A stretch of DNA of 64,000 nucleotides. It comes from an uncultured Roseburia sp. (GTDB taxonomy: Bacteria > Bacillota > Clostridia > Lachnospirales > Lachnospiraceae). The stretch is from positions 1 through 64,000 of the forward strand of contig CAKRDK010000009.1 in assembly GCA_934309475.1 (NCBI GenBank). Direction: 5' to 3'. The notes under the pieces were generated by a model. That model was given only the letters and a program-made list of their open reading frames with translations. It had not been told where the DNA came from and ran no database searches. Shown piece by piece: positions 1 through 64,000 of this stretch. The position numbers were made by a program, and so were the translations under genes. The number at the start of each line of letters is the position of its first letter. Within the stretch, counting starts at the first letter, position 1.

Positions 1-179
1 TCAACGTTTTCCTCGGCAAATTCGTTTTCGGTGATATTGCTTTTGCACCATCTTGAATAATTGCGGCTGTCTAACTCTAAGAATGCATACAGCTTTCTTG
101 CTGTGGTCATTCCATTGTCGTCAACGCCAAGCGCAATCTCGATAGGTGTCATGTTTCCCTGTTCCATTAATTCGTTCAT
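1..179 (-). CDS. AntA-type phage antirepressor, N-terminal part (cut by window edge)
   Basis: The first 59 codons of a gene that runs off the left edge. The visible protein contains the pattern T-A-R-K-L-Y-A-F-L-E-L-D-S-R followed by W-C-K, which is the hallmark of the AntA/AntB antirepressor N-terminal domain. Such proteins antagonise phage repressors and help induction. The ATG at 179-177 follows an AAGGA ribosome site. It lies next to accessory genes on the other strand rather than in the main immunity region, so it may belong to an inserted accessory block. The C-terminal part is not visible. Confidence 0.75.
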   Translation of the reverse strand, partial: MNELMEQGNMTPIEIALGVDDNGMTTARKLYAFLELDSRNYSRWCKSNITENEFAEENV

Positions 180-193
180 AATTTAATTTTTCC

Positions 194-222
194 TTGATTT
201 TTAGGCTAGAATCTCTTATTAT
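194..222 (+). promoter_or_regulatory. Candidate promoter for small RNA A
   Basis: TTGATT (194-199), a 17-base spacer and TATTAT (217-222). It points at the small hairpin element at 229-302 and would start transcription near 229. It lies inside the 5' leader of the AntA gene on the opposite strand. Prediction from sequence only. Confidence 0.4.
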
Positions 223-228
223 GAACAA

Positions 229-302
229 AGAGATTCCGTTTACGGGTTTCTTGTTTTTGAGCAATCACGCACTCGCCAAAGTTACTGTGTTTGCTCTTTT
301 TT
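229..302 (+). ncRNA. Candidate small RNA A: terminator hairpin with conserved loop
   Basis: A hairpin with arms 259-268 and 287-296 (one T-T mismatch) ends in six T residues on the + strand, as an intrinsic terminator does. Its 18-base loop contains ACTCGCCAAAGTTA, which occurs a second time in the window inside another hairpin-plus-T-run at 20,675-20,715, although the stems differ completely. A loop conserved across different stems suggests a functional RNA. A promoter with 17-base spacing lies just upstream. The alternative is a leader element on the minus strand upstream of the AntA gene, because each copy also sits between a minus-strand stop codon and the next minus-strand start. Confidence 0.45.
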
Positions 303-437
303 GGTTTGCAAATCTTTTTGTACATCTTCCTTTACCAAATCCGCCACATATTGAATAAAAGATTTATCCTGCATTACAGCTTTTATCTTGGCAGCTTTAT
401 GCACACTATCCTCTAAAACTATAGTTGTACGTTTCAT
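282..437 (-). CDS. Small ribbon-helix-helix-like protein
   Basis: A 51-residue protein starting MKRTTIVLEDSVHKAAK, a typical N-terminal beta strand of Arc/MetJ-type ribbon-helix-helix DNA-binding proteins, followed by two helices and a charged tail. I chose the ATG at 437-435 because a perfect AAGGAGG site precedes it; an upstream in-frame ATG lacks one. RHH proteins are often antitoxins or autoregulators, but no toxin partner is adjacent on this strand. The gene is expressed from a consensus promoter (TTGACA, 17, TATAAT) divergent from the XRE gene at 564. Its stop codon lies in the loop of the hairpin of small RNA A. Confidence 0.65.
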   Translation of the reverse strand: MKRTTIVLEDSVHKAAKIKAVMQDKSFIQYVADLVKEDVQKDLQTKKEQTQ

Positions 438-477
438 TCGTCTCCTCCTTTCTGTGTATTTTTTATGCACATTTATG

Positions 478-559
478 ATTATAGTGTCTATTTAGTACAA
501 TGTCAATATATATTTTTACATTTTGGGAAAACTATGCTATTATGTGTCTAGGAGGTACA
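478..559. promoter_or_regulatory. Divergent promoters with repeated operator-like sites
   Basis: Leftward promoter for the RHH gene: TTGACA (506-501), 17 bases, TATAAT (483-478), a full consensus match. Rightward promoter for the XRE gene: TTTACA (515-520), 17 bases, TATTAT (538-543). The motif TGTCTA-N4-GTACA occurs twice, at 485-499 within the leftward promoter and at 545-559 across the XRE ribosome site. This suggests binding sites for the XRE protein that would control both genes. Confidence 0.55.
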
Positions 560-563
560 CGAT

Positions 564-1124
564 ATGAATAGAATAAAAAATTTACGTTTAGAAAATGGTT
601 TATCCCTACGAGAACTTGCAAGTGAATTAAATATATCATACTCTTCATTGGGTAAATATGAGCGTGGAGAACAGGAACCTAGTTTTGGAACTCTTGAAAA
701 GATTTCTGAACGCTTTCATGTTACAGTAGACTACCTTCTTGGCTTTAGTAATGTTAAAAATCCACAATATGCTGAAATTCATAAAGAATTAGGTCTAACA
801 GACACATCCATAGAAATCATTAGAAAAAACAAAAAAAACATTGCTCCAGGGCTCAATTCTTTTATACAAAACCCAATGTTTTCAGAATTAATAGAATTAT
901 ATACAGAATATAGTATGCTTGTAGAAATTCCAACAGAAGATTTGGAATCTATGATGCAAACTTCATATAGCTATGATTCCTTTGATTTAAATAATCCGTT
1001 GGATTTAGCTGCTAGAAATCTAATGGACAGATTTGAAAAATTGCCATCAACAGAAGCATATAAAATGTATATATTAAATATCTTTAATAAGTTATTAGAT
1101 AATACTACGTCACCTACCGATTAA
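564..1124 (+). CDS. XRE-family transcriptional regulator
   Basis: A 186-residue protein with an N-terminal helix-turn-helix (about residues 3-58: LRLENGLSLRELASELNIS, then S-L-G-K-Y-E-R-G-E-Q-E-P) as in XRE/Cro repressors, and a longer helical C-terminal part I do not recognise. The start follows AGGAGG at 551-556. Direct repeats in the divergent promoter region are probable binding sites. It is separated from the main phage switch by 22 kb, is AT-rich, and is transcribed against the phage late genes, so it looks like part of an accessory (moron) unit with the neighbouring RHH and unknown genes. Confidence 0.8.
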   Translation: MNRIKNLRLENGLSLRELASELNISYSSLGKYERGEQEPSFGTLEKISERFHVTVDYLLGFSNVKNPQYAEIHKELGLTDTSIEIIRKNKKNIAPGLNSFIQNPMFSELIELYTEYSMLVEIPTEDLESMMQTSYSYDSFDLNNPLDLAARNLMDRFEKLPSTEAYKMYILNIFNKLLDNTTSPTD

Positions 1125-1140
1125 ATAAGACAAATAAAAG

Positions 1141-1177
1141 ACCCCGCCTACGTTATGTAAGTGGGGATTTTATAATG
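1141..1177 (+). terminator. Intrinsic terminator after XRE gene
   Basis: Stem CCCCGCCTAC/GTAAGTGGGG (one mismatch, one G-T pair) with a five-base loop, followed by ATTTTAT. It closes the XRE transcript and separates it from the gene at 1231. Confidence 0.7.
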
Positions 1178-1185
1178 CGCATCTG

Positions 1186-1213
1186 CTCTTAGTATGCTAA
1201 AATACTCTTAGTA
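1186..1213 (+). repeat. Short direct repeat upstream of unknown gene
   Basis: CTCTTAGTA occurs at 1186-1194 and again at 1205-1213, immediately before the AAAGGAG ribosome site (1215-1221). The 19-base spacing is close to two helical turns, so this may be a regulator-binding site for the gene at 1231. No strong promoter hexamers stand out. Confidence 0.35.
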
Positions 1214-1230
1214 GAAAGGAGCATCCGCCA

Positions 1231-1920
1231 ATGTCAATAATGCAAAAAATACTCGATTTATTCAAACTTCCAGACGCTACAAATTCCGTCGCATCTGTTC
1301 AGATAGCTGCCACATCCACATATACACCAAACCCTAAAATGGAGCATTATTATAAACGTGAAGCACGCAAAAAAGAGAATAACTTAAATATAACCTATCA
1401 AGATATGGCTATTTTTGATATGAAACCTTTCGATTTAAAACACACATTCATTTATGAGCATTTCACATGCATCTGCCTAGATACCTATAATCTTGATAAA
1501 GCATACGAATATCTTCATAACGCTAATGCTCTTATCAAACCTTTTTATAAATATTTTAAAAGTACCCTATTACCAAATAAAATTGACACTAATCCTGCTA
1601 TAGGGAGTAACCTTCCCGTTTCCCATCTTAGACTTACCCCATATACCTCGACCATGCGGAAATGCAAATATCCATTTTATCTGTGGTTAAGTTCTCATGG
1701 TAATCATGGCGATTTTTATCTTTATAAATTATATTTTGACCAAAACGGTGATTTTAAAAAAGGAGATTTATCTTTTACCAGTGAAAACGCAACAGTATCC
1801 TATCAAATTCAAATCCGCAATGATGGCAACGAAAACTATGTTCGCAGAATTGACAAGACATTATATATTGAACCGTATGGCACTGCTATACTCTATATTG
1901 ATGACCAACGAAAACCATAA
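1231..1920 (+). CDS. Unrecognised 229-residue protein, accessory phage gene
   Basis: I do not recognise this protein. It has no signal peptide or clear membrane segment, is rich in Tyr, Phe and Asn, and its C-terminal half (about residues 140-225) reads as alternating beta strands. It starts 10 bases after AAAGGAG. It is AT-rich and encoded against the direction of the phage late genes, next to an XRE regulator and a terminator, the usual setting for a lysogenic-conversion gene expressed from the prophage. Its stop lies 25 bases from the convergent stop of the gene at 1945. Function unknown; defence or superinfection exclusion are possibilities only. Confidence 0.6.
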   Translation: MSIMQKILDLFKLPDATNSVASVQIAATSTYTPNPKMEHYYKREARKKENNLNITYQDMAIFDMKPFDLKHTFIYEHFTCICLDTYNLDKAYEYLHNANALIKPFYKYFKSTLLPNKIDTNPAIGSNLPVSHLRLTPYTSTMRKCKYPFYLWLSSHGNHGDFYLYKLYFDQNGDFKKGDLSFTSENATVSYQIQIRNDGNENYVRRIDKTLYIEPYGTAILYIDDQRKP

Positions 1921-1944
1921 AGAGGAAGCGCTATGCTCTCTCTC

Positions 1945-2208
1945 CTAAATATCAAGTCTCCCCTCCCTGATTGCAGCACAAATCATAGATAACGATTCTG
2001 CATAGCCTATAACCATTTGTTTATCATCCTGGGAAGCATCCGATTTCAAAAAAGCCTGTACTTCTTCTTCCAACCGAAAATACTCTTCTTTACTCTTTTG
2101 CTGTGTCATAATTTTATGACACAATTGTTCCGCTTCCGTCCAACGTTCTGGATGACTGTTTTTCTCATTTGTTTCTCTGACTATTTTCATAAATTCATCA
2201 AATGTCAT
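1945..2208 (-). CDS. Small acidic protein, candidate immunity partner of the MuF-type protein
   Basis: An 87-residue, mostly helical, acidic protein with no family I recognise. Its ATG overlaps the stop of the MuF-type gene by four bases (ATGA), so the two are translationally coupled. Polymorphic MuF toxins of temperate phages are typically followed directly by a small gene for a cognate immunity protein. Position, size and coupling fit that role; nothing in the sequence itself proves it. It could instead be a minor structural or regulatory protein. Confidence 0.55.
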   Translation of the reverse strand: MTFDEFMKIVRETNEKNSHPERWTEAEQLCHKIMTQQKSKEEYFRLEEEVQAFLKSDASQDDKQMVIGYAESLSMICAAIREGRLDI

Positions 2209-4043
2209 TGTATCGCCCCTTTCAGTTCCTCCAAAAACAGCATAACATCGTTATAGTCCGAAAACGATGCACCAACAGACCTTAGACTCGCGTCCACTTT
2301 ATCTTCAAGCCATTGATACCTCTCTGGTAATGGAACATTAAACAATTCCCGCGCAAATTCCATATCTGTACCATATTTAAATTTACTATTTATCGCCTGC
2401 AATATTGGCACTTGCTCCACATAACCATTTACAGAAGTTATCTTCATTTTTCTGCAAATCTGTTGTTTTAAAAATTCTACAGACGCTTCCTCTATTGCCT
2501 GATTCTGAAAATATACATTTTCATCATAATAACTTGCAGAACAGGAATGAAGCATCTCATGCCACACTACTCCATCATCAGCTGTATCAACAATTGAAAT
2601 ATCGCACGACCATTCCTTTCTTCCCAACGCTGCATTGTTAATTAATGGGGTATCATATGCAATAATATTTCCACTCCACTTCGACTGTCTATCAGAATAC
2701 TGTGTTATTTCTTCTTTTATCTGTCGTGCAGTCTGCTCGAACTCTTCTCTTGTTCTTTTAGTATAACCCATATTCTTTCCTTTTTCCATCGGTGTTTTTA
2801 TGGAATTGCTGTAAGCCGTCGCCCTGCCGTTCGCCTTGGCTGCCTGCGCCTGCTTAAATCCGGCTACCTTGACACGGTCGTACTGTGTCTGCAAGTCATT
2901 ATTTACACAGAACTGCTTATACTTCTGATTCTGCATCCTCAATTTATATGCCAGACGGTCATATTCCGGTTGCAGCATATCTTTTATGTCTGTTTCTGCC
3001 ACTCCATCAATTTCCATCTGTTTTACAAGCAACTGTCGCTTTGTCTGCCGGATAGCTCGCTCCATTGCTCTCTGTCGCTGCTGCAGTTCATAAGTTTTTC
3101 GGTTTTCTTCATTGTCAATACTCCAGTTTCCATCCTTATCCACATATGGATTCCGTAACCCTTTGCTCCACGGACCGTGTGAATGTCGGCAATTATATCC
3201 GTGTAAACCGAGAGGATTCTCAACATATCCCGTACCATTTACAATATCATAACCGGTCATCTCTGCAAGATTGGGTGTGTCTGGATCACTGCCGAGTATC
3301 TTATACACTTTCCCCTGCCAGTTTTCATGACCGGCAAGATACGGCTGCCCTGCGCGCTGTGGTCGTGCCCCCAAATGAGCCGATACTAACACATATTCAA
3401 TATTATGTTCTGCAATGTACTGATTCGTCACCTGGGCGGCTGTCTGATTCATAGCCGTTACAATGCACATTCTGACTGCCGCTTCCAGCGTCCGGCGCGT
3501 TCCGGTCGGATACTCTATCATAACTCCGACTTTTCCATATTTATCTAGTATATCGCATACTGCTGCACTGTATGACTGCATTCCCGATGCCACACGATAC
3601 TCCGCTTCATTAAGCATATTCAAAAGGTCTTGCTGTGTCTGCATCATTGTAGACCGTGTGAGGTTGTTCACTTCTCCCAGCGTCTTTTTAAACTCCGCAT
3701 CCATTACTTTCCTTACAGCTGGAATTTCAAGTGGTGGAACTGCACTTATCCCCATGCTTGCAAATGCCCTCCTATCATCATCCCATGATGTGAGCACTGC
3801 ATCCTGTAGAAGCTTCCGAACCTCTGCAGTTGTCTTTTTTGTGAGTGCGGACAAACGTTTGACAATCTCATTCTGGTGCATTCCCAGCTGTTCAAGTTTC
3901 CACAATTCACGGTCAGCCGTACCGGATACAGTTCCGCCCTTTAGCAGCCGCATAGCTATATCCCGTAATATCCAGTCCTCTAACTCCTGCTCATATTGAA
4001 TTAATACATCTGCTTTGTCCTGAAAGTAATCCGGTTCAAGCAT
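2205..4043 (-). CDS. Phage minor capsid protein 2 / MuF-type protein with C-terminal zinc-protease domain
   Basis: 612 residues. The N-terminal two thirds match the phage minor capsid 2/MuF type, including SAHLGARP, a WQGKVY motif and GLHGYNCRH. After a linker near residue 415 comes a different domain containing WHEMLH (HExxH) and, about 25 residues on, AIEEASVEF, which together look like a gluzincin-type zinc metallopeptidase. Variable toxin-like enzymes at the C-terminus of MuF proteins are known; many are injected or packaged with the phage head. The gene follows a minor capsid gene with no gap and overlaps the next small gene, a candidate immunity gene. The protease activity is inferred from the motif. 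Confidence 0.8.
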   Translation of the reverse strand: MLEPDYFQDKADVLIQYEQELEDWILRDIAMRLLKGGTVSGTADRELWKLEQLGMHQNEIVKRLSALTKKTTAEVRKLLQDAVLTSWDDDRRAFASMGISAVPPLEIPAVRKVMDAEFKKTLGEVNNLTRSTMMQTQQDLLNMLNEAEYRVASGMQSYSAAVCDILDKYGKVGVMIEYPTGTRRTLEAAVRMCIVTAMNQTAAQVTNQYIAEHNIEYVLVSAHLGARPQRAGQPYLAGHENWQGKVYKILGSDPDTPNLAEMTGYDIVNGTGYVENPLGLHGYNCRHSHGPWSKGLRNPYVDKDGNWSIDNEENRKTYELQQRQRAMERAIRQTKRQLLVKQMEIDGVAETDIKDMLQPEYDRLAYKLRMQNQKYKQFCVNNDLQTQYDRVKVAGFKQAQAAKANGRATAYSNSIKTPMEKGKNMGYTKRTREEFEQTARQIKEEITQYSDRQSKWSGNIIAYDTPLINNAALGRKEWSCDISIVDTADDGVVWHEMLHSCSASYYDENVYFQNQAIEEASVEFLKQQICRKMKITSVNGYVEQVPILQAINSKFKYGTDMEFARELFNVPLPERYQWLEDKVDASLRSVGASFSDYNDVMLFLEELKGAIQ

Positions 4044-4451
4044 TTATTTTCTCCCCGCCTCTCTTTTAGCAAGTTCCAGCCATTCCTTACCATGTTCCTG
4101 CTTGGCATGTTCAAACCAATAGCTATATGCGTCTGCACCTGAATGTTTTAATGGTATGTCTGTCAATATTGGCTTTTTCTCCCCTTCTCCAACAACCGCT
4201 CTCCCTTGTTCATCAGTCCGCAAAAGTCCTATATACTGGTAATGTGCATACGGTGTGTTCGTTGAGATAAGCCCGGGCTCGATTATATCGGTTGCATTTA
4301 TCATTGCATGTTGCTGGCTCGCAGGCATATAACGTTTTATGTCCGCAAGTACCTGCTGATCTAGTTTGTCCTGCGCCCTCTCTAAATTTCCATCTATCCG
4401 GCTTGTATCAAGTTTTATACTGACGCTTCCGACTGTCTTGTTATACTTCAT
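4044..4451 (-). CDS. Phage minor capsid protein (Minor_capsid_2-like)
   Basis: 135 residues. The pattern of a coiled N-terminal segment, L-D-Q-Q-V-L-A-D-I-K-R-Y-M-P, then N-T-P-Y-A-H-Y-Q-Y-I-G resembles the small minor capsid proteins of Firmicutes siphophages that act at the head-tail interface. Unusually it sits between the portal and the MuF gene; in related phages such genes usually follow the major capsid gene. Its start codon overlaps the stop of the 27-residue gene upstream (TAATG). Confidence 0.65.
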   Translation of the reverse strand: MKYNKTVGSVSIKLDTSRIDGNLERAQDKLDQQVLADIKRYMPASQQHAMINATDIIEPGLISTNTPYAHYQYIGLLRTDEQGRAVVGEGEKKPILTDIPLKHSGADAYSYWFEHAKQEHGKEWLELAKREAGRK

Positions 4452-4534
4452 TACTCGCCTTTCTTCTTACTGATTACTTCTAAGGAAACGATTGTAATAC
4501 AAATAATTAAAATGTTCATTGTTGATACTGCCAT
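4451..4534 (-). CDS. 27-residue membrane peptide
   Basis: A very short gene with a strong AGGAGGG site before its ATG (4534-4532). It encodes one hydrophobic segment (ILIICITIVSLEVI) followed by KKKGE, as expected of a single-pass membrane peptide. Its stop overlaps the start of the next gene (TAATG), so it is coupled to the minor capsid gene. Role unknown; it could be a translational coupler or a small membrane effector. Confidence 0.55.
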   Translation of the reverse strand: MAVSTMNILIICITIVSLEVISKKKGE

Positions 4535-4546
4535 GAGCTTTCCCTC

Positions 4547-4828
4547 CTAACAATTGTTTCTGCATCTGTAAAATCCTTTGTGGTTGAAGTACACATTGTG
4601 ATTTAATCCGAGTTGCTTTACAATCTTATATCTTTCACGTGGTTCTACTTTTCCCAATACATCAGGAGTTATAAGCTTTTGTAGCTTTTCTACACATCTC
4701 GCAATCTTTCTTCCTAGCTCCAAAAATGCATCTCTAAGTTTTTGGATAACCGCCTTTACTTGTACGACGAAATATCCCATTTTTTCAATCATTTCTTTCT
4801 GCTCTTGTGATACGTTTACCATTGTCAT
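4547..4828 (-). CDS. Small phage protein next to portal, function unknown
   Basis: 93 residues with a helical, amphipathic central part and a basic cysteine-containing C-terminus (FYRCRNNC). Its start overlaps the portal stop codon by ATGA, so it is translated with the portal. The start could be the second Met two codons on. I do not recognise a family. Confidence 0.6.
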   Translation of the reverse strand: MTMVNVSQEQKEMIEKMGYFVVQVKAVIQKLRDAFLELGRKIARCVEKLQKLITPDVLGKVEPRERYKIVKQLGLNHNVYFNHKGFYRCRNNC

Positions 4829-6294
4829 TCCTCCTCAAATAATCCATCTTTCTTCTGACTTGCATTTTCTGCGTCACGCTCTGCGAACATCTCATCAATT
4901 TCCTTGTCGTTAAATCCCTCGTACTCTTTGAGATACTTCCGCTTGCTGTACACGCCATTCATCATAAGCTGGTATGCCCTGGTGCGGTCTTGCTCAAATG
5001 ATGCTAGTAAATCTTTAAAGTAGAAAACATCCTCGTCTGCCACGTCCTTGTCAAGCGCATTTACATAGCCACTTGGCATGTTGAAAAACACATCACAGTA
5101 CTTGTCTAATGCATATATCAAGTCCTTAATTGCAGACTTTAACGACGCTCTGATGTCATTAATCGTCTCCACTGTCTCACTATCGTCACTCTCAATCTCC
5201 GTAGCAGTAGCGACACCCGTTTTCCGGTCAAGCACAAACTGTCCCTGTGAGAATCCAGCCTTTGTAGAAATCATGGATAAAATAGAGTTGATATCTGCTA
5301 CTCTCTGGTCCGTCAGCATAGTGGGCACATGTTCGTCTACGGTACTGGCTGCATCCACTCCATGTTTCAATCCCTTTACGAATCTCGGAAGCTCTACCCT
5401 CTCTTTATCACCAGTGTTTTTGTCACGCTTCATCAGTGCGTTTTCATCGATAAATGTGATATGCTGTGAATCGTCAACCTCATCATCTTTACGGCTCCAT
5501 GCAACATCCAGATTGCGCAATTCCTCAATGCAGTTTGCGAATACTGCCACACCCTCCGGGGATGCATAGTCAATTGTATTGTTGTAAGGCATCTTGAAAT
5601 AGCCGAATAGTGGCTTTTCCACATTTGAAATACTGATAGATTCCGGTATGTCTTTCCACTCCGGTACATCCGTCAGCGCAATGCTGCGCCCCAGACTGTC
5701 ACTTCCTCTTGACTTAAAAGCCTTGTTCTCGATTGTATATGTTCGACCTGTGCTCTCCCCATCCTCGCCAATAGCAGAAGTAAAATGCTGATATTCCAAT
5801 CGTGTATAGTAGTCATCGCCTTTTACCTGGCGGTCAATAAAGATGATTCCAAGGATATCTCCGTTGCTATTCTTTTCTGTGACTGCAAAGCTTCCAGGCA
5901 TCACATAGTCAATTGCTCCAGCCGGACTGTATGTACCGCTTGGCTTTAAAATGATGCCACCCATACCACACGCATCTTCTACCTTGTCCCGAATAGACTT
6001 CTGAATCATCGCCTTTATACACTGATTGAGGTAATCTGCCCTTTCACTTCCGTTGATTGTCACATTTAGGTCTAAGCACGTCTTTTTGCTGGTGTAATAG
6101 CAGAGGAATTTTGCAAAATTGATTGTCCGCACATTCTTGCTCATCCAGTACGGTTTGCCCTTGATGATGTGCTGCCACTCAATCTGTGCCACCTCCATCA
6201 GATCAGACGATATGATATCAACACCAAACTCTTTTTCCGCATTTGTTTTAAATAAATTCATGAAAAACTCCTTTACTCTTGTGAATATATTCAT
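4825..6294 (-). CDS. Phage portal protein (SPP1 gp6-like)
   Basis: 489 residues, the usual size for SPP1-type portals. Portals form the dodecameric ring at one capsid vertex through which DNA enters and leaves. Support: position directly after terminase and before head genes, the segment with GFSQGQFVLDRKTGVATATE (about 345-365), typical of this family, and the acidic C-terminus with a helix ending in residues KKDGLFEEE. Translated just after the small HExxH protein. Confidence 0.88.
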   Translation of the reverse strand: MNIFTRVKEFFMNLFKTNAEKEFGVDIISSDLMEVAQIEWQHIIKGKPYWMSKNVRTINFAKFLCYYTSKKTCLDLNVTINGSERADYLNQCIKAMIQKSIRDKVEDACGMGGIILKPSGTYSPAGAIDYVMPGSFAVTEKNSNGDILGIIFIDRQVKGDDYYTRLEYQHFTSAIGEDGESTGRTYTIENKAFKSRGSDSLGRSIALTDVPEWKDIPESISISNVEKPLFGYFKMPYNNTIDYASPEGVAVFANCIEELRNLDVAWSRKDDEVDDSQHITFIDENALMKRDKNTGDKERVELPRFVKGLKHGVDAASTVDEHVPTMLTDQRVADINSILSMISTKAGFSQGQFVLDRKTGVATATEIESDDSETVETINDIRASLKSAIKDLIYALDKYCDVFFNMPSGYVNALDKDVADEDVFYFKDLLASFEQDRTRAYQLMMNGVYSKRKYLKEYEGFNDKEIDEMFAERDAENASQKKDGLFEEE

Positions 6295-6304
6295 ACGTCA
6301 CCGC

Positions 6305-6721
6305 CTATGCCTGTATTACAAATTCATTTGTGATAGAACCTGGCTGCAATGGTGGAATACTTAGAATCGGTGTGTCAATAAGCCCCAACTCCAAATACAC
6401 CTCAAAAATCTTTGGAGACTGAATTGCGAACCAATCAACCAGCTGTTCATTGTGGCAACTTTCTTTTGCGTCCCAATTTGTACACTCATGCATTCCGCTT
6501 TCAAACAAAAAAGCGTGAACAATCTCATGGCGTAAAACCTTATCTGCATACCATTTAGGGTTGTGCAAACTGCAGTTATCATCGGACACCTTTAATACAA
6601 CAATTTCTTTCGTGGTCTTGTCGCAATAGCCGTCACAATCTTTCAGTCTGTAATCCTGCTCCTCTGTTTTTTCGCAAATCGTGTACTCTGTTCCCAGTAC
6701 GTTAATCTTCATATTCTCCAT
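6305..6721 (-). CDS. Small HExxH metallopeptidase-like phage protein
   Basis: 138 residues with VLRHEIVHAFLFESG in the middle, an HExxH zinc motif followed by helix, resembling SprT/ImmA-type minimal metallopeptidases. Between terminase and portal, such a protein might process a head protein or simply bind metal. Overlaps the terminase end by 20 bases. Activity is inferred from the motif only. It is a second HExxH protein in the same head operon, unrelated in sequence to the MuF C-terminus. Confidence 0.65.
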   Translation of the reverse strand: MENMKINVLGTEYTICEKTEEQDYRLKDCDGYCDKTTKEIVVLKVSDDNCSLHNPKWYADKVLRHEIVHAFLFESGMHECTNWDAKESCHNEQLVDWFAIQSPKIFEVYLELGLIDTPILSIPPLQPGSITNEFVIQA

Positions 6722-8411
6722 CGTCCTCTTCCTCCTCGTCTATTTCATCGTCATAAAGTCCATTGTTTCGTCTGCTTTCCATAATCACACGGTTCAGACC
6801 GTAAATCAAAGCCATCACACAGTCCTCGCCCAACGTAGGGTATGCATCTGAAAAGCTACCATCTGCCAATTGCTCATGTTCAAGTGTCGTTAACTCATGT
6901 GCAAGGTTCGGGCATCGTTCCGGGTCTACAACTATCTTCGTGGTCTGCTGTAACCATTCCCAGCAATAATCTCTTCCCTTGCCTGAGCCCCAACGCTTTT
7001 TCGCACCTACCGCATTAAATCCCCAGTCCTGCAATTCTGCGATAGCATCCGGCCGGGCAGAGTCACATATAATTTCCTCTTCGATGTACTTCTTAATCTT
7101 CCGCGCAAATGTGCTGTTCTTACACCGCTTAGCAAATACCTCTGCCACACAGTACAACGTGTCTGCGTCCTCGTCATAGTAAGCAACCTCAAATGTCTGT
7201 GGATGCTCGAAACCGAAGTCTAAGCCATAATAGAGATATGGTAGATTTGCAATCTCTGCATCCGTGATAGTTCTTTCTTCCACATTATCGAAGATACCGC
7301 CACCAGTACCCGTTACTTCCCCAAGGTAATTGTTACGGTAATATAGCGGCTTATGCACCTTGAACCACTCCGCACGCTCGAAGAATCGTTTACCAAGCCA
7401 TTTCACTGGCACATTGTAATAATAGCTGTGGCACACTCTGGTCTGTGGCTTGTTCCGGCACTCCTCCACATACTGGTTCATGAAGTTGTTCTTACTCTTT
7501 GGTGGGTTGAATATCTTAATATCCAGTGCCGGGGTGTCCGAACGTAAAAAGGTATCTTCGATGTTATCCATCTGTTCCACACCTGCCATCTCGTCGCACT
7601 CCTCATGAATCAGCATCTTGACATAGCCAAATGGCACATTGAACGACTTCAAACTGATAGGCTTATCTGCTCCCACGAACATTACCATCTGCCCAGTCGG
7701 TTTATACACCGCACACATCGGGGATTGTTTGAAATCCCAGTTATCCAAGTCGTTGTAACGGATTACAGTTTTCATATACTGATTGTACACAGAACCTCGC
7801 AAGTCAATCTTGTACCTCCTGGTATATACGATATGTGCTTGCGGGTCCTGTCGAATGGTCTCATATGCCAAATCTCCCCAGAAGTTTGACTTGATGGAAC
7901 CACGTCCACCCTTTGACACAATCTCATGCACATCTATTTCCCCGGCAAATGCTTCATGCACCGTCCTGTATATCTCAACAAAATCTGATGTAATATCAGT
8001 AATCGGCACAGTCCAAAGAGGAGCTTTCTCACGCTTTTCTTTTTCCTCTCGTTCAATTTTCTGCTTTTCAGCTATCGTCAATGCTTTTTCCAGTCCATCC
8101 ATCGCCTTAAGCTGGTCTGCAAAGTCCGGGGCGAACCCCAAGCCATCTACAACCTCACCTTTTGCAATCTTGCTTCTGCGCTCCTGGATGTCAGCAAGGC
8201 TCATAATATCACGATGCTGCTCGGTCTCTATGCGCTCGGTCTGTTTTGCTATATATTTAGAAATGATAACATTCGCTAACAATCGTGCCGCCCCTGCGTT
8301 AGCTCCGTTTTTGCTATACCCTGCCTTTATGTATGCCTGTGTTGCATTCCCGCCATTCTTTATATATTCATCTGCAAATGCTTTCTGTTTAGGTGTGAGT
8401 TCTTTTTTCAT
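6702..8411 (-). CDS. Terminase, fused small and large subunits (PBSX type)
   Basis: 569 residues. Residues 1-60 (LTPKQKAFADEYIKNGGNAT, then AYIKAGYS) are the helix-turn-helix domain of a small terminase, normally a separate protein that recognises packaging-start DNA. After a charged linker comes a PBSX-type large terminase: Walker A-like SKGGRGSIKSN (about 165-175), the acidic Walker B region near HEECDEMAG, and the nuclease domain with YYGLDFGFEHP (about residue 395). No separate small terminase is found. Stop overlaps the next gene. Confidence 0.9.
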   Translation of the reverse strand: MKKELTPKQKAFADEYIKNGGNATQAYIKAGYSKNGANAGAARLLANVIISKYIAKQTERIETEQHRDIMSLADIQERRSKIAKGEVVDGLGFAPDFADQLKAMDGLEKALTIAEKQKIEREEKEKREKAPLWTVPITDITSDFVEIYRTVHEAFAGEIDVHEIVSKGGRGSIKSNFWGDLAYETIRQDPQAHIVYTRRYKIDLRGSVYNQYMKTVIRYNDLDNWDFKQSPMCAVYKPTGQMVMFVGADKPISLKSFNVPFGYVKMLIHEECDEMAGVEQMDNIEDTFLRSDTPALDIKIFNPPKSKNNFMNQYVEECRNKPQTRVCHSYYYNVPVKWLGKRFFERAEWFKVHKPLYYRNNYLGEVTGTGGGIFDNVEERTITDAEIANLPYLYYGLDFGFEHPQTFEVAYYDEDADTLYCVAEVFAKRCKNSTFARKIKKYIEEEIICDSARPDAIAELQDWGFNAVGAKKRWGSGKGRDYCWEWLQQTTKIVVDPERCPNLAHELTTLEHEQLADGSFSDAYPTLGEDCVMALIYGLNRVIMESRRNNGLYDDEIDEEEEDDGEYED

Positions 8412-8668
8412 CCGCTCACCGCCTTATAGATATCTAACAGACAATAGATTACATCCACCATTGAGCAAGTCTTTAATATCTCATAGTCTCTCGTTTCCCA
8501 TTCTCCGCTAAATTTGTTATAGCAGTATACTGGTGTAACAATACGATAAGAGGTAATCATGCGGCTCTGCTCCTCTGAATAGAACTGATTTTGATTTATT
8601 TTTACAATCATTCCGCATTTTATAATAGCTGTCTGTAATTTTTTCATCTTTCCTTTAAGATTTGCCAC
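8408..8668 (-). CDS. Small phage protein upstream of terminase, function unknown
   Basis: 86 residues starting at GTG (8668-8666), chosen because AAAGGAG precedes it by eight bases. Longer in-frame starts would read through the terminator and tRNA-like element upstream and are rejected. The sequence is mixed alpha/beta with no recognised family. Its stop overlaps the terminase start by four bases (ATGA), so it is coupled to terminase. It may replace a regulatory or packaging helper. Confidence 0.55.
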   Translation of the reverse strand: MANLKGKMKKLQTAIIKCGMIVKINQNQFYSEEQSRMITSYRIVTPVYCYNKFSGEWETRDYEILKTCSMVDVIYCLLDIYKAVSG

Positions 8669-8690
8669 ACAATCATCTCCTTTCATGGCA

Positions 8691-8722
8691 ATAAAAAAGG
8701 ACCGTATACTCATACAGTCCTT
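8691..8722 (-). terminator. Intrinsic terminator of the tRNA-like RNA
   Basis: Minus-strand stem AAGGACTGTAT/ATACGGTCCTT (arms 8722-8712 and 8707-8697, one mismatch) with a four-base loop, followed by six U. It would end the tRNA-like transcript and reduce transcription into the terminase operon from upstream. Confidence 0.8.
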
Positions 8723-8790
8723 GACAAACGTCCGGATTCGAACCGGAGTCACGGCCATCACCATGTAATCCCCCTATACTACTATTTGCC
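8691..8790 (-). ncRNA. Candidate independent tRNA-like small RNA
   Basis: On the minus strand a consensus-spaced promoter would start RNA at the G at 8790. From there, 68 bases resemble a reduced tRNA: 5' GGCAAAT can pair with GTTTGTC at 8729-8723 (two G-U pairs), a D-arm-like TAGT...ATTA encloses GGGGG, and the T-arm has TCCGG, loop TTCGAAT, CCGGA, matching the GGTTCGAATCC box. The anticodon arm only folds with a six-base loop and the variable loop is about two bases, so ordinary tRNA function is doubtful. A strong terminator follows at once. No CCA is encoded. It could be a decayed phage tRNA or a tRNA mimic. Confidence 0.5.
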
Positions 8791-9177
8791 AAGGTCATTA
8801 TACCAAATTTTTCTTACTCTCTCAACCATTTTTCGTTCTTCTGTCGTTAACTTTGCCGCTCCCTTTTGACTATCACTTTCGTTATGATTATATCCATGAT
8901 GTGTGTGTGGTTTTATTCCCTTGTGTGCTTTCTCTAAGTCAATTTGCTTTCTTCTTTTGTTAACATTGTCATAATATGTTATTGACACAAGCCTATTTTC
9001 TTCATTAACGGTCACATACACACGTCCCCTTGTCATGGTCTCCTGTGGTGTTTTGGCTGATGTCGCATCATTATACTGAACAAATTTGATATTGCCACTC
9101 TCGTGCAACGTTGTGTACTCACTGCCATACTTCTTACCTTTATCACTTAATCCGCTACTCGCTCCTCTGCCACCCAT
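8782..9177 (-). CDS. GGRGASSG-motif phage protein, function unknown
   Basis: 131 residues starting MGGRGASSG, a short motif often seen at domain junctions of phage head-associated toxin-like proteins. The C-terminal half has GIKPHTHHGYNHNESDS, a histidine-rich stretch that could bind metal. I chose the ATG at 9177-9175, directly after the stop of the upstream gene (TGA-A-ATG), over a longer start inside it. It may be a detached effector-like domain, but no enzyme family is recognised. The promoter of the tRNA-like RNA lies in its last codons. Confidence 0.55.
   Translation of the reverse strand: MGGRGASSGLSDKGKKYGSEYTTLHESGNIKFVQYNDATSAKTPQETMTRGRVYVTVNEENRLVSITYYDNVNKRRKQIDLEKAHKGIKPHTHHGYNHNESDSQKGAAKLTTEERKMVERVRKIWYNDLGK
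8797..8825 (-). promoter_or_regulatory. Promoter of the tRNA-like RNA
   Basis: TTGAGA (8825-8820), 17-base spacer, TATAAT (8802-8797). The predicted start is exactly the first base of the tRNA-like fold. It lies inside the 3' end of the gene at 8782-9177. Confidence 0.65.
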
Positions 9178-9178
9178 T

Positions 9179-9799
9179 TCATCCCTCACTATTCCATTTA
9201 TCTTCGAACGCATTTATTTTTACGATATCTCCCTTACACTCTTCCGGTACTCTGCCATAAAAAATAACCTGTGTAGGTTCTAACCTTTTTACCATCTCAA
9301 AGTATCCATCAAGAAAGCATTGCTTCTTTTCTGCGCCGTTCTGCGTTCCAACAGATGAAACTGCAACAACACTTTTTGTAGGTTCTCCATCAAAGCACCA
9401 TTCGAACGACTTCCGGTCACTCCAACAAATCGTAGGGATGACATTAATACCATGCATCTGCCAGTACGCACCGAGCCAATGTTTGCGATAGTGATTATAT
9501 ATCTGCAACGGCTTCGGAAAATCCGTATACAGGCTAAAATCCGGTGTCAGCACGTGCTTGAATCGCTGCAACATCGGAATATATCTATCTGGGTCTGTCC
9601 ATACTCTGGTAAATTGGTAATCGTCCAGAAAGAAATGTACTGCCTTGCTCTCTGGATTCTTCGCACTCTTGGCATAGTTGAACCCGATAAACTCTGCACT
9701 CTCAAATTGTGCAGGTTCTATCTCCGGTATCTCATACTGCCCGATTCCATCAAATAACATCCGCTGTGCATTTTCATAATTCCTTTGTGTTTTATACAT
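9179..9799 (-). CDS. DUF4417-like protein
   Basis: 206 residues resembling phage and plasmid DUF4417 proteins: HFFLDDYQFTRVW, PDFSLYTDFPKPLQIYN, VIPTICWSDRKSFEWCF and a C-terminal FYGRVP element. The biochemical role of the family is unknown. A terminator lies just upstream (9870-9897), so it needs its own promoter or readthrough. Its stop is one base from the next gene's start. Confidence 0.7.
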   Translation of the reverse strand: MYKTQRNYENAQRMLFDGIGQYEIPEIEPAQFESAEFIGFNYAKSAKNPESKAVHFFLDDYQFTRVWTDPDRYIPMLQRFKHVLTPDFSLYTDFPKPLQIYNHYRKHWLGAYWQMHGINVIPTICWSDRKSFEWCFDGEPTKSVVAVSSVGTQNGAEKKQCFLDGYFEMVKRLEPTQVIFYGRVPEECKGDIVKINAFEDKWNSEG

Positions 9800-9869
9800 G
9801 GCATAGTCCTCTCCTCATATCATAATTATAAATCAGATAGTCAGAGGTTTTGTGCCAAGTTTAAGCATA

Positions 9870-9897
9870 GAAAAAGAGAGGTTTCTACTCCTCTCTT
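9870..9897 (-). terminator. Intrinsic terminator
   Basis: Stem AAGAGAGG/CCTCTCTT (arms 9897-9890 and 9881-9874), eight-base loop, then UUUUUC on the minus strand. It overlaps the end of the gene at 9885 and would close the leftward early transcript. Confidence 0.7.
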
Positions 9898-10139
9898 CCC
9901 CACTCGATTTTATATTGTCCATTCTTCTCTTCAACCAGATGCGCCATCCTCTGCCGCATCAACCTCTTTGCTGTCCCGCGTCTCCTGTAAAAACTTCTCC
10001 GGCTGATAGGGAGAATGCCATAGTGTGCTTCCAGCATATCATAGCTGGTGCCGCGCACGATGGATTCTGTCAACAGAGAAGCTACAAAGCTGTCTACACT
10101 CATGCAGATTTCATATATTTCTTTTTTATTCAAGTGCAT
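9885..10139 (-). CDS. Small basic phage protein, possible HTH
   Basis: 84 residues beginning MHLNKKEIYEICMSVDSF, with a helix-turn-helix-like centre (YGILPISRRSFYRRRGTAKR) and a basic C-terminal half. I start it at the ATG at 10139-10137 after GGAAGGGGG. The position at the end of the early operon and just before the packaging genes is where late-gene activators sit in many phages, so such a role is possible but unproven. Confidence 0.5.
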   Translation of the reverse strand: MHLNKKEIYEICMSVDSFVASLLTESIVRGTSYDMLEAHYGILPISRRSFYRRRGTAKRLMRQRMAHLVEEKNGQYKIEWGREE

Positions 10140-10163
10140 CCCCCTTCCGTTTTTGTGCAAAAA

Positions 10164-10196
10164 AATACCAACCATCGAATATTGACGGTTGGTATT
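10164..10196 (-). terminator. Intrinsic terminator after moron-like gene
   Basis: Stem AATACCAACC/GGTTGGTATT (arms 10196-10187 and 10173-10164) followed by a U run on the minus strand. The loop carries CGTCAATATTC, part of the 15-base inverted repeat shared with 10,540-10,554. Confidence 0.8.
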
Positions 10197-10202
10197 AAAT
10201 AA

Positions 10203-10496
10203 TTATTTTCGCATTACTTCCTCAAGCTCTTTTACTTTTCTATCATATGCCTTTGATGCCCACTCTATAATTTGCTGTTTATATTTTTTGTCATACAGCT
10301 CTCCATCTAAAAACTCCCCGCTCTTAATAGAATCTTCCTGCTTTATTAAATAATTGTAAGCATTTTCTAAATAAAAATTTTTCCCTTTAATATTTCTTTG
10401 TCTTACATCCATTGCGCCTATCCAATACCCCTTCCTCGCTGCAAGAAAGGGACAACACGTTTGTCTAATAAATTCTCTTATTTCTTTGCTCGTCAT
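10203..10496 (-). CDS. Moron-like small protein with own promoter and terminator
   Basis: 97 residues starting MTSKEIREFIRQTCCPFL after AGGTGAGGG. A charged helical protein with a Cys-Cys pair; family not recognised. It is bracketed by a promoter (TTGAAT, 17, TATAAT) and a strong terminator, the defining layout of a phage moron, i.e. a gene expressed on its own from the lysogen. A 15-base inverted repeat flanks it (10,177-10,191 and 10,540-10,554), which may mark how the cassette was acquired. Confidence 0.55.
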   Translation of the reverse strand: MTSKEIREFIRQTCCPFLAARKGYWIGAMDVRQRNIKGKNFYLENAYNYLIKQEDSIKSGEFLDGELYDKKYKQQIIEWASKAYDRKVKELEEVMRK

Positions 10497-10527
10497 ATAA
10501 TTTCCCTCACCTCTATGTAATAAGAAA

Positions 10528-10556
10528 ATTATACCACTACAACCGTCAATATTCAA
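10528..10556 (-). promoter_or_regulatory. Promoter of moron-like gene
   Basis: TTGAAT (10556-10551), 17-base spacer, TATAAT (10533-10528) on the minus strand, 32 bases before the start codon. The spacer contains one arm of the 15-base inverted repeat. Confidence 0.65.
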
Positions 10557-10583
10557 TTATCAATGTACTACAAATTTAATCAT

Positions 10584-10817
10584 TTAATATTCAGCCAAAG
10601 CATTTGCTACTATGCCGGCTAAATTATCTACAATTCTGTTAGCAATTTCGTTGGTTTTAACCTCTTTTACTAAGTTATCCGCATTTAACTCCTTCCAACT
10701 CTCACGAACTACCTTATACACCGTTTGACCTACCGATAGCAGACGCGGTGGCTCATTGTCTGTGGCAACCGGAGTAAGTAAATCCATAAGGCTCATTTGA
10801 CCTTCACATTGAATCAT
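10584..10817 (-). CDS. Small phage protein coupled to adenine methylase
   Basis: 77 residues, MIQCEGQMSLMDLL at the start, mixed charged helices after. The ATG overlaps the stop of the methylase gene by four bases (ATGA). Family not recognised. The SLMDLL motif resembles the short binding peptides seen at the ends of phage replication or modification proteins (also MSLKDFM at the end of the protein at 13,742), but this is only a resemblance. Confidence 0.5.
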   Translation of the reverse strand: MIQCEGQMSLMDLLTPVATDNEPPRLLSVGQTVYKVVRESWKELNADNLVKEVKTNEIANRIVDNLAGIVANALAEY

Positions 10818-11647
10818 GGCATCACCTCTGGAAAGTCCATGAAATTCATCTGCAAATCAGCCTTATAATTCATCCACACTGTTTCAATCCGTGGCTTTCC
10901 ATGCTCCGCACAGCTTGAAAACTGCTTTTTCTCCCATCCAGTCAGATAGTCGTTATACATTTCCGTTTCATATCCAGACAACATGATTTTCGCTTTACTC
11001 TGCAGTAATGCTTTTAATAATTCTTCGTGATCCGAATCGGTCATCTCATGCTTATACTGTTTTCCTGTCCTTGTGCCTAATACATATGGCGGGTCAATAT
11101 ACATAAATACGTTGCTGTAATTAAATCTCTCAATCACTTCCAACGCTGGGCGATTCTCAATCTGTACCATGCGCAACCGTTCTGCTATTTCAATAATCCA
11201 TTCCGGCAGACGGTACCAGTTCCATAATGCATATGCCCTTTCTCTTCCGACAACATCATTTTTCCAACCTACCTTGTAACCATTAGTGCGGAACCCGTGC
11301 CCTTGCCAACACTGGATTAAAAATCGTAATGCTTTATGATACGGTTCATCCGGCATCATCAGCTCCCATACATCCAGCTTATATGTATCCTCATATTTTT
11401 CACGGCTGAAAGGTGTAGTCATTACCATTCTAGCCAGACGTTCCGAATCTTCCTGTATACATCGAAAAAGATTCACAACATCATGGTCTATGTCGTTAAT
11501 CGTCTCAATATCTGACACTGGTTTATTAAATAACACGGCACCGCTTCCAAAGAATGGTTCTACATAGCTGTGATGTTCCGGTATCAATTCCACCAACTTG
11601 GAAGCTATATTCCATTTACTTCCCGGATATTTCAATATTGTTCTCAT
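10814..11647 (-). CDS. DNA N6-adenine methyltransferase (Dam/D12 class)
   Basis: 277 residues. Motif I-like YPGSKWNIASKL at the N-terminus and EPFFGSGAVLFNKP form the SAM-binding part; catalytic motif IV is YIDPPYVLG (about residue 180). This is the D12/Dam class that methylates adenine, commonly GATC. I start at the ATG at 11647-11645, which follows GGAGGAATAGC; the longer frame has no such site. It follows the C5 methylase by about 40 bases, so the two modify phage DNA together, probably against host restriction. Confidence 0.9.
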   Translation of the reverse strand: MRTILKYPGSKWNIASKLVELIPEHHSYVEPFFGSGAVLFNKPVSDIETINDIDHDVVNLFRCIQEDSERLARMVMTTPFSREKYEDTYKLDVWELMMPDEPYHKALRFLIQCWQGHGFRTNGYKVGWKNDVVGRERAYALWNWYRLPEWIIEIAERLRMVQIENRPALEVIERFNYSNVFMYIDPPYVLGTRTGKQYKHEMTDSDHEELLKALLQSKAKIMLSGYETEMYNDYLTGWEKKQFSSCAEHGKPRIETVWMNYKADLQMNFMDFPEVMP

Positions 11648-11687
11648 GCTATTCCTCCAACGCTTGTCTCGATAAATTCTAAATTTA

Positions 11688-13400
11688 TCACGCAAACCGG
11701 AGCTGTCCGGTCTGCTCTGCTTCTATCTTCATGTTCGGTGTGCGCTCCGCCACGCACAGTTCTGGCAAATTCGCCCTAACTAATGCTGCTGGTATCGGTG
11801 GACAAACTGCATTGCCGCATCTTCGCACCTGTTCGCTTCTCGGATATGTCTTGCCGGTATAATCATGGTCAATTATGTAATCACCTGGGAATCCCTGGCA
11901 TCTATACAGCTCTCTTGGTTCTAACATCCGAAGTCCAATGTCTACTATCTGATAATCCACACCCTCGATTGTTACTAGACCAAATCTATCCTTTGTTGTA
12001 ACTGTATCAAGTGGTTGCTCTATATCCTGTCCTGTGGCATCTCCATAGTATTTAATCAAAAACGCTCTAACCTCTCCGAAATGCCCGGCTGACGTCGTAA
12101 TTGTGTGCAGTGGCTCCCTCTCATCTTGTCCAATACCGCTTTTATAGAATTTACTCAAAAATGATGTAACCAATCCATATCGATTTGAACCATCTACTGT
12201 CATAATCGGGTTCCCAATCGTCTGCCCTCTTACCCCATCCTTTGATGTCTCTGAATGATACTGAATAAGAGTTGGACTGATAAGACACTGTTGATTTCCT
12301 GTTGTGATGGTATGTATTGGGTCTTTGCAATTACCACCTGAATGATTTGTCGTATTGGTTCCCATATAAGGTGCAAGTTTCGGTTCAATTAAACAATGCT
12401 CGTTCTTACTCACGATTGTTGTAAGCGGCTCTCTTACATCCTTACTCCTATCCTTTGTAAATCCCGTCTGCCCTATCTGTACCATATAAGGCTCTACCAC
12501 GCCAAATCCGTGCTTACCTGTCACAGTGCTCAACGGCTCGTTTGTACTCTTACAATAGTCGGATTTTGCTCCACTATGATTAACTTGAACAATAAATGGC
12601 TCTGCATTATCGATTACAAATTTCTTTAATCCTCTGGCAATTCGCTCCATTGTCTTCGGTGCAAGAGGTCTCTTTGCCCTGATTCCATACTTCTCTTTAA
12701 TTTCTTCCGTCGTGTCAAAAATACTTGGACACGGAAGCGAAAAATCCAGCTGCGTATAGGCTCCCACATATGGTTTAAGTAACCCAGCTTTTACCTCATC
12801 GCTGCCTGCTGGTCCGTGTGTCGGCTCTGGCCATATAATTGGCTTGCCATCACATCGTGCAATCATAAAGAATCTCTTGCGCATAGTGGGTGCGCCGTAA
12901 TCAGCGGCAATTAGCTCCCGAAACTGTACTTCGTATCCCAAATCTGTAAGCTGCCGGACAAATTTTCCAAACGTCTCGCCCTGCTTTGCCTTAATCGGAT
13001 GGTGCCGCCGCCCAAGTGGACCCCAAGTTTTAAATTCTTCTACATTCTCCAACATGATTACTCTCGGTCGCACCAGCCCCGCCCATCGACAGGCTACCCA
13101 GGCAAGACCTCGAATATTTTTATCTTTTGGCTTTCCACCTTTCGCTTTTGAAAAGTGCTTGCAATCCGGTGAGAACCAGGCAAGTGCCACTGGATGACCA
13201 TTGCAGGCTTCCACTGGGTCAACCGCCCAGACGTTTTCACAGTAATGCTTTGTATTGGGATGATTCGCCTTGTGCATCTTAATGGCTTCCGGATCATGAT
13301 TAATTGCTATATCTACACTGTATCCGGTCGCTAATTCCATACCGGTGGAAGCCCCACCCCCACCAGCGAAATTGTCAACTATTAATTCTCCGTTTATCAT
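11688..13400 (-). CDS. DNA C5-cytosine methyltransferase with internal repeats
   Basis: 570 residues. Motif I is NFAGGGGASTGMELA (about 10-24); the catalytic loop is FSPDCKHFSKAKGG with Cys80, where most family members have PCQ; ENV occurs near residue 120 and the C-terminal motif near GYRCQGFPGDY-like RCQGFPGDYII. Between about residues 285 and 480 there are roughly five imperfect repeats built around (E/D)PLxTITxxxxxGLV, replacing the usual compact target-recognition domain. This makes it much longer than simple bacterial enzymes. The start codon has no nearby ribosome site (see the leader entry). Confidence 0.88.
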   Translation of the reverse strand: MINGELIVDNFAGGGGASTGMELATGYSVDIAINHDPEAIKMHKANHPNTKHYCENVWAVDPVEACNGHPVALAWFSPDCKHFSKAKGGKPKDKNIRGLAWVACRWAGLVRPRVIMLENVEEFKTWGPLGRRHHPIKAKQGETFGKFVRQLTDLGYEVQFRELIAADYGAPTMRKRFFMIARCDGKPIIWPEPTHGPAGSDEVKAGLLKPYVGAYTQLDFSLPCPSIFDTTEEIKEKYGIRAKRPLAPKTMERIARGLKKFVIDNAEPFIVQVNHSGAKSDYCKSTNEPLSTVTGKHGFGVVEPYMVQIGQTGFTKDRSKDVREPLTTIVSKNEHCLIEPKLAPYMGTNTTNHSGGNCKDPIHTITTGNQQCLISPTLIQYHSETSKDGVRGQTIGNPIMTVDGSNRYGLVTSFLSKFYKSGIGQDEREPLHTITTSAGHFGEVRAFLIKYYGDATGQDIEQPLDTVTTKDRFGLVTIEGVDYQIVDIGLRMLEPRELYRCQGFPGDYIIDHDYTGKTYPRSEQVRRCGNAVCPPIPAALVRANLPELCVAERTPNMKIEAEQTGQLRFA

Positions 13401-13452
13401 TTTTCAAAAGGAACCCGGCGCGCCTTTTATCCGGATAGGTTCCGGCTCCTTT
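13401..13452 (-). promoter_or_regulatory. Split ribosome-binding site bridged by hairpin, upstream of C5 methylase
   Basis: The only good Shine-Dalgarno sequence, AAAGGAG (13452-13446), is 45 bases from the ATG, too far to work linearly. Between them GGAACC (13443-13438) pairs with GGTTCC (13415-13410); the loop holds two 8-base palindromes (ATCCGGAT and GGCGCGCC). Folding this hairpin would leave about 11 bases between site and ATG. An in-frame TGA two codons before the ATG excludes an earlier start. Similar bridged sites are known for T4 gene 25. Confidence 0.5.
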
Positions 13453-13605
13453 CTTGAATTTTCTCTCTAAACAAACTATAATAATGTTGTATCTATGCCA
13501 ACAACCTTTATACTTGTGACATTTTTATCCTGTTGCTCCGTCATGTGGTCAAACAACCTAAAAAATAACTGTAGTTTCAGATTCATTTTTTCAGGAGGTA
13601 CACTT

Positions 13606-13680
13606 GTGACAATACTTTCATTCTTACAAAACGTTTCGGCGGGTGCAGGCGAGCGCGGGTTTTGCATTTGGAACCAATGA
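13606..13680 (+). CDS. Possible 24-residue peptide on opposite strand
   Basis: A GTG codon seven bases after a perfect AGGAGG (13593-13598) opens a 24-codon frame ending at TGA 13678-13680 (starts VTILSFLQNVSAGAG). It is the only + strand coding candidate in the 340-base gap 13,401-13,741, and it overlaps the 5' part of the tRNA-like segment. No good + strand promoter is seen. It may be a coincidence. Confidence 0.25.
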   Translation: MTILSFLQNVSAGAGERGFCIWNQ

Positions 13681-13743
13681 AACAGGAGCAAGGCTCAAGT
13701 ATAAGTTTGGGCGCCGAGGGGTTCAAATCCCCTCAAACCCGCT
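13655..13743 (+). ncRNA. tRNA-like segment (degenerate tRNA or attachment-site relic)
   Basis: 5' GCGGGTTT pairs perfectly with AAACCCGC at the 3' end; the T-arm is GAGGGG, loop TTCAAAT, CCCCTC, with the GGTTCAAATCC box; a D-arm-like CATT/AATG hairpin holds GG. The centre (about 36 bases) does not form a proper anticodon arm, and acceptor plus T stems add to about 14 pairs, more than the usual 12. It is therefore not a normal tRNA. The 3' part could be a tRNA-end fragment left by another integrating element. It ends on the stop codon of the next gene. Confidence 0.35.
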
Positions 13744-14959
13744 ATTTCATAAAATCTTTCAAACTCATCTGCCCCTTACAGTTACCACCGATTGTAGAAG
13801 GTTCCCAGCCAACTCCTATATAGTCCAGCACCTTCGCCCAGCCATAGTCATTCCCGTCTTTGTCCTTGCACAAGTGAAACATCAGATAATCCCACTCTTT
13901 CGGATTGCTCTCATGAAGCAAATCAAACCTGTGTGGTCGCTTCTCCATATGGATTCCGAACCCGCACATACTGCATCCAGTACGCTGTGCCTTGGTGGTG
14001 TAAAGCGTTCCATCTGGTTTTTTCTCAATTGTTCCGTATATCTCAGGAATGATGCTTTCAGGCATTTCAAAACATTCCGAAATCCGCCCTTCTTTCAACA
14101 GCCTTTCGTAGTATCGCTCTCTCAATCCGTTTTTCCATAGCTCGTCCATCTCTAATGCAAGTTTCAAAATATCCTGCCTGCCAAAGATAGCAAATGGCGC
14201 TGACCGGATGGTCGATGCTCCAAAATAGTTACATCCATTCATCCGCAGGCTCTTGGCGCGCCTGCCGCCCTCCGATGCCATAAGCCCAAGATAAGGCACA
14301 CTGTTATGTTCCTTCCCCCAGTCATCACAATTCTTTTCTTTGAGGTAATAACAACATTTCGCGGACACCAGAAAATCCGGTTTCTGGAAGTTGCATCCTT
14401 CATTCTCGTTCTCATACCCGCCAAACAACTCAAGCCACCTCTGTTTTAACTGCATCTTGGAGTTTTTCTGCCACCCGCCATATGCCCCTGTCTCACCAGT
14501 AATAATCGCATGGCGCACTATCTTGTTTTTCTCTGTGGGATTCTGGAGCAGTTCTATCTTCCCGGCAAGCTCTTTAGATATGACCGGAAATCCAAATTCC
14601 TGTATCACTTTTGCTTTTGTCCAACAGGTGCCATCATCTCGTTTCAGTGGCGGCACATTGATGATTCCAAGCGCCTTATGTACTATCTGGATGCTTTTAT
14701 CTTCCAGCATAGACGCGCTCACACCCGGCGCATTTATATGGCAAATTTCGTGCAAAAACAAATATAGGACAATGCTATCCAACCCGCCAACAGATACATG
14801 ATAATTCAATTGTCTTCCGTCACACTCATTTGCAAATTCTTCTGCTCTTATCTGCGCGTATCTTCTCTTAAATTCATACGGCTGTTTTTCCTTCTGCATA
14901 AACGAAGCAATCTTTTCTTTTGTTCCAAGACGTTCCATTCTTTCCTGTACTGATTCCAT
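13742..14959 (-). CDS. PP-loop ATPase, PAPS-reductase-like phage protein
   Basis: 405 residues. HVSVGGLDSIVL (about 54-65) is the SGGxDS ATP-pyrophosphatase P-loop of the PAPS reductase/DndC superfamily, enzymes that adenylate substrates for sulfur or nitrogen transfer. Downstream Cys residues (AKCCYYLKEKNC, TGCSMCGFG) could bind a metal or Fe-S cluster. Free sulfate assimilation is unlikely in a phage. Its position next to two DNA methylases makes a nucleic-acid modification role plausible; this is inference. The C-terminus GQMSLKDFMK resembles the short SLMDLL motif of a neighbouring protein. The upstream ribosome site is weak. Confidence 0.75.
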   Translation of the reverse strand: MESVQERMERLGTKEKIASFMQKEKQPYEFKRRYAQIRAEEFANECDGRQLNYHVSVGGLDSIVLYLFLHEICHINAPGVSASMLEDKSIQIVHKALGIINVPPLKRDDGTCWTKAKVIQEFGFPVISKELAGKIELLQNPTEKNKIVRHAIITGETGAYGGWQKNSKMQLKQRWLELFGGYENENEGCNFQKPDFLVSAKCCYYLKEKNCDDWGKEHNSVPYLGLMASEGGRRAKSLRMNGCNYFGASTIRSAPFAIFGRQDILKLALEMDELWKNGLRERYYERLLKEGRISECFEMPESIIPEIYGTIEKKPDGTLYTTKAQRTGCSMCGFGIHMEKRPHRFDLLHESNPKEWDYLMFHLCKDKDGNDYGWAKVLDYIGVGWEPSTIGGNCKGQMSLKDFMK

Positions 14960-14971
14960 TTCTTCACGGAG

Positions 14972-14985
14972 TAAAGAGCTCTTTA
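14972..14985. repeat. 14-base perfect palindrome
   Basis: TAAAGAGCTCTTTA lies 13 bases upstream of the PP-loop gene start, between a strong but orphan AAAGGAGTGAGAGG and the ATG. It could be an operator or a small RNA hairpin controlling translation. Short palindromes of this length also arise by chance. Confidence 0.3.
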
Positions 14986-15018
14986 ACGCTGGCCAGCAAA
15001 CCTCTCACTCCTTTCGAT

Positions 15019-15156
15019 TTACTTTAAAATTTCATCTAAACAAGCATTCCAGCCTTTTCGGAGGATGCTTTTTTCAACACTTTCATACCCATGTTTAAGC
15101 TCTGGGATTTTCTCCGGCAACTCCTGAAGCGGACACCAGTCCGGCTTATGGTAACA
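15019..15156 (-). pseudogene. C-terminal remnant of a phage protein (KPDWCPLQELPEK type)
   Basis: An open stretch of about 45 codons, with no plausible start, encodes a sequence with PDWCPLQELP, ELKHGYESVE and LRKGWNACLDEIL. This is the usual C-terminal end of a common Firmicutes phage protein. It lies just after the stop of the gene at 15161 in another frame, so either that gene was frameshifted or two fragments were joined by deletion. Confidence 0.5.
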
Positions 15157-15160
15157 ATAA

Positions 15161-15379
15161 TCATCTTAGCAAATTCAAGATAAAGTTTGTCTTGCTAGGA
15201 ATGGAATATACATCCGCACCAATTCCACATGGCAACCGCAGGAGTAATCCTTGTTCTTCGGCATCCTCATAATCGGCAAGCCTGTTGCAGCATCTTCCAT
15301 GTCCGTTTTTTCTAATTGTCGGATCAGGAATAGCTTGTCTATTTTCTCCATCATCAATCCATTTCGTTAACCTCTCCAT
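15161..15379 (-). CDS. MERLTK-type small phage protein, probably truncated
   Basis: 72 residues. It begins MERLTKWIDDGENRQAI and has CNRLADYEDAEEQGL and LRLPCGIGADVYSI, the pattern of a very common phage protein of unknown function. Family members continue well beyond VY(S/R)I; here the frame ends after ten more residues, and a C-terminal-like piece follows in another frame (15,019-15,156). The protein is therefore probably shortened. Confidence 0.6.
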   Translation of the reverse strand: MERLTKWIDDGENRQAIPDPTIRKNGHGRCCNRLADYEDAEEQGLLLRLPCGIGADVYSIPSKTNFILNLLR

Positions 15380-15381
15380 AC

Positions 15382-15675
15382 CTACACCTCTTTCCCAATA
15401 AACGCTGCCAACTCCCTGTATTCCTTTTCCGTCTCCGTAATTACCGCATTCAGTACATCCATACGCTCTGTAATAGCTGTATATACGGCATCCGGTATGT
15501 CTGGCTTAGTTGGCTTTTTCGTTTTTGGTGCGGGCACTTTCTCTCCACAATCTAACAGCACCTTAAGAATCTCCTCTTTCGTCGTACAGTTTAAATCAGC
15601 TAATATCTTAATCTGTTCCCGCTTGTTTTTGGCTTCTCTGTAGCTTCTACAAATATCTTCAATGCTCATATCCAT
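15382..15675 (-). CDS. Small phage protein with helical termini
   Basis: 97 residues: MSIEDICRSYREAKNKREQIKI type N-terminus, NCTTKEEILKVLLDCG that looks like a helix-turn-helix, a KPTKPDIPD linker and a helical C-terminus. Widespread in Firmicutes prophages as hypothetical or HTH-like protein. Follows AGGTGAAG. Confidence 0.55.
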   Translation of the reverse strand: MDMSIEDICRSYREAKNKREQIKILADLNCTTKEEILKVLLDCGEKVPAPKTKKPTKPDIPDAVYTAITERMDVLNAVITETEKEYRELAAFIGKEV

Positions 15676-15700
15676 TTATCTTCACCTCTCAAATTTCAAT

Positions 15701-15880
15701 TTAATCACCTACATAGTTCCACAAAGAGCTGTAATATTCTCTTGCTTCCCAGAACTCATCCTCTGTTATTATTCCATCATTCAAACCCATACGAAACAGA
15801 GATGCTTTACTGATATAAAACCCATTTGTATATATATTTATAAGTTTGCCATTTAATCTTTCAACTTCACTTCGTGTCAT
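15701..15880 (-). CDS. 59-residue phage protein
   Basis: ATG at 15880-15878 preceded by GGAGAATG. The protein starts MTRSEVERLNGKLINIY and contains GLNDGIITEDEFWEAREYY, a short acidic helical unit of the kind used for protein contacts. Not assigned to a family. It fills an otherwise empty 225-base gap between two genes of the same operon. Confidence 0.6.
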   Translation of the reverse strand: MTRSEVERLNGKLINIYTNGFYISKASLFRMGLNDGIITEDEFWEAREYYSSLWNYVGD

Positions 15881-15899
15881 AATAAATCATTCTCCTTTG

Positions 15900-16517
15900 T
15901 TAAATTTCATAAACCTTGTCAGCATACCGCTGGTCGCTGTAGTGGCATTCGTAATACAACACGCTTGCTACACCAGTCATGGTTTCATAACCCTGAGATA
16001 GGCTGTTGATGTAGTACCGGATCCACCCGAATACTTCTGTGATTTTATTTTTGGAAAACCCGAAATTTGTCTTTAGGCAAACACCAATAAGTGAAAAATA
16101 ATTGCAGATTGATGCTGCCAAATATGTCCCGGCGGACTGCATCGAACTAGCCGCAACCTTTCTTTCAACAAGGCTGAAACGCTCTCTGAACGGAACTTTG
16201 TTCGCTTCCTCTTTTACATCTATTCCGCATTTTTCTTTCATGAAATCCTGCAGCTGTTCCGTTGAAAGTCCACCGGATGCCGTTGTTTTCAAATATTCCG
16301 AAATAATATTCTCAACCTTGATAATTCTTCGATTTCCAAAACCGAACTTGTCATGAAGTATCTGAAATGCTATCAACTGCAAATTCAAAAATGATTCCTC
16401 AATCAAAAAATCCGTGTTTCTTTTGTTCTTGGCATAATTCTGGATTCCCACCAGTTCCCTCTCTGAATAGCCTAGGGGCTGCATCTTCTTGGACTTTCTT
16501 CTCAACACATTACTCAT
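15900..16517 (-). CDS. Phage early protein, function unknown
   Basis: 205 residues from the ATG at 16517-16515, which follows GGAGGTGGCAA and overlaps the upstream stop (ATGA). Basic N-terminus (NVLRRKSKKMQPLGYSERE) and a long helical body. No motif recognised. Possibly a DNA-associated protein of the early operon. Confidence 0.6.
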   Translation of the reverse strand: MSNVLRRKSKKMQPLGYSERELVGIQNYAKNKRNTDFLIEESFLNLQLIAFQILHDKFGFGNRRIIKVENIISEYLKTTASGGLSTEQLQDFMKEKCGIDVKEEANKVPFRERFSLVERKVAASSMQSAGTYLAASICNYFSLIGVCLKTNFGFSKNKITEVFGWIRYYINSLSQGYETMTGVASVLYYECHYSDQRYADKVYEI

Positions 16518-16675
16518 TTGCCACCTCCATACATCCTCTGGTACTGTAACTGGTACGGCTCTGCTTTGAACCACTCCATAGCCTTTCTATCGCTGGTCTT
16601 AATCTCCTCATCATATTTCTGCTTGGCGAGTATTTTTCTCAGATTCGCCCGCTTTAACTTACTTTCCTTGCGCAT
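16514..16675 (-). CDS. 53-residue basic phage protein
   Basis: A short gene between two larger ones: ATG at 16675-16673, stop overlapping the next start by ATGA. The protein begins MRKESKLKRANLRKILAKQ and ends QYQRMYGGGK; very basic and helical. Start is one base from the previous stop. Family unknown. Confidence 0.55.
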   Translation of the reverse strand: MRKESKLKRANLRKILAKQKYDEEIKTSDRKAMEWFKAEPYQLQYQRMYGGGK

Positions 16676-16676
16676 C

Positions 16677-17369
16677 TCATCCTCCTGGTTGTGAATTTAA
16701 CAACTGCTTTTCCAGTTCGTCATAGTCATACTGACGCTGGTTAAAGTTATTAAACTTGTTTTTAGTTGCCATTTGCGCCGTTTCCTTTCTCGCCCCATTC
16801 TGAGAACGTGAAAGCCACGAATTCAAAAACCGTTTCGCACCGTTCCGTGTTTTCCGGTTCTTCGGATTAGACAAACACCATGCCTCGATATTCCTTAGTT
16901 CCTGCCTAACGTCAATCCCCGGATAGAGCTGCTGGTATATAACCACGTCGTTCTCCGACACTGCGTATTCTGTGGCATCGTTCAAAAGGAATTTTCCGGC
17001 ACAAGGCGATTCATCGTCCGGTGCAAAACTCTTTTTATCATTTACATTTACATTATCATTTACATTATCATTTACATTAGGTTCTACGTTGGTTCTATTT
17101 TGGTTCTGTTTTGGTTTCGGTTTGGTTACGGTTTGGTTATCGTTTGGTTTTCTTCCGCCCTTTGAACCATTTTCGTACCGCTTGTTGTTTTTATCTATCT
17201 GCGGTTTTGCCATTATAAATATTGCCTTTGCAACACCTGATACCTCTTCCAGCTCCACTTCATTAAGACCATACTCCATGAGCGCCTTTACAGACTGTTT
17301 AAAATCCTCTGGTGGCAAATCCCTGATTGCTTCGTAGAAACTTCTGTAAAATACAATACTGTCTCGCAA
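16677..17369 (-). CDS. DUF6291-like phage replication-associated protein
   Basis: 230 residues. The N-terminal domain (RDSIVFYRSFYEAIRDLP, then VKALMEYGL) followed by NGSKGGRKPN, a low-complexity linker and a C-terminal basic helical domain is the layout of DUF6291 proteins, which occupy the replication-initiator position in many Firmicutes phages. The linker contains tandem NDNV repeats encoded by a TTTACATTATCA-type DNA repeat (17,039-17,080). Replication role is inferred from position. Confidence 0.65.
   Translation of the reverse strand: MRDSIVFYRSFYEAIRDLPPEDFKQSVKALMEYGLNEVELEEVSGVAKAIFIMAKPQIDKNNKRYENGSKGGRKPNDNQTVTKPKPKQNQNRTNVEPNVNDNVNDNVNVNDKKSFAPDDESPCAGKFLLNDATEYAVSENDVVIYQQLYPGIDVRQELRNIEAWCLSNPKNRKTRNGAKRFLNSWLSRSQNGARKETAQMATKNKFNNFNQRQYDYDELEKQLLNSQPGG
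17039..17160. repeat. Short tandem repeats coding the replication-protein linker
   Basis: Units of ATTTACATT(ATC) at 17,039-17,080 and then GGTTxxG(G/T)TTTGGTT units to about 17,145. They encode the Asn-Asp-Val and Lys-Pro/Gln-Asn linker of the DUF6291 protein. Slippage here could change linker length in units of codons. Confidence 0.6.
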
Positions 17370-17376
17370 TTCGAAA

Positions 17377-17805
17377 TCACCCCGTTTCTAAGTCCTTAAG
17401 TAAGTCTCTCAATTTCATTTTCGCCTGATCCGGTGTAAGCTCTGTTATTGTGACCTCAATCCTCGGATTCTCCTTGTCTACCGTCACATCGTGGTAAAAA
17501 TGCGGGATGCATCTCCGATTATCTTCTCGCAGCACAGCCGTTTTCGTAAGACTGTCCTGGATAAACTTTGTTGCACACGACAGGATGTTGTCCCCATCTC
17601 TACGGTTATCTTTTTCAAAACAGTGGTAATAAATCAAAACCGGTTTTTCAATATGCACGCCTTTAAGCTGCTGTCTGATACACCAGCAAACCATGTCTTC
17701 ACTATCTCTCTTCATTCTGCCGCCAACTCTGTAATTCATCCTATTAGCTGCCGTATAATTGTTTAGGCCTTCCAATCTTCCGGGTATCGTAAATTTATAC
17801 TCCAT
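17377..17805 (-). CDS. RusA-like Holliday junction resolvase
   Basis: 142 residues from the ATG at 17805-17803. The N-terminal FTIPGRLEGLNNY and the catalytic region DNRRDGDNILSCATKFIQDSL match the RusA type, where paired Asp residues bind metal and cut four-way junctions. Phages use such enzymes to remove branched DNA before packaging. Start lies inside the end of the Rha gene, so the two are coupled. Confidence 0.7.
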   Translation of the reverse strand: MEYKFTIPGRLEGLNNYTAANRMNYRVGGRMKRDSEDMVCWCIRQQLKGVHIEKPVLIYYHCFEKDNRRDGDNILSCATKFIQDSLTKTAVLREDNRRCIPHFYHDVTVDKENPRIEVTITELTPDQAKMKLRDLLKDLETG

Positions 17806-18529
17806 CAGATCCACCATCCAATCTCATCTGTGAATTACAATCCGAAACCTGCTCCGCAAGGTACGCTGGAAGCGTGTAACAGTCAACAAACTCATGTGCA
17901 TCGGCTAAGTCCTTACGCTTCAATGCTTTGTAACTCTTCATCTTTCCTTCATCATCATAGATTCCAAACTCACGTCTTAACTGATTGTAAATATCTCTAA
18001 ATACTCGCTGGCGCACTGTATGATCCATATATGCTTCTGATTTCTTACCGCCAAGCAGTTCCACTCCTCTACGCCTTACATGTGCTGAAAGCTCATCTGA
18101 TTCTGCTCCAAACAGTGGCATATCATTTTCAATGGAATATACTTTCTGCTCCACGGTTTCAACCTTCTGTTCCAACTCCACCGTTCCCTGTGCCAGCAAT
18201 GCAATCTGTTCCAGTGCACTAAGTGGTTTCTTAACCTGTTCTTCCATATCATGAAAACGATTAATATATTTTGCTGTGAACTCTGTTCCCTTGACTCCTG
18301 TCAGCTTGTGTGCGATAAATTCACAGCCTTTCTTTGTAACCAGATAACATGGTTGCTCTTTGTTCTGACTATTCTTATATGTACTCTCTGTGAAAAAATC
18401 GGACTGTCCAATTTTGGCTTGTCCTAACTGTTCCACATAATTTCTAATATCTCTTAATAATTTACTGTGGTCTTTTCCGACCATATCAGCAACTTCTAAT
18501 GATGTAATTGTTTTCTGTTCTAAATTCAT
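17795..18529 (-). CDS. Rha-family phage regulatory protein (antirepressor type)
   Basis: 244 residues. N-terminal Rha domain: LEVADMVGKDHSKLLRDIR, then CYLVTKKGCEFIAHKL and FTAKYINRFHDME. A coiled-coil follows (ELEQKVETVEQKV), then a C-terminal ORF6C-like DNA-binding domain (SEAYMDHTVRQRVFRDIY). Such proteins act as antirepressors or early regulators. The start follows a CCCCTTTCCC-complement purine-rich site. Confidence 0.8.
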   Translation of the reverse strand: MNLEQKTITSLEVADMVGKDHSKLLRDIRNYVEQLGQAKIGQSDFFTESTYKNSQNKEQPCYLVTKKGCEFIAHKLTGVKGTEFTAKYINRFHDMEEQVKKPLSALEQIALLAQGTVELEQKVETVEQKVYSIENDMPLFGAESDELSAHVRRRGVELLGGKKSEAYMDHTVRQRVFRDIYNQLRREFGIYDDEGKMKSYKALKRKDLADAHEFVDCYTLPAYLAEQVSDCNSQMRLDGGSDGV

Positions 18530-18591
18530 TTAAATCCCTTTCCCCTCCGGGCAATCCCCGGAGGTAATCAATCATGGCTTTCTGTGATATA

Positions 18592-18963
18592 TTAAAATCG
18601 CCATTGGAGTACCGTGGGTACATCGCATTGTTTCTTTTGGCCGCCGCCGGGTGTTTCAACCCTATAGCCAAGACTTCCCGAAAATGTTCCGGAACTCTTC
18701 TCGTGTCCCGCAATGCTTTTAAAATAGGTCTGCGCCATTTGTTTTAATTTCAAATCAATCTCTACAGCATTCTTTCCGGCACTCACACCATTCGGATGTA
18801 AATCTGGTCGAAGAGGAATAACAAAACCGTATTTCTCGCTATTCTTTCGGTTTGGATTTCCACCAAAAATATGGTGTCGCTCCACCGGAGTCGTTCCGGT
18901 AAAATAGCAATGATCCATATCATCTGTGAACACGCTCCACAACTTCTTACTCATGTTCCCCAC
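18592..18963 (-). CDS. HNH-like phage protein with probable C-terminal frameshift
   Basis: 123 residues as read. The core CYFTGTTPVERHHIFGGN and YGFVIPLRPDLHPNG is an HNH/zinc-binding nuclease-like fold found next to phage recombination genes. After QMAQTYFKS the frame yields an atypical Ser/Gly-rich tail. One extra A in the TTTTAAAAG run at about 18,717-18,725 would give instead HCGTREEFRNIFGKSWL and a stop at 18,664-18,662, the normal family end. So there is a one-base deletion, a sequencing error, or programmed slippage. Confidence 0.65.
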   Translation of the reverse strand: MGNMSKKLWSVFTDDMDHCYFTGTTPVERHHIFGGNPNRKNSEKYGFVIPLRPDLHPNGVSAGKNAVEIDLKLKQMAQTYFKSIAGHEKSSGTFSGSLGYRVETPGGGQKKQCDVPTVLQWRF

Positions 18964-19481
18964 TCCTGCTTCATCTTTTCTAATTCATCCGGTGTAGCCG
19001 TCTCAATGCCTAGTTCCTTTGCTTCTTCCACAATCCTATCAATGAAGTGGCTCATTTCAGCAGTATCGTACTCACTAGAACCTTTAATCATTAAATAGGC
19101 TGCAAACTTGCCGTTGTCTTTGATATACTTCCAATGCCCCGGCACTTTCGCAATGTCTACCGCCTTGTCGAGCGTGACGGTGATGTGTTCCCCATCCTCT
19201 TCGTAGATGCTTCCATACTTCTGCAACATCTGTTCGTACACTTCTTCCTTGCTGGATGATATGTCTGGGTGGTTTGCAATCTTTGTCATAAGTACCCATG
19301 CGTAAGCGTTAGCATCAAGACTTCTTTTTTGCTGGTACTTCACCGCCCGGATGCGGAGCAAATCATCTTTTTTCATATCCTCAATCTGACCGGATGCGGA
19401 AGCATCAACCTCAAAGGTGAGGATGATGCCCTGTCCATCAAATGTCCGACTTGCTCCGGTCAGTTTCCCGGTGGTCTCCAT
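18951..19481 (-). CDS. NinB/Orf-like recombination protein
   Basis: 176 residues. KRSLDANAYAWVLMTKIA followed by SKEEVYEQMLQKYG and, near the end, TAEMSHFIDRIVEEAKELGI is the arrangement of NinB/Orf-like recombination mediators, which help load annealing proteins on single-stranded DNA. Overlaps the next gene by 13 bases and touches the annealing protein gene upstream, as expected for a recombination module. Confidence 0.55.
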   Translation of the reverse strand: METTGKLTGASRTFDGQGIILTFEVDASASGQIEDMKKDDLLRIRAVKYQQKRSLDANAYAWVLMTKIANHPDISSSKEEVYEQMLQKYGSIYEEDGEHITVTLDKAVDIAKVPGHWKYIKDNGKFAAYLMIKGSSEYDTAEMSHFIDRIVEEAKELGIETATPDELEKMKQEWGT

Positions 19482-20020
19482 TATTCTTCACCCATTTGAT
19501 GCATAAGCTTCATAAACTGTCGGACGGTCAATTCTTCAAGCGACTTAACCTTGTAGCATCTGCATACATTTTCAACGGTCTGTCCATGTGCCGGAATACA
19601 CCTCTCCAACGTCTTTACATGGCTCTCCGAAATTGGCTTTTCGTTTTCCTGCTGTTCTAAAGCATTCAGCAATTCGTCTGCGCTGCAAAGGCTTGTATCA
19701 ATTCCTATTCCAAGCATTCCTAATGCTCTACCGACTGCGCTTGTCTCGCAGTTTTCAATATACGAAGTCTTATTTATGTATGAGGAATCTTCTTTCTCAT
19801 ACGCATGGCCCACACCAAGCACATTTCCTAATTCATCTTTTACCGTGGCAGACATAATGACTATGCCATCAGCAATAGACTCTATCTTGCTGGAAATGCA
19901 TCCCTCCGGGTACAGCATGCGAAAAACCTTTATTCTCTGGTTTACTTCCGCATAAGCTTTCCCTTTAATATCTGTTGTCTTTATCTCCTTGTTACACTGT
20001 TGCAACAATTTAAAAGTCAT
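19481..20020 (-). CDS. Probable phage single-strand annealing protein (ERF/Sak-like)
   Basis: 179 residues from the ATG at 20020-20018, preceded by AGGAGG. The segments YAEVNQRIKVFRMLYPEG, IVIMSATVKDELG and SYIENCETSAVGRALGMLGIG resemble phage ERF/Rad52-like annealing proteins; the last is the strongest element. It would anneal complementary single strands during replication and recombination. Family assignment is by pattern and position beside the NinB-like gene. Confidence 0.6.
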   Translation of the reverse strand: MTFKLLQQCNKEIKTTDIKGKAYAEVNQRIKVFRMLYPEGCISSKIESIADGIVIMSATVKDELGNVLGVGHAYEKEDSSYINKTSYIENCETSAVGRALGMLGIGIDTSLCSADELLNALEQQENEKPISESHVKTLERCIPAHGQTVENVCRCYKVKSLEELTVRQFMKLMHQMGEE

Positions 20021-20033
20021 CTTCTTAATCCTC

Positions 20034-20222
20034 CTAATCCTCAATATAAACTCTTGTATCATCCAGGCATTTATCACACCAATACTCACCATTAATCTGG
20101 TGCGCCATTTCCTCTTGAATATGTTCTCCGCAGCAAATACAGATAGGTCTTTTTCTCAACCACGCTTCCTGCTCCGCGTCGTGTGCAAAAAACAAATCAT
20201 CATTATCCGGCAACATTCTCAT
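20034..20222 (-). CDS. Small zinc-ribbon phage protein
   Basis: 62 residues with CICCGEHIQ and YWCDKCLDD, two Cys pairs that would bind one zinc ion. Common in early operons of Firmicutes phages; function unknown, perhaps nucleic-acid or protein binding. Start overlaps the upstream gene. Confidence 0.6.
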   Translation of the reverse strand: MRMLPDNDDLFFAHDAEQEAWLRKRPICICCGEHIQEEMAHQINGEYWCDKCLDDTRVYIED

Positions 20223-20427
20223 ACCTCACTCTTTCATCATTACAATCGTCAACGATGTCAACCAGTATCCTTGTGGTGCTATCCGTCTGCCCCACCGCAT
20301 GAATGTCTCCCACATCCGTTACAATGATATTCAAATCTCCTTCAATAGCAACATCTTTCAGTGCCTTTGGTAGTTCTCTTAAAATCTCTTGCAATTTTAT
20401 CTTGTCATCATCTACTAAATGAACCAT
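20203..20427 (-). CDS. Small acidic phage protein
   Basis: 74 acidic residues with an N-terminal helix (DKIKLQEILRELPKALK) and a beta-rich rest (NIIVTDVGDIHAVGQ). Overlaps both neighbours by 20 bases. Not recognised. Confidence 0.5.
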   Translation of the reverse strand: MVHLVDDDKIKLQEILRELPKALKDVAIEGDLNIIVTDVGDIHAVGQTDSTTRILVDIVDDCNDERVRYENVAG

Positions 20428-20620
20428 TTAAAAATTCCTCCATATCCATCTGTTTAAAATCTGTTGCTCTGACCATCCGGTCTAGTTCTGCCCTGCGTCT
20501 CTGCCGTTCCGTCTCTCCGGTTATGCAGTCTTCGCATATACCGTTTTGACCTTCTCCGGCATCCATCGGATGTCCGCATGTTTTACATTTTCTAAAAAAC
20601 ATCTGTCTCACGCTTTCCAA
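20408..20620 (-). CDS. Zinc-ribbon phage protein
   Basis: 70 residues; CKTCGHPMDAGEGQNGICEDC is a four-Cys zinc ribbon, followed by a charged helix. The start could be Met7 (20602). First gene after the conserved-loop hairpin element at 20,649-20,717, whose predicted promoter overlaps this gene's start on the other strand. Confidence 0.55.
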   Translation of the reverse strand: MESVRQMFFRKCKTCGHPMDAGEGQNGICEDCITGETERQRRRAELDRMVRATDFKQMDMEEFLNGSFSR

Positions 20621-20642
20621 TATGTTGCTTTCGTGTTACAAT
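20614..20642 (+). promoter_or_regulatory. Candidate promoter for small RNA B
   Basis: TTTCCA (20614-20619), 17 bases, TACAAT (20637-20642) on the + strand, start near 20649. The -35 box is a poor match; the spacing equals that of the promoter of small RNA A. Confidence 0.35.
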
Positions 20643-20648
20643 AGACGC

Positions 20649-20717
20649 AGAAATACTATGTATTTCCACGATTTAATAGCACCTGTACTCGCCAAAGTTA
20701 TCAGGGTGCTATTTTTT
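20649..20717 (+). ncRNA. Candidate small RNA B: same conserved loop as RNA A
   Basis: A first hairpin GAAATAC/GTATTTC (loop TAT) is followed by a second, AATAGCACC/GGTGCTATT, with a 19-20-base loop containing ACTCGCCAAAGTTA and seven T residues after it. The 14-base loop is identical to that at 271-284 while the stem has no similarity. The loop overlaps the stop codon of the minus-strand gene at 20701. On the minus strand the element would be the leader of the zinc-ribbon gene. I think the T run favours the + strand, but this is unsettled. Confidence 0.45.
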
Positions 20718-20967
20718 TGTCCAACTCTATAAACTCCACATCGGCATCCAGCCTGTCCTTTCTGTGGATAGAGTAGAACGCTTTTATATCCGGATTGCCT
20801 AACAGCGTCATTCCATAGCCAGCTCCGGCGATGATTCCACCAACAAGAACCGCTATCAGTGCCAGCGTTCCATAAATCCCCGGCGAATCAACACAGCATC
20901 CGGCAACAACCGCTACCGCCAAGCCAATTCCTATAAAAGCCTTTCCTACAATTTGCAATGTTCTCAC
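20701..20967 (-). CDS. Small membrane protein, two predicted segments
   Basis: 88 residues with two hydrophobic segments (AFIGIGLAVAVVAGCC and TLALIAVLVGGIIAGAGYGM) and a cytoplasmic charged tail. Preceded by GGGGAGGTGAG. Possibly a superinfection or signalling membrane protein of the prophage; no family recognised. Confidence 0.55.
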   Translation of the reverse strand: MRTLQIVGKAFIGIGLAVAVVAGCCVDSPGIYGTLALIAVLVGGIIAGAGYGMTLLGNPDIKAFYSIHRKDRLDADVEFIELDKKIAP

Positions 20968-20975
20968 CTCCCCTG

Positions 20976-21224
20976 TTAATCTGGAACATCTATCTCTGTA
21001 AATGCAATTCTCACTCCTGCAGCATCCGCCAGCTTATATAAATCTCTAAGTGGCATCTTCTCTGGATGTAACAGTCTGTCTGTAATTGTTCTTGCTGGTA
21101 TTCCGGTTTTCTTACTCACAGCTGCCGTGCTAAGATTTCGCTGTCGGAATCCACCATCAAGTTTTCCTGCGACGTAGTCATATCTCTTTTGGCTTTTGTT
21201 TTCACACAAATTTGTTTTTGGCAT
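20976..21224 (-). CDS. Small helix-turn-helix regulator
   Basis: 82 residues with NLSTAAVSKKTGIPARTITDR, a clear helix-turn-helix, then LRDLYKLADAAGVRI typical of XRE-like proteins. Ribosome site AGGGAG. It is in the early operon downstream of the Cro-like gene and probably tunes early transcription. Confidence 0.65.
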   Translation of the reverse strand: MPKTNLCENKSQKRYDYVAGKLDGGFRQRNLSTAAVSKKTGIPARTITDRLLHPEKMPLRDLYKLADAAGVRIAFTEIDVPD

Positions 21225-21263
21225 ATACTCACGCTCCCTTCTGTTTTTTCTTTTTACTTGTGA

Positions 21264-21294
21264 TATAATCTCCCTACAGGACGTTGCCGCGTCC
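21264..21294 (+). promoter_or_regulatory. Extended -10 promoter and leader hairpin
   Basis: TGATATAAT (21261-21269) is an extended -10 element; the -35 is poor. A short hairpin GGACG/CGTCC follows in the leader (21,279-21,294) before the gene at 21,320. Confidence 0.45.
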
Positions 21295-21319
21295 GAGTAA
21301 TTGAAAGGAGATAACGCTT

Positions 21320-21475
21320 ATGTCTATCTACGAGGAGCTTTCTTTAATCTATGTAAAGAAAAACTCAAATCCTGGAGACTCTCCAGAAAAATTACTTGCC
21401 ATGTATCGCGAAGCGTATGATAAAATAACCAAATGCGACAAGCTGCATGGTGGCAAGGCATTCTCTTTTGAATAG
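21320..21475 (+). CDS. 51-residue rightward phage protein
   Basis: Begins MSIYEELSLIYVKKNSNPG and ends HGGKAFSFE; preceded by AAAGGAG with nine-base spacing and an extended -10 promoter. It is transcribed against the early operon, from the lysogen side. Overlaps the end of the leftward gene at 21392 by 84 bases. A common unassigned type in Lachnospiraceae prophages by its look; function unknown. Confidence 0.55.
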   Translation: MSIYEELSLIYVKKNSNPGDSPEKLLAMYREAYDKITKCDKLHGGKAFSFE

Positions 21476-21601
21476 TTCTTTGCTAATTTGTGCCATAGCC
21501 TTTGAATTTTCGCTTACTGTGTTCATTGCTGGATACACATTCTTTGAATCCTCTGCTAACAGTTCCATCTGCTGGTGGAGGATTTTGCTTTTACATTTCA
21601 C
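21392..21601 (-). CDS. Small leftward protein with C-terminal hydrophobic stretch
   Basis: 69 residues from a GTG at 21601 after GGGAGATGAG. Helical, with a hydrophobic C-terminal stretch (ATMQLVAFGYFIIRFAI). It overlaps the rightward 51-residue gene tail to tail, so one of the two may not be expressed; the rightward gene has better signals. Confidence 0.4.
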   Translation of the reverse strand: MKCKSKILHQQMELLAEDSKNVYPAMNTVSENSKAMAQISKELFKRECLATMQLVAFGYFIIRFAIHGK

Positions 21602-21644
21602 TCTTTCTCATCTCCCTTCTATTAACTAATTCCATTTTGATTAC

Positions 21645-21673
21645 TTGAATTTTTCTTTCGCATATGTTAATAT
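21645..21673 (+). promoter_or_regulatory. Promoter of the 310-nt RNA candidate
   Basis: TTGAAT (21645-21650), 17 bases, TAATAT (21668-21673); start expected near 21680, at the base of the first RNA stem. Confidence 0.5.
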
Positions 21674-21679
21674 TTGCCT

Positions 21680-21990
21680 ACCCTAAAAGCGAAGGAGGGA
21701 TGTTCCCTATGTGGAAGCTTTTTTCTTCGCCCTGCGCTTTGATGAGTATTGGATGCATTACCATCGTCCAATGCAATAAGTGTTTGCAATAGGGCGGAAT
21801 ATTAACGAGTGCCTATCGTTTAAGAAACACGATGTGAAAAGATGGTGTGTGCTACTCTAGCCATCATTCCGGTAATACACAGTCGCGAATGTGTATGAGC
21901 CGTTTAGAGCCGGAACTTTCACATCTCATTGCAGTAAATAGGCTGAAAAGAAGCATTTTCGGTAGTAGTACGCTGAGATGCTTCTTTTTC
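21680..21990 (+). ncRNA. Candidate multi-branched structured RNA, about 310 nt
   Basis: A 350-base gene-free stretch packed with pairing arms. GCGAAG 21689-94/21725-30 encloses AGGGA/TCCCT. CGCCCT 21728-33/21791-96 stacks on TATTG/CAATA and TGCATT/AATGCA. TTAACGA 21802-08/21816-23 has one bulge. GATGTGAAA 21831-39/21917-25 encloses GATGG/CCATC and TTCCGG/CCGGAA, the latter holding ATACACA/TGTGTAT. A ten-pair terminator with AAAGAAGCAT/ATGCTTCTTT and a T run closes it (21,947-21,987). It has its own promoter. The first two stems share bases and may be alternatives. A 27-codon frame at 21,710 with a distant AGGAGGG is probably incidental. I recognise no known RNA class. Confidence 0.5.
21947..21990 (+). 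terminator. Intrinsic terminator of the RNA candidate
   Basis: Stem 21947-21956 with 21978-21987 and a 21-base loop, then T residues. Ends next to the convergent gene at 21989. Confidence 0.7.
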
Positions 21991-22195
21991 ATTTCTTGTC
22001 CGGCATACGGGGCTTAAACTGCTCCAGCGGTACGCCAATCGCATCACATATCCGCATATACTCATTTACTTCAATTCTTCTTTTATCATTCAGCATCATG
22101 CAGAAAATAGGTTCTGGTATTCCTGCTTTCTTAGCAATATGTGCCTGCTTAAGTCCATTTTCTACCAGATACACCTTTATATCGCTTCCCTTCAA
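21989..22195 (-). CDS. Small XRE-type regulator
   Basis: 68 residues: NGLKQAHIAKKAGIPEPIFCMM is the helix-turn-helix, followed by NEYMRICDAIGVPLEQF. Starts at TTG (22195-22193) just after GAGGTGAG. One of three small HTH genes of the leftward early region; probably Cro-like or an accessory regulator. Confidence 0.65.
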   Translation of the reverse strand: MKGSDIKVYLVENGLKQAHIAKKAGIPEPIFCMMLNDKRRIEVNEYMRICDAIGVPLEQFKPRMPDKK

Positions 22196-22291
22196 GTTCT
22201 CACCTCTTTCTGTTTTTGCAATTTTTATTTTGTTTTTCGCAATATATTGATATATTGTTTGCTTTTATACCTATATATTGTGTTTTTTATG

Positions 22292-22340
22292 TTGACATAT
22301 AAACATTTGTTCTGTATAATTACATATGAACATTTGTTCT
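22292..22340 (+). promoter_or_regulatory. Consensus promoter with two LexA-like (SOS) boxes
   Basis: TTGACA (22292-22297), 17 bases, TATAAT (22315-22320): a perfect promoter. Site 1, AAACATTTGTTC (22301-22312), fills the spacer; site 2, GAACATTTGTTC (22328-22339), follows the -10. Site 2 fits the Firmicutes LexA pattern GAAC-N4-GTTC exactly, site 1 with one change. The two are part of a 19-base direct repeat with period 27. This should hold the downstream gene off until DNA damage. Confidence 0.65.
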
Positions 22341-22387
22341 TGCATCGTTCGTTGTGTGTGCCACCCATCAAAGAAAGGATGATGTAT

Positions 22388-22597
22388 ATGCCAAAAAGAA
22401 TTAGCGTAACACACGAAACTTCAACCGGAAGAAATACCAACTTCCACGACAATTACACTGGCGCTGATATGACCCGCGCTCAATTTGTACGTCAAATAAA
22501 TAATGGTACCTATGAAAACTATCATGTTAGAAACATTAACGGTGTCCAAACTCCGGTTTCCAATCCAGATAGTTCCCGTAACAACAACCTCGGTTAA
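22388..22597 (+). CDS. DUF3892-like protein under SOS-type control
   Basis: 69 residues starting MPKRISVTHETSTGRN with DNYTGADMTRAQFV and a C-terminal VQTPVSNPD, matching DUF3892, a small family of unknown function. AAAGGA lies eight bases before the ATG. It is the only gene behind the LexA-box promoter and ends convergently over the stop of the gene at 22594. A damage-induced role in prophage induction is an inference from the promoter. Confidence 0.7.
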   Translation: MPKRISVTHETSTGRNTNFHDNYTGADMTRAQFVRQINNGTYENYHVRNINGVQTPVSNPDSSRNNNLG

Positions 22598-22737
22598 TCT
22601 TCAACTGGCACACACACAACTTTGCAGTTCTTTTCTTCAATGACATCTTTATCTGTAATGCTGGCAAGCAATCCACCGTCTGCATCTGTGATAAGGATTT
22701 CCGAATACTCTTTTCCGCCTATCTGCAATTTACTCAT
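22594..22737 (-). CDS. 47-residue protein coupled to Cro-like gene
   Basis: Starts MSKLQIGGKEYSEILITDADG and ends VCVPVED, a small beta-rich protein. The ATG at 22737-22735 lies inside the end of the Cro-like gene, so translation is coupled. Family not recognised. Confidence 0.55.
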   Translation of the reverse strand: MSKLQIGGKEYSEILITDADGGLLASITDKDVIEEKNCKVVCVPVED

Positions 22738-22939
22738 CTCCCTTCTTAAACAGTTCGTTTGCATCAACGCTTAAAGCTGTAGCGATTCTTAAAATATCAA
22801 TGTCCTTAATAATCTTCCGTCCATTCATCATTGCGCTAAACTGCTGCTCTGAATATCCGGCTTTCTTTGCCACTGCGCTTTGCTTTAAGCACCTGTCCTT
22901 AATAATTCCTTTTACATTTGGTGCTACAATAGAGTTCAA
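22730..22939 (-). CDS. Cro-like repressor
   Basis: 69 residues; KQSAVAKKAGYSEQQFSAMMNG is a helix-turn-helix and RIATALSVDANELF completes the XRE fold. First gene of the leftward early operon, divergent from the CI-like gene across three operators, the position of Cro. Ribosome site within GAGGTGAAAAC. Confidence 0.78.
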   Translation of the reverse strand: MNSIVAPNVKGIIKDRCLKQSAVAKKAGYSEQQFSAMMNGRKIIKDIDILRIATALSVDANELFKKGDE

Positions 22940-22955
22940 GTTTTCACCTCATTTC

Positions 22956-23069
22956 CTCAAGTTTCTTTAGTTCTGTTTTAGAATAACTCAAGTTTATTTA
23001 GTTGTCAATACGTTTTTCTAAAATTTCTTGAGTTTTTATATTGATATTTGAATATTTCTGATGTATAGT
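22956..23069. promoter_or_regulatory. Lysis-lysogeny switch: two promoters, three operators
   Basis: Operators with CTCAAG-N5-TTTAG form: O1 22956-22970, O2 22987-23001, O3 23018-23032 (inverted, CTCAAGAAATTTTAG). Starts are 31 bases apart, three helical turns, so bound dimers would lie on one DNA face. The leftward early promoter is TTGACA (23008-23003), 17 bases, TATTCT (22985-22980), with O2 in its spacer. The rightward repressor promoter is TTGATA (23041-23046), 17 bases, TATAGT (23064-23069), next to O3. Confidence 0.75.
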
Positions 23070-23092
23070 GGATTTATAAGGAGGTCAATCAT

Positions 23093-23566
23093 ATGGGTAT
23101 TGGATATAGAATAAAAGAAGCTAGAGAACAATTAGGATTGACGCAAACTGAATTAGGGCAGAAAGTCGGTGTAACAGGCTCTGCAATCACAAATTATGAA
23201 AAAGAAACTAGTCATCCCAAGGAGCAAATCATTTATAAGTTAATGGAAACTCTCGGTGTGGATGCAAATTACTTATTCCAAGATTGTATACACATTCCAC
23301 CAAAGGGTAATGACATAAATTTATCTGAATATGAACATATAAAAAAATACCGTGACCTCGATGACCACGGCAAAGAAATGGTAGATTTCACACTGGAAAA
23401 GGAATATGAACGCTCTGTTGCAGAAAAGAAGAAATCCGGCAACGTTGTTCCTATGCCAGTTAAAGAAACTTCTGATTACGGCGTCAATGCCGCTCATGCT
23501 ATTGAAGACGCATCTGACGATGACAAAGCATTTGACGAAGACATCATGGATGATGAAAACTTCTAG
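23093..23566 (+). CDS. CI-like phage repressor (XRE)
   Basis: 157 residues. Helix-turn-helix at about 16-40 (LGLTQTELGQKVGVTGSAIT) with NYEKETSHP, and an acidic C-terminus (EDASDDDKAFDEDIMDDE). It has no S24 self-cleavage domain; instead an ImmA/IrrE-type gene follows, the arrangement in which a metalloprotease relieves repression. Start after AAGGAGG. Confidence 0.82.
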   Translation: MGIGYRIKEAREQLGLTQTELGQKVGVTGSAITNYEKETSHPKEQIIYKLMETLGVDANYLFQDCIHIPPKGNDINLSEYEHIKKYRDLDDHGKEMVDFTLEKEYERSVAEKKKSGNVVPMPVKETSDYGVNAAHAIEDASDDDKAFDEDIMDDENF

Positions 23567-23615
23567 TCCAATTTATCGGACTAATCTTATGTTATTTATA
23601 TACAGGGGTGATAAA

Positions 23616-24074
23616 TTGACTACATACGATGACCTGCTAATTGAAGCAGACCACAAAAACTTAGTCACAAAAGAGAAACCGCTCCGTGCAAATAAGGGGC
23701 GTATTAAAGGAAATCGAATTGCAATAAAGAAAGACTTAACAGAAACTGAAAAGAAATGTGTACTAGCAGAGGAATTAGGACATCATGAAACTGCAAATGG
23801 TAATATCCTAGACCAGTCCACAGTAGAAAACCGTAAACAGGAGATGTGCGGCAGGATCGTAGCCTATAATAAGCTGGTCGGCTTGCGCGGCATCGTGGAT
23901 GCCTACTTGCACCACTGTCAGAGCATATCAGAATCAGCGGAGTACCTTGAGGTAACCGAAGAGTTTTTAATTGATAGCCTTAATTACTACAGAAATAAGT
24001 ATGGTGTATACACGAAACTGGATAATTATGTTATCTTTTTCCAGCCTAATTTAGTGGTCATGGAATTGCTATAA
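23616..24074 (+). CDS. ImmA/IrrE-family protein (derepression protease type)
   Basis: 152 residues from TTG 23616, chosen because AGGGGTGATAAA precedes it; the ATG 33 bases earlier has no site. The active region is CVLAEELGHHETANG: the family's helix with E and H, but the first His of HExxH is Ala here, a variant seen in many phage members, so peptidase activity is uncertain. In ICEBs1 and related elements ImmA cleaves the ImmR repressor. Directly follows the CI-like gene. Confidence 0.75.
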   Translation: MTTYDDLLIEADHKNLVTKEKPLRANKGRIKGNRIAIKKDLTETEKKCVLAEELGHHETANGNILDQSTVENRKQEMCGRIVAYNKLVGLRGIVDAYLHHCQSISESAEYLEVTEEFLIDSLNYYRNKYGVYTKLDNYVIFFQPNLVVMELL

Positions 24075-24142
24075 ATGGGATGAAATTAATATTAGATGTC
24101 CTTAACCTAGAAAATATCTAATAAAATTTAGGAGGAAATCGC

Positions 24143-24991
24143 ATGAAAATAAATGCAAATGGAACTGAAATATCTTTAATTACTGATTCGAGATCAAACG
24201 AAGATTATATTTCATTGACAGACATCGCAAAATACAGAAATCCCGATGATGCCTCTGGGGTTATTGCCAATTGGTTGCGTAACAGAAATACTATAGAATA
24301 TCTTGGTTTATGGGAGCAAATGAATAATCCAAATTTTAACCCCATCGAATTCGAGGGGTTTAGAAACAACGCTGGTTTAAACTCCTTTACATTATCACCA
24401 CAAAAATGGATATCTTCCACAAATGCCATTGGAATTATCTCGAAACCAGGTCGATACGGTGGAACATTTGCCCACACAGATATTGCTTTTGAATTTGCAT
24501 CTTGGGTTTCTCCAGAATTTAAACTATACGTTATTAAAGATTATCAGCGGCTAAAAACAGATGAAGCTCACCGTCTTGAAATTGGCTGGGACACCAAGCG
24601 TGAATTATCAAAGATCAACTACCGTATACATACTGATGCTATCAAAGAATTTTTAATCACACCAGAATTAACAAAGCAAGAAAAAGGATATAAATATGCA
24701 ACCGAAGCAGACATTTTAAATGTAGCTTTATTCGGGAAAACTGCAAAGCAATGGCGTGAAGAAACCGGAAATAAAAAAGAGAATATGCGTGATCATGCCA
24801 GTGTCGAGCAACTCATTGTTTTAGTTAACTTAGAAAGCATGAATGCTGATTTGATACGCCAGGGGTTATCACCACAAGAACGTTTACAAAAACTCCGTAG
24901 TGTTGCTTACTATCAGCTCAACTCTTTATACAATAGCAACGCTGCTAATAAATTAAAAACCACTATTCAAAATCAAATCGAACAGAAATAA
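24143..24991 (+). CDS. KilA-N domain protein
   Basis: 282 residues. The KilA-N DNA-binding domain spans about 10-120: YISLTDIAKYRNPDDASGV, WLRNRNTIEYLGLWEQ, GGTFAHTDIAFEFASWVSPEF, KLYVIKDYQRLK. The C-terminal half (YKYATEADILNVALFGKTAK) is of a type often linked to it. Such proteins act as phage regulators or antirepressors. Good TAGGAGG site. Transcribed with the lysogeny genes, so it may be expressed in the lysogen. Confidence 0.8.
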   Translation: MKINANGTEISLITDSRSNEDYISLTDIAKYRNPDDASGVIANWLRNRNTIEYLGLWEQMNNPNFNPIEFEGFRNNAGLNSFTLSPQKWISSTNAIGIISKPGRYGGTFAHTDIAFEFASWVSPEFKLYVIKDYQRLKTDEAHRLEIGWDTKRELSKINYRIHTDAIKEFLITPELTKQEKGYKYATEADILNVALFGKTAKQWREETGNKKENMRDHASVEQLIVLVNLESMNADLIRQGLSPQERLQKLRSVAYYQLNSLYNSNAANKLKTTIQNQIEQK

Positions 24992-25122
24992 AAAAACCGC
25001 CCCACTCCAAAGCAGGACGGTCACGCTCCCGAATAATACGAAAGCCTTCAGCAAGCATATTGTATCATTCGGAGCAGCCAAACGCAAGCGGAACACACGT
25101 TCCACGCTGGCTGTTATTTTTA
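24991..25122. promoter_or_regulatory. Structured region between KilA-N gene and integrase
   Basis: Three hairpins. Arms ACCGTCC/GGGCGGT read on the minus strand end in seven U, a good leftward terminator (25,022-24,991). Arms 25026-25039 and 25062-25074 form about 12 pairs. CAGCCA 25075-80 pairs with TGGCTG 25108-13 over an inner GGAAC/GTTCC and is followed by TTATTTTTAT, a weak rightward terminator. The leftward terminator suggests a leftward RNA of about 130-150 nt beginning near the integrase start; no convincing promoter is seen for it. Confidence 0.45.
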
Positions 25123-25148
25123 TACACTTTTTTAAGGAGGATGATACT

Positions 25149-26342
25149 ATGGCAAAAGCAAAAAAATTGCCTTCCGGTTCTTGGAGGTGCCTTGTATACG
25201 ATTACACTGATATAAACGGCAAAAGAAAGTATAAATCATTTACAGATGATGACCCAACGCCAGCTGGAAGGCGTCGATGTGAAATGAAGGCAGCCGAATA
25301 CGCAGCAACAAAAGAAAAACGTAACAGATCATCTGAAAGTCTGACAATAACCGAAGCTATTGATAAATATATCGAGAAATATCCGCAGTTATCAGAAACA
25401 ACGGTAGCTGGATATCGAACAGCACAGCAATACGGATTTCAATGTTTAATGAACAAAAGACTATCAAGTCTGAACAATGATATTCTCCAAGAAGCTATTA
25501 ACGAAGAATGTACGCGCCCTTCTCGCTCCAAGCGAAGCAAGGGAAAGCCGATTGGAGCCAAAACAGTAAAGAATGAATTCGGTCTGATTTCCACTGTTAT
25601 ACATGAATTCTATCCATTTGAAATTAACGTGAAACTTCCTCAGGCATCAACTCATGTGAATGAGATATCTATGCCAGATGTTATTTTTAATGTTGTAAAA
25701 GGAACAGATATTGAATTGCCTGTACTTCTAGCTATGTGGTTGAGTTTTACCATGTCAGAAATTAGAGGTCTTACAAAATCCGGATCCATAAAAGGAAACT
25801 GTCTATATGTAGACCAGGTAACGGTCAGCGTGAATGGAAAAGATATCGACAAAAGCATTGCAAAGAATAAAAAAAGAAACCGGATGCTTGTAATACCAGA
25901 ATACATTAAAGGATTGATTGATGAAGTGGAAACAGATAGATTGGTCACAATGAGCGGTAAAGCCGTCTCAAACAAGTTTTCTTATCTTCTTAAGAAGAAT
26001 GGTATCCCCCATATGTCTTTTCACGATTTACGGCACGTTAGCGCGTCTGTAATGGCAATGCTAAATGTCCCGGATAAATATGCGCAAGACCGTGGTGGAT
26101 GGGAAACAGATAAAATCATGAAGAGTACATACATGCAGACGTTTAAAACTGCCAGAACTGAAATTGATAACAAGATTGATAATTATTTTAATGAATCGCT
26201 TTTCGGAACTAAAAAAGATTCAGAATTAGAGAAAAAATATGATTGCTGGCTTACTCTATTCGAAAGGGAAGATACACCAGAATCAAAAGAAGAATTTCAA
26301 AAGTTCTTATCTATGCAACACGAAATGCAACACGTCAAGTAA
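25149..26342 (+). CDS. int: Tyrosine recombinase integrase of the prophage
   Basis: 397 residues. N-terminal arm-binding (AP2-like) part with SGSWRCLVYDYTD, a SAM-like core-binding domain (ITEAIDKYIEKYP, VAGYRTAQQY), then the catalytic domain: Arg in SEIRGL (about 205), HDLRHVSASVM (about 289-299) and the nucleophile Tyr in STYMQTF (about 327). It catalyses integration at the adjacent ssrA 3' end. Excision would also need a directionality factor, not identified here. Ribosome site AAGGAGG. Confidence 0.93.
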   Translation: MAKAKKLPSGSWRCLVYDYTDINGKRKYKSFTDDDPTPAGRRRCEMKAAEYAATKEKRNRSSESLTITEAIDKYIEKYPQLSETTVAGYRTAQQYGFQCLMNKRLSSLNNDILQEAINEECTRPSRSKRSKGKPIGAKTVKNEFGLISTVIHEFYPFEINVKLPQASTHVNEISMPDVIFNVVKGTDIELPVLLAMWLSFTMSEIRGLTKSGSIKGNCLYVDQVTVSVNGKDIDKSIAKNKKRNRMLVIPEYIKGLIDEVETDRLVTMSGKAVSNKFSYLLKKNGIPHMSFHDLRHVSASVMAMLNVPDKYAQDRGGWETDKIMKSTYMQTFKTARTEIDNKIDNYFNESLFGTKKDSELEKKYDCWLTLFEREDTPESKEEFQKFLSMQHEMQHVK

Positions 26343-26367
26343 AAAAGCGCCTACTTAGGCGCTTTTT
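26342..26367. terminator. Bidirectional terminator between integrase and ssrA
   Basis: Perfect stem AAAAAGCGCCT/AGGCGCTTTTT with loop ACTT; T-rich on both sides. It ends integrase transcription and the tmRNA transcript. Confidence 0.85.
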
Positions 26368-26371
26368 AGAG

Positions 26372-26708
26372 TGGACCTGACGGGAGTCGAACCCGTGTCC
26401 AAAAACCAGTCCCCTGTCCTTCTACGAGTGTAGTCAGTTCTTTAACATTCCCTCTGCCACCCGGGAACGGACACCCTGATGGTTTCAGTAGCTTCATCAT
26501 ACGCCCACCGGCTCAAAGCTTTGCCGGTGTCGTTTCCTACATCGTCGAAGCCTGGGTCCTAAAGTGTAGGTGCTCTAGGTCAGACTGCTGCCATTAGGCA
26601 GCGTATGCTAAATTATCTTCAGCGTTTAATTTTAGTTTTGCCATTTAACGCATTGCATGCGACTCGCTTCTCCAGCTTCATGATCCCTGTCGAAACCATT
26701 ACAAGCCC
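26372..26708 (-). rRNA. ssrA: tmRNA (transfer-messenger RNA; no exact type in list, not a ribosomal RNA)
   Basis: The tRNA-like ends are GGGCTTG (26708-26702) pairing with CAGGTCC (26379-26373), with T-arm GGACACGGGTTCGACTCCCGT and the 5' segment ATGGTTTCGACAGGG typical of tmRNA. The tag frame reads AKLKLNAEDNLAYAA then TAA, ending in the AYAA degradation signal. It rescues stalled ribosomes with SmpB. After the discriminator the chromosome reads CTC, not CCA, so the CCA end must be added; this junction is where the prophage was inserted. The 5' end is six bases from the smpB stop, so its promoter lies inside smpB or the two are cotranscribed. Confidence 0.9.
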
Positions 26709-26714
26709 ATATTT

Positions 26715-27182
26715 TTAATATAAGTTCTTCACCTTGAACTCTCGTTCCGTCTCGCGGCGCATATCCTTCTTTGCGATATCATGACGCTTGTCGTAGAGTT
26801 TCTTACCTTTCGCAAGTGCAATCTCTACCTTCACAAGACTTCCCTTGAAATAAACTTCCACCGGAACCAAGGTGTATCCCTGCTCTGCAATCTTTCCGAG
26901 TAACTTTCGAATCTCTGATTTATGCATCAAAAGCTTCTTCGGTCTAAGCGGGTCTTTGTTGAAAATATTGCCTTTCTCGTAAGGGCTGATGTGCATTCCG
27001 TAAAGAATAACTTCTCCGTTCTCAATACGCACAAACGCCTCTTTGATACTTGCCTTTCCGAGCCGCAAAGACTTCACTTCCGTACCGTGCAATTCAATTC
27101 CTGCTTCGTACTTCTCCTCAAGGAAATAATCGTGGTAAGCTTTTTTATTGTTCGCTATTAACTTTTTCTCAACTTTTGCCAT
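26715..27182 (-). CDS. smpB: SsrA-binding protein SmpB
   Basis: 155 residues from ATG 27182, preceded by GGAGGG; the open frame extends further upstream without a ribosome site. Motifs [25 protein letters not shown] N-terminus, [27 protein letters not shown] and the C-terminal [17 protein letters not shown] are diagnostic. It binds the tRNA-like part of tmRNA and takes it to the ribosome. Lies between rnr and ssrA, a common arrangement. Confidence 0.96.
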
Positions 27183-27280
27183 GACGTTTCCCTCCAGACT
27201 GCTGTTACAGTATAACGCAGATTTTCCTTGCACGCAACAGCCTTTTCCACGTTTTTTCAATTTTTTATTGGGAGAAAGTC

Positions 27281-29428
27281 CTATTCTTCGACTTCCTCCT
27301 CTTTTGCATCTGCAACACAAAAATCGATGGTCCGCATAATTTTATCGGTGCCGGTCACTTTCACGCGGATGCTCTGTCCTAATTTGTAACGTCTGTTTGT
27401 CACTTCTCCCACCATCTCATAGGTTGACTCCTGATAATGATAGTAGTCATCCCGCAAAGATGTGACATGCACAAGACCTTCCACTGTATTTGGAAGTTCC
27501 ACATAAAAGCCCCATTCCGTCACACCGGAAATCACGCCCTCAAAAATCTCTCCGACACGTGATGACATATACTCAACTTTTTTCAGCTTCTCCGTCTCGC
27601 GTTCCGCCTCGTCTGCCCGGCGCTCCATCTCACTCGAATGTTTTGCCACTTCCGGCAAAATAGTGTTGTAATGTGAAATCCGTTTTTCATTCATTCTGCC
27701 ACGCAGCGTTTCCTTGATAATACGATGAATCTGTAAATCCGGATAACGGCGGATTGGCGATGTAAAATGACAGTAATAGGACGTTGCCAGTCCGAAATGT
27801 CCGGTGCTCATCGTTGTGTATTTCGCCTGTTTCATGGAACGAAGTGTCAGGCGGCTGATAAGCGCCTCCTCCGGCGTTCCCTCAATCTTTTCCAATAGCT
27901 TTTGTAGTTCTTTTGGATGAATGTCATCCTGTGCCATTTTAATATGATATCCAAAATTATTGATAAATGTAGAGAGTTTCTGAATCTTTTCCGGCTCCGG
28001 ATTATCATGTGTACGATATACGAATGGAAGCTCCTGCCAGAAAAAGTCCTGCGCAACTGTCTCATTTGCAATCAGCATAAAGTCCTCGATGATTTTTGTC
28101 GCAACATTTCGCTCATACGGCTTGATTTCAACCGGTTTTCCTTCCTTATCCAGAATAATCTTGGTCTCCGGGAAATCAAAATCAATCGAACCTCTCTGCA
28201 TTCTTTTTTTCCGTAAAATTGCAGCCAGCTCTTCCATGCGCTCAAACATCGGAATCAGTTCTTCGTACTCTTTGCACTCTGCCTCATCATGGTCGGCTAA
28301 AATCTTTTTGACGCTCGTGTAACTCATTCTGCGGTCAACTTTTATCACGGTCTCCGCAATCGTATGGTCAACTACATTTCCTTTTAGATCTATTGTCATA
28401 ATACAACTGAGTGCAAGACGGTTCTCTCCCGCATTCAGAGAACAGATTCCATTAGAAAGTTTATGCGGAAGCATCGGGATGACACGGTCGACCAGATACA
28501 CGGATGTTCCGCGTTTTAATGCTTCTACATCAAGCGCACTGCGTTCCTGCACATAATTGCTGACGTCCGCAATATGGACTCCTAATTTATAATTGTCTCC
28601 TTCTTTTGTCAGCGTAATGGCATCGTCTAGGTCTTTTGCATCTTCGCCGTCAATGGTCACGGTCTGCCAGTCGCGTAAATCCATACGACCTGCCATATCC
28701 GCCGTACTCACTTCATTCGAGACATTCTCCACCTGATGCATGATTTTTTCTGAAAATTCCACCGGTAAATCATATGCCTTGACAATCGACATAATGTCGG
28801 TTCCCGGATCATTGATGTGTCCGATAATCTCCACAACTTTTCCTTCCGGCTTTCTGTCTTTAGAACCGTAATCTGTCAGTTCCACAACCACTTTATGTCC
28901 GCTGACTGCGCCCTTCGAACGCTCTGCCGGGATAAAAATGTCTTTTCCAAACTTCGGATTGTCCGGAACTGCAAAACCGAATGTCTTGCTTTTCTCATAG
29001 GTGCAGACAATCTGCGACATGCCGCGGCTGATGATTTTCGTGATGGTTCCCTCTTTTCTCTTGCCGCTTGAAGTATTGGTGATGGAGACCTGCACGGTAT
29101 CCTGATGCAGGGCACCGTGTACTTGTTCAGTCGGAATGAAGATGTCCTCTTCTTCTCCTTCCACGCTCACGAATCCAAAGCCACGCGGATGTGCGGTAAA
29201 TACACCGGTTAAAAATTTGCCTTCCGCCTTCGTATATTTTCCTTTTGCCGAGACTTCAATTTTCCCTTCGGCAAGCAGTAAATTCAATATTTCCTGTAGT
29301 TCACTTCTCTGTCCCTTCGGCACGCCAAGAACGACTGCCATCTCTTTTGCTTTCATAGGTACATAAAGCTCATCACAGATGAAATCATATATCATTTTTT
29401 TTCTTTCTAATTGTAATTCCAAATCCAT
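27281..29428 (-). CDS. rnr: Ribonuclease R
   Basis: 715 residues. Cold-shock domains ([17 protein letters not shown] about 80-96), the RNB catalytic domain with [11 protein letters not shown] (about 260-270) holding the metal-binding Asp residues, and a C-terminal S1 domain ([21 protein letters not shown]). A 3'-5' exoribonuclease that degrades structured RNA and works with SmpB-tmRNA in clearing defective mRNA. The start follows AGGAGG. Confidence 0.95.
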
Positions 29429-29557
29429 TCTCTTATGTTCCTCCTGCCTTTCCAGCGTCCGTTCCTGCCATGTTCCTTCGTAAATTTCCTTTACGCTTAT
29501 TATATCAAGTTCTCTTCTTCGTATACATCTACAGATGCTGTCAGAATTTTTCAGAAA

Positions 29558-29590
29558 AAGAAAAAAGCTGTCGCAGCAACGACAGCTTCT
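29558..29590 (-). terminator. Terminator after secG
   Basis: Stem AAGCTGTCG/CGACAGCTT with a six-base loop and a U-rich tail on the minus strand. It isolates secG from rnr, so rnr must have its own promoter in 29,430-29,557. Confidence 0.85.
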
Positions 29591-29597
29591 CTTGTTC

Positions 29598-29837
29598 TTA
29601 AAAGATTCCCATATTCAACACTGCAGCGATGACTACAAATAAAATAACTAAAATTCTTGTAATCTTCACTAACATACCTTCCATGGAACGACCTTTGTTC
29701 TTGCCCCAGTATGTATCTGCTGCTCCGCTGATTGCGCCAAGTCCCGCAGATTTACCTTCCTGCATCAAGATGATAACTGTTAATGCTATACTAATCAAAA
29801 TAAAAATAACGGTTAAAATCGTTTTTAAGATTGCCAC
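29598..29837 (-). CDS. secG: Preprotein translocase subunit SecG
   Basis: 79 residues with two membrane segments (LTVIFILISIALTVIILMQ and the C-terminal ILVILFVVIAAVLNMGIF) flanking the conserved loop QEGKSAGLGAISGA. Part of the SecYEG export channel. Preceded by a ribosome site GGAGGTG and its own promoter. Confidence 0.93.
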   Translation of the reverse strand: MAILKTILTVIFILISIALTVIILMQEGKSAGLGAISGAADTYWGKNKGRSMEGMLVKITRILVILFVVIAAVLNMGIF

Positions 29838-29878
29838 GATCTACACCTCCTACTTATTCTTTACTCACAACTTTTTCA

Positions 29879-29907
29879 AGTATATCATATGCAAATGCTA
29901 TTTTCAA
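29879..29907 (-). promoter_or_regulatory. secG promoter
   Basis: TTGAAA (29907-29902), 17 bases, TATACT (29884-29879) on the minus strand. Confidence 0.65.
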
Positions 29908-30075
29908 GCGATTTTTCTGTTTTTCCAAATCCGCATTGCTTGTATACAACAGCTTCCTCATGTTTGTTACAAAAGTACCATGTTTTCTATTTAATTTTAC
30001 ATTTCATTTTTTGACATTTTCTACTATAATAAGAAAAGATGTATAAATTAAGAAAAAGAATGGAGTTTAACCTAT

Positions 30076-31065
30076 ATGATGAAGCATAGGATTTTTTCAT
30101 ATCTTTGTCTTCTCCTGCTTCCGGCACTTTTCCTGTGTGCTTGCGGAGATGATGGGAATCCTTCTTCTCCCACTCCTTCCACGACAGATATAAATCAGAC
30201 TCCTTCGGAATCGGCTTCCTCTGAAATCTTAGATTCAGAAGTTCCGGTTGCCGCAGGTACCCGCGATAATACCCCCGTTGTATGCGTGGGAAGTGCAGAC
30301 GGAACGACGGTCTATGAGAATGACCTTGTGACCTTAGATGCCTCCCACTCGGACGATGGTTACGTCATGGTATGCTACCGCGGCACGAATGAAAAAGTAA
30401 AATTACAATTGACCGGTCCCGATGATGTCACTTACACTTATAATTTACATGGTGATTACGAGACCTTTCCACTCACTGCAGGCGACGGCAGCTATGCGCT
30501 TGGCATTTATGAAAATATTGAAGGCACTTCCTACGCCTCCGTATTTTCCGAACAGCTTGATGTTACACTGACGAATCCATTTGGACCTTTTCTCTACTCG
30601 AACCAGTATGTAGATTTCTCCGCGGATTCGAAACCGGTAGAGAAAGCCCGCGAGCTTGCCGCCGTTGCTGACACGGACCTGGATGTCGTGGAAGCTGTTT
30701 ACAACTATGTGATTTCGAATTTTTCATACGATTATGAGAAAGCGGCATCTGTACAAAGCGGATATCTGCCCGATGTGGATGCTGTCTATCAGTCTAAGAC
30801 GGGAATCTGTTTTGACTATGCCGCAGTCATGGCTTCCATGCTGCGCACGCAGAATATCCCAACACGTCTGGAAGTCGGCTATATGGGAGATGTGTATCAC
30901 GCCTGGATCAGCGTCTATACCGAGGATACCGGATGGATTAACGGAATTATCCACTTTGATGGGGACAACTGGTCACTTATGGACCCGACATTCGCTTCCA
31001 CAAGTTCTTCCCCACAGGATTTTTTAACGGATTCAACCGAATATATTACAAAATATGTTTATTAG
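30076..31065 (+). CDS. Transglutaminase-like lipoprotein
   Basis: 329 residues. Signal peptide with lipobox LFLCAC (Cys about residue 22-24), then a Ser/Thr/Pro-rich spacer, a beta-rich domain (about 60-190) and a transglutaminase-like domain: KTGICFDYAAVMASMLR (Cys), HAWISVYTEDTGW (His), WSLMDPTF (Asp). Surface-anchored thiol peptidase or transglutaminase-like enzyme; substrate unknown. It precedes the pilus-like operon by 40 bases, so may act on the cell surface or pilus. Confidence 0.85.
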   Translation: MMKHRIFSYLCLLLLPALFLCACGDDGNPSSPTPSTTDINQTPSESASSEILDSEVPVAAGTRDNTPVVCVGSADGTTVYENDLVTLDASHSDDGYVMVCYRGTNEKVKLQLTGPDDVTYTYNLHGDYETFPLTAGDGSYALGIYENIEGTSYASVFSEQLDVTLTNPFGPFLYSNQYVDFSADSKPVEKARELAAVADTDLDVVEAVYNYVISNFSYDYEKAASVQSGYLPDVDAVYQSKTGICFDYAAVMASMLRTQNIPTRLEVGYMGDVYHAWISVYTEDTGWINGIIHFDGDNWSLMDPTFASTSSSPQDFLTDSTEYITKYVY

Positions 31066-31106
31066 GGATTTATCTATTTTTAGAAAAGAAAGGATTTTAC
31101 CATTTC

Positions 31107-32135
31107 ATGTTTACCAAGAAAAAAGTTTTGTTGAGCAACACCGAGATTTCTTCCTTCTGCGAACAGTTATCGATGGTCGTTGCCGCAGGTTTACCAATTT
31201 ATGAGGGCATCTCGATTCTCTTAGAGGATGCTTCCGACAAAGACACAAAGGATTTGCTTGCCACAATCTACGAACCACTTGAGAGCGGTTCTTCTTTTTC
31301 CGCAGCATTAACTTCCTGTGGTGCCTTTCCAAAATATATGACTGATATGGTGGCAATCGGCGAGGAAACCGGTCACTTAGACGATGTGCTCTCCTCACTT
31401 ACCACCTACTATGAACGGGAAGCAAGCATTAAAAGTTCCATCAAAAATGCCGTCACCTATCCGCTTATCATGGTTATCATGATGCTCGGCGTCATCTTAG
31501 TGCTCGTCACACAGGTGCTTCCTATTTTTCACCAGATTTATCAGGAACTCGGTACCGAACTGACCGGAGTTGCAGGTGTTCTGATTTCCATCAGTACAAC
31601 CCTCAACCGCTATTTTGGCGTATTCGCAGCTATTCTTATCGTTGTAGTTGTATTTATCATCTTCTTTATCCGCTCAAGCTTTGGAAAAATTCTTTTCCAG
31701 GGAAAAGGATTAAATCAGAAGATTGCGGCAAGTCGTTTTGCCAACTGCATGTCACTTGCATTGAGCAGCGGACTTGACACCGACCACGGACTTGAACTTG
31801 CCCTGACTCTGGTCGACAGTCCGATTTTGGAAGAGAAAATCAAAAAATGCCAGGAGTCTCTTTCGCTTGGGCATGGACTGTCAGAATCCCTGCTGTCCGC
31901 CGGCATTTTTGAAAAAATCTATACTTCCTATATCACGGTCGGTTTCAAAACCGGGAGCATGGATCAGGTGATGCAAAAAATTTCCGAAGAATATGAATCC
32001 GAAATTGATACACAGGTGAACCGTTTTATTTCCATTTTAGAACCTTCCCTGGTTATCCTGCTGTCGCTGATTGTCGGTGCGATTCTCCTTTCCTTCCTGT
32101 TTCCGTTAATCGGCATTATGTCTAGTATCGGATAA
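31107..32135 (+). CDS. GspF/PilC-type inner membrane platform protein
   Basis: 342 residues with two GspF repeats: EISSFCEQLSMVVAAGLPIYEG and, in the second half, SRFANCMSLALSSGLDTDHGLE; three membrane segments (PLIMVIMMLGVILVLV, VFAAILIVVVVFIIFFI and C-terminal LVILLSLIVGAILLSFLFPL). It forms the platform on which pilin assembly turns. First core gene of this small operon. Confidence 0.88.
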   Translation: MFTKKKVLLSNTEISSFCEQLSMVVAAGLPIYEGISILLEDASDKDTKDLLATIYEPLESGSSFSAALTSCGAFPKYMTDMVAIGEETGHLDDVLSSLTTYYEREASIKSSIKNAVTYPLIMVIMMLGVILVLVTQVLPIFHQIYQELGTELTGVAGVLISISTTLNRYFGVFAAILIVVVVFIIFFIRSSFGKILFQGKGLNQKIAASRFANCMSLALSSGLDTDHGLELALTLVDSPILEEKIKKCQESLSLGHGLSESLLSAGIFEKIYTSYITVGFKTGSMDQVMQKISEEYESEIDTQVNRFISILEPSLVILLSLIVGAILLSFLFPLIGIMSSIG

Positions 32136-32149
32136 GAAAGGAGCTTGTC

Positions 32150-32473
32150 ATGGCATATTTTGGTTGTAAACGGGAGCGCCCGTCTTTGCGCGGCCTGCTT
32201 CCCGCCCTGCTTTTTCTTTTGGTCTTGCTATTGTTTATCTTTTTATGCCACAATATTCAGACCTCAAATGCAAAAGAACAGGAAAAAATATTAGAGCGTG
32301 CCGTAAATCAGAGTATCACCCAGTGCTACGCACTTGAGGGTGCCTACCCGCAGGACATCATATACCTGAAAGAACATTACGGTCTGACTTACGATGAGGA
32401 TTCCTTTTTCATCGACTATCAGTACATTGGATCCAACTTAAGACCCGACGTTACCATTATAAAAAAGGAGTAA
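32150..32473 (+). CDS. Small pilin-like membrane protein
   Basis: 107 residues: basic N-terminus, one membrane segment (LLPALLFLLVLLLFIFLC), helix, and a short beta-rich end. Layout resembles minor pseudopilins but no standard prepilin cleavage motif (G followed by FTLIE-type) is seen. Placed 14 bases after the GspF-like gene. Confidence 0.6.
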   Translation: MAYFGCKRERPSLRGLLPALLFLLVLLLFIFLCHNIQTSNAKEQEKILERAVNQSITQCYALEGAYPQDIIYLKEHYGLTYDEDSFFIDYQYIGSNLRPDVTIIKKE

Positions 32474-32477
32474 TTCC

Positions 32478-32981
32478 ATGCTACGATTAAAACATCAGCA
32501 GGAGCATACCATTGATACCTTATTCATTCTTGCACTTTTCGTGGTGTTTGCCGCAACCTCTTTTCTTGTGGTCTTCATCGGTGCAAAACAGTATCAGTCG
32601 ATTGCGACCCGAATGGACGAAAATTACGACGCAAGAGGCGCCACATCCTACCTTACGGAAAAGCTGCGGCAAAACGACAGTTCTAATGCCGTTGAGCTGC
32701 TCTCCATCGAAGAACAGACGGTGCTTGCACTGACAAACAGCATCAACGATTCTGCATACACAACATATATTTATACATACGATGGAAGCCTGCGTGAATT
32801 CTATGCGGCATCCGGAACTGATTTTTCCCTGCCGGACGGTCAGGTTATCCTTGATGCCTCTGATTTTTCTGCAGAATTTGTATCTGCCACAAGATTAAAG
32901 ATTACGGTCACAGACCCCTATGGCTCGTCCGAGACCTTTTATCTTTCGTTAAAAGCGGACGCAGCCCCTTCCTCAGACTAA
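32478..32981 (+). CDS. DUF4860-like membrane protein of the pilus operon
   Basis: 167 residues with an N-terminal membrane segment (LFILALFVVFAATSFLVVFIG) and an extracellular part with YLTEKLRQND and SIEEQTVLAL, resembling DUF4860 proteins encoded with type II/IV pilus-like genes in Clostridia. Probably a minor pseudopilin-like subunit. Confidence 0.65.
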   Translation: MLRLKHQQEHTIDTLFILALFVVFAATSFLVVFIGAKQYQSIATRMDENYDARGATSYLTEKLRQNDSSNAVELLSIEEQTVLALTNSINDSAYTTYIYTYDGSLREFYAASGTDFSLPDGQVILDASDFSAEFVSATRLKITVTDPYGSSETFYLSLKADAAPSSD

Positions 32982-32999
32982 GAAAGGCACTTATGCACT

Positions 33000-33458
33000 A
33001 TGAAACAGCAACACGCAAAATCAAGTATTTTTTTAATGGAAATCATTCTGGATATTTTTCTATTTGCCATTGTTTTGACAGTCTGCCTGCAGCTTTTTCT
33101 AAAGTCAGACAGTCTTTCTAAACAATCCGGTCAATTAGAACATGCCGTTCTCTGCTGTAGTTCTATCGCAGAGACGTTTCAGAGTTCCTCCGATGGAAAG
33201 GCAGCCTTATTAGACGCTTATCCTGACGCTACCAACTTGAGCAATGGACTTTTAATTTACTTTGATGATAACTTTTCTGAATGTCATATGTCAGAAGCCT
33301 CTTACAAAGTAATCGTGGATTTTGAGCAGAAAACCGTTTCATCAATTTCCATTTCACTCTATTCTCTGACCGGAAAAGATGCCATCTACACATTATCTGC
33401 GGACAACTATACACGTCAGACACTCTCTGAAGCAACAGGAGGCGGCCATGAAGAATAA
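33000..33458 (+). CDS. Pseudopilin-like membrane protein
   Basis: 152 residues with N-terminal MEIILDIFLFAIVLTVCLQLF, then an extracellular domain containing a Cys pair (VLCCSS). The segment FLMEIILDIFLF resembles a degenerate prepilin start (E at position 5). Overlaps the next gene by 11 bases. Confidence 0.6.
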   Translation: MKQQHAKSSIFLMEIILDIFLFAIVLTVCLQLFLKSDSLSKQSGQLEHAVLCCSSIAETFQSSSDGKAALLDAYPDATNLSNGLLIYFDDNFSECHMSEASYKVIVDFEQKTVSSISISLYSLTGKDAIYTLSADNYTRQTLSEATGGGHEE

Positions 33459-33993
33459 TCCAAACAAACGAAGATTTTCCAACATCGGATTTTCTTCCAT
33501 CCTGACCATATTTATAACCATCTGCTTTGTTACGTTTGCGGCACTTTCTATTTTAACGGCACATTCCGACTACAAACTTACGCAAAAGGTAGCCGACAAG
33601 ACAACCGCATATTACGAAGCAGACGCACAGGCAAAACTACTGCTCGCCGACCTCGATTCCAACCTCGTACTTTTGTATAAGATGTCGCAGTCCGAGGATG
33701 ATTATTTTTCACAGGTAGCTGCAGATGCCTGGTCTCTTCCACAGATAGAAGCCCAGAAAGCCGACGGCACGCTGCGCTCGTTTGAGGTGACATCTGACGA
33801 AGAAAACGGAACCAGAATTGCCTGTCAGATTGCAATTTCTGACGTACAATATCTCGATATCACGCTTCAGGTACTCTATCCTGTAGAAGAAAATGATGTT
33901 TTTTACCGTGTTCTTTCCTGGCGTACACGCACCATGGAACAGGAATCGACCGAAGAATCAACCCTTCACCTTTTTACCGGTGATTCAAACTAG
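33448..33993 (+). CDS. Single-pass membrane protein of the pilus operon
   Basis: 181 residues from ATG 33448 (GGAGG just before it). RRFSNIGFSSILTIFITICFV then FAALSILTAHSDYKL: a membrane helix with the shape of a pseudopilin start, followed by a coiled segment and beta-rich end. Family uncertain. Confidence 0.6.
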   Translation: MKNNPNKRRFSNIGFSSILTIFITICFVTFAALSILTAHSDYKLTQKVADKTTAYYEADAQAKLLLADLDSNLVLLYKMSQSEDDYFSQVAADAWSLPQIEAQKADGTLRSFEVTSDEENGTRIACQIAISDVQYLDITLQVLYPVEENDVFYRVLSWRTRTMEQESTEESTLHLFTGDSN

Positions 33994-34017
33994 ACTTCAC
34001 AGAAAGGAGCGGATGCT

Positions 34018-35097
34018 TTGCATCCCGAAAATCTTATGAATATACAAGAACTACTCACAAAAGTAACCAACGAACATGCTTCCGACGTTTTTATCGTAGC
34101 AGGTCTTCCTCTTACCTATAAGGTAAATGGGAAAATGAAAACCTTAGATGACCAGAAACTCTCGCCGGATCTTTGCAAGGAACTGGTTGCCGGCATCTAC
34201 GAATTAGCAGACAACCGCGATATCCGTGCCTTTGATGCCACCGGAGACGATGACTTTTCCTTCGCGCTCGCCGGAGTATCCCGTTTCCGCGTCAGCACTT
34301 ACAAACAGCGTGGTTCCTACTCTGCTGTCATCCGTGTCATTACATTCACCCTGCCACAGCCAAGCGAACTCGGCATCCCGGATGCCGTGATGGACCTTGC
34401 AGATATGAACAACGGACTTGTCCTTGTCACCGGTCCTGCCGGCGGCGGTAAATCAACTACACTTGCGTGTATGATTGACCGCATCAACTCAGAGAAAGAA
34501 TCACACATCATCACACTCGAAGATCCGCTTGAATTTTTACACAGCCACAAGAAGAGCATTGTCAGCCAGCGTGAAATTTCAACCGATACCGAAAGCTATC
34601 TGACTGCGTTGCGCGCCTCCCTGCGTCAGAGCCCGGATGTCATTCTGCTCGGTGAAATGCGTGACTATGAGACCATGAACGTTGCGATGACAGCCGCTGA
34701 GACCGGCCACCTCATTTTTTCCACCCTGCATACCATCGGTGCCGCTAACACCATCGACCGTATCATTGATGCGTTTCCTTCCAACCAGCAGCATCAGATT
34801 GCGATACAGCTCTCCATGGTACTGCAGGCTGTCGTATCCCAGCGTCTGCTTCCTACTACAAACGGAAATATTGTGCCGGCATTTGAGATTATGGTCTTAA
34901 ATCCAGCCATCCGCAATCTCATCCGTGAGGGAAAAACGCATCAGATTGACGGTCTCATCTATGCCTCCAACCACGAAAATATGATTGCGATGGATACCAG
35001 TATTTACAATCTCTTCACAAAAGGATTGATTGACAAACGTACTGCAATCTCCAACGCAACCAACCCGGAAATGATGTTAAAAAAGATTGGAAATTAG
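34018..35097 (+). CDS. PilT-type secretion ATPase
   Basis: 359 residues from a TTG start, eight bases after AAAGGAG; the ATG 18 bases on lacks spacing. Walker A TGPAGGGKSTT (about 138-148), Asp box ITLEDPLEF, Walker B SPDVILLGEMRD (about 202-213), His box AAETGHLIFSTLHT (about 221-234). This is the PilT/GspE family, closest in length and layout to PilT. No separate GspE or prepilin peptidase is in the window, so this one ATPase may drive the system. Confidence 0.88.
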   Translation: MHPENLMNIQELLTKVTNEHASDVFIVAGLPLTYKVNGKMKTLDDQKLSPDLCKELVAGIYELADNRDIRAFDATGDDDFSFALAGVSRFRVSTYKQRGSYSAVIRVITFTLPQPSELGIPDAVMDLADMNNGLVLVTGPAGGGKSTTLACMIDRINSEKESHIITLEDPLEFLHSHKKSIVSQREISTDTESYLTALRASLRQSPDVILLGEMRDYETMNVAMTAAETGHLIFSTLHTIGAANTIDRIIDAFPSNQQHQIAIQLSMVLQAVVSQRLLPTTNGNIVPAFEIMVLNPAIRNLIREGKTHQIDGLIYASNHENMIAMDTSIYNLFTKGLIDKRTAISNATNPEMMLKKIGN

Positions 35098-35100
35098 ACG

Positions 35101-35149
35101 AAAAGCCCCGGAAAACAAGTTCGTAGCAAACTGCTTTCCGGGGCTTTTT
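35101..35149 (+). terminator. Terminator of the pilus-like operon
   Basis: Stem AAAGCCCCGGAAA with TTTCCGGGGCTTTTT over a 20-base loop, directly after the ATPase stop; also T-rich for the opposite gene's transcript. Confidence 0.9.
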
Positions 35150-35175
35150 CTATATCCGCTAAAAATTCTCTTTTC

Positions 35176-36354
35176 CTAGTGATGGAATAAACGGATTCCG
35201 GTGAATGACATTACCATATTGTATTTGTTACAGGTGTCGATAACATGGTCATCACGGATAGAACCACCCGGCTGAGCCACGTAGGAAACACCGCTTCTGT
35301 GTGCACGCTCAATGTTGTCCCCAAATGGGAAGAAGGCATCTGAGCCAAGTGCCACGCCTGTATTTTTATCTAACCATGCACGTTTTTCCTCTGCTGTAAA
35401 TACGGCAGGTTTTTCTTTAAAGATATTCTCCCATGCACCGTCTGCAAGTACATCCATGTAATCCTCTCCGATGTAGAGGTCAATAGCGTTGTCACGGTCT
35501 GCTCGCTTGATGTTGTCTAAGAATGGAAGATTTAATACCTGTGGAGACTGACGCAGCCACCAGTTATCTGCCTTAGATCCTGCAAGTCTTGTACAGTGAA
35601 TACGTGACTGCTGTCCTGCTCCGATTCCGATTGCCTGGCCGCCTTTTACGTAGCAGACAGAATTAGACTGTGTATATTTTAAGGTAATCATGGAAATAGC
35701 AAGGTCGATTTTGGCACTCTCCGGAAGTTCCTTGTTCTCTGTCACGATATTGTCAAAGAAATGCTCGTCAATGACAAGTTCGTTTCTGCCCTGCTCAAAT
35801 GTAACACCGAAAACTTCTTTTCGCTCGATTGGAGCCGGAACGTAATCCGGGTCAATCTCAATCACATTGTAATTTCCCTTTTTCTTTGCTTTTAAAATAG
35901 CAAGTGCTTCTTCTGTATAACCCGGAGCGATTACACCGTCAGAGACTTCTCTTTTAATTACTAATGCAGTTGCTTCATCACATACATCTGACAGAGAAAT
36001 GAAATCACCAAAGGATGACATTCTGTCTGCACCTCTTGCACGGATGTAGGCATTGGCAAGTGGAGTAAATTCTACGTCCATATCATCTACCCAATAGATT
36101 TTTCGCTCTACCTCAGACAATGGAAGTCCTACTGCTGCGCCTGCCGGAGACACATGCTTAAATGATGTTGCAGCCGGAAGTCCTGTTGCTTTTTTCAATT
36201 CCTTTACTAACTGCCAGCCGTTAAATGCATCTAAGAAGTTAATATATCCAGGCTTTCCGTTTAACACTTTGATTGGAAGTTCTCCCTCTTCCATATAGAT
36301 TCTGGATGGTTTCTGATTTGGGTTACAGCCATATTTCAGTTCTAATTCTTTCAT
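35176..36354 (-). CDS. Stand-alone AICAR transformylase (PurH C-terminal type)
   Basis: 392 residues from ATG 36354 (GAGAGGAATTAAA upstream). KYGCNPNQKPSRI, SFKHVSPAGAAVGLPL and AGQQSRIHCTRLAG are the formyltransferase signatures of PurH; the IMP cyclohydrolase domain is absent. It formylates AICAR with 10-formyl-THF, the ninth step of purine synthesis. The missing last step is encoded by the gene just upstream. Confidence 0.92.
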   Translation of the reverse strand: MKELELKYGCNPNQKPSRIYMEEGELPIKVLNGKPGYINFLDAFNGWQLVKELKKATGLPAATSFKHVSPAGAAVGLPLSEVERKIYWVDDMDVEFTPLANAYIRARGADRMSSFGDFISLSDVCDEATALVIKREVSDGVIAPGYTEEALAILKAKKKGNYNVIEIDPDYVPAPIERKEVFGVTFEQGRNELVIDEHFFDNIVTENKELPESAKIDLAISMITLKYTQSNSVCYVKGGQAIGIGAGQQSRIHCTRLAGSKADNWWLRQSPQVLNLPFLDNIKRADRDNAIDLYIGEDYMDVLADGAWENIFKEKPAVFTAEEKRAWLDKNTGVALGSDAFFPFGDNIERAHRSGVSYVAQPGGSIRDDHVIDTCNKYNMVMSFTGIRLFHH

Positions 36355-36393
36355 TTTAATTCCTCTCTCACTCTGCATCTGTCATGCAATTCC

Positions 36394-37107
36394 TTATTTA
36401 TTCTTATTTACAATACGTGTCTCATATTTTCCTGTCTCAATCTCGATGTAACGCACGAATAAAGATACTTTGTTGTCCTCGTTCAAATTCTCCCATACCA
36501 GGTTGGTAAAACTGTCGATATCGCCATCGATTCCAACTAATGTCGGTTCTCCCTCAAAACTTGGCAGTGGATTGCCATCTCCCATGTAAGTATGGATAAA
36601 ATGAGCTTCCCCTGCAACCGGATTCTCATAGGCGAATGTATAACGGTTACATGCATCCGGATTGCCGTTGTTGCTTTTTAAAATAGACATCGCATAATTG
36701 AATTTTCCATCTTCGATATGCATAATGCCGGAGATACGAGGTGTATAATTTGGTGCATCCGGCTCAAATTTTCTGGTGCGGAGTGCCTGTTCAAACGTCT
36801 GCTGTTTGTCCATCAGCTCATAAATGGTATCTGTCTGGTCTCCGTTTGTCACAATTGTCTTATTTCCCAATACACGTACCGGTGCATAGATAATCAGACT
36901 CGGATCACTCAGTTTTGATGGATCAAAAGCCTGTGTACGGATGCCCTCTCCATCCTCTACAAAAACACGGTTACGGCTGTTCTCACTTCTTCCCATAATA
37001 AAATAAGCAGTCACAGCGTATTTTCCATCTGCTGATTTTCCGATTACAATTCCTCTTCCCGGATAGCTGTTTCCTGCCAATTCATTTTTTAATGATTCCT
37101 GTTTCAT
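36394..37107 (-). CDS. IMP cyclohydrolase, PurO-like
   Basis: 237 residues with NSYPGRGIVIGKS, YFIMGRSENSRNRVF and an R-K-F-E-P-D-A-P-N-Y-T-P-R-I-S-G segment typical of PurO-type (archaeal-like) IMP cyclohydrolases. It closes the purine ring from FAICAR to IMP. Paired with the stand-alone transformylase, 39 bases downstream, it replaces the fused PurH of most bacteria. Confidence 0.88.
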   Translation of the reverse strand: MKQESLKNELAGNSYPGRGIVIGKSADGKYAVTAYFIMGRSENSRNRVFVEDGEGIRTQAFDPSKLSDPSLIIYAPVRVLGNKTIVTNGDQTDTIYELMDKQQTFEQALRTRKFEPDAPNYTPRISGIMHIEDGKFNYAMSILKSNNGNPDACNRYTFAYENPVAGEAHFIHTYMGDGNPLPSFEGEPTLVGIDGDIDSFTNLVWENLNEDNKVSLFVRYIEIETGKYETRIVNKNK

Positions 37108-37162
37108 CTGTCAACCTCCATCGATTCGTGTATCACTCACACATTTCCTCATAAAAGAAAAT

Positions 37163-37227
37163 GGCGCAGACATGAAAGCCTGCGCCTGTCCGATACCCAT
37201 TCTAGCATGATAACCCTTATTTTACAA
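37163..37227 (-). promoter_or_regulatory. Promoter and leader hairpin of the purine operon
   Basis: Promoter TTGTAA (37227-37222), 17 bases, TAGAAT (37204-37199). A few bases into the transcript a hairpin GGCGCAG/CTGCGCC (37186-37180 with 37169-37163) is followed by ATTTTCTTTT, so it may terminate early (attenuation) or end the upstream gene's transcript. Confidence 0.5.
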
Positions 37228-37289
37228 TGGATTACGCCTTATTAGGTATATGAATTTATTTACTTAATTTTATTAGTAATTCTTATATA

Positions 37290-38108
37290 TCAGCTTCTCG
37301 CACTGTAAGTGCTGCCACCCACGGAAGATGTCATTCCGCTCCTTCCATAGCTGCTGCTGGTATACACATTGCCGAGATTCGAAAGGTTATATTCTGCATT
37401 CGACTGGATGTTTTTACCTTTGTAGCTGACACGCTCCATAAAGCATCCCTTCTCGTGGAAGACTTTCTTCAGTTCATCCACTCCGGCATTCTTCAGCTTG
37501 TCCTCATTGACTGTGAGTGTTCCGTCTTTCTCTATCGACACTCCGATTTCCTTCAATGACTGGTAATTGGTGGATTCGTACTGCTTGAGCTGTCTTAAAT
37601 ACATGCTCATCGTCGATGAATTCACCTTATTCATCCGCGTGACCATCTTATTGTAATCCTCGATGCAGTCTAACATCTCCGATGTCAGCTTTTTCTTATT
37701 TGCTGCAACCTTTTCGTCCTCTTTCTTCTGCTCTTCCTCCGTCAGAGTCACATCCGGATTCTCTTCCTTCGGTGTTGCCTTTGCAAATAAACTGTTCTCT
37801 CCGGTCTCCATGAAGTTCTTCGCGTACTTTTGAAGTGCCGCCGCCATCTTCTTCATCTCCGTGTAAGATTCCTTCTGCGCTTCAACCGTCTTGTCCACCT
37901 GTGTCGTATTCTTGGTGGAATCTGAGGCATTCAGTTTATTCTGCAGTAATGCATTTAACAGGCTGCCTGAGGTTGTCTGTTTCTTCGAAGATGAACTCGA
38001 AGTCTTGATACGCTTTGCTTTTGCCCTGCTGATGCGGGCGCTCATGGTCGCCTTCCTGACCTGCTGCCGCTGAATTAACGACAGATTCGTCCCTGATTTA
38101 ATTCTCAT
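37290..38108 (-). CDS. FliD-like (flagellar cap-like) protein
   Basis: 272 residues. Basic Ser-rich N-terminus, coiled central region (YTEMKKMAAALQKYAKNFM, EDYNKMVTRMNKV) and a C-terminal part with LKEIGVSIEKDGTLTVNED-type sequence and LKKVF, as in the C-terminal domain of flagellar hook-associated protein 2. It is much shorter than true FliD (usually over 450 residues) and lacks its head domains, so an export or surface role is uncertain. Confidence 0.5.
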   Translation of the reverse strand: MRIKSGTNLSLIQRQQVRKATMSARISRAKAKRIKTSSSSSKKQTTSGSLLNALLQNKLNASDSTKNTTQVDKTVEAQKESYTEMKKMAAALQKYAKNFMETGENSLFAKATPKEENPDVTLTEEEQKKEDEKVAANKKKLTSEMLDCIEDYNKMVTRMNKVNSSTMSMYLRQLKQYESTNYQSLKEIGVSIEKDGTLTVNEDKLKNAGVDELKKVFHEKGCFMERVSYKGKNIQSNAEYNLSNLGNVYTSSSYGRSGMTSSVGGSTYSARS

Positions 38109-38153
38109 AGACTCATTTCCCCTTTTTGTAAAATTTTTTCACCTCCGTGTGAT

Positions 38154-38174
38154 GTAAGTGAAATAACTTACAAA
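38154..38174. repeat. Inverted repeat in intergenic region
   Basis: TGTAAGTGAAATAACTTACA: seven-base arms TGTAAGT/ACTTACA around a six-base loop, in the 100-base gap upstream of the FliD-like gene. It may be an operator. Confidence 0.35.
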
Positions 38175-38210
38175 ATAAATATCGAACTTTTCTGCCATTC
38201 CTTAACCATC

Positions 38211-39470
38211 TTAAGACAATTTTAAAATTCTGTTTGTGTTCTCCCGCCAGGTGTATTCACGGCTTGCTTTTTCAAAGCCCTTTTCCGCTATCGCTTCCAT
38301 CTCTTCCGGGTGTGCTAACAAACGTTTCAGGCGCTGTGGAAGTGCCTCTGTCTCCGTCAGGGAATAAAATAAAAGCTCTTTTTCATCTGTAAAATGTTTC
38401 TGCAAATAACGGCTTTCATCCGTCACCGATACCGTTTTCTGAAGCATTGCCGTAAAAATACGGTCGTGCGTCCCATCGCGGAACCACGGCATCACATTGA
38501 GTGAGATTTTTGCATTCTGTATAGCTTCGATGCAGGATACCGATGATACCATCTCTCCACTACACTTCATATTCCACGGCTTTTTACACGGGAACAAATC
38601 CCAGTCTGCTCCAACCAAATATAGTTTTAAATCTTGCTCTAGCAGCTGCGAAATCACACGGCTTCGCACTTCACTTCTGACCCACTGATCAATAAAAACC
38701 AGATTGCCTAATACTGCCCGAAGATCCGTCTCCGATAGCTCGCCTGACTCTGCCCGGATATGCGCTTCTAAAACGGCATCCATTGTCTGCCACGGACGCT
38801 CTAACAAATCTTCTATCATCCCAAAATAGAAATCACGATATTCTTTTCCCTGTGCCCCGATTCTCTGTTCAAAAAAATAGGTTGGCACATAATTTCCAGT
38901 AAAAACAATATCCCATTTACGCTTTTCCAGCGGAAGCAGGTCTTTCTCATAATCCCATATTTTTTCATAATCACGATAAACAACTCCCGACGTCGCCGCC
39001 CTTGCATCCCGCAAAAAAGACAGTTCCATATCCGCCCGGATATTCCCCGCTGACGGCAGAAACGTGCAGTCCACATGCTGATAAAACCGGCCGATATAGG
39101 AGACATGCTCCCTGTCAATGCAGAATACTTTCATATTCCGCCAGATTTTCTCGAGTTTGTCGTGATAGTACATCGGATGATCCACGAGAATATTTAAAAT
39201 CCGCATCTCACACGCTTCCCAGATTGTGACACCCTCTTCGGTCAAAAAGACTTCTTCTCCGCTGAGTCCGATAAAATTGAATGTCAGAAGAGCTGCACTC
39301 CCCTTTTTTAAAAAGTGAGGCAGCTCTCCTAACGTCTGGTACAGATTATCGTAATCGATAAAGTAAGTTTCGATTCCCTGCTGTTCTAATTCAATTGCAA
39401 TCTGCTCCGAAAAATATCCGAGCGTCTCCACTGCATTTTTAAAAAGAACAACTCTGTCATAGCCACGCAT
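38211..39470 (-). CDS. CgeB-like glycosyltransferase
   Basis: 419 residues. N-terminal DUF3880-like part (DRVVLFKNAVETLGYFSEQI, DYDNLYQTLGELP) and C-terminal glycosyltransferase-type domain with LYLVGADWDLFP, SLNVMPWFRDGTHDRIFTAM and GFEKASREYTW. Resembles CgeB/spore maturation or flagellar glycosyltransferases; the neighbouring FliD-like gene fits surface-protein glycosylation. Substrate unknown. Confidence 0.75.
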   Translation of the reverse strand: MRGYDRVVLFKNAVETLGYFSEQIAIELEQQGIETYFIDYDNLYQTLGELPHFLKKGSAALLTFNFIGLSGEEVFLTEEGVTIWEACEMRILNILVDHPMYYHDKLEKIWRNMKVFCIDREHVSYIGRFYQHVDCTFLPSAGNIRADMELSFLRDARAATSGVVYRDYEKIWDYEKDLLPLEKRKWDIVFTGNYVPTYFFEQRIGAQGKEYRDFYFGMIEDLLERPWQTMDAVLEAHIRAESGELSETDLRAVLGNLVFIDQWVRSEVRSRVISQLLEQDLKLYLVGADWDLFPCKKPWNMKCSGEMVSSVSCIEAIQNAKISLNVMPWFRDGTHDRIFTAMLQKTVSVTDESRYLQKHFTDEKELLFYSLTETEALPQRLKRLLAHPEEMEAIAEKGFEKASREYTWRENTNRILKLS

Positions 39471-39475
39471 AACGC

Positions 39476-40840
39476 TTAGTTCTTAAAGCTGTGAATTGGA
39501 GCCGGAATTCTTCCGCCACGGTTCACAAATGCTTCGCATGAATATTGGTTGACTGGCATAATCGGTGCATAACCAAACAGTCCACCAAATTCAACCGTAT
39601 CGCCAACGCCTTTTCCGACAACCGGAATCAAACGCGCTGCGGTTGTCTTCTGGTTGACCATACCGATTGCCATCTCATCTGCAATAATACCGGAAATTGT
39701 AGTTGCAGGTGTATCTCCCGGAATTGCAATCATATCAAGACCTACGGAACATACACATGTCATTGCTTCCAATTTCTCAAGACACATTGCACCGGCTTCT
39801 ACTGCATTAATCATTCCCTGATCTTCGCTGACCGGAATAAATGCACCGCTTAATCCGCCCACATAGGAGGATGCCATAACACCACCCTTTTTCACCTGGT
39901 CATTTAAAAGTGCAAGCGCTGCCGTTGTTCCCGGTGCTCCTGCATATTCTAATCCGATCTCACAGAGAATATCAGCTACACTGTCTCCGACAGCCGGTGT
40001 CGGTGCCAATGATAAGTCTATGATTCCAAATGGAATACCAAGCATCTTAGACGCTTCCTGTGCAACCAACTGTCCCACGCGCGTTACCTTAAAGGCCGTC
40101 TTCTTAATGGTCTCACAAAGTACCTCAAAGTTCTCTCCACGCACTTTTTCCAAAGCAGTCTTCACAACACCCGGTCCACTTACGCCTACATTAATAATTG
40201 CGTCTGCCTCGGTCACTCCGTGAAAAGCACCTGCCATGAATGGGTTGTCATCCGGTGCATTACAGAACACAACTAACTTCATACAATCTACAGAATCACG
40301 GTCTTTTGTGATGGTTGCAAGCTCTAATAAAATATCTCCCATCAGACGAACAGCATCCATATTGATTCCTGTCTTTGTCGATGCAAGATTAACCGAACTG
40401 CAGACTCTCTCTGTCGTAGAAAGTGCCTGTGGAATTGAACGGATTAACAATTCATCCGCTTTTGTCATGCCCTTCGAAACTAATGCGGAATATCCGCCGA
40501 TTAAGTTTACGCCGACTGCCTTTGCCGCTCTGTCCATTGTCTTTGCAATGGTAGCAAAGTCTTCCGGTGTCTTGCAGGCCGAGCCGCCTACTAACGCAAT
40601 CGGTGTTACCGAAATTCTCTTGTTGACAATCGGAATCCCAAATTCTTTCTCAATGGTCTCCCCGGTTGTTGCAAGGTCTTTAGCTACAGTCGTAATCTTA
40701 TTGTAAATATTTTCATTTAAGCGATTCAGGTCAGAATCAATGCAATCTAACAGACTGATTCCAATGGTAATGGTACGAACATCTAAATTCTCCTGCTCGA
40801 CCATCTTATTTGTCTCATTTACCTCAAAAATATTAATCAT
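39476..40840 (-). CDS. PFL-family protein (UPF0210)
   Basis: 454 residues, full length for UPF0210. Segments [61 protein letters not shown] and C-terminal [13 protein letters not shown] are diagnostic. The fold is related to glycyl radical enzymes but function is unknown. Nearly always follows the ACT-domain gene found here, with a 20-base gap. Confidence 0.9.
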
Positions 40841-40860
40841 ATTATAAACCAGCCTTTCTC

Positions 40861-41145
40861 TTAGATACGGTGCATTTTTTCAAAAATCTCTGCGCGCTGG
40901 CACTTAATGGAAACACCAATCTGTTCACCAATTGCGTCTAAATCACTCTGACATTCTGAAAATGTCTTCTTTGCCTGATTCATATCTACTACCATCATCA
41001 TGTTAAAATAACCGGACACAATCGTCTGAGAGATATCAAGTACGTTTACCTTTTCCTCTGCAAGATAGGTACATACTTTTGCGATAATGCCTACAGTATC
41101 TTTTCCTACCACTGTAATAATTGTTTTGTCTGTTGTGTTTTCCAT
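40861..41145 (-). CDS. ACT-domain protein (UPF0237)
   Basis: 94 residues consisting of one ACT domain: [47 protein letters not shown] domains bind small ligands, often amino acids. Encoded just before UPF0210; the pair is a conserved unit of unknown function. Confidence 0.9.
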
Positions 41146-41186
41146 CCTTAAAACCTTTCCTTTCTTATTGCCTCTTACCTTTTTAT

Positions 41187-41984
41187 CTAAAAACGAACCA
41201 TCGGCGAGACCGAATCCCGCTTCGCGACATAGATTGGAAAATCATTTCCATCGTATGGATTCTCACCCATTGTCACCTCTAACCGGACGGTCTCATATGC
41301 CAACTCTTCGTAATTATTCTCCTTGCTTAAATGACCCAAAAATACGGTGTTAAAATGATCGTGAAGCAGCTGTCCTAACAACTGTCCGCTGCTCTCATTG
41401 GACAAATGCCCTCTCTCTCCTAAAATGCGCTGCTTGAGCGGATATGGGTAGGAACCCACCTGAAGCATCTGCACATCATGATTAGCTTCTAACAATAATA
41501 CATCTAAGTTCTGCAATTTGTCTACAATACTTTGGTCATATTTTCCTAAATCGGTGATGACCGCCAGACTTTTCCCGCCCTGACTCATTTTATATGCAAC
41601 CGGGTCTGCCGCATCATGGGAGATTGAAATTGGTTCTATTGTAACATCTCCAATCGTAAAGTCAACATCCGGTTCAATGACCTGAAACAGGCTCTCATCA
41701 ATTTTTCCAACTGATTTTGTCCGTAATATGGCTTCTATGGTTCCCGCTGTCGCATACATCGGAATTCCATACCGGCGCGCTACAACTCCCAGCCCACCAA
41801 TATGGTCGATATGCTCATGTGTAATTAAAATTCCCTGCATATCTGCGGTTTTTAAGTCGATAGAATTCAATCCCTGCTCAATTCTTTTTCCACTGATGCC
41901 CGCATCAATCAAAAGATGGGTGTTATCATTTCCCGCATAGATACAATTTCCACTGCTCCCGCTCGCTATACTGCATAATTCCAT
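41187..41984 (-). CDS. MBL-fold metallo-hydrolase (YycJ/WalJ-like)
   Basis: 265 residues. SIASGSSGNCIYAGND at the N-terminus and the metal motif ITHEHIDHIGGL (HxHxDH), then VITDLGKYD and LLLEANHD with AHLSNESSG-like GHLSNESSG. Matches the YycJ/WalJ nuclease-like family. Reaction not proven. Follows the FtsA-like gene by five bases. Confidence 0.88.
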   Translation of the reverse strand: MELCSIASGSSGNCIYAGNDNTHLLIDAGISGKRIEQGLNSIDLKTADMQGILITHEHIDHIGGLGVVARRYGIPMYATAGTIEAILRTKSVGKIDESLFQVIEPDVDFTIGDVTIEPISISHDAADPVAYKMSQGGKSLAVITDLGKYDQSIVDKLQNLDVLLLEANHDVQMLQVGSYPYPLKQRILGERGHLSNESSGQLLGQLLHDHFNTVFLGHLSKENNYEELAYETVRLEVTMGENPYDGNDFPIYVAKRDSVSPMVRF

Positions 41985-41989
41985 TTTTC

Positions 41990-44137
41990 CTAATTCTCTT
42001 TCCAGTAAATTTCAACGCGGTCTCCGTCCTGTAACGGTTCCGCAAACTGTGCTTTTCTTCCATTGACCTTTGTCACAACGGAACGTCCGCGTGATGCGGA
42101 CAGGTCAAATGGATACACGTTAAATACGTCCACAAAAATATAATCGCTTTTTCCGGCGAGCGCAATCGGTTCCCCATTCACTTCAATGTGAATGACGCCT
42201 GCCGTTGCCGGAGTTTCCGCCGGCTCGTCAGCTTTTTCTGTATTCTCCACAGGTTCCACTGTCCGTTCTGTCTCATTCGATTCATTCGTTTCATTCGTTT
42301 CATTTAATACGTTTGAATCATTCGTTTCCGCAGCCTCTTCTGTCTCCGCTTCTTCCGGCTGGTAAGCCACCGCATAAGACTGCACCGTCCACTCAATCGT
42401 GAAATTCTCATAGACTAAAGTATCTAACGTAGCCACCCGGTTGTTCACCATAATCTGATGATCCATGTCAAGCTGCACATCCATGAACTCTGCAACCTGA
42501 CCGACTGTGTAGAAACTTCTCGTCTCGATTTTATCGTTTTCCTGAATCTGGTAGGTCGGCGGCTCTAAGCTGCCATTGACCTCGACAAACTTCGGACAGG
42601 AAACATTTTTCCCATTGACCTGGAAGGAAATGCTGCCCTTTGTATATTCGCTTAATTCTTCAATCATGCACTGGGCATCTGCTCCGCTTGTGGAAGGTTC
42701 AATTACAATATCACTGTTTGGCTCTAACGGTGTATTGATATTGACAATCTTATCATTCATGCTGACAATCGCAGATTCTCCCGGTTCTCCACGCACAACC
42801 CTTGCCACGCCGTTGACCGTAAAGTTAATCTCTTTTCCTCGTTTCGGGAAAAGTTCATCATTCGGAAATCCCGCCTGAAGCGCTGCATCTACAATCGTAA
42901 GTCTGTTATTATCATACAGCTTGATACGCTCTCCGTTGAAACGTACCATGATAAAGTTATTTCTCTGGTCGTAATAATTCAGACAGATTCCAATCGGTGT
43001 AACCAAAAGAGGATCTTTCTTAATCTCAGGCTGTTCAAATGTAACCTCCTGCAAGACCTCTTCTCCACGCAGGGCAACACGCTCCTGTGGGAGTCCTAAT
43101 TTCTTCGCAAGCATCTCCGTAAAGCCGTGAATCTTTCCGCCACCGCCAACTACAAACGTAGCGCTTACACTCTGCTCTCCGTTCAGTTCCTTTATCTTCT
43201 CTGCCACTTCTGTCGTAATTTTATTGACAACCGGCTCCGTCAGCTTCCACACTTCCTCCGATGGAATGGTGTGTTCAATGCTCATAATATCTTTGTATGT
43301 AATCTCTTTTTCCGTTCCGGAAGTCAGTTTGATATGTTCCGCAGTCTTAAAGTCAACGAGATAATGCTGCACAATCAGTTCGGTAATCTCGTCTCCTGCA
43401 AACGGAATCATTCCGTAGGCGATAATGCTTCCCTCTTTTGTAATGGAGATATCGGATGTTCCGGCTCCCACATCCACAAGACCAATGTTCAGAAGTCTGA
43501 AATGCTCCGGGATTGCAACATTGATTGCCGCAATAGGCTCTAAGGTCAAATTTGCCACGGAAAGTCCGGCAATGCCGACGGCAGCATAAAGTCCGTCTAC
43601 AACATCCTCCGGCAAAAACGTCACAATAATATCCTCACCGATTTTATTTGCCTTATGGCTCTCCAAATTCGAGAACACTTCCTCGTTCAGATAATATTTT
43701 ACAACCGAGTAACCGACACAGTAAAATTTGTATTTTGTATCGTTTTTCTCTTTTAAAATATCCTGCGCTTTCTCCACACCGAGTAAATCCAGTGTGTGGA
43801 TATCCTCGCCCTCGACAACCTTTTCTTCCTCAAATTCATGCTCCACAAACGTTGTAATCGTCTTTAACACACGGCCGGCTGCTGCGATACATACTTCGGT
43901 CAGTGGCTGTTCAATCTGTGCTTCTAATTCTTCCTTGACTGCCTGAATCGTTCTTCCGACACGTCCGATATCATGAATCTGACCGTCTAACATGGATCTC
44001 GTCTCATGCTCTCTTACACACTGGGCTATAACGATAAATTCACCGCCTTCTTTATATCCCACAGTTCCAACTACATTTCTCGTACCAATATCCAGTCCGA
44101 AAACTAATTGTACTCCCGTTCCTTTTACATCACTCAT
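41990..44137 (-). CDS. FtsA-like protein with C-terminal SLBB/ubiquitin-like domain
   Basis: 715 residues, far longer than FtsA (about 420). N-terminal actin-like domain: VFGLDIGTRNVVGTVGY (phosphate 1), LVDVGAGTSDISI (phosphate 2), VVGGGGKIHGF (adenosine). Middle domains repeat short beta modules (GERIKLYDNNRLTIVDAAL). A linker rich in NETNE/SNET repeats (about 605-650) leads to a C-terminal domain with ALAGKSDYIFVDVFNVYPFD and DGDRVEIYW. Probably a cell division or envelope scaffold specific to this group; role inferred. Confidence 0.8.
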   Translation of the reverse strand: MSDVKGTGVQLVFGLDIGTRNVVGTVGYKEGGEFIVIAQCVREHETRSMLDGQIHDIGRVGRTIQAVKEELEAQIEQPLTEVCIAAAGRVLKTITTFVEHEFEEEKVVEGEDIHTLDLLGVEKAQDILKEKNDTKYKFYCVGYSVVKYYLNEEVFSNLESHKANKIGEDIIVTFLPEDVVDGLYAAVGIAGLSVANLTLEPIAAINVAIPEHFRLLNIGLVDVGAGTSDISITKEGSIIAYGMIPFAGDEITELIVQHYLVDFKTAEHIKLTSGTEKEITYKDIMSIEHTIPSEEVWKLTEPVVNKITTEVAEKIKELNGEQSVSATFVVGGGGKIHGFTEMLAKKLGLPQERVALRGEEVLQEVTFEQPEIKKDPLLVTPIGICLNYYDQRNNFIMVRFNGERIKLYDNNRLTIVDAALQAGFPNDELFPKRGKEINFTVNGVARVVRGEPGESAIVSMNDKIVNINTPLEPNSDIVIEPSTSGADAQCMIEELSEYTKGSISFQVNGKNVSCPKFVEVNGSLEPPTYQIQENDKIETRSFYTVGQVAEFMDVQLDMDHQIMVNNRVATLDTLVYENFTIEWTVQSYAVAYQPEEAETEEAAETNDSNVLNETNETNESNETERTVEPVENTEKADEPAETPATAGVIHIEVNGEPIALAGKSDYIFVDVFNVYPFDLSASRGRSVVTKVNGRKAQFAEPLQDGDRVEIYWKEN

Positions 44138-44182
44138 CCGCTGTATCTCCTCTTGGTCTCTTTTTCCAAAATCTGCTGCTTA

Positions 44183-44773
44183 TCAGCGCAGCTGCTCTTC
44201 AATCTGCCGGCAGGCATCCTCATAACTTCCGTTATTGTCAATCACTGCTTTACAATGCTCTCTGTATACTTCCTCTTTTAGCTGGCTTGCAAATATCTGA
44301 TGTACTTTTTCCTTCGAATAACCACGCGATTCCATCAGGCGTTTCTCCCTGTTTTCCTCACTCGTATAAATGTACCAGAGTTCATCACATATCGTATCGT
44401 AATGTTCCTCTATCAGAAGAGCCGCCTCTAAAATCAAAAGTTCTAATTCCCCTTTTTGTCTCTCTTCCTCTGCTGCCTGTATGACATACTCTTTCACAGC
44501 GGGATGCACAATGGCGTTGAGCTTCTCACGCTTGTCTGCATCCGAAAAAATGACCTGTGCCATCTTTCCCCTGTCAAAACTGCCATCCGGCAGATAGATA
44601 TCTTCCTGTCCAAAACATTGCTTTAATCTATCATAGCACGAAGTTCCCGGTTTCATCAAGTCATGCGCAATTTCATCTGCAAGCATCACCCTCGTGTGCT
44701 CCATCTTGGAAAAATAGTCAAGAATGGCTGATTTTCCGGCTCCGACGCCTCCCGTAATTCCAATAAATCTCAC
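44183..44773 (-). CDS. coaE: Dephospho-CoA kinase
   Basis: 196 residues. P-loop GITGGVGAGKSAILDYF at the N-terminus, LADEIAHDLMKPG, then LVVP-type segment IVHPAVKEYV. Phosphorylates dephospho-CoA to CoA. Sits between polA and the FtsA-like gene in one leftward operon; polA-coaE linkage is common. Confidence 0.93.
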   Translation of the reverse strand: MRFIGITGGVGAGKSAILDYFSKMEHTRVMLADEIAHDLMKPGTSCYDRLKQCFGQEDIYLPDGSFDRGKMAQVIFSDADKREKLNAIVHPAVKEYVIQAAEEERQKGELELLILEAALLIEEHYDTICDELWYIYTSEENREKRLMESRGYSKEKVHQIFASQLKEEVYREHCKAVIDNNGSYEDACRQIEEQLR

Positions 44774-44805
44774 TGTTTGTTCCTTCCATTTTCCCAGAAT
44801 ATACT

Positions 44806-47532
44806 TTATTTTGCCTCATACCAGTCTTTTCCGGTATGGCTGTCAATCTCAAGCGTGACGCTCAAATCTGCCGCATGGTGCATCTCTTCTTCTAAAATCT
44901 TTGCCACCTGTGCTTCTTCCTCAAGGGCGGTCTCAATCAAAAGTTCATCGTGCACCTGTAAAATCAGGCGTGACTTTAATCCCTCTTTGATTAATCTGTC
45001 GTGCACGCGGTTCATCGCAATCTTGATAATGTCCGCGGCGGTTCCCTGAATCGGCGAATTCATTGCGACACGTTCTCCAAAAGAGCGCTGCATAAAGTTG
45101 CTGGAGCTAAGTTCCGGCACCGGACGGATTCTGCCAAACATTGTCTTCACAACGCCGGTCTTTTTCGCCTGCTCTACCAGGTCATCTAAAAATTCTTTAA
45201 TCTTCGGATAGGTCTCAAAATAACGCTCAATGTACTCCTGCGCTTCTTTTTTGCTGATACTTAAATCCTGACTCAATCCAAAGGAACTGATACCGTATAC
45301 AATACCAAAGTTTACCGCTTTTGCGTTTCTTCTCTGTAAGTCTGTCACTTCCTCAAATGGAATGTGGAATACCTGGGAAGCCGTAATACGGTGAATATCC
45401 TGCGCTTCACGGTACGCTTCGATTAATTTCTCGTCCCCTGACATATGTGCAAGCACACGCAGCTCAATCTGGGAATAATCGGCATCCATGAACTCATATC
45501 CTTCTGCCGGAAGAAATGTTTTACGAATCAGTCTTCCAAGCTCAATTCGCATCGGGATATTCTGCAAATTCGGTTCTGTACTACTCAATCTTCCGGTCAC
45601 CGTGATAGTCTGGTTAAAATTCGTATGAATCCTGCCATCTTCACGGATATAATTTGCAAGTCCGTCCGCGTAAGTGGATTTTAATTTGGTAAGCTGACGG
45701 TACTCTAAAATATCCGCCACAATCGGGTAGTCCGGTGCAAGTTTGTCTAATACATCCGCAGCCGTCGAATATCCGGTCTTTGTCTTCTTTCCGTTCGGCA
45801 TCTCTAACTTTTCGAATAGGATAACGCCAAGCTGTTTCGGCGAATTGATATTGAACTCTTTTCCGGCTTCTCCGTAGATTTTTGTCTCAAGTTCGTCAAT
45901 CCGAACCGAAAGCTTCTCTCCGTACTCTTTCAGTGCACCTGCGTCGCAGATAATGCCTTCTTTTTCCATGTCTGCTAAGGTATAAACTAACGGAAGCTCA
46001 ATCTCTTCATAAAGCTTTGTCATGCCTTCTTTTTCAAGTTCCGCAGAAAGCTTCTCCTGTGTTCTCCATGCGGTATATGCCTGATAGCAGACATATTTTA
46101 AAAACTCTTCCGGTTTTTCTTTCTCCGCATCCTCTAACCCAAGTTTGCCAAGCAAATCCGTGCGTGAGGACAGATACAAATTCGCATAATCTTTTGCAAT
46201 ATCCTCGTATGGATATTCATTTTTTAACGGATTTAAAAGATATGCTGCAATCACACCATCAAAAATACATCCCTGTCTAAGCTGTCCGTTCTCCTTGCAG
46301 TCCGACAGCCCAAGCAGGCTTACCTGTGGCTTCAAATCGAGTGTTACAAAGGAATCTGCTTCACATTCTGAAAGCAAAGAGATGATTTCACCGGATGAAA
46401 GTGCTTCCGATGCTTTCAGATAATATGTGTCTTCCTCTCCAAAAGAAACTGCCATTCCTAAAAACTGCTGTTCCTCCACCACTTCAAACAGGCTCATCTG
46501 TCCTGACTTCTCGGTGTGTTTTCCCTTACTCTTTCCGTTAAAAGGTATCATGGAAAAAGCAAGTCTCTTTCCCTTTGCAGCCGCAAAAATCTTTGTGGCT
46601 TCTTTTTTATCCGTCACGGTTTTAAAATACTGTTCTGCATCATTCTGCGGTGCTTCCACCTCAAAACGGTTCAACAGATTCTTAAATTCTAAGCGTTTGC
46701 ACATCAGATATGCCTGTTCTGTATACAAATCTGAAATCTGTTCTAATCTGGCATCCGATAACTTGTATACAACCGGCGCATCAATGTCAATTGTCGCTAA
46801 TGTTTTACTCATCTGCGCCATATCGTAATGTTCTCTTAAGTTATTGCTTGCGCGCGGCGGCTTCACCTCGTCCACATGCGCATATGCATTCTCAATACTT
46901 CCATACTGCACAATAAGATTGGTCGCTGTCTTCTCACCGATGCCCTGCACTCCCGGAATATTATCCGCCGTATCTCCCATCAGTGCCTTAACGTCAATAA
47001 ACTGCAGAGGTGTGACCTGATAACGTTCCAACACATCCGCAGCATTGTAATTCTCAATCTCGGTTCCGGTTCTCTTCGTCTTTGGAATCCGAATCTTAAT
47101 ATGGTCTGTCGCAAGCTGTAAAAGGTCACGGTCTCCGGAGACAACGGACACTTCCACACCCTCGGCTTCACTTCTTTTTGCAATGGTTCCGAGCAAATCA
47201 TCCGCCTCATAGCCCTCCATGGTGACGACCGTAACTCCCATTGCCTCTAACATCTCTTTCATCAAAGGTACCTGCTGTCTCAATTCATCTGCCATCGGTT
47301 TTCTTGTACCCTTGTATTCCGCAAACATTTTATGGCGGAAAGTTGGTGCTGATAAATCAAATGCCACCGTCAGATAATCCGGCTTCTCTTCCTCTAGAAT
47401 CTTGAACATGATATTTAAGAATCCATACACTGCATTCGTGTGCAGCCCCTCCGAATTCGTCAAATCCGGGATTCCAAAAAATGCCCTGTTCAAAATACTG
47501 TGTCCATCTATCAATACTAACTTTTCGCTCAT
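44806..47532 (-). CDS. polA: DNA polymerase I
   Basis: 908 residues. 5'-3' nuclease domain (LVLIDGHSILNRAFFG, YEADDLLGTIAK, VSGDRDLLQLA, GDTADNIPGVQGIGEKTA), a middle domain lacking the DxE catalytic residues (LAFSMIPF in place of the first motif), so proofreading is probably absent, and the polymerase domain with DADYSQIELRVLAHMSGD, KAVNFGIVYGISSFGL and VHDELLIE. Repairs gaps and removes primers. Start follows AAAGGC-type purine-rich site. Confidence 0.96.
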   Translation of the reverse strand: MSEKLVLIDGHSILNRAFFGIPDLTNSEGLHTNAVYGFLNIMFKILEEEKPDYLTVAFDLSAPTFRHKMFAEYKGTRKPMADELRQQVPLMKEMLEAMGVTVVTMEGYEADDLLGTIAKRSEAEGVEVSVVSGDRDLLQLATDHIKIRIPKTKRTGTEIENYNAADVLERYQVTPLQFIDVKALMGDTADNIPGVQGIGEKTATNLIVQYGSIENAYAHVDEVKPPRASNNLREHYDMAQMSKTLATIDIDAPVVYKLSDARLEQISDLYTEQAYLMCKRLEFKNLLNRFEVEAPQNDAEQYFKTVTDKKEATKIFAAAKGKRLAFSMIPFNGKSKGKHTEKSGQMSLFEVVEEQQFLGMAVSFGEEDTYYLKASEALSSGEIISLLSECEADSFVTLDLKPQVSLLGLSDCKENGQLRQGCIFDGVIAAYLLNPLKNEYPYEDIAKDYANLYLSSRTDLLGKLGLEDAEKEKPEEFLKYVCYQAYTAWRTQEKLSAELEKEGMTKLYEEIELPLVYTLADMEKEGIICDAGALKEYGEKLSVRIDELETKIYGEAGKEFNINSPKQLGVILFEKLEMPNGKKTKTGYSTAADVLDKLAPDYPIVADILEYRQLTKLKSTYADGLANYIREDGRIHTNFNQTITVTGRLSSTEPNLQNIPMRIELGRLIRKTFLPAEGYEFMDADYSQIELRVLAHMSGDEKLIEAYREAQDIHRITASQVFHIPFEEVTDLQRRNAKAVNFGIVYGISSFGLSQDLSISKKEAQEYIERYFETYPKIKEFLDDLVEQAKKTGVVKTMFGRIRPVPELSSSNFMQRSFGERVAMNSPIQGTAADIIKIAMNRVHDRLIKEGLKSRLILQVHDELLIETALEEEAQVAKILEEEMHHAADLSVTLEIDSHTGKDWYEAK

Positions 47533-47550
47533 AAATTCTTTGCCTTTCTT

Positions 47551-49344
47551 TTAAATCGCTCTTGTATAATATTTCAGCCACTCATTTTCTTCCGCTGTCA
47601 TATACGGAGAGAGTGTCTCGTAAACTTTTTTGTGATAATCATTTAATAACTGACGCTCTTTCTTCGTCATCAGTTCCGGGTCGATTGCATCTAAGTCAAT
47701 CGGTGCGTACGTGATATTCTCAAATTCCATGAACTGTCCGTACTCATTCTTCTCTGCTTTCTTGCAGACTAATTCATTCTCTGTACGAATACCATATTTG
47801 CCCTCTAAATATACACCAGGCTCATCTGTGGTAATCATGCCTTCCTCTAAGGTTCCGCTGTCGTGACGCTCCGGTACCACTCTCCAGCGGAATCCGTTTG
47901 GTCCTTCATGCACATTCAGCACATAACCGACACCATGTCCAGTACCACATTTGTAGTCAATTCCAAGTTCCCACAATGGTCCGCGGGATAAAATGTCCAG
48001 ATTTAATCCGGAACATCCATATAAAAATTTGGCATTCGCAAGGTTTAAATTAGAACGGCATACTGTCGTAAAATGAAGTCTCATCTCGTCTGTAATCGGT
48101 CCTAATGCCATGGTTCTTGTGATGTCCGTTGTTCCCTCATAATAATGTCCGCCGGAATCCACAAGGAGAAATCCTTCCGGTTTCAATTCCGTATCAGACT
48201 CCGGTGTTGCAGAATAATGCATCATTGCTGCATTGGCACCGTAAGCGGAAATCGTTCCGAAACTTAAATCCAGGAAGTTGTCCTGCTCTCTTCTGCGGTC
48301 TGCAAGATAATCGGAAGCTGAAATCTCGGTTATCTTCTGCTTTCCGATGTTCTGTTTCAGCCAGTACATGAACTTGGTAAAGGCAACACCGTCTTTTACA
48401 TGCGCCATGCGTGTATTGTCGACCTCTGTGCGGTTCTTGATGGCACGCATTAATTCCGTCGGATTATCACGGTCAATCATCTCAACGCCTTCTGCTAAAT
48501 TGTTGTAAATGCGGTAGTTCACACCGGATTTATTTAAAAGCACTTTTGTAGTTGCAAGTATTTTCTCTGCTTCTTCGTAGATTGCATCGTACGGTTTTGT
48601 CTTAATATCGTTTTCTTTTAAATATGCCCGTACTTTTTCATCTAATACCTCTTCCTGTAAAAACCAGGTGCAGCTGCTTTTCGTCAATAATAAATAAGAA
48701 AGCACAACCGGCACATGTTCAATATCTCCGCCTCTGACATTCAAAAGCCATGCAATATCGTAAAGACAGGTAATGATATGGGCATCTGCTCCTGCTTCCT
48801 CCATCTTCTCACGAACTCTTGCAATCTTACTCTTTGTGCTCTCTCCAGAATATTTCTCCTCCAGAATGAATACCGGTGCCTTCGACAATGCCGGACGGTC
48901 TTCCCAGATAAGGTCAATTAAATCTTCTTCCACATAGAGCTTTGCTTCTTTTTTCTCTGCAATCTGCTGCCACTCCTCGCCGAGCCGGCTGTTTACGACA
49001 CGACCGTCAAATCCGAGACAGCCGCCTTTCTCCAGCTTGTCTTCGACAAATTCCGTTACCGTCGGAACACCTTCTTCTCCCATGCGGAACAATGTGACGG
49101 TGCTTCCCTGTAACTGCTTCTCTGCCTGGACAAAATAACGTCCGTCTGTCCAGAGTCCCGCTTCCTCTAACGTAATCACTGCTGTTCCGGCAGAACCTGT
49201 AAAACCTGTGATAAAGGTTCTTGCCTTAAAGTGTTCCCCTACATATTCTGATTCATGAAAATCTGCTGTCGGAACCACATATACGGTGATTCCTCTTTTT
49301 CTCATCTCGCTGCGCAGTGCAGCTAATCTCTCCACTACTGTCAT
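47551..49344 (-). CDS. Xaa-Pro aminopeptidase (M24, aminopeptidase P family)
   Basis: 597 residues, the long two-N-domain form. Metal ligands: LVDSGGHYYEGTTDITRT (two Asp), GTGHGVGYVLNVHEGP (His), TTDEPGVYLEGKYGIRTENE (two Glu). Removes N-terminal residues before proline. No signal peptide, so cytoplasmic. Located 18 bases upstream of polA in the same operon. Confidence 0.92.
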   Translation of the reverse strand: MTVVERLAALRSEMRKRGITVYVVPTADFHESEYVGEHFKARTFITGFTGSAGTAVITLEEAGLWTDGRYFVQAEKQLQGSTVTLFRMGEEGVPTVTEFVEDKLEKGGCLGFDGRVVNSRLGEEWQQIAEKKEAKLYVEEDLIDLIWEDRPALSKAPVFILEEKYSGESTKSKIARVREKMEEAGADAHIITCLYDIAWLLNVRGGDIEHVPVVLSYLLLTKSSCTWFLQEEVLDEKVRAYLKENDIKTKPYDAIYEEAEKILATTKVLLNKSGVNYRIYNNLAEGVEMIDRDNPTELMRAIKNRTEVDNTRMAHVKDGVAFTKFMYWLKQNIGKQKITEISASDYLADRRREQDNFLDLSFGTISAYGANAAMMHYSATPESDTELKPEGFLLVDSGGHYYEGTTDITRTMALGPITDEMRLHFTTVCRSNLNLANAKFLYGCSGLNLDILSRGPLWELGIDYKCGTGHGVGYVLNVHEGPNGFRWRVVPERHDSGTLEEGMITTDEPGVYLEGKYGIRTENELVCKKAEKNEYGQFMEFENITYAPIDLDAIDPELMTKKERQLLNDYHKKVYETLSPYMTAEENEWLKYYTRAI

Positions 49345-49398
49345 CCTTATCCTTACCTTTCCCGCTAAATGTTCTTCTGCGTTATCTCTATCTGTCCT

Positions 49399-49860
49399 TT
49401 AATTCTGTGAATATTCAAAAAACTTCGTATCAATCTCCGGATAAGAACGTTTCAGGGAAATCGGCTTTCCTGCACGTGTCAGAAAGCAATGGGAACTTCT
49501 TCCGGTTGTACGGACCTCTCCTGTCTCCTTATCTCTCATAATATATTCTACTTCCATCTTGATTCCATTATATTTTGCAAGCTTCGTCTCAATTACAACC
49601 ACATCATCAAAATGAACCATGCTTCTGTATTCACATGAAATAGAAAGCACCGGGCTGATAATCTCCATCGCTTCCATCTCTTTGTAGCTGAGTCCCATCT
49701 GCTCCATCAAATCCATTCTCGCTTCTTCCATCCATTTGATGTAATTGGAATGATGAATAATCCCCATCTGGTCTGTCTCATAATATTTTGCATGATGTTC
49801 ATATGGTCTGATTTTAATCTCAGGCGCACCTTCGTAAACTTCTACATCTCTTCCTGCCAT
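49399..49860 (-). CDS. Acyl-CoA thioesterase (4HBT, YbgC-like)
   Basis: 153 residues from ATG 49860 (AAAGGTG site); the frame extends further upstream without support. YYETDQMGIIHHSNYIKWMEEAR holds the catalytic Asp of the hot-dog 4HBT fold; C-terminal RTTGRSSHCFLTRAGKP. Hydrolyses acyl-CoA; substrate chain length unknown. Confidence 0.88.
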   Translation of the reverse strand: MAGRDVEVYEGAPEIKIRPYEHHAKYYETDQMGIIHHSNYIKWMEEARMDLMEQMGLSYKEMEAMEIISPVLSISCEYRSMVHFDDVVVIETKLAKYNGIKMEVEYIMRDKETGEVRTTGRSSHCFLTRAGKPISLKRSYPEIDTKFFEYSQN

Positions 49861-49934
49861 ATCTGTCACACCTTTCTTCTTTTTGTCTACAAAACTTACC
49901 GTTCCATTATCCCACAGACGCTGCAAAATTTCAA

Positions 49935-50036
49935 TTATTCTTCAAAATATTCGCGATAATCTTCCTCATCTGCAAACAGCATATACTGTCCATTTACAAA
50001 TCCCATATAACCAGCTTCTACAACATATCCTTTCAT
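49935..50036 (-). CDS. 33-residue conserved-type small protein
   Basis: ATG at 50036-50034 after AAAGGAG. The peptide (MKGYVVEAGYMGFVNG..., ending YREYFEE) is a well-formed beta-rich mini-protein with an acidic end and resembles short proteins I associate with Lachnospiraceae genomes. Upstream of the thioesterase gene. Function unknown. Confidence 0.6.
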   Translation of the reverse strand: MKGYVVEAGYMGFVNGQYMLFADEEDYREYFEE

Positions 50037-50418
50037 AAAAAATACACTCCTTTTCTCAAAAACTTTTTCGTTCTCTTCTTGATAAAAGGAGTGTATCAGA
50101 TATATAGTCCCATAAAACGGACTTTAGTATGGAATTTTCATCTTTTTTTCTACATAGCGAAAGGCAGCCGGGGTGGCTGCCTTTCTTAGGAGAAGGTATT
50201 TTACTATGGGGTAATAGTAAAATTATATATAATGTATTGGGGGGTTTTTACAGGTATTATAATACCATGACCCGCGCAATCGGTGTGCACAAAGATTCAC
50301 TTTTTTTCGACCTTTTTTTATTCAACTTGTATACAAGAAATTCGGTTCTGTGAAAAATTGCTATCATTCTGTCGGAAACTGATATTTGATTTTCAGTTTC
50401 TTTTGTAATCCGCCATTT
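50037..50418. other. 380-base intergenic region
   Basis: No gene is supported. It holds a hairpin AAAGGCAGCC/GGCTGCCTTT (50160-50169 with 50174-50183) that may terminate the M3 peptidase transcript, a perfect 14-base palindrome GGTATTATAATACC at 50253-50266, and T-rich stretches around 50,300. A 74-codon + strand frame here has no ribosome site and is not accepted. Confidence 0.6.
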
Positions 50419-52128
50419 TTAAGCATTTTTCATGAAGCTGCTGTGCTCTAATTCTTCTTTTGCCACCTCAATGCTGCGTGCCACACTTCCCGCTTCAAAC
50501 GGATTTGACAGATTAGCGTATGCAAGTGTCTCAAGATAACTCATGCTGCCGCCGCATTTGCAGAGATTCAGGTAATCCTCCCACGCTTTTTCGTGGTTCT
50601 CTTTTTCTTTTTTCTTGAATTCCATCGCACCCATTGTCGTCAAGGTGTAGTTAATGTAATAGAATGGGTACAGATAAATATGAAGTTTGTGATACCAGTA
50701 ACCGCCTCTGTCGAAGAAATCATCTGCATCGTATTTTCTCCAAGGCATATACTTCTCCTCTAACTTCTTCCACTCAAGTGTTCTCTCCTTCGGTGTCAGG
50801 GAAGGGTTCGCATAACAGATATGCTGGAACTCGTCAACCGCCACGCCAAACGGCACGAAGGTAATTGCCTCCTGTAAATGCGCAAAACGGAATTTGTCTG
50901 CCTGGCCGCCGAAGAAACGCTCCGCATATGGATAGGAGAACTGCTCCATAGACATGGAATGAATCTCTGCAATATCCGTTGATTCTGAGTAGTAATCCGA
51001 GATTGGCTGATTGCGCATTGCCATATATCCTGCAAATGCATGTCCTAACTCATGTGTGAGCACCTGCATGTCAAAAATTGTCTGGTTAAAGCATGAAAAT
51101 ACAAACGGTGCCTTATAGTCTAACAGGCTTGTCATATAACCTGTGGATGCTTTTCCAGGCTTATTTTTCAAATCCATCAATTCATGTTCAATCATATAAT
51201 CGATAAATTCGCCTGTCTCCGGGCTGATTTCATGATACATTTTTCTCGCTTCATTCACCATGAAATCATCATCCCCTGCCGGAACTGCATTGCCGTCCGC
51301 ATACACACGCTTTTCATCGTAAAACATGATGCTGTCCACACCGAGTCTTTTTGCCTGTGCTTCGTATAATTTCTCACAGAGCGGCACTATCACCTCACGA
51401 ACCTGCTTGCGGAATGATTCCACTTCCTTCTGTCCGTAATCCGTACGTCCCTGTTTCATATAACCAACCGGGATGTAGTTCTCGTAGCCTAAGTTTCGTC
51501 CCATCTCATTTCGAATCTGAATCAGTTCGTCCCAGATTTCCTCTAAACGGGTCTCATTCTTATGATAAAAATCAGAGTAGGCTTTCACTGCTGCTGCACG
51601 CACAGCTCTGTCCTCATGCTCAAAATATTTCTGAATTCCGTAAAGGTTCAGTGTCTTTCCATCAAATTCAATCTGGGCTGTCGCCATGATTTTCTGATAT
51701 TCATTTGTCAGTTTCGATTCCTGCTGCATCAGTGGAATATTAGCCTCGCAGAAGCTCTTTTTCTGCAATTCCATCTGGGAAAAATACTGTTTTCCATATT
51801 CCTTCTCCACATCTGCACGGTAAGGTGAATTCATAATTGCCTCGTCGAATGCTAAAAGCTTCGGCATCAAAACCGGGTACTCATTGTTAATGACTTCGTC
51901 TTCTTTTTCATAAAACTCATCCGTGGTGTCTAAGGTATGGCGAATGGAAGCAATCGTTGCCCGTGTCTGCATATGATTTATCAGCACTTCATACTCTCCC
52001 ATAAATTTTTTCAGTTCTTCATAAGAAGAAGCGTTCTTCATAGCGGCAACAATGCGCTCTACTTCCTCTCCCACTTTTTTAAAATCAGGTCTTTCATACT
52101 TCAATGTTGAAAATTTGAAATCCATCAT
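50419..52128 (-). CDS. M3-family oligoendopeptidase
   Basis: 569 residues from ATG 52128, after GAGGAGGAAAC. Zinc motif LTHELGHAFAGYMA (HExxH) followed by ESTDIAEIHSMSME with the third Glu ligand. Family of PepF-type cytosolic peptidases that cut short peptides. No signal peptide. Own promoter presumably in 52,130-52,300. Confidence 0.92.
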   Translation of the reverse strand: MMDFKFSTLKYERPDFKKVGEEVERIVAAMKNASSYEELKKFMGEYEVLINHMQTRATIASIRHTLDTTDEFYEKEDEVINNEYPVLMPKLLAFDEAIMNSPYRADVEKEYGKQYFSQMELQKKSFCEANIPLMQQESKLTNEYQKIMATAQIEFDGKTLNLYGIQKYFEHEDRAVRAAAVKAYSDFYHKNETRLEEIWDELIQIRNEMGRNLGYENYIPVGYMKQGRTDYGQKEVESFRKQVREVIVPLCEKLYEAQAKRLGVDSIMFYDEKRVYADGNAVPAGDDDFMVNEARKMYHEISPETGEFIDYMIEHELMDLKNKPGKASTGYMTSLLDYKAPFVFSCFNQTIFDMQVLTHELGHAFAGYMAMRNQPISDYYSESTDIAEIHSMSMEQFSYPYAERFFGGQADKFRFAHLQEAITFVPFGVAVDEFQHICYANPSLTPKERTLEWKKLEEKYMPWRKYDADDFFDRGGYWYHKLHIYLYPFYYINYTLTTMGAMEFKKKEKENHEKAWEDYLNLCKCGGSMSYLETLAYANLSNPFEAGSVARSIEVAKEELEHSSFMKNA

Positions 52129-52315
52129 GTTTCCTCCTCTTTCCGCAATCCTTTTCCTGTGGACTGCGCAGATAAAATTATTATAACACCATGTCATTGG
52201 AAATACGAACCTTTTTCACGTCTATTTTTATCAAAAAGCGGTTCCAAAGTTCCATTCTTTTCCGCGTTTCATATAATATAGTACAGTTTTTATCTAAAAT
52301 ATTTTGGAGGTAATT

Positions 52316-53170
52316 ATGGCAACTTTTTATAATCAGGCAACTCTTGTTTATAATGGAAATACAACTACATCAAATATTACAACAGGGGAACTGCTCGAAG
52401 TTCTCTCTGCTACCAAGACTGCAGTTGTAGACCGTTATATTGCAAATGACAGTATCACCTATATTATCAGCATCATCAACTCCGGTTCCACCGCATTTTC
52501 AAACCTGACTTTAACAGACGACCTCGGTGCTTATGAATTGGGCGGTCTCACCTTACGTCCTTTGACCCATGTAGACGATTCCGTCCAGTATTTTGTCAAC
52601 GGTATTCTTCAGGCTACCCCTGCTGTTGCTGCAACTGCACCATTGACCATCACCGGCATCTCCGTCCCTGCAAATGGAAATGCAACCATCATCTATCAGA
52701 CTAAAACAAATGAATTTACACCGCTAGAAGCAGATGCATCTATCACAAACACCGGCATCATCTCCGGCAACGGTCTCTCTACCGACCTTCTTGTATCCGA
52801 CACCATTTATGCGGACACTTCCGCAGTGCTGACCATCAGCAAATCCATCTATCCGACTACGGTGACAGAAAACGGACAGATTACCTACACCTTCGTCATT
52901 CAGAATTCCGGCAACACGGCTGCAACCGCCGATGATGACATCGTTGTAACCGATACGTTTGACCCTGTCTTAAATGCCATCACTGTCACCTTCAACGGTG
53001 CCGCATGGTCTGCTCCTGCACACTATGTTTACAGTGAAGCAACCGGTGTATTCTCAACCGTGACCGGCGCCATCACAGTACCTGCTGCGACCTACACAAG
53101 GGATGCGACCACAGGCGCTGTAACCGTCAATCCGGGCGTGAGTGTCTTAACCGTCACCGGTACAATTTAA
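52316..53170 (+). CDS. DUF11-repeat protein
   Basis: 284 residues from ATG 52316, after GGAGGTAATT. Two DUF11-like beta-sandwich repeats: AVVDRYIANDSITYIISIINSG with TLTDDLG, and LTISKSIYPTTVTENGQITY with IVVTDTFDP. Such repeats occur in surface proteins, but there is no signal peptide, membrane segment or LPXTG motif. It may be exported by an unusual route or be a spore/appendage component; not known. Confidence 0.7.
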   Translation: MATFYNQATLVYNGNTTTSNITTGELLEVLSATKTAVVDRYIANDSITYIISIINSGSTAFSNLTLTDDLGAYELGGLTLRPLTHVDDSVQYFVNGILQATPAVAATAPLTITGISVPANGNATIIYQTKTNEFTPLEADASITNTGIISGNGLSTDLLVSDTIYADTSAVLTISKSIYPTTVTENGQITYTFVIQNSGNTAATADDDIVVTDTFDPVLNAITVTFNGAAWSAPAHYVYSEATGVFSTVTGAITVPAATYTRDATTGAVTVNPGVSVLTVTGTI

Positions 53171-53188
53171 CATTTTTTCACACAAAAA

Positions 53189-53210
53189 GGGCTGGTCAGA
53201 TGACCAGCCC
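53189..53210. terminator. Terminator between convergent genes
   Basis: Perfect ten-pair stem GGGCTGGTCA/TGACCAGCCC with a two-base loop; followed by TTTTTG on the minus strand, so it mainly serves the YfhO operon. Confidence 0.85.
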
Positions 53211-53215
53211 AAACA

Positions 53216-55702
53216 TCAATTCTTTTTTTCTCTTTTTTTCAAAACTCTCTTTATCACAACTACGAATGCAAATATTGCAACTGCTCCCAGACTGATTACT
53301 GCTCCGGTTTTTAATCCCGGCGTCTGGTATTTCAGCTTGATTGCATGTGTTCCCTCCGATAAGTGCACACTGATAAAAGCACCGCCGAAGCTTTCCGCTT
53401 CCGTCTCTTTTCCGTCCACATAGAGCGTCCAGCCCTCTTCATCCGGAATGGTTAAAATCAGTCTTCCCTCTTTTTCAACTGAAATCTCGCCTTCCACATC
53501 CGTATCGGTGAATTTTGTCATCGACATAGTCTGCTCCTCTAACGTATTGTACGCTGTCTGAAGGCTCTGCTCGTTCAAAAGGTACAGCTGCATCGGTATG
53601 ATTTCTTCATCCGAATTGCTGATTGTCACCGTGGTTCCTGCCTTGCAATAGCCAAGGTCTAACGTGTAGCCGTGTGAACACTTCGTAAAGGAACGCTCTC
53701 TTCCGTCTGATGTAACTTCGGTCAGATTGTCCGAACCATGGTTCGTATAGGTTGCATAATAATAACCGTCTGTCTCTGCCGTGAATGACGTCACGCCTTC
53801 CTCCGCTGCCGCAAGACCCGGCGTCAATTTCTGCAGCATATCCTCCTCTGCGCCCAGAAGAGACGCCAGCTCATTCTGTACCGCAATCTCATTGCTCTGT
53901 TCGTAGTCCCAGTTTTCAATGACATCCTCTGACATCATATACCCCATCGGAAGTACATATTTATTTTTATAAAGGTAGGTATTTCCACTTTCATCTACAA
54001 ATGTACGCAGTGAATTTTCCTCCAGCGCATTATCCGCAATGACATATTTTAAAGATAACATCGCAGAGATAAGCGGTGTTGCACCATTGATACAGTAAAA
54101 ATTCTTGCCGCCCTCTAAGCCAAGATTCTGATAAAAATGGCTCACATTGATATTCATCAGCGACGAAAACTGTGTTGCAGACGCATACTGGTAAAGAGAG
54201 GCATCATTTTTCGTCTTACGCTCTAACTCTTCCGTCCGGTAAAACGAACTATCCGACTCCGTCGTCTCTAACACATTCGCATAATCCTCCACCGTTGCCA
54301 GATATTGTGTTCTGCTTGTCGTTTCAAGTCCCGTCACATCAAAGTTAACGGCAAGTTCCACCACCATCGCAATACAAAGAAGCATCATCAGGTAACGTTT
54401 CATTGTATCTTTTGTCATGCGGTCCGCAAACAGCAGTAGCGCATACGCACCAATCAGCGCAACTGTAACTACAAACGATGTTCCGTCTACCTGCTCTTCC
54501 GTTGAAAGCAGACGCGCCGCCAACAAAAAGACCGCTGTCACCACCACCGCAATTCCCACATCAAGTTTTCTCGTCTCTTCCCATTTCAGCAACGCTTCAT
54601 AACCTATGGTAAGCAGCAGGAAAATGAAAAGGAAAGACTGTCTTCCCGGCAGGGAATTCGGGAAATGGAATCCATGCCATACAAAATCTAAAATATTGTT
54701 TGCAAAGCTCACCACAAAAAATGCCAGAAACAGCACACGCGGCACTTTCTTTTTCCATGAGATACTGCGGTTGCACAGATACATCACAAACAAAAGCAGG
54801 GCAAACACACCACAGTAAAGATTCGGCCAGTGATCCCGTCCGGTGTATGATTCTGTCAAAAAGCAGGTTCTTGCCAGCTCTGCCACCACATTGAAATACC
54901 ATTCCACGGATTCTGGAAGGGTACTGCCCGACGAACCTGTGTATCCTAAAATAATTGCTTCCGGTAAAATCAGGAATGCTCCCATTCCACCCGCTAACAG
55001 TGAATAACCGGCGAACCGGAACATTCCACGAATCCGCTCCTCTTTCTGTTCGAGGAACAAAATAAAATAGTACAAGACCAGAAAAATGCAGATGATAATG
55101 GAAATATAATAGTTACTGATAATTGACAGTGCAAGTGTAATTGTATACAGTATGCCATCTCCGTTTTTTACCAGACGTTCTAGTCCTAAGATGATAAGCG
55201 GCGCAAGCGCGATGGAATCCATCCACATAATATTCCAGCTATATGCAGCCACAAATGCGCTCAACGCATATGCCGTTGCAAATACAGACAGACGCACATC
55301 ATTGATTCCGAAATGCTCTTTTAAATAATAGCCAAAAGAAAAACCGGAAAATGCAATCTTAACCAAAATCAGGATTGTCATAAATTCAATCACATGTCCA
55401 CGCGGGCACAGTACAAGAAGCCAGTTTAACGGACTCGCCAGATAATAGGCATAGACCGACACAAAATCCGAGCCAAGTCCAATCTGCCAGGAATACAGGA
55501 AGCTTCCGCCATTTCTTATCTTCTCAAGCATCTCCGTAAAAAACGGACAGTACTGGTGATACATGTCAATATGCAGAATACACTGCGTTCCAAACGGATA
55601 CACTTCATGGTCAATGCAGACAATCACCGCAATAAGTAGCGGCAGGAAAAAAGAAAGCAACAGCGGCATTCTTTTCATCCATTTTTCTTTTTGCAGGCTC
55701 AT
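53216..55702 (-). CDS. YfhO-family membrane protein
   Basis: 828 residues with a dozen or more membrane segments, N-terminal YPFGTQCILHIDMYHQYCPFF typical of YfhO, and a C-terminal extracytoplasmic beta domain. GT-C-type fold; in Bacilli YfhO glycosylates lipoteichoic acid. Overlaps the end of the LTA-synthase-like gene by four bases (ATGA), which fits a joint role in envelope polymer modification. Confidence 0.85.
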   Translation of the reverse strand: MSLQKEKWMKRMPLLLSFFLPLLIAVIVCIDHEVYPFGTQCILHIDMYHQYCPFFTEMLEKIRNGGSFLYSWQIGLGSDFVSVYAYYLASPLNWLLVLCPRGHVIEFMTILILVKIAFSGFSFGYYLKEHFGINDVRLSVFATAYALSAFVAAYSWNIMWMDSIALAPLIILGLERLVKNGDGILYTITLALSIISNYYISIIICIFLVLYYFILFLEQKEERIRGMFRFAGYSLLAGGMGAFLILPEAIILGYTGSSGSTLPESVEWYFNVVAELARTCFLTESYTGRDHWPNLYCGVFALLLFVMYLCNRSISWKKKVPRVLFLAFFVVSFANNILDFVWHGFHFPNSLPGRQSFLFIFLLLTIGYEALLKWEETRKLDVGIAVVVTAVFLLAARLLSTEEQVDGTSFVVTVALIGAYALLLFADRMTKDTMKRYLMMLLCIAMVVELAVNFDVTGLETTSRTQYLATVEDYANVLETTESDSSFYRTEELERKTKNDASLYQYASATQFSSLMNINVSHFYQNLGLEGGKNFYCINGATPLISAMLSLKYVIADNALEENSLRTFVDESGNTYLYKNKYVLPMGYMMSEDVIENWDYEQSNEIAVQNELASLLGAEEDMLQKLTPGLAAAEEGVTSFTAETDGYYYATYTNHGSDNLTEVTSDGRERSFTKCSHGYTLDLGYCKAGTTVTISNSDEEIIPMQLYLLNEQSLQTAYNTLEEQTMSMTKFTDTDVEGEISVEKEGRLILTIPDEEGWTLYVDGKETEAESFGGAFISVHLSEGTHAIKLKYQTPGLKTGAVISLGAVAIFAFVVVIKRVLKKREKKN

Positions 55703-57564
55703 TCGTCTTCCTCCCCGTCAAACAACTGATAATATTGAAGTTTCTGATATTCGTTCAATGCATCTTTTTCCTCTTTCACGGAAGTCTCATTTCCCTCTGC
55801 GTCCACAACACGAACGGCGGAAAGAATCGGATATTCTTCCTTCAACTCAGATAAATAAGACTGATATGCAGGCAGTGTAATTCCGGCACGCTCTAGCATT
55901 TCAACACCGAGATAATTTGCACTGGTATCCGCATCCGTCACGGTCTCTGTATCATAATTCGTCCAGATAACATACGGCACTTCATAGCGGAGCTTCGTCT
56001 CCTCTTCCGTAAGGCTTGACGTCGATTTTCCTTGAAGCGAAAGCACCGGATACGCCACCGTATCACTCGGCTGGTGATCGCCAAAGAAAACAATCATCGT
56101 TTTCTCATCAACGTTCGAAAAATAATTGATTAACTGCTCTAACGCCTGATCTGACTGCTCTATCAACGACAAATACTGCTCTAACGCAAAATTATTCACG
56201 CCGTCCACACTGATTTCCGGTGTAAAATTCGCACTCTCCTCCGTGTAACCTCCATGGTTCTGCATCGTCACATTAAACACGAAGCAAGGTGTTCCCTCTT
56301 CTTTCTGTTCATAAATTGAAATGATTTTTTCCACACAACTCTCGTCGCTTACATAATTACGAATATAGTGTGGTGATACATAGGAATCTAAAAATGCCAG
56401 ATTGGAAAATCCCAATTCCGGATAAACCGTGTTGCGGTTCCATCCACTCGCATAGTATGGATGCGTTGCATAGGTATCATAGCCTAACGTATCCAGATAA
56501 CTTACAATCGAAGGCAGTTCTCCGTTAATGTACTGCTGGTAGGCAATGCTTCCCTGTGGCAAAAATGCCATGGTATTTCCGGTCAGAAATTCAAATTCCG
56601 TGTTTGCCGTGTTGCCGCCGCAGACGGACACATTCAGCATTCCGGTCATCGTATTGTCCGCACCATCCTGCAAGCTGTGCAGATAAGGCATATAATCCCG
56701 GTTTGTCGTGAAATCTCCAAGCACGGACAAGTCGGAAAACGATTCGTTCATAACTACGATTATATTTGGAAGTTCCTCCTCCGCAGATTCGTTCCCGGAT
56801 GCAGCGTCTTCCTCTGTTTCTTCCGCAGCCGCCTCATATGCTGACAACGTCTCCTGTGCCTCCTGTGCACTGTAGCCCTGCGGTTTATCAATTGCCATAT
56901 AGGCAAGATTCATCACAAATGTAACTGCAATTCCGTCCACCTGCGTCATATAAACCGGCGTAAACAATTTATTATATAAGCGGTGTGCATTCTGAAAACT
57001 CTCCTTTTGCAGTGTGTTGGCAAACACACACAGCACCACGATAAGTGCTGCTGCCGGAATCAGTCTTTTCCAGAGCACAAAGCGGTTCACTCTCACATTC
57101 ACCCATCTTGTAACCACAAGCAGCCCGATAAAAATCAGGGTTACCGCCACCATCCGCACGGACGGCAGAAAATTATAATTGCCCGCCACACTCGCCGCTG
57201 TCTTCCACGAGAGCACATCCCACGGCACAATCGGGTTCGTCCGGAATGAAACTACATACGCATTCGCAATGCCATAAATCATCGTAACCGCCAGCTCGAT
57301 TCTTGTTGCAATCTTCAGGCTTCCGCTGATGCAAAAAAGAATTGCTTCCACCAGGACAAACAGCATTATGTTAAAAAGCTGTGCCCACGGCCGCACCTCT
57401 GCAAACGGATTGTGCGTATAAAACTCTAACAGATAAAAACACAGCACCGGGAACACACAAAACAATGTCACCGAACCAACTGCCCTTACCAGTTTTTTCT
57501 TTCCTATCCTACTCTTTTTCTCTTCGTCTTCTCTACTACGAATTTTCCTATTTTTACTGCTCAT
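55699..57564 (-). CDS. LTA-synthase-like sulfatase family protein
   Basis: 621 residues. Five N-terminal membrane segments (for instance SVTLFCVFPVLCFYLLEF, LFVLVEAILFCISG), then an extracellular sulfatase-fold domain: PNIIVVMNESFSDLSVLG with the metal/nucleophile region, TEFEFLTGNTMAFLP and FFGDHQPSDT. Transfers glycerol-phosphate-type groups to lipoteichoic acid-like polymers. I start at ATG 57564; the longer GTG start lacks a site, though the ATG's AGGAG is very close to it. Confidence 0.88.
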   Translation of the reverse strand: MSSKNRKIRSREDEEKKSRIGKKKLVRAVGSVTLFCVFPVLCFYLLEFYTHNPFAEVRPWAQLFNIMLFVLVEAILFCISGSLKIATRIELAVTMIYGIANAYVVSFRTNPIVPWDVLSWKTAASVAGNYNFLPSVRMVAVTLIFIGLLVVTRWVNVRVNRFVLWKRLIPAAALIVVLCVFANTLQKESFQNAHRLYNKLFTPVYMTQVDGIAVTFVMNLAYMAIDKPQGYSAQEAQETLSAYEAAAEETEEDAASGNESAEEELPNIIVVMNESFSDLSVLGDFTTNRDYMPYLHSLQDGADNTMTGMLNVSVCGGNTANTEFEFLTGNTMAFLPQGSIAYQQYINGELPSIVSYLDTLGYDTYATHPYYASGWNRNTVYPELGFSNLAFLDSYVSPHYIRNYVSDESCVEKIISIYEQKEEGTPCFVFNVTMQNHGGYTEESANFTPEISVDGVNNFALEQYLSLIEQSDQALEQLINYFSNVDEKTMIVFFGDHQPSDTVAYPVLSLQGKSTSSLTEEETKLRYEVPYVIWTNYDTETVTDADTSANYLGVEMLERAGITLPAYQSYLSELKEEYPILSAVRVVDAEGNETSVKEEKDALNEYQKLQYYQLFDGEEDE

Positions 57565-57711
57565 TCTCCTGTCACTTTCCTTCAGATAAATTTGCACAAA
57601 AAATGTGCCAAAATGTCTTTTCCCATTTTAGCACATTCTTTTTGGTGTGAACATTGATTCACATATTTTTCATAAAAAATTAGGAATTCGTCTGCCAATT
57701 CTTAATAACAC

Positions 57712-57741
57712 AAAAAGACCTCAGCAATCTCTTGCTGAGGT
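57712..57741 (-). terminator. Terminator of tRNA-Leu
   Basis: ACCTCAGCAA/TTGCTGAGGT stem with a four-base loop, then UUUUUG on the minus strand, six bases after the tRNA. Confidence 0.85.
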
Positions 57742-57746
57742 TTGAA

Positions 57747-57829
57747 TGCCGGCAATGGGACTTGAACCCATACGATGTTGCCACCGCCAGATTTTGAGTC
57801 TGGTGCGTCTGCCATTCCGCCACGCCGGC
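57747..57829 (-). tRNA. tRNA-Leu (anticodon CAA)
   Basis: Acceptor GCCGGCG/TGCCGGC, anticodon stem CCAGA/TCTGG with loop CTCAAAA, long variable arm (GCGGTGGCAACATCGT) and T-arm GGGTTCAAGTCCC. Class II structure fits leucine; CAA reads UUG. CCA is not encoded. Confidence 0.95.
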
Positions 57830-57908
57830 ACAAATATAATTGACACGAAAATTATTCTACCATACCCCAAAAAAGATTGCAAGATATTTTTTAGAAATGT
57901 TTTGTTCC

Positions 57909-57957
57909 TTGACAGAAGTTATCATATATGATAACTTTTAAGTAATAGGAAATTTCG
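57909..57957 (+). promoter_or_regulatory. Promoter with 22-base palindrome and second inverted repeat
   Basis: TTGACA (57909-57914) is followed by a perfect 22-base palindrome, arms AAGTTATCATA/TATGATAACTT (57916-57937), which covers the spacer and the -10 (TAACTT with 17-base spacing). Next comes TTAAGTAAT-AGGAA with its inverted copy to about 57,973. A binding site for the XRE protein encoded downstream is likely. Confidence 0.6.
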
Positions 57958-57973
57958 TTCCTAATTACTTAAA

Positions 57974-58102
57974 AAATGCTTCGCGTGAATCGCACTGCGG
58001 CGGAATGGAATCATGTCGCAAATGCGCCACGCCGCAGGCGGAGAATCCTGCAAATAGGATTCTTTTTAAGTATAAAAGTTTTCTGCAGCAAGGAGCTTTC
58101 AG
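57974..58102 (+). promoter_or_regulatory. GC-rich structured leader of the XRE gene
   Basis: Contains TGCGGCG/CGCCGCA (seven perfect pairs) and a terminator-like AGAATCC/GGATTCT with five T (about 58,046-58,072), 30 bases before the ribosome site. It may attenuate transcription. A 93-codon frame across it is discarded as a shadow. Confidence 0.4.
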
Positions 58103-58327
58103 ATGAAAAATACAAATACACAGCTTGCGCCCCGCTACGAAGTGGTTCAGCAGCTCAAAGATGCAAGAAAGTCCCAGCATATCACGCAGGAAGTTTTAGC
58201 AGAACGTGTCGGGACGAAGAAATCAAACATTTCCAGATTCGAAAGCGGGACGTATAATCCAAGCCTTGATTTTCTGATTAAGGTCGCCGGAAGTCTTGGA
58301 AAACAGATTCAGATTAAGATTAAATAG
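58103..58327 (+). CDS. Small XRE regulator (HigA-like antitoxin type)
   Basis: 74 residues: HITQEVLAERVGTKKSNISRFE is the helix-turn-helix, SLDFLIKVAGSLGKQIQIKIK the C-terminal end typical of HigA-like antitoxins. A toxin would be expected just upstream; only a structured leader is there. Preceded by AAGGAGC. Probably binds the 22-base palindrome upstream. Confidence 0.75.
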   Translation: MKNTNTQLAPRYEVVQQLKDARKSQHITQEVLAERVGTKKSNISRFESGTYNPSLDFLIKVAGSLGKQIQIKIK

Positions 58328-58338
58328 GAGTGGTCGTT

Positions 58339-58623
58339 ATGGGAAGAGTCAAAACATTAGACAAGAATATTAATAAGGATATCGAATTGTGCCGGACGAC
58401 AAACGAACGTGTCAGCGAACAGACCGCACAGATTCTGATGAACCATCAGATTCCGTTTACAAAGAACTGGAAAAAGATTCCGTTTTTCCTGCGCGAGCAA
58501 TACCGCGGTGCACAGCAGATTTACATCATCAGCACGAACCGCAACCGCTACAGCCAGGCAAGACGCACCATCGACCAGCTCGATTCCGTTTACAGACGCC
58601 GTCTGGTCGTCAGCAATTACTAG
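58339..58623 (+). CDS. 94-residue basic protein, function unknown
   Basis: From ATG 58339 (AGGAGTGGTCGTT); an upstream GTG is possible. KIPFFLREQYRGAQQIYIIST and RYSQARRTIDQLDSVYRRR: basic, alpha/beta. Follows the XRE gene by 11 bases and is probably cotranscribed. Not recognised. Confidence 0.6.
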   Translation: MGRVKTLDKNINKDIELCRTTNERVSEQTAQILMNHQIPFTKNWKKIPFFLREQYRGAQQIYIISTNRNRYSQARRTIDQLDSVYRRRLVVSNY

Positions 58624-58643
58624 AAATTACATGAGGTGACAAT

Positions 58644-59561
58644 GTGGATACCAGCAATGTAAAAAAAGGTACTGCCCTCTACCACCTTCCCGGTCTGTTC
58701 GAGTTCTATGAACTATACCGCGAGTTTCTTCCACTCTTTCGCGAGCACAGGGAATACTTTTATGACTGGTGTGACATAGGCTCTATCTATGGTGCACCGG
58801 CGGATTGTCTCTGGGGCGGAGGCCGTGTGGGATTTGGGGATTCTAATGCACGTGACGTTTTCGCACTGATGCAGGAATATGATATATCCGCACGGCTGAC
58901 TTTCAGCAATTCCCTGCTTCGGGAAGAACACCTTTCCGACCGGAAATGTAACTCCCTCTGTGCCCTGTTTGAGAAAAAAGACGGAACACCAAACGGCATC
59001 ATTCTCCACTCGGATTTGCTGTTAGATTATATAAAAGAAACATATCCTTCGTTTTATTTTGTTTCCTCCACGACCAAAGTCCTGACCGATTTTGAGCAAT
59101 TTCAAAACGAAGTAAACCGGGATGATTTTCTCTATGTCGTACCGGACTTCCGGTTGAATAAGAAACTGAATCAGCTACAGATGTTGTCTGATTCTCAGAA
59201 AGACAAAGTAGAATTTCTATGCAACGAATGTTGTTCATTTGGCTGTAAGGACAGACGGCTCTGTTACGAAACGGTCAGCCGCAAAAATCTCGGTGAGAAC
59301 TGCCCTGAGCATATCTGCGCAGCACCGGATGCAAGCGAGGGCTACCGCTTTTCAAAGGCAATGACCAATCCGGGCTTTATCGGCATCGGCGATATTCAAA
59401 ATCTCTACCTGCCGATGGGATTTTCCAATTTTAAAATTGAGGGACGCAGCCTTGGCAGCGCCTTAATTCTCGAATTTTTACTCTATTATATGACAAAACC
59501 GGAATATCACCTGCATGTCAGGGAAAAAATATATCTTGATGCGATGCTAGATCTCTTTTAA
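58644..59561 (+). CDS. U32-peptidase-like protein
   Basis: 305 residues from a GTG start, after GAGGTGACAAT. C-terminal NLYLPMGFSNFKIEGRS is typical of U32-family proteins, and the cluster CNECCSFGCKDRRLC (about 191-205) with CPEHIC further on could hold a metal or Fe-S cluster. U32 members act in RNA hydroxylation or ubiquinone-type reactions; the exact role here is unknown. Shorter than most U32 proteins and without the usual N-terminal motif, so the assignment is tentative. Confidence 0.55.
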   Translation: MDTSNVKKGTALYHLPGLFEFYELYREFLPLFREHREYFYDWCDIGSIYGAPADCLWGGGRVGFGDSNARDVFALMQEYDISARLTFSNSLLREEHLSDRKCNSLCALFEKKDGTPNGIILHSDLLLDYIKETYPSFYFVSSTTKVLTDFEQFQNEVNRDDFLYVVPDFRLNKKLNQLQMLSDSQKDKVEFLCNECCSFGCKDRRLCYETVSRKNLGENCPEHICAAPDASEGYRFSKAMTNPGFIGIGDIQNLYLPMGFSNFKIEGRSLGSALILEFLLYYMTKPEYHLHVREKIYLDAMLDLF

Positions 59562-59573
59562 AAAAGAATCCAC

Positions 59574-59637
59574 AAAGGAAAACAGCTATCCCTACCCCGT
59601 CTCGTTGACGCGGTAAAGATAGCTGTTTCCTTTTTTC
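59574..59637. terminator. Convergent terminator
   Basis: Long stem AAAGGAAAACAGCTATC with GATAGCTGTTTCCTTTT (one bulge, 27-base loop), T run on the + strand. It overlaps the last codons of the minus-strand gene at 59592. Confidence 0.8.
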
Positions 59638-60341
59638 CCAATGCGTTCCACCACATCTAAATATTCTAAGATGTTGAGCGTCACGCGGGCAAGATCTATG
59701 CTGATATGCGCTTCTTTTGCAAAAATCCGGCTATCAAACGGCTCCGGAATCTCAAACGGAATAAACTGCATGTAGTCTTTCACACAGTCGATTTCCACCT
59801 CTTCCACGAACTCCGTCGGGATGCGGTCAAAACGGCTGCTGCCCTTTTTCTTATTTTTACTCCAGCCATTGAGCAGACGATATTCGTCCATGTCGATTAG
59901 CGCAAGCCGGAAGCGGATATTGGCATCTTTTAAATAAGGTTTTATCTTATAGAGTTCCGGAAAAACAAAATAAGGATTTCCTTTTTTCGGAGATTTTCGC
60001 TTATCCGAAATCTCCCCACTCTCCTCATCAATCCAGTTCAGCCATTTATTGCGCGGTATCGGATAGACAATCGTCACCGGATACAGTCCTAAAAAACATT
60101 CTAATTTTTTGCGCATCACATTAAAAGACCGGGTCTGAATCTCTATAATCTCAGACCCGGTAAAAATATCAGCCACGTAATTTTCAATCGGAATTTCATG
60201 CATATCGGTGTCTGGCGCATAATAATTTTTCAAAACAGCGTGAACCGTCTTCTCGGATAACGTTCCTATACCCTGACGCTCCCGCTTTGTTCCGATAATT
60301 CTATTTTTTGCTTCTTCAAAACGCTTTTGATCTATCGCCAT
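59592..60341 (-). CDS. Possible PD-(D/E)XK-fold protein with winged-helix end
   Basis: 249 residues, family not recognised. The N-terminal third has Glu in TLSEKTVHAVLKNYY, Asp58 in NYVADIF and EIIEIQT (Glu67, Gln69), spaced like the E-D-ExQ core of PD-(D/E)XK nucleases. The C-terminal part (FAKEAHISIDLARVTLNILEYLDVV, then KGNSYLYRV) is a winged helix. A DNA-processing or regulatory role is inferred. The gene stands alone between a terminator and lysA. Confidence 0.45.
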   Translation of the reverse strand: MAIDQKRFEEAKNRIIGTKRERQGIGTLSEKTVHAVLKNYYAPDTDMHEIPIENYVADIFTGSEIIEIQTRSFNVMRKKLECFLGLYPVTIVYPIPRNKWLNWIDEESGEISDKRKSPKKGNPYFVFPELYKIKPYLKDANIRFRLALIDMDEYRLLNGWSKNKKKGSSRFDRIPTEFVEEVEIDCVKDYMQFIPFEIPEPFDSRIFAKEAHISIDLARVTLNILEYLDVVERIGKKGNSYLYRVNETG

Positions 60342-60374
60342 CTCACCTATGCCTTCCCGGCACCCGTTTTTTCT

Positions 60375-61661
60375 TTAAGCTCTCTTTTCCGGGTGCTTCA
60401 TGTTCTTAAGTATATCAAAACAATCGAAGGTTGCAAAGTAGTCATCCGGAGTTTCTGCACGACGGATAAGCTGCGTGCTGCCATCCTCCTTCAACAAAAT
60501 CTCTGCCGATTTCAATTTACCATTATAGTTGTATCCCATAGAAAAACCATGTGCACCGGTATCGTGGATGAACAGCAAATCTCCCATATCAATCTTTGGA
60601 AGCATTCTGTCAACCGCAAACTTATCACAGTTTTCGCAGAGGGAACCTACCACGTCATACTTGTGGTCGCATGGCGCATCCTCTTTTCCCATCACTGTAA
60701 TATGATGATAAGCGCCATAGACAGCCGGGCGCATCAGGTTGACTGCACAAGCGTCCACTCCGATGTATTCCTTATAGATATGTTTCTCGTGGATTGCCTT
60801 TGTCACAAGTGCACCATACGGAGCCATCATAAAACGTCCCATCTCACTGTAAATTGCGACATCACCAAGTCCTGCCGGCACTAAAATCTCCTCGTATACT
60901 TTTCGGACACCTTCTCCAATCACACGAATGTCATTCGGTGTCTGATCCGGTCTGTAGGCAACGCCGACACCGCCGGAAAGATTGATGAAACGGATATCGC
61001 ATCCGGTCTCTTTTTTCAGTTCAACTACAAGTTCAAATAATTCTCTTGCAAGCTGCGGATAATATTCGTTTGTAACAGTATTACTTGCAAGGAATGCATG
61101 TACGCCAAAATATTTTGCTCCCTTTGCCTTTAAGATTTTAAATCCTTCAAACAACTGCTCTTTTGTAAAACCATACTTAGAATCTCCCGGATTATCCATG
61201 ATTCCGTTGCTCATCTGGAACACTCCGCCCGGATTGTAACGGCAGCTGATGGTCTCAGGAATCTTTCCGATGACCTGCTCTAAGAAATCAATATGGGTAA
61301 AATCGTCTAAATTGATGATAGCGCCAATTTCATTTGCAAATGCATATTCTTCCGCCGGTGTCTCATTTGAGGAAAACATAATATGCTTTCCGTCAAATCC
61401 CTGGGAATCAGCAAGCATTAATTCGGTCAGGGAGGAGCAGTCACAGCCACAGTCATACTCTTTTAAAATATTTAAAAGGAATGGATTCGGTGTTGCTTTT
61501 ACTGCAAAATATTCACGGAAGCCCGGATTCCATGCAAATGCTTCCTTCACCGCTTTTGCATTTTCACGGATTCCTTTTTCATCATAGAGATGAAATGGAG
61601 TCGGATACTGCTCTACAATTTTTTCTAACTGTTCCTTTGTTACAAATGGTTTCTTACTCAT
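60375..61661 (-). CDS. lysA: Diaminopimelate decarboxylase
   Basis: 428 residues, fold-type III PLP enzyme: FAVKATPNPFLLNIL carries the PLP lysine, GGGVG-like NLSGGVGVAY the phosphate site, and the active-site Cys lies in SLCENCDKF. Makes L-lysine from meso-diaminopimelate. Preceded by CAGGAGGACTC; no lysine riboswitch is visible upstream. Confidence 0.92.
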   Translation of the reverse strand: MSKKPFVTKEQLEKIVEQYPTPFHLYDEKGIRENAKAVKEAFAWNPGFREYFAVKATPNPFLLNILKEYDCGCDCSSLTELMLADSQGFDGKHIMFSSNETPAEEYAFANEIGAIINLDDFTHIDFLEQVIGKIPETISCRYNPGGVFQMSNGIMDNPGDSKYGFTKEQLFEGFKILKAKGAKYFGVHAFLASNTVTNEYYPQLARELFELVVELKKETGCDIRFINLSGGVGVAYRPDQTPNDIRVIGEGVRKVYEEILVPAGLGDVAIYSEMGRFMMAPYGALVTKAIHEKHIYKEYIGVDACAVNLMRPAVYGAYHHITVMGKEDAPCDHKYDVVGSLCENCDKFAVDRMLPKIDMGDLLFIHDTGAHGFSMGYNYNGKLKSAEILLKEDGSTQLIRRAETPDDYFATFDCFDILKNMKHPEKRA

Positions 61662-61825
61662 ATTGAGTCCTCCTGTTTTTCATAAAATGATTTTTACATG
61701 TTTTTTTCACCATTTTTCAACGAAAAATGCCAAAATTTCTTTTCCAAGAAATTGAGTTGTGCTATAATATTTCAGTAAATGCAGTGCGGTTGTCGAATCG
61801 CATCACATTAGAAAAGGAGAGTTTC

Positions 61826-62551
61826 ATGAACGTTACCGTTTTACAATATCTAGATCAGGCTTACGTTGATTCTTTGTACGAAGCCCAGGCAAAGCAGGCC
61901 GCTGAGGCTGCTGCCGCCACCAATACAAACACAACGGATTTTGCAACTGTTTTAGCTGACACCGTGGACAGCACTTCTTCTTCCACTCCTGTCGTGGCTG
62001 CATCTTCCATCGAATACACAGACGAGACTTTAGAGTCTATTTTTCAGAAAGCTTCTGAGACGTACGGTGTATCCGTCAATCTGTTAAAAGCAATTGCGAA
62101 AGCAGAGTCCGGATTCAACCAGTATGCCACCAGCAAATCCGGTGCCATGGGTATCATGCAGCTGATGCCATCCACTGCCGCAGGTCTTGGTGTCTCTGAC
62201 GCCTACGATGCTGAACAGAATATCATGGGTGGTGCGAACTTAATCAGCCAGCTTTTAACAAAATACAATGGCGATGTCTCCCTTGCCCTTGCAGCTTACA
62301 ATGCCGGAAGCGGCAACGTTGACAAATACGGTGGCATTCCACCTTTTACCGAGACACAGAATTATGTTTCCAAGATTCTCGGTTACCTCGGTGGTGACGT
62401 ATCGGTTTCTGTACCGTCTTCCACAACTTCTTCCATCAGCGAAGAAGCAAAAGAAGTCATCAATTCTGCCTTAGATGTTATCTTCTCCAAATTAGATATC
62501 AGCAAGGCTTCGCTCGACGAGATGGTCGATGCCCTAGACAGTAACAAATAA
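61826..62551 (+). CDS. SLT lytic transglycosylase
   Basis: 241 residues from ATG 61826 (AAAAGGAG). An Ala-rich N-terminal region without a signal peptide, then the Slt domain: AIAKAESGFNQYATSKSGAM (catalytic Glu), GIMQLMPSTAAGLGV and LALAAYNAGSGNVDKYGG. Cleaves peptidoglycan with anhydro end formation. Lack of a signal suggests release by another route, e.g. flagellar export as for FlgJ-like enzymes; this is inference. Confidence 0.88.
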   Translation: MNVTVLQYLDQAYVDSLYEAQAKQAAEAAAATNTNTTDFATVLADTVDSTSSSTPVVAASSIEYTDETLESIFQKASETYGVSVNLLKAIAKAESGFNQYATSKSGAMGIMQLMPSTAAGLGVSDAYDAEQNIMGGANLISQLLTKYNGDVSLALAAYNAGSGNVDKYGGIPPFTETQNYVSKILGYLGGDVSVSVPSSTTSSISEEAKEVINSALDVIFSKLDISKASLDEMVDALDSNK

Positions 62552-62555
62552 TCTT

Positions 62556-62584
62556 ATCCCGGACTTTGGTTCGGGATTTTTTTA
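62556..62584 (+). terminator. Terminator of the transglycosylase gene
   Basis: ATCCCG/CGGGAT stem, ten-base loop, then seven T. Confidence 0.85.
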
Positions 62585-62598
62585 TGCTAGCTTCTTTC

Positions 62599-63066
62599 CT
62601 ATTCCCGCGTCTCCGAGAGTTCTTCTATTTTTTCCTGAAGATACACATTGAATTCCCGCATGAATAGAAGAAGCACATCCACCTCTTCCTTCGAATAACG
62701 GTTTAAAAATTCCGTATCACGCTTTTCCCACAGACTGTGCCGTTTGGCGTGTTCATCAAACAGCGCTTTCCCCTCGTCCGTCAGTTTAAAATAAACTTCC
62801 TTGCGATTTGTCTCAAGATTATATTTTTCTATCAGATGCTTTGCAAGCAGCTTCTTCGTCATCTTGCTAATGGCGCCTCTTGTCATTCCCATCTGTTCTG
62901 CAATCTTTGTCACATTCGGATGCTCTAACCTTCCAATCGCATCAATACAGTGTGTCTCCGAGTATCCATAACCCTCAAGAATATTGCTCTCCGTCAGTTT
63001 CGACAGCATGTCCTGACGTTCCAGCATTGCAGCCAGTTCCTTTAATAAAATCTGCTGTTCTGTCAT
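62599..63066 (-). CDS. MarR-family regulator
   Basis: 155 residues with the winged helix: NVTKIAEQMGMTRGAISKMTKKL, then the wing with TNRKEVYFKLTDEGKALF. MarR proteins are repressors released by small molecules. Two matching dyad sites lie in its promoter, implying autoregulation and possibly control of the neighbouring ABC transporter. Confidence 0.9.
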   Translation of the reverse strand: MTEQQILLKELAAMLERQDMLSKLTESNILEGYGYSETHCIDAIGRLEHPNVTKIAEQMGMTRGAISKMTKKLLAKHLIEKYNLETNRKEVYFKLTDEGKALFDEHAKRHSLWEKRDTEFLNRYSKEEVDVLLLFMREFNVYLQEKIEELSETRE

Positions 63067-63088
63067 GTTCTCTCCTATGTCATGTTTT

Positions 63089-63152
63089 TTGTTTCCTTGT
63101 CAACAATCCTGACATTCTTCACTATATAGCATTATTGTTTCCCTGTCAACAA
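63089..63152 (-). promoter_or_regulatory. MarR promoter with paired operators
   Basis: TTGTTTCCTTGTCAACAA (63089-63106) and TTGTTTCCCTGTCAACAA (63135-63152) differ at one base and have TTG(T)T/AACAA dyad symmetry. On the minus strand the promoter is TTGACA (63149-63144), 17 bases, TATAGT (63126-63121), with the -35 inside the second site. Confidence 0.75.
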
Positions 63153-63199
63153 AAAATCCATCCGTTCCTGATACTTTTTTCTCAAGAAGGATGGATTTT
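63153..63199 (-). terminator. Terminator of the ABC permease gene
   Basis: AAAATCCATCC with GGATGGATTTT, 25-base loop, followed by a U run on the minus strand; ends upstream transcription before the marR promoter. Confidence 0.75.
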
Positions 63200-63208
63200 C
63201 TTCCCATC

Positions 63209-64000
63209 TTATGATTTTCGCGCTCTGAGACGATTTAGCATCAGCGCAACCGCAAAGACAGCAGCCGCAAACAGCAGCATCACAAATTCATTCCGGTAAA
63301 TCTCACCGGCTTCGGACCAGCTTTTGATTTTCCAGATGGCGGTATTCGAACTCACATACCAATAGGAAGGAACAAATTTTGCAATCTTTTGCATGCCCTG
63401 ATTCATCAGTTCAAGCGGTACAAACACGCCACCGAGGAAACTGAATGCCAGCCCCACAACGTTCGCCATCATATTCAGCTGTCCGTCGTTTTTTGCCTGA
63501 CGACCCGCTAAAAAAGCAATGCTTAAGCACACCAACATGAACGCAAACGCATTTCCCATGCTTAGGATTCCGCTGATTCCCGCCATATAATCCGGGTACA
63601 GAATCCATGCTGTCAGCATGAAAATACTATATTCTAACACCATAATGCCGATACTTCCCAATATCATCTGCAGATTCCGTGCAAAAAAACTCATCGAAGA
63701 ACAGCGGTTTCTGGCATCTAAATCTTTTTCATTGAATATCATCAGCACACTGCTTAAACTCACCATCATGATACACAAGAAAATGTATGGCAGATAATCG
63801 AAAAAATATGCTGCCGGAGGTTTTGTCTCGGCATCTGCATCGTCAAGAAATTCCACCTTGCTCTCGGTCTCCATCGCGGCAAGTGTCTTCTCCGCAGCCT
63901 CTTTTGGCATATAACCACCATCGAGATACATCCCAAGGTTCTGTAAAAATTCGTCGATTTCCATTTCTGCAAGATAAGCAGTGTTATTTCCCGGAACGGC
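63209..64000 (-). CDS. ABC-2 type permease, C-terminal part (cut by window edge)
   Basis: The frame is open to the window edge (12 further codons, AVPGNNTAYLAE, before the first internal Met), so the true start lies beyond. About five membrane segments (YLPYIFLCIMMVSLSSVLMIF, LGSIGIMVLEYSIFMLTAWI, AFAFMLVCLSIAFLAG, then VPLELMNQGM and a final segment) as in drug or bacteriocin exporters. Probably regulated by the adjacent MarR protein. Confidence 0.85.
   Translation of the reverse strand, partial: AVPGNNTAYLAEMEIDEFLQNLGMYLDGGYMPKEAAEKTLAAMETESKVEFLDDADAETKPPAAYFFDYLPYIFLCIMMVSLSSVLMIFNEKDLDARNRCSSMSFFARNLQMILGSIGIMVLEYSIFMLTAWILYPDYMAGISGILSMGNAFAFMLVCLSIAFLAGRQAKNDGQLNMMANVVGLAFSFLGGVFVPLELMNQGMQKIAKFVPSYWYVSSNTAIWKIKSWSEAGEIYRNEFVMLLFAAAVFAVALMLNRLRARKS

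Follow-up and report, generated by a model that had tools for sequence, protein, structure and literature searches.

The RNA candidate at positions 21680-21990 of the window, the whole 64,000-nucleotide stretch of uncultured Roseburia sp. DNA that we analyzed, is a real structured RNA as judged by comparison with its homologues. Compensatory change in these homologues is the decisive support for this conclusion. We consider it about two-thirds probable that the candidate is a structured RNA gene in its own right, carried by a temperate phage and similar in kind to the orphan RNA FuFi-1 (RF02986). We observed homologues, covariation, complementarity between two loops, counterparts of a short 5′ open reading frame (mini-ORF) and a genomic place comparable to that of a phage FuFi-1 RNA. 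The features discussed below are as follows.

21645-21673, forward strand: promoter-like site, −35-like TTGAAT (21645-21650), 17-nt spacer, −10-like TAATAT (21668-21673); sequence, 8/12 consensus
21680-21990, forward strand: structured RNA, FuFi-1-like; MFE z −4.64, homologues and covariation; transcript ends are estimates
21689-21730, forward strand: stem 1 hairpin, 12 pairs, containing the Shine-Dalgarno (SD)-like sequence; MFE helix, mean pair probability 0.99
21692-21698, forward strand: SD-like AAGGAGG; counterparts in homologues L044 and L057 and in FuFi-1 RNAs
21709-21792, forward strand: short ORF MWKLFSSPCALMSIGCITIVQCNKCLQ, 27 codons, MWKLFSSP...; SD, start and xKL
21746-21774, forward strand: stem 2 hairpin, 10 pairs; MFE helix, mean pair probability 0.98
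21780-21830, forward strand: P3 (21780-85/21825-30) enclosing the P4 hairpin AACGA-GUGCCUA-UCGUU, then UAAG; strands hand-picked
21831-21925, forward strand: three-way junction of P5 (21831-39/21917-25), P6 (21841-46/21860-65), P7 (21867-73/21909-15) and P8 (21875-81/21890-96), P8 loop GUCGCGAA; covariation
21849-21856, forward strand: P6 loop GUGCUACU, complementary to the terminator loop AGUAGUAC; loop shuffles
21945-21989, forward strand: terminator hairpin, loop 21964-21971; 14 + 4 pairs, z −4.25 alone
21989-22195, reverse strand: small Cro/C1-type HTH gene, tail to tail with the RNA; PF13443, 4.8e-5
22388-22597, forward strand: phrog_11939 small protein; its relative in phage contig L012 follows a FuFi-1 RNA

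Genomic setting and predicted fold

A preliminary description had proposed a discrete structured RNA in the prophage immunity region, and this proposal held: the stems it listed are present, the fold is stable and the homologues covary. The forward strand of 21670-21990 has a minimum free energy (MFE) of −102.8 kcal/mol and a z-score of −4.64, with none of 100 shuffles as good, while the reverse strand of the same stretch folds more poorly (z −2.68). One predicted fold also pairs 21681-21685 with 21790-21794 as a 5′ closing helix, which we do not count as part of the structure. Without its terminator, the RNA has a z-score of −2.88 (4/200 shuffles as good), and 14 of the 412 310-nt tiles across the window (20 shuffles each) reached a lower z-score than 21680-21989. 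Fold energy alone is weak support for the candidate. The lowest z-score among the 412 tiles, −7.96, belongs to 49911-50220 on the reverse strand, and 8692-8792, also on the reverse strand, matches the Streptococcus family SpF41_sRNA of Rfam (71.5 bits; cut-off 52).

The promoter with 17-base spacing that had been described is present but weak, as its 8/12 consensus letters fall below the cut-off of 9 in our promoter scan, so that it is absent from the scan's list. The terminator, given earlier as ten pairs, is longer. The small HTH gene does lie tail to tail with the RNA; a search of viral contigs returned no relative of it. It is followed by the phrog_11939 gene, a further HTH gene and, beyond these, a repressor-like HTH protein (23093), a KilA-N protein and an integrase beside tmRNA. 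To the left of the RNA are leftward ORFs, starting at about 21601. The integrase and tmRNA genes (25149-26708) suggest prophage integration at ssrA. Between 20976 and 22939, the small genes alternate in direction, those pointing left being HTH genes, and form a cassette-like row; Roseburia phage Jekyll (L001) has a similar row. A perfect TTGACA-17-TATAAT promoter on the forward strand (22292-22345) is overlapped by the direct repeat ACATTTGTTCT, which is likely an operator upstream of the phrog_11939 gene.

Different small genes occupy the corresponding place in other phages. A 33-nt stretch (21625-21657) that overlaps the promoter-like site is 91% identical in Jekyll, where it sits upstream of a gene of 65 amino acids (aa) at the corresponding place; this gene, too, is tail to tail with a relative of the window HTH gene (45.5% identity). 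A pattern scan for the promoter returned one contig, which reads as Jekyll itself. In phage contig MT835739, a short ORF (74 codons from TTG, fewer from an inner ATG) lies at the place beside a related HTH gene. Small genes seem to use this place as a cassette site.

Homologues and compensatory change

We built a first covariance model, of the three-way junction, from the window alone. Searching 397 genomes with this model gave two matches at E ≤ 0.1. One, L044 (genome G217; 33.1 bits, E 1.9e-5 per genome), aligned with the window along the whole RNA, with 174 of 295 aligned letters identical. The other, L045 (22.9 and 25.6 bits), was dropped as it lies inside a long ORF read as an rRNA methyltransferase; L068 (27.1 bits), which overlaps an ORF end, was also dropped. 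Scanning viral contigs for patterns brought in three more loci: L048 and L050, whose RNA is identical to that of L044, and L057, whose sequence is a third distinct one (71.5 bits); 5/7 and 14/17 of the loci from these scans were dropped by sequence and by model R2. In total, homologues occur at one locus in a genome and on three viral contigs, and represent two further distinct sequences.

A model built from the window and L044 found only G217, L044's own genome, in 392 genomes of the order and in 371 of the class, and G217 plus the rejected L045 in a set of 195; these sets overlap. The stricter filters used here lose weak matches, and the empty answer from 62 genomes carries no weight. Blastn with the window RNA yielded no homologue in phages, plasmids, 397 family genomes or 62 genus genomes, only short chance-like matches and, in phages, the Jekyll promoter stretch, and the L044 RNA had no sequence match in phages or plasmids. 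Two further pattern scans also came back empty. Homologues are few, with one genome in the searched sets, and this counts against our preferred explanation.

The homologues have varied surroundings. To the right of the RNA, L050 and L057 carry repressor genes, and L050 has a recombinase-like ORF farther on, while the L044 stretch has small genes on both strands. Our promoter script found no site in L044 or L057, where only TTGAAA-17-TGTAAT was seen by eye. Differences between L044 and L057 cluster in the middle of the RNA, from P3 to P8, and the 5′ part, which holds the mini-ORF, has a single substitution. The clustering hints at recombination or locally relaxed constraint.

The preliminary description had put forward compensatory changes among homologues, sought with a covariance model, as a check on itself, and such changes were found. 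We aligned the three distinct sequences (window, L044 and L057) by fitting to the model, so that the alignment leans towards the structure. In the three-way junction, 10 of 29 pairs show double changes, and 91.9% of 86 cells are paired. On four of five measures, none of 500 shuffles reached the observed value, with 18/500 doing so on the fifth (pair types), and controls in which the structure was slid gave at most 2 double-change pairs. With the window and L044 only, there were 8 double-change pairs (3/500 shuffles as good). Of the 86 cells, 7 are unpaired: L044 has three of them, with P5 accounting for two and the base of P6 for one, and L057 has the other four, in P5, P6, P7 and P8.

The hand-picked P4 hairpin is paired in all three sequences (AACGA/UCGUU, UGUGG/CCACA and UGUAG/CUACA), with double changes in 5/5 pairs around the loop GUGYCUA, and 16/18 cells of P3 are paired. 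The P8 loop is invariant across the three sequences and palindromic (UCGCGA), which is only a hint of a dimer or self-contact. The L057 terminator stem has two mismatches, and L057 may be partly decayed. A pairing of the P4 loop with the linker suits the window and L044; as it fails in L057, we dropped it.

FuFi-1, a proposed loop-terminator contact and the mini-ORF

To our knowledge, FuFi-1 is an orphan RNA class of unknown function; it was reportedly described by Weinberg et al. in 2017. Our literature search, whose coverage lacked the describing paper, found no paper on it. The earlier statement that the RNA matches no known class stands insofar as no Rfam model reaches it, but its architecture, loop contact, linker words, mini-ORF and place are FuFi-1-like. 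In Rfam 15, the window RNA reached the cut-off of no family, with chance-like matches only at E ≤ 10. Scans of the window RNA, L044 and L057 gave low-scoring matches far below the cut-offs (SpF01, microRNAs, CRISPR-DR, SCARNA6, SNORD82, OppA, Ysr49, Ysr206, RAGATH-26 and PCA3), which we rejected as chance. Since the FuFi-1 model (cut-off 59.6 bits) does not match the window RNA at E ≤ 10, we call the RNA FuFi-1-like and not a member.

True FuFi-1 RNAs were present in three phage loci. In L057, one (2037-2258, 121.8 bits) lies downstream of the homologue, where it meets an HTH gene tail to tail. Another, in L069 (MT835537; 95.6 bits), lies between leftward and rightward ORFs read as HTH genes. 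The third, in L012 (106.1 bits), adjoins a leftward gene and is directly upstream of a relative of the window 22388-22597 gene, the sole reason for which this locus was chosen. Its place is comparable to that of the window RNA, although the window has an HTH gene between the RNA and the phrog_11939 gene and L012 has none. The FuFi-1 model matched none of 11 other loci scanned, and in 60 family genomes its single match at E ≤ 0.001 fell short of the cut-off. At E ≤ 10 it missed the L057 homologue and at E ≤ 1 it missed L044; model R2, in turn, reached none of the FuFi-1 RNAs in L012, L057 and L069. These RNAs (L057:1860-2258, L069:1976-2322 and L012:4570-4898, all on the forward strand) seem to reach about 80-180 nt farther 5′ than the Rfam model.

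Since no model crosses between both groups, kinship with FuFi-1 rests on compared features. By eye, both have the same plan, in which a helix with an inner hairpin leads directly into a three-way junction bearing two hairpins, and then come a linker and a terminator end. UAAG after the inner hairpin and GUAAA words are common to both, and the linker words AGUAAA and UAGGC are common, by eye, to the window RNA and the L057 FuFi-1. The conserved FuFi-1 linker GGUAAACAAAUUUGGGAAA partly resembles, by eye, AGUAAAUAGGC of the window and GGUAUACAAUGGAC of L044. In contrast, the FuFi-1 inner hairpin GCAGAACC...CUGC is absent from the window RNA, as P4 has other letters and shares only the UAAG that follows. 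The window RNA also has a shorter linker, other hairpin loops (GUGYCUA and GUCGCGAA) and a longer mini-ORF. From the shared features, compared by eye and taken together with the genomic place and the loop contact described below, the window RNA is probably akin to FuFi-1, though it looks far-diverged.

Two parts of the RNA were absent from the preliminary description. One is complementarity between the P6 loop and the terminator loop. In the FuFi-1 consensus, the first junction loop (GUGCUAU) is likewise complementary to the terminator loop (AUAGCAC), and both are unpaired in the Rfam structure line. We shuffled both loops, as strings with a few flanking stem letters, in 20000 trials. Shuffles were as good as the observed contact in 42/20000 trials for the window and 305/20000 for L044, whose pair GCACUAC/GUAGUGC differs from that of the window by one position changed on both sides and one G-U to A-U change. 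Similar complementarity occurs in all three FuFi-1 RNAs examined: GGCGCUAU/AUAGCGCU in L057 (55/20000), GCUGUUUCAU/GUGGAACAGC in L069 (30/20000) and CGUGAA/UUCACG in L012 (236/20000). It fails in the L057 homologue, where the contact has one A-C mismatch and one U-G, is at chance level (15170/20000) and shows no covariation. Among the other loop pairs tested in the three sequences, none went below 5%.

The other part is the mini-ORF with its SD, which makes doubtful the earlier reading that the stretch contains no plausible protein: SD and 27-codon ORF (21692-21792) have counterparts elsewhere. The homologues L044 and L057 have a 26-codon mini-ORF (MEKLIAF...), and the start codons of the window and L044 align by eye. 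Upstream of the Rfam match, each of the three phage FuFi-1 RNAs has a purine-rich stretch, a TTG start and 14-16 codons beginning MTKLLNLPV or MTKLLTLPV. We tested five RNAs for an SD (5/6), a start and xKL, a test framed after FuFi-1 was found, with the window/L044 ORF pair noted before. Four had the combination (window, L044, L057 FuFi-1 and L069 FuFi-1), which arose in 2, 2, 1 and 2 of 5000 letter shuffles of these RNAs; the L012 FuFi-1 fails on the SD. The peptides differ widely between homologues. Protein searches of two forward-strand frames, one of them the window frame from 21664, and of one antisense frame of L044 found no homologue. The mini-ORF is a possible coding sequence.

Possible roles and comparison with known RNAs

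Our preferred reading can be stated as a mechanism. Transcription of the RNA would begin at its own promoter, run rightward, away from the early operon, and stop at its own terminator. Its 5′ part would provide a ribosome-binding site and a tiny ORF that is translated or loads ribosomes, and its 3′ part would consist of the P3/P4 hairpin domain and the three-way junction, whose first hairpin loop would kiss the terminator loop. Because of this kiss, the terminator hairpin would be a structural part of the finished RNA. We infer expression in the lysogen and a regulatory role, in which the finished folded RNA would act in trans, probably with a protein. More tentatively, and with rather less than even odds, FuFi-1 and the window RNA might be branches of one phage lysogeny RNA class, each a message and a structural RNA at once, in which an MxKL mini-ORF brings ribosomes and the loop-terminator kiss locks the 3′ domain.

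Some of the same evidence would suit an RNA that is mainly a small messenger, its 5′ ORF encoding a short peptide (27 aa in the window) and the remainder forming an untranslated region with structure, in the manner of type I toxin mRNAs or leader-peptide RNAs. The SD, start and xKL in 4/5 RNAs, rare in shuffles, and the aligned start codons favor it, as do the protein genes at the same place in Jekyll (65 aa) and MT835739. However, the peptides vary in length (14 to 27 aa) and in their C-terminal half, the frames searched have no protein homologue and the measured covariation sits 3′ of the ORF. Moreover, a consensus scan of the reverse strand from 21200 to 22500 showed no sigma-70-like site that could serve as an antisense promoter. 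We regard a mainly messenger function as unlikely. A cis-acting leader or attenuator of a neighboring gene, which the leader-like SD near the 5′ end might suggest, is much less likely still, as the RNA points away from the early operon, its terminator faces an opposite gene and different genes lie downstream of the homologues L050 and L057.

The RNA could also belong to a real structured phage class unrelated to FuFi-1, with the common architecture having arisen separately or being partly a reading. That the model of neither group matches the other, and that the P4 and P8 loops are unlike those of FuFi-1, fits such a class; the comparable place in L012, the tandem arrangement in L057 and the resemblance in loop-terminator contact, in linker words and in mini-ORF argue against it, and we doubt it about as much as the messenger. 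Least probable by far is a chance fold or decayed gene remnant. Although z-scores of −4 or lower occur in 14/412 tiles and L057 has broken pairs, this explanation is already contradicted by the homologues, given the double changes in stems (0/500 shuffles) and the whole-length alignment with L044.

On the preferred reading, a FuFi-1-like phage RNA gene, the window RNA and the three phage FuFi-1 RNAs place such RNAs in phage immunity regions and add two parts, the 5′ mini-ORF and the loop-terminator contact, beyond the displayed Rfam structure line. A role in lysogeny is therefore directly testable.

Several known RNAs offer partial parallels. Bacillus prophages encode type I toxin mRNAs, bsrG among them, which are folded RNAs some 300 nt long with a short ORF close to the 5′ end. 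The window RNA is likewise a folded prophage RNA of about this length with a short 5′ ORF, but no antisense RNA is evident and its junction, 3′ of the ORF, covaries. The ornate RNAs GOLLD and ROOL are linked to phages, and Rfam contains models of them. They are described as bacterial RNAs that are structured, have no known role and assemble into homo-oligomers (PMC12286853). The window RNA is also a structured bacterial RNA of unknown role, with its palindromic P8 loop as the sole hint of self-contact, but differs from GOLLD and ROOL in having no Rfam hit, in being much shorter and in lacking evidence of multimers. IsrK of Gifsy-1 is a prophage RNA described as both a small RNA and a messenger (PMC4825925). 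The window RNA resembles IsrK, by description only, as a prophage RNA that may be small RNA and messenger at once.
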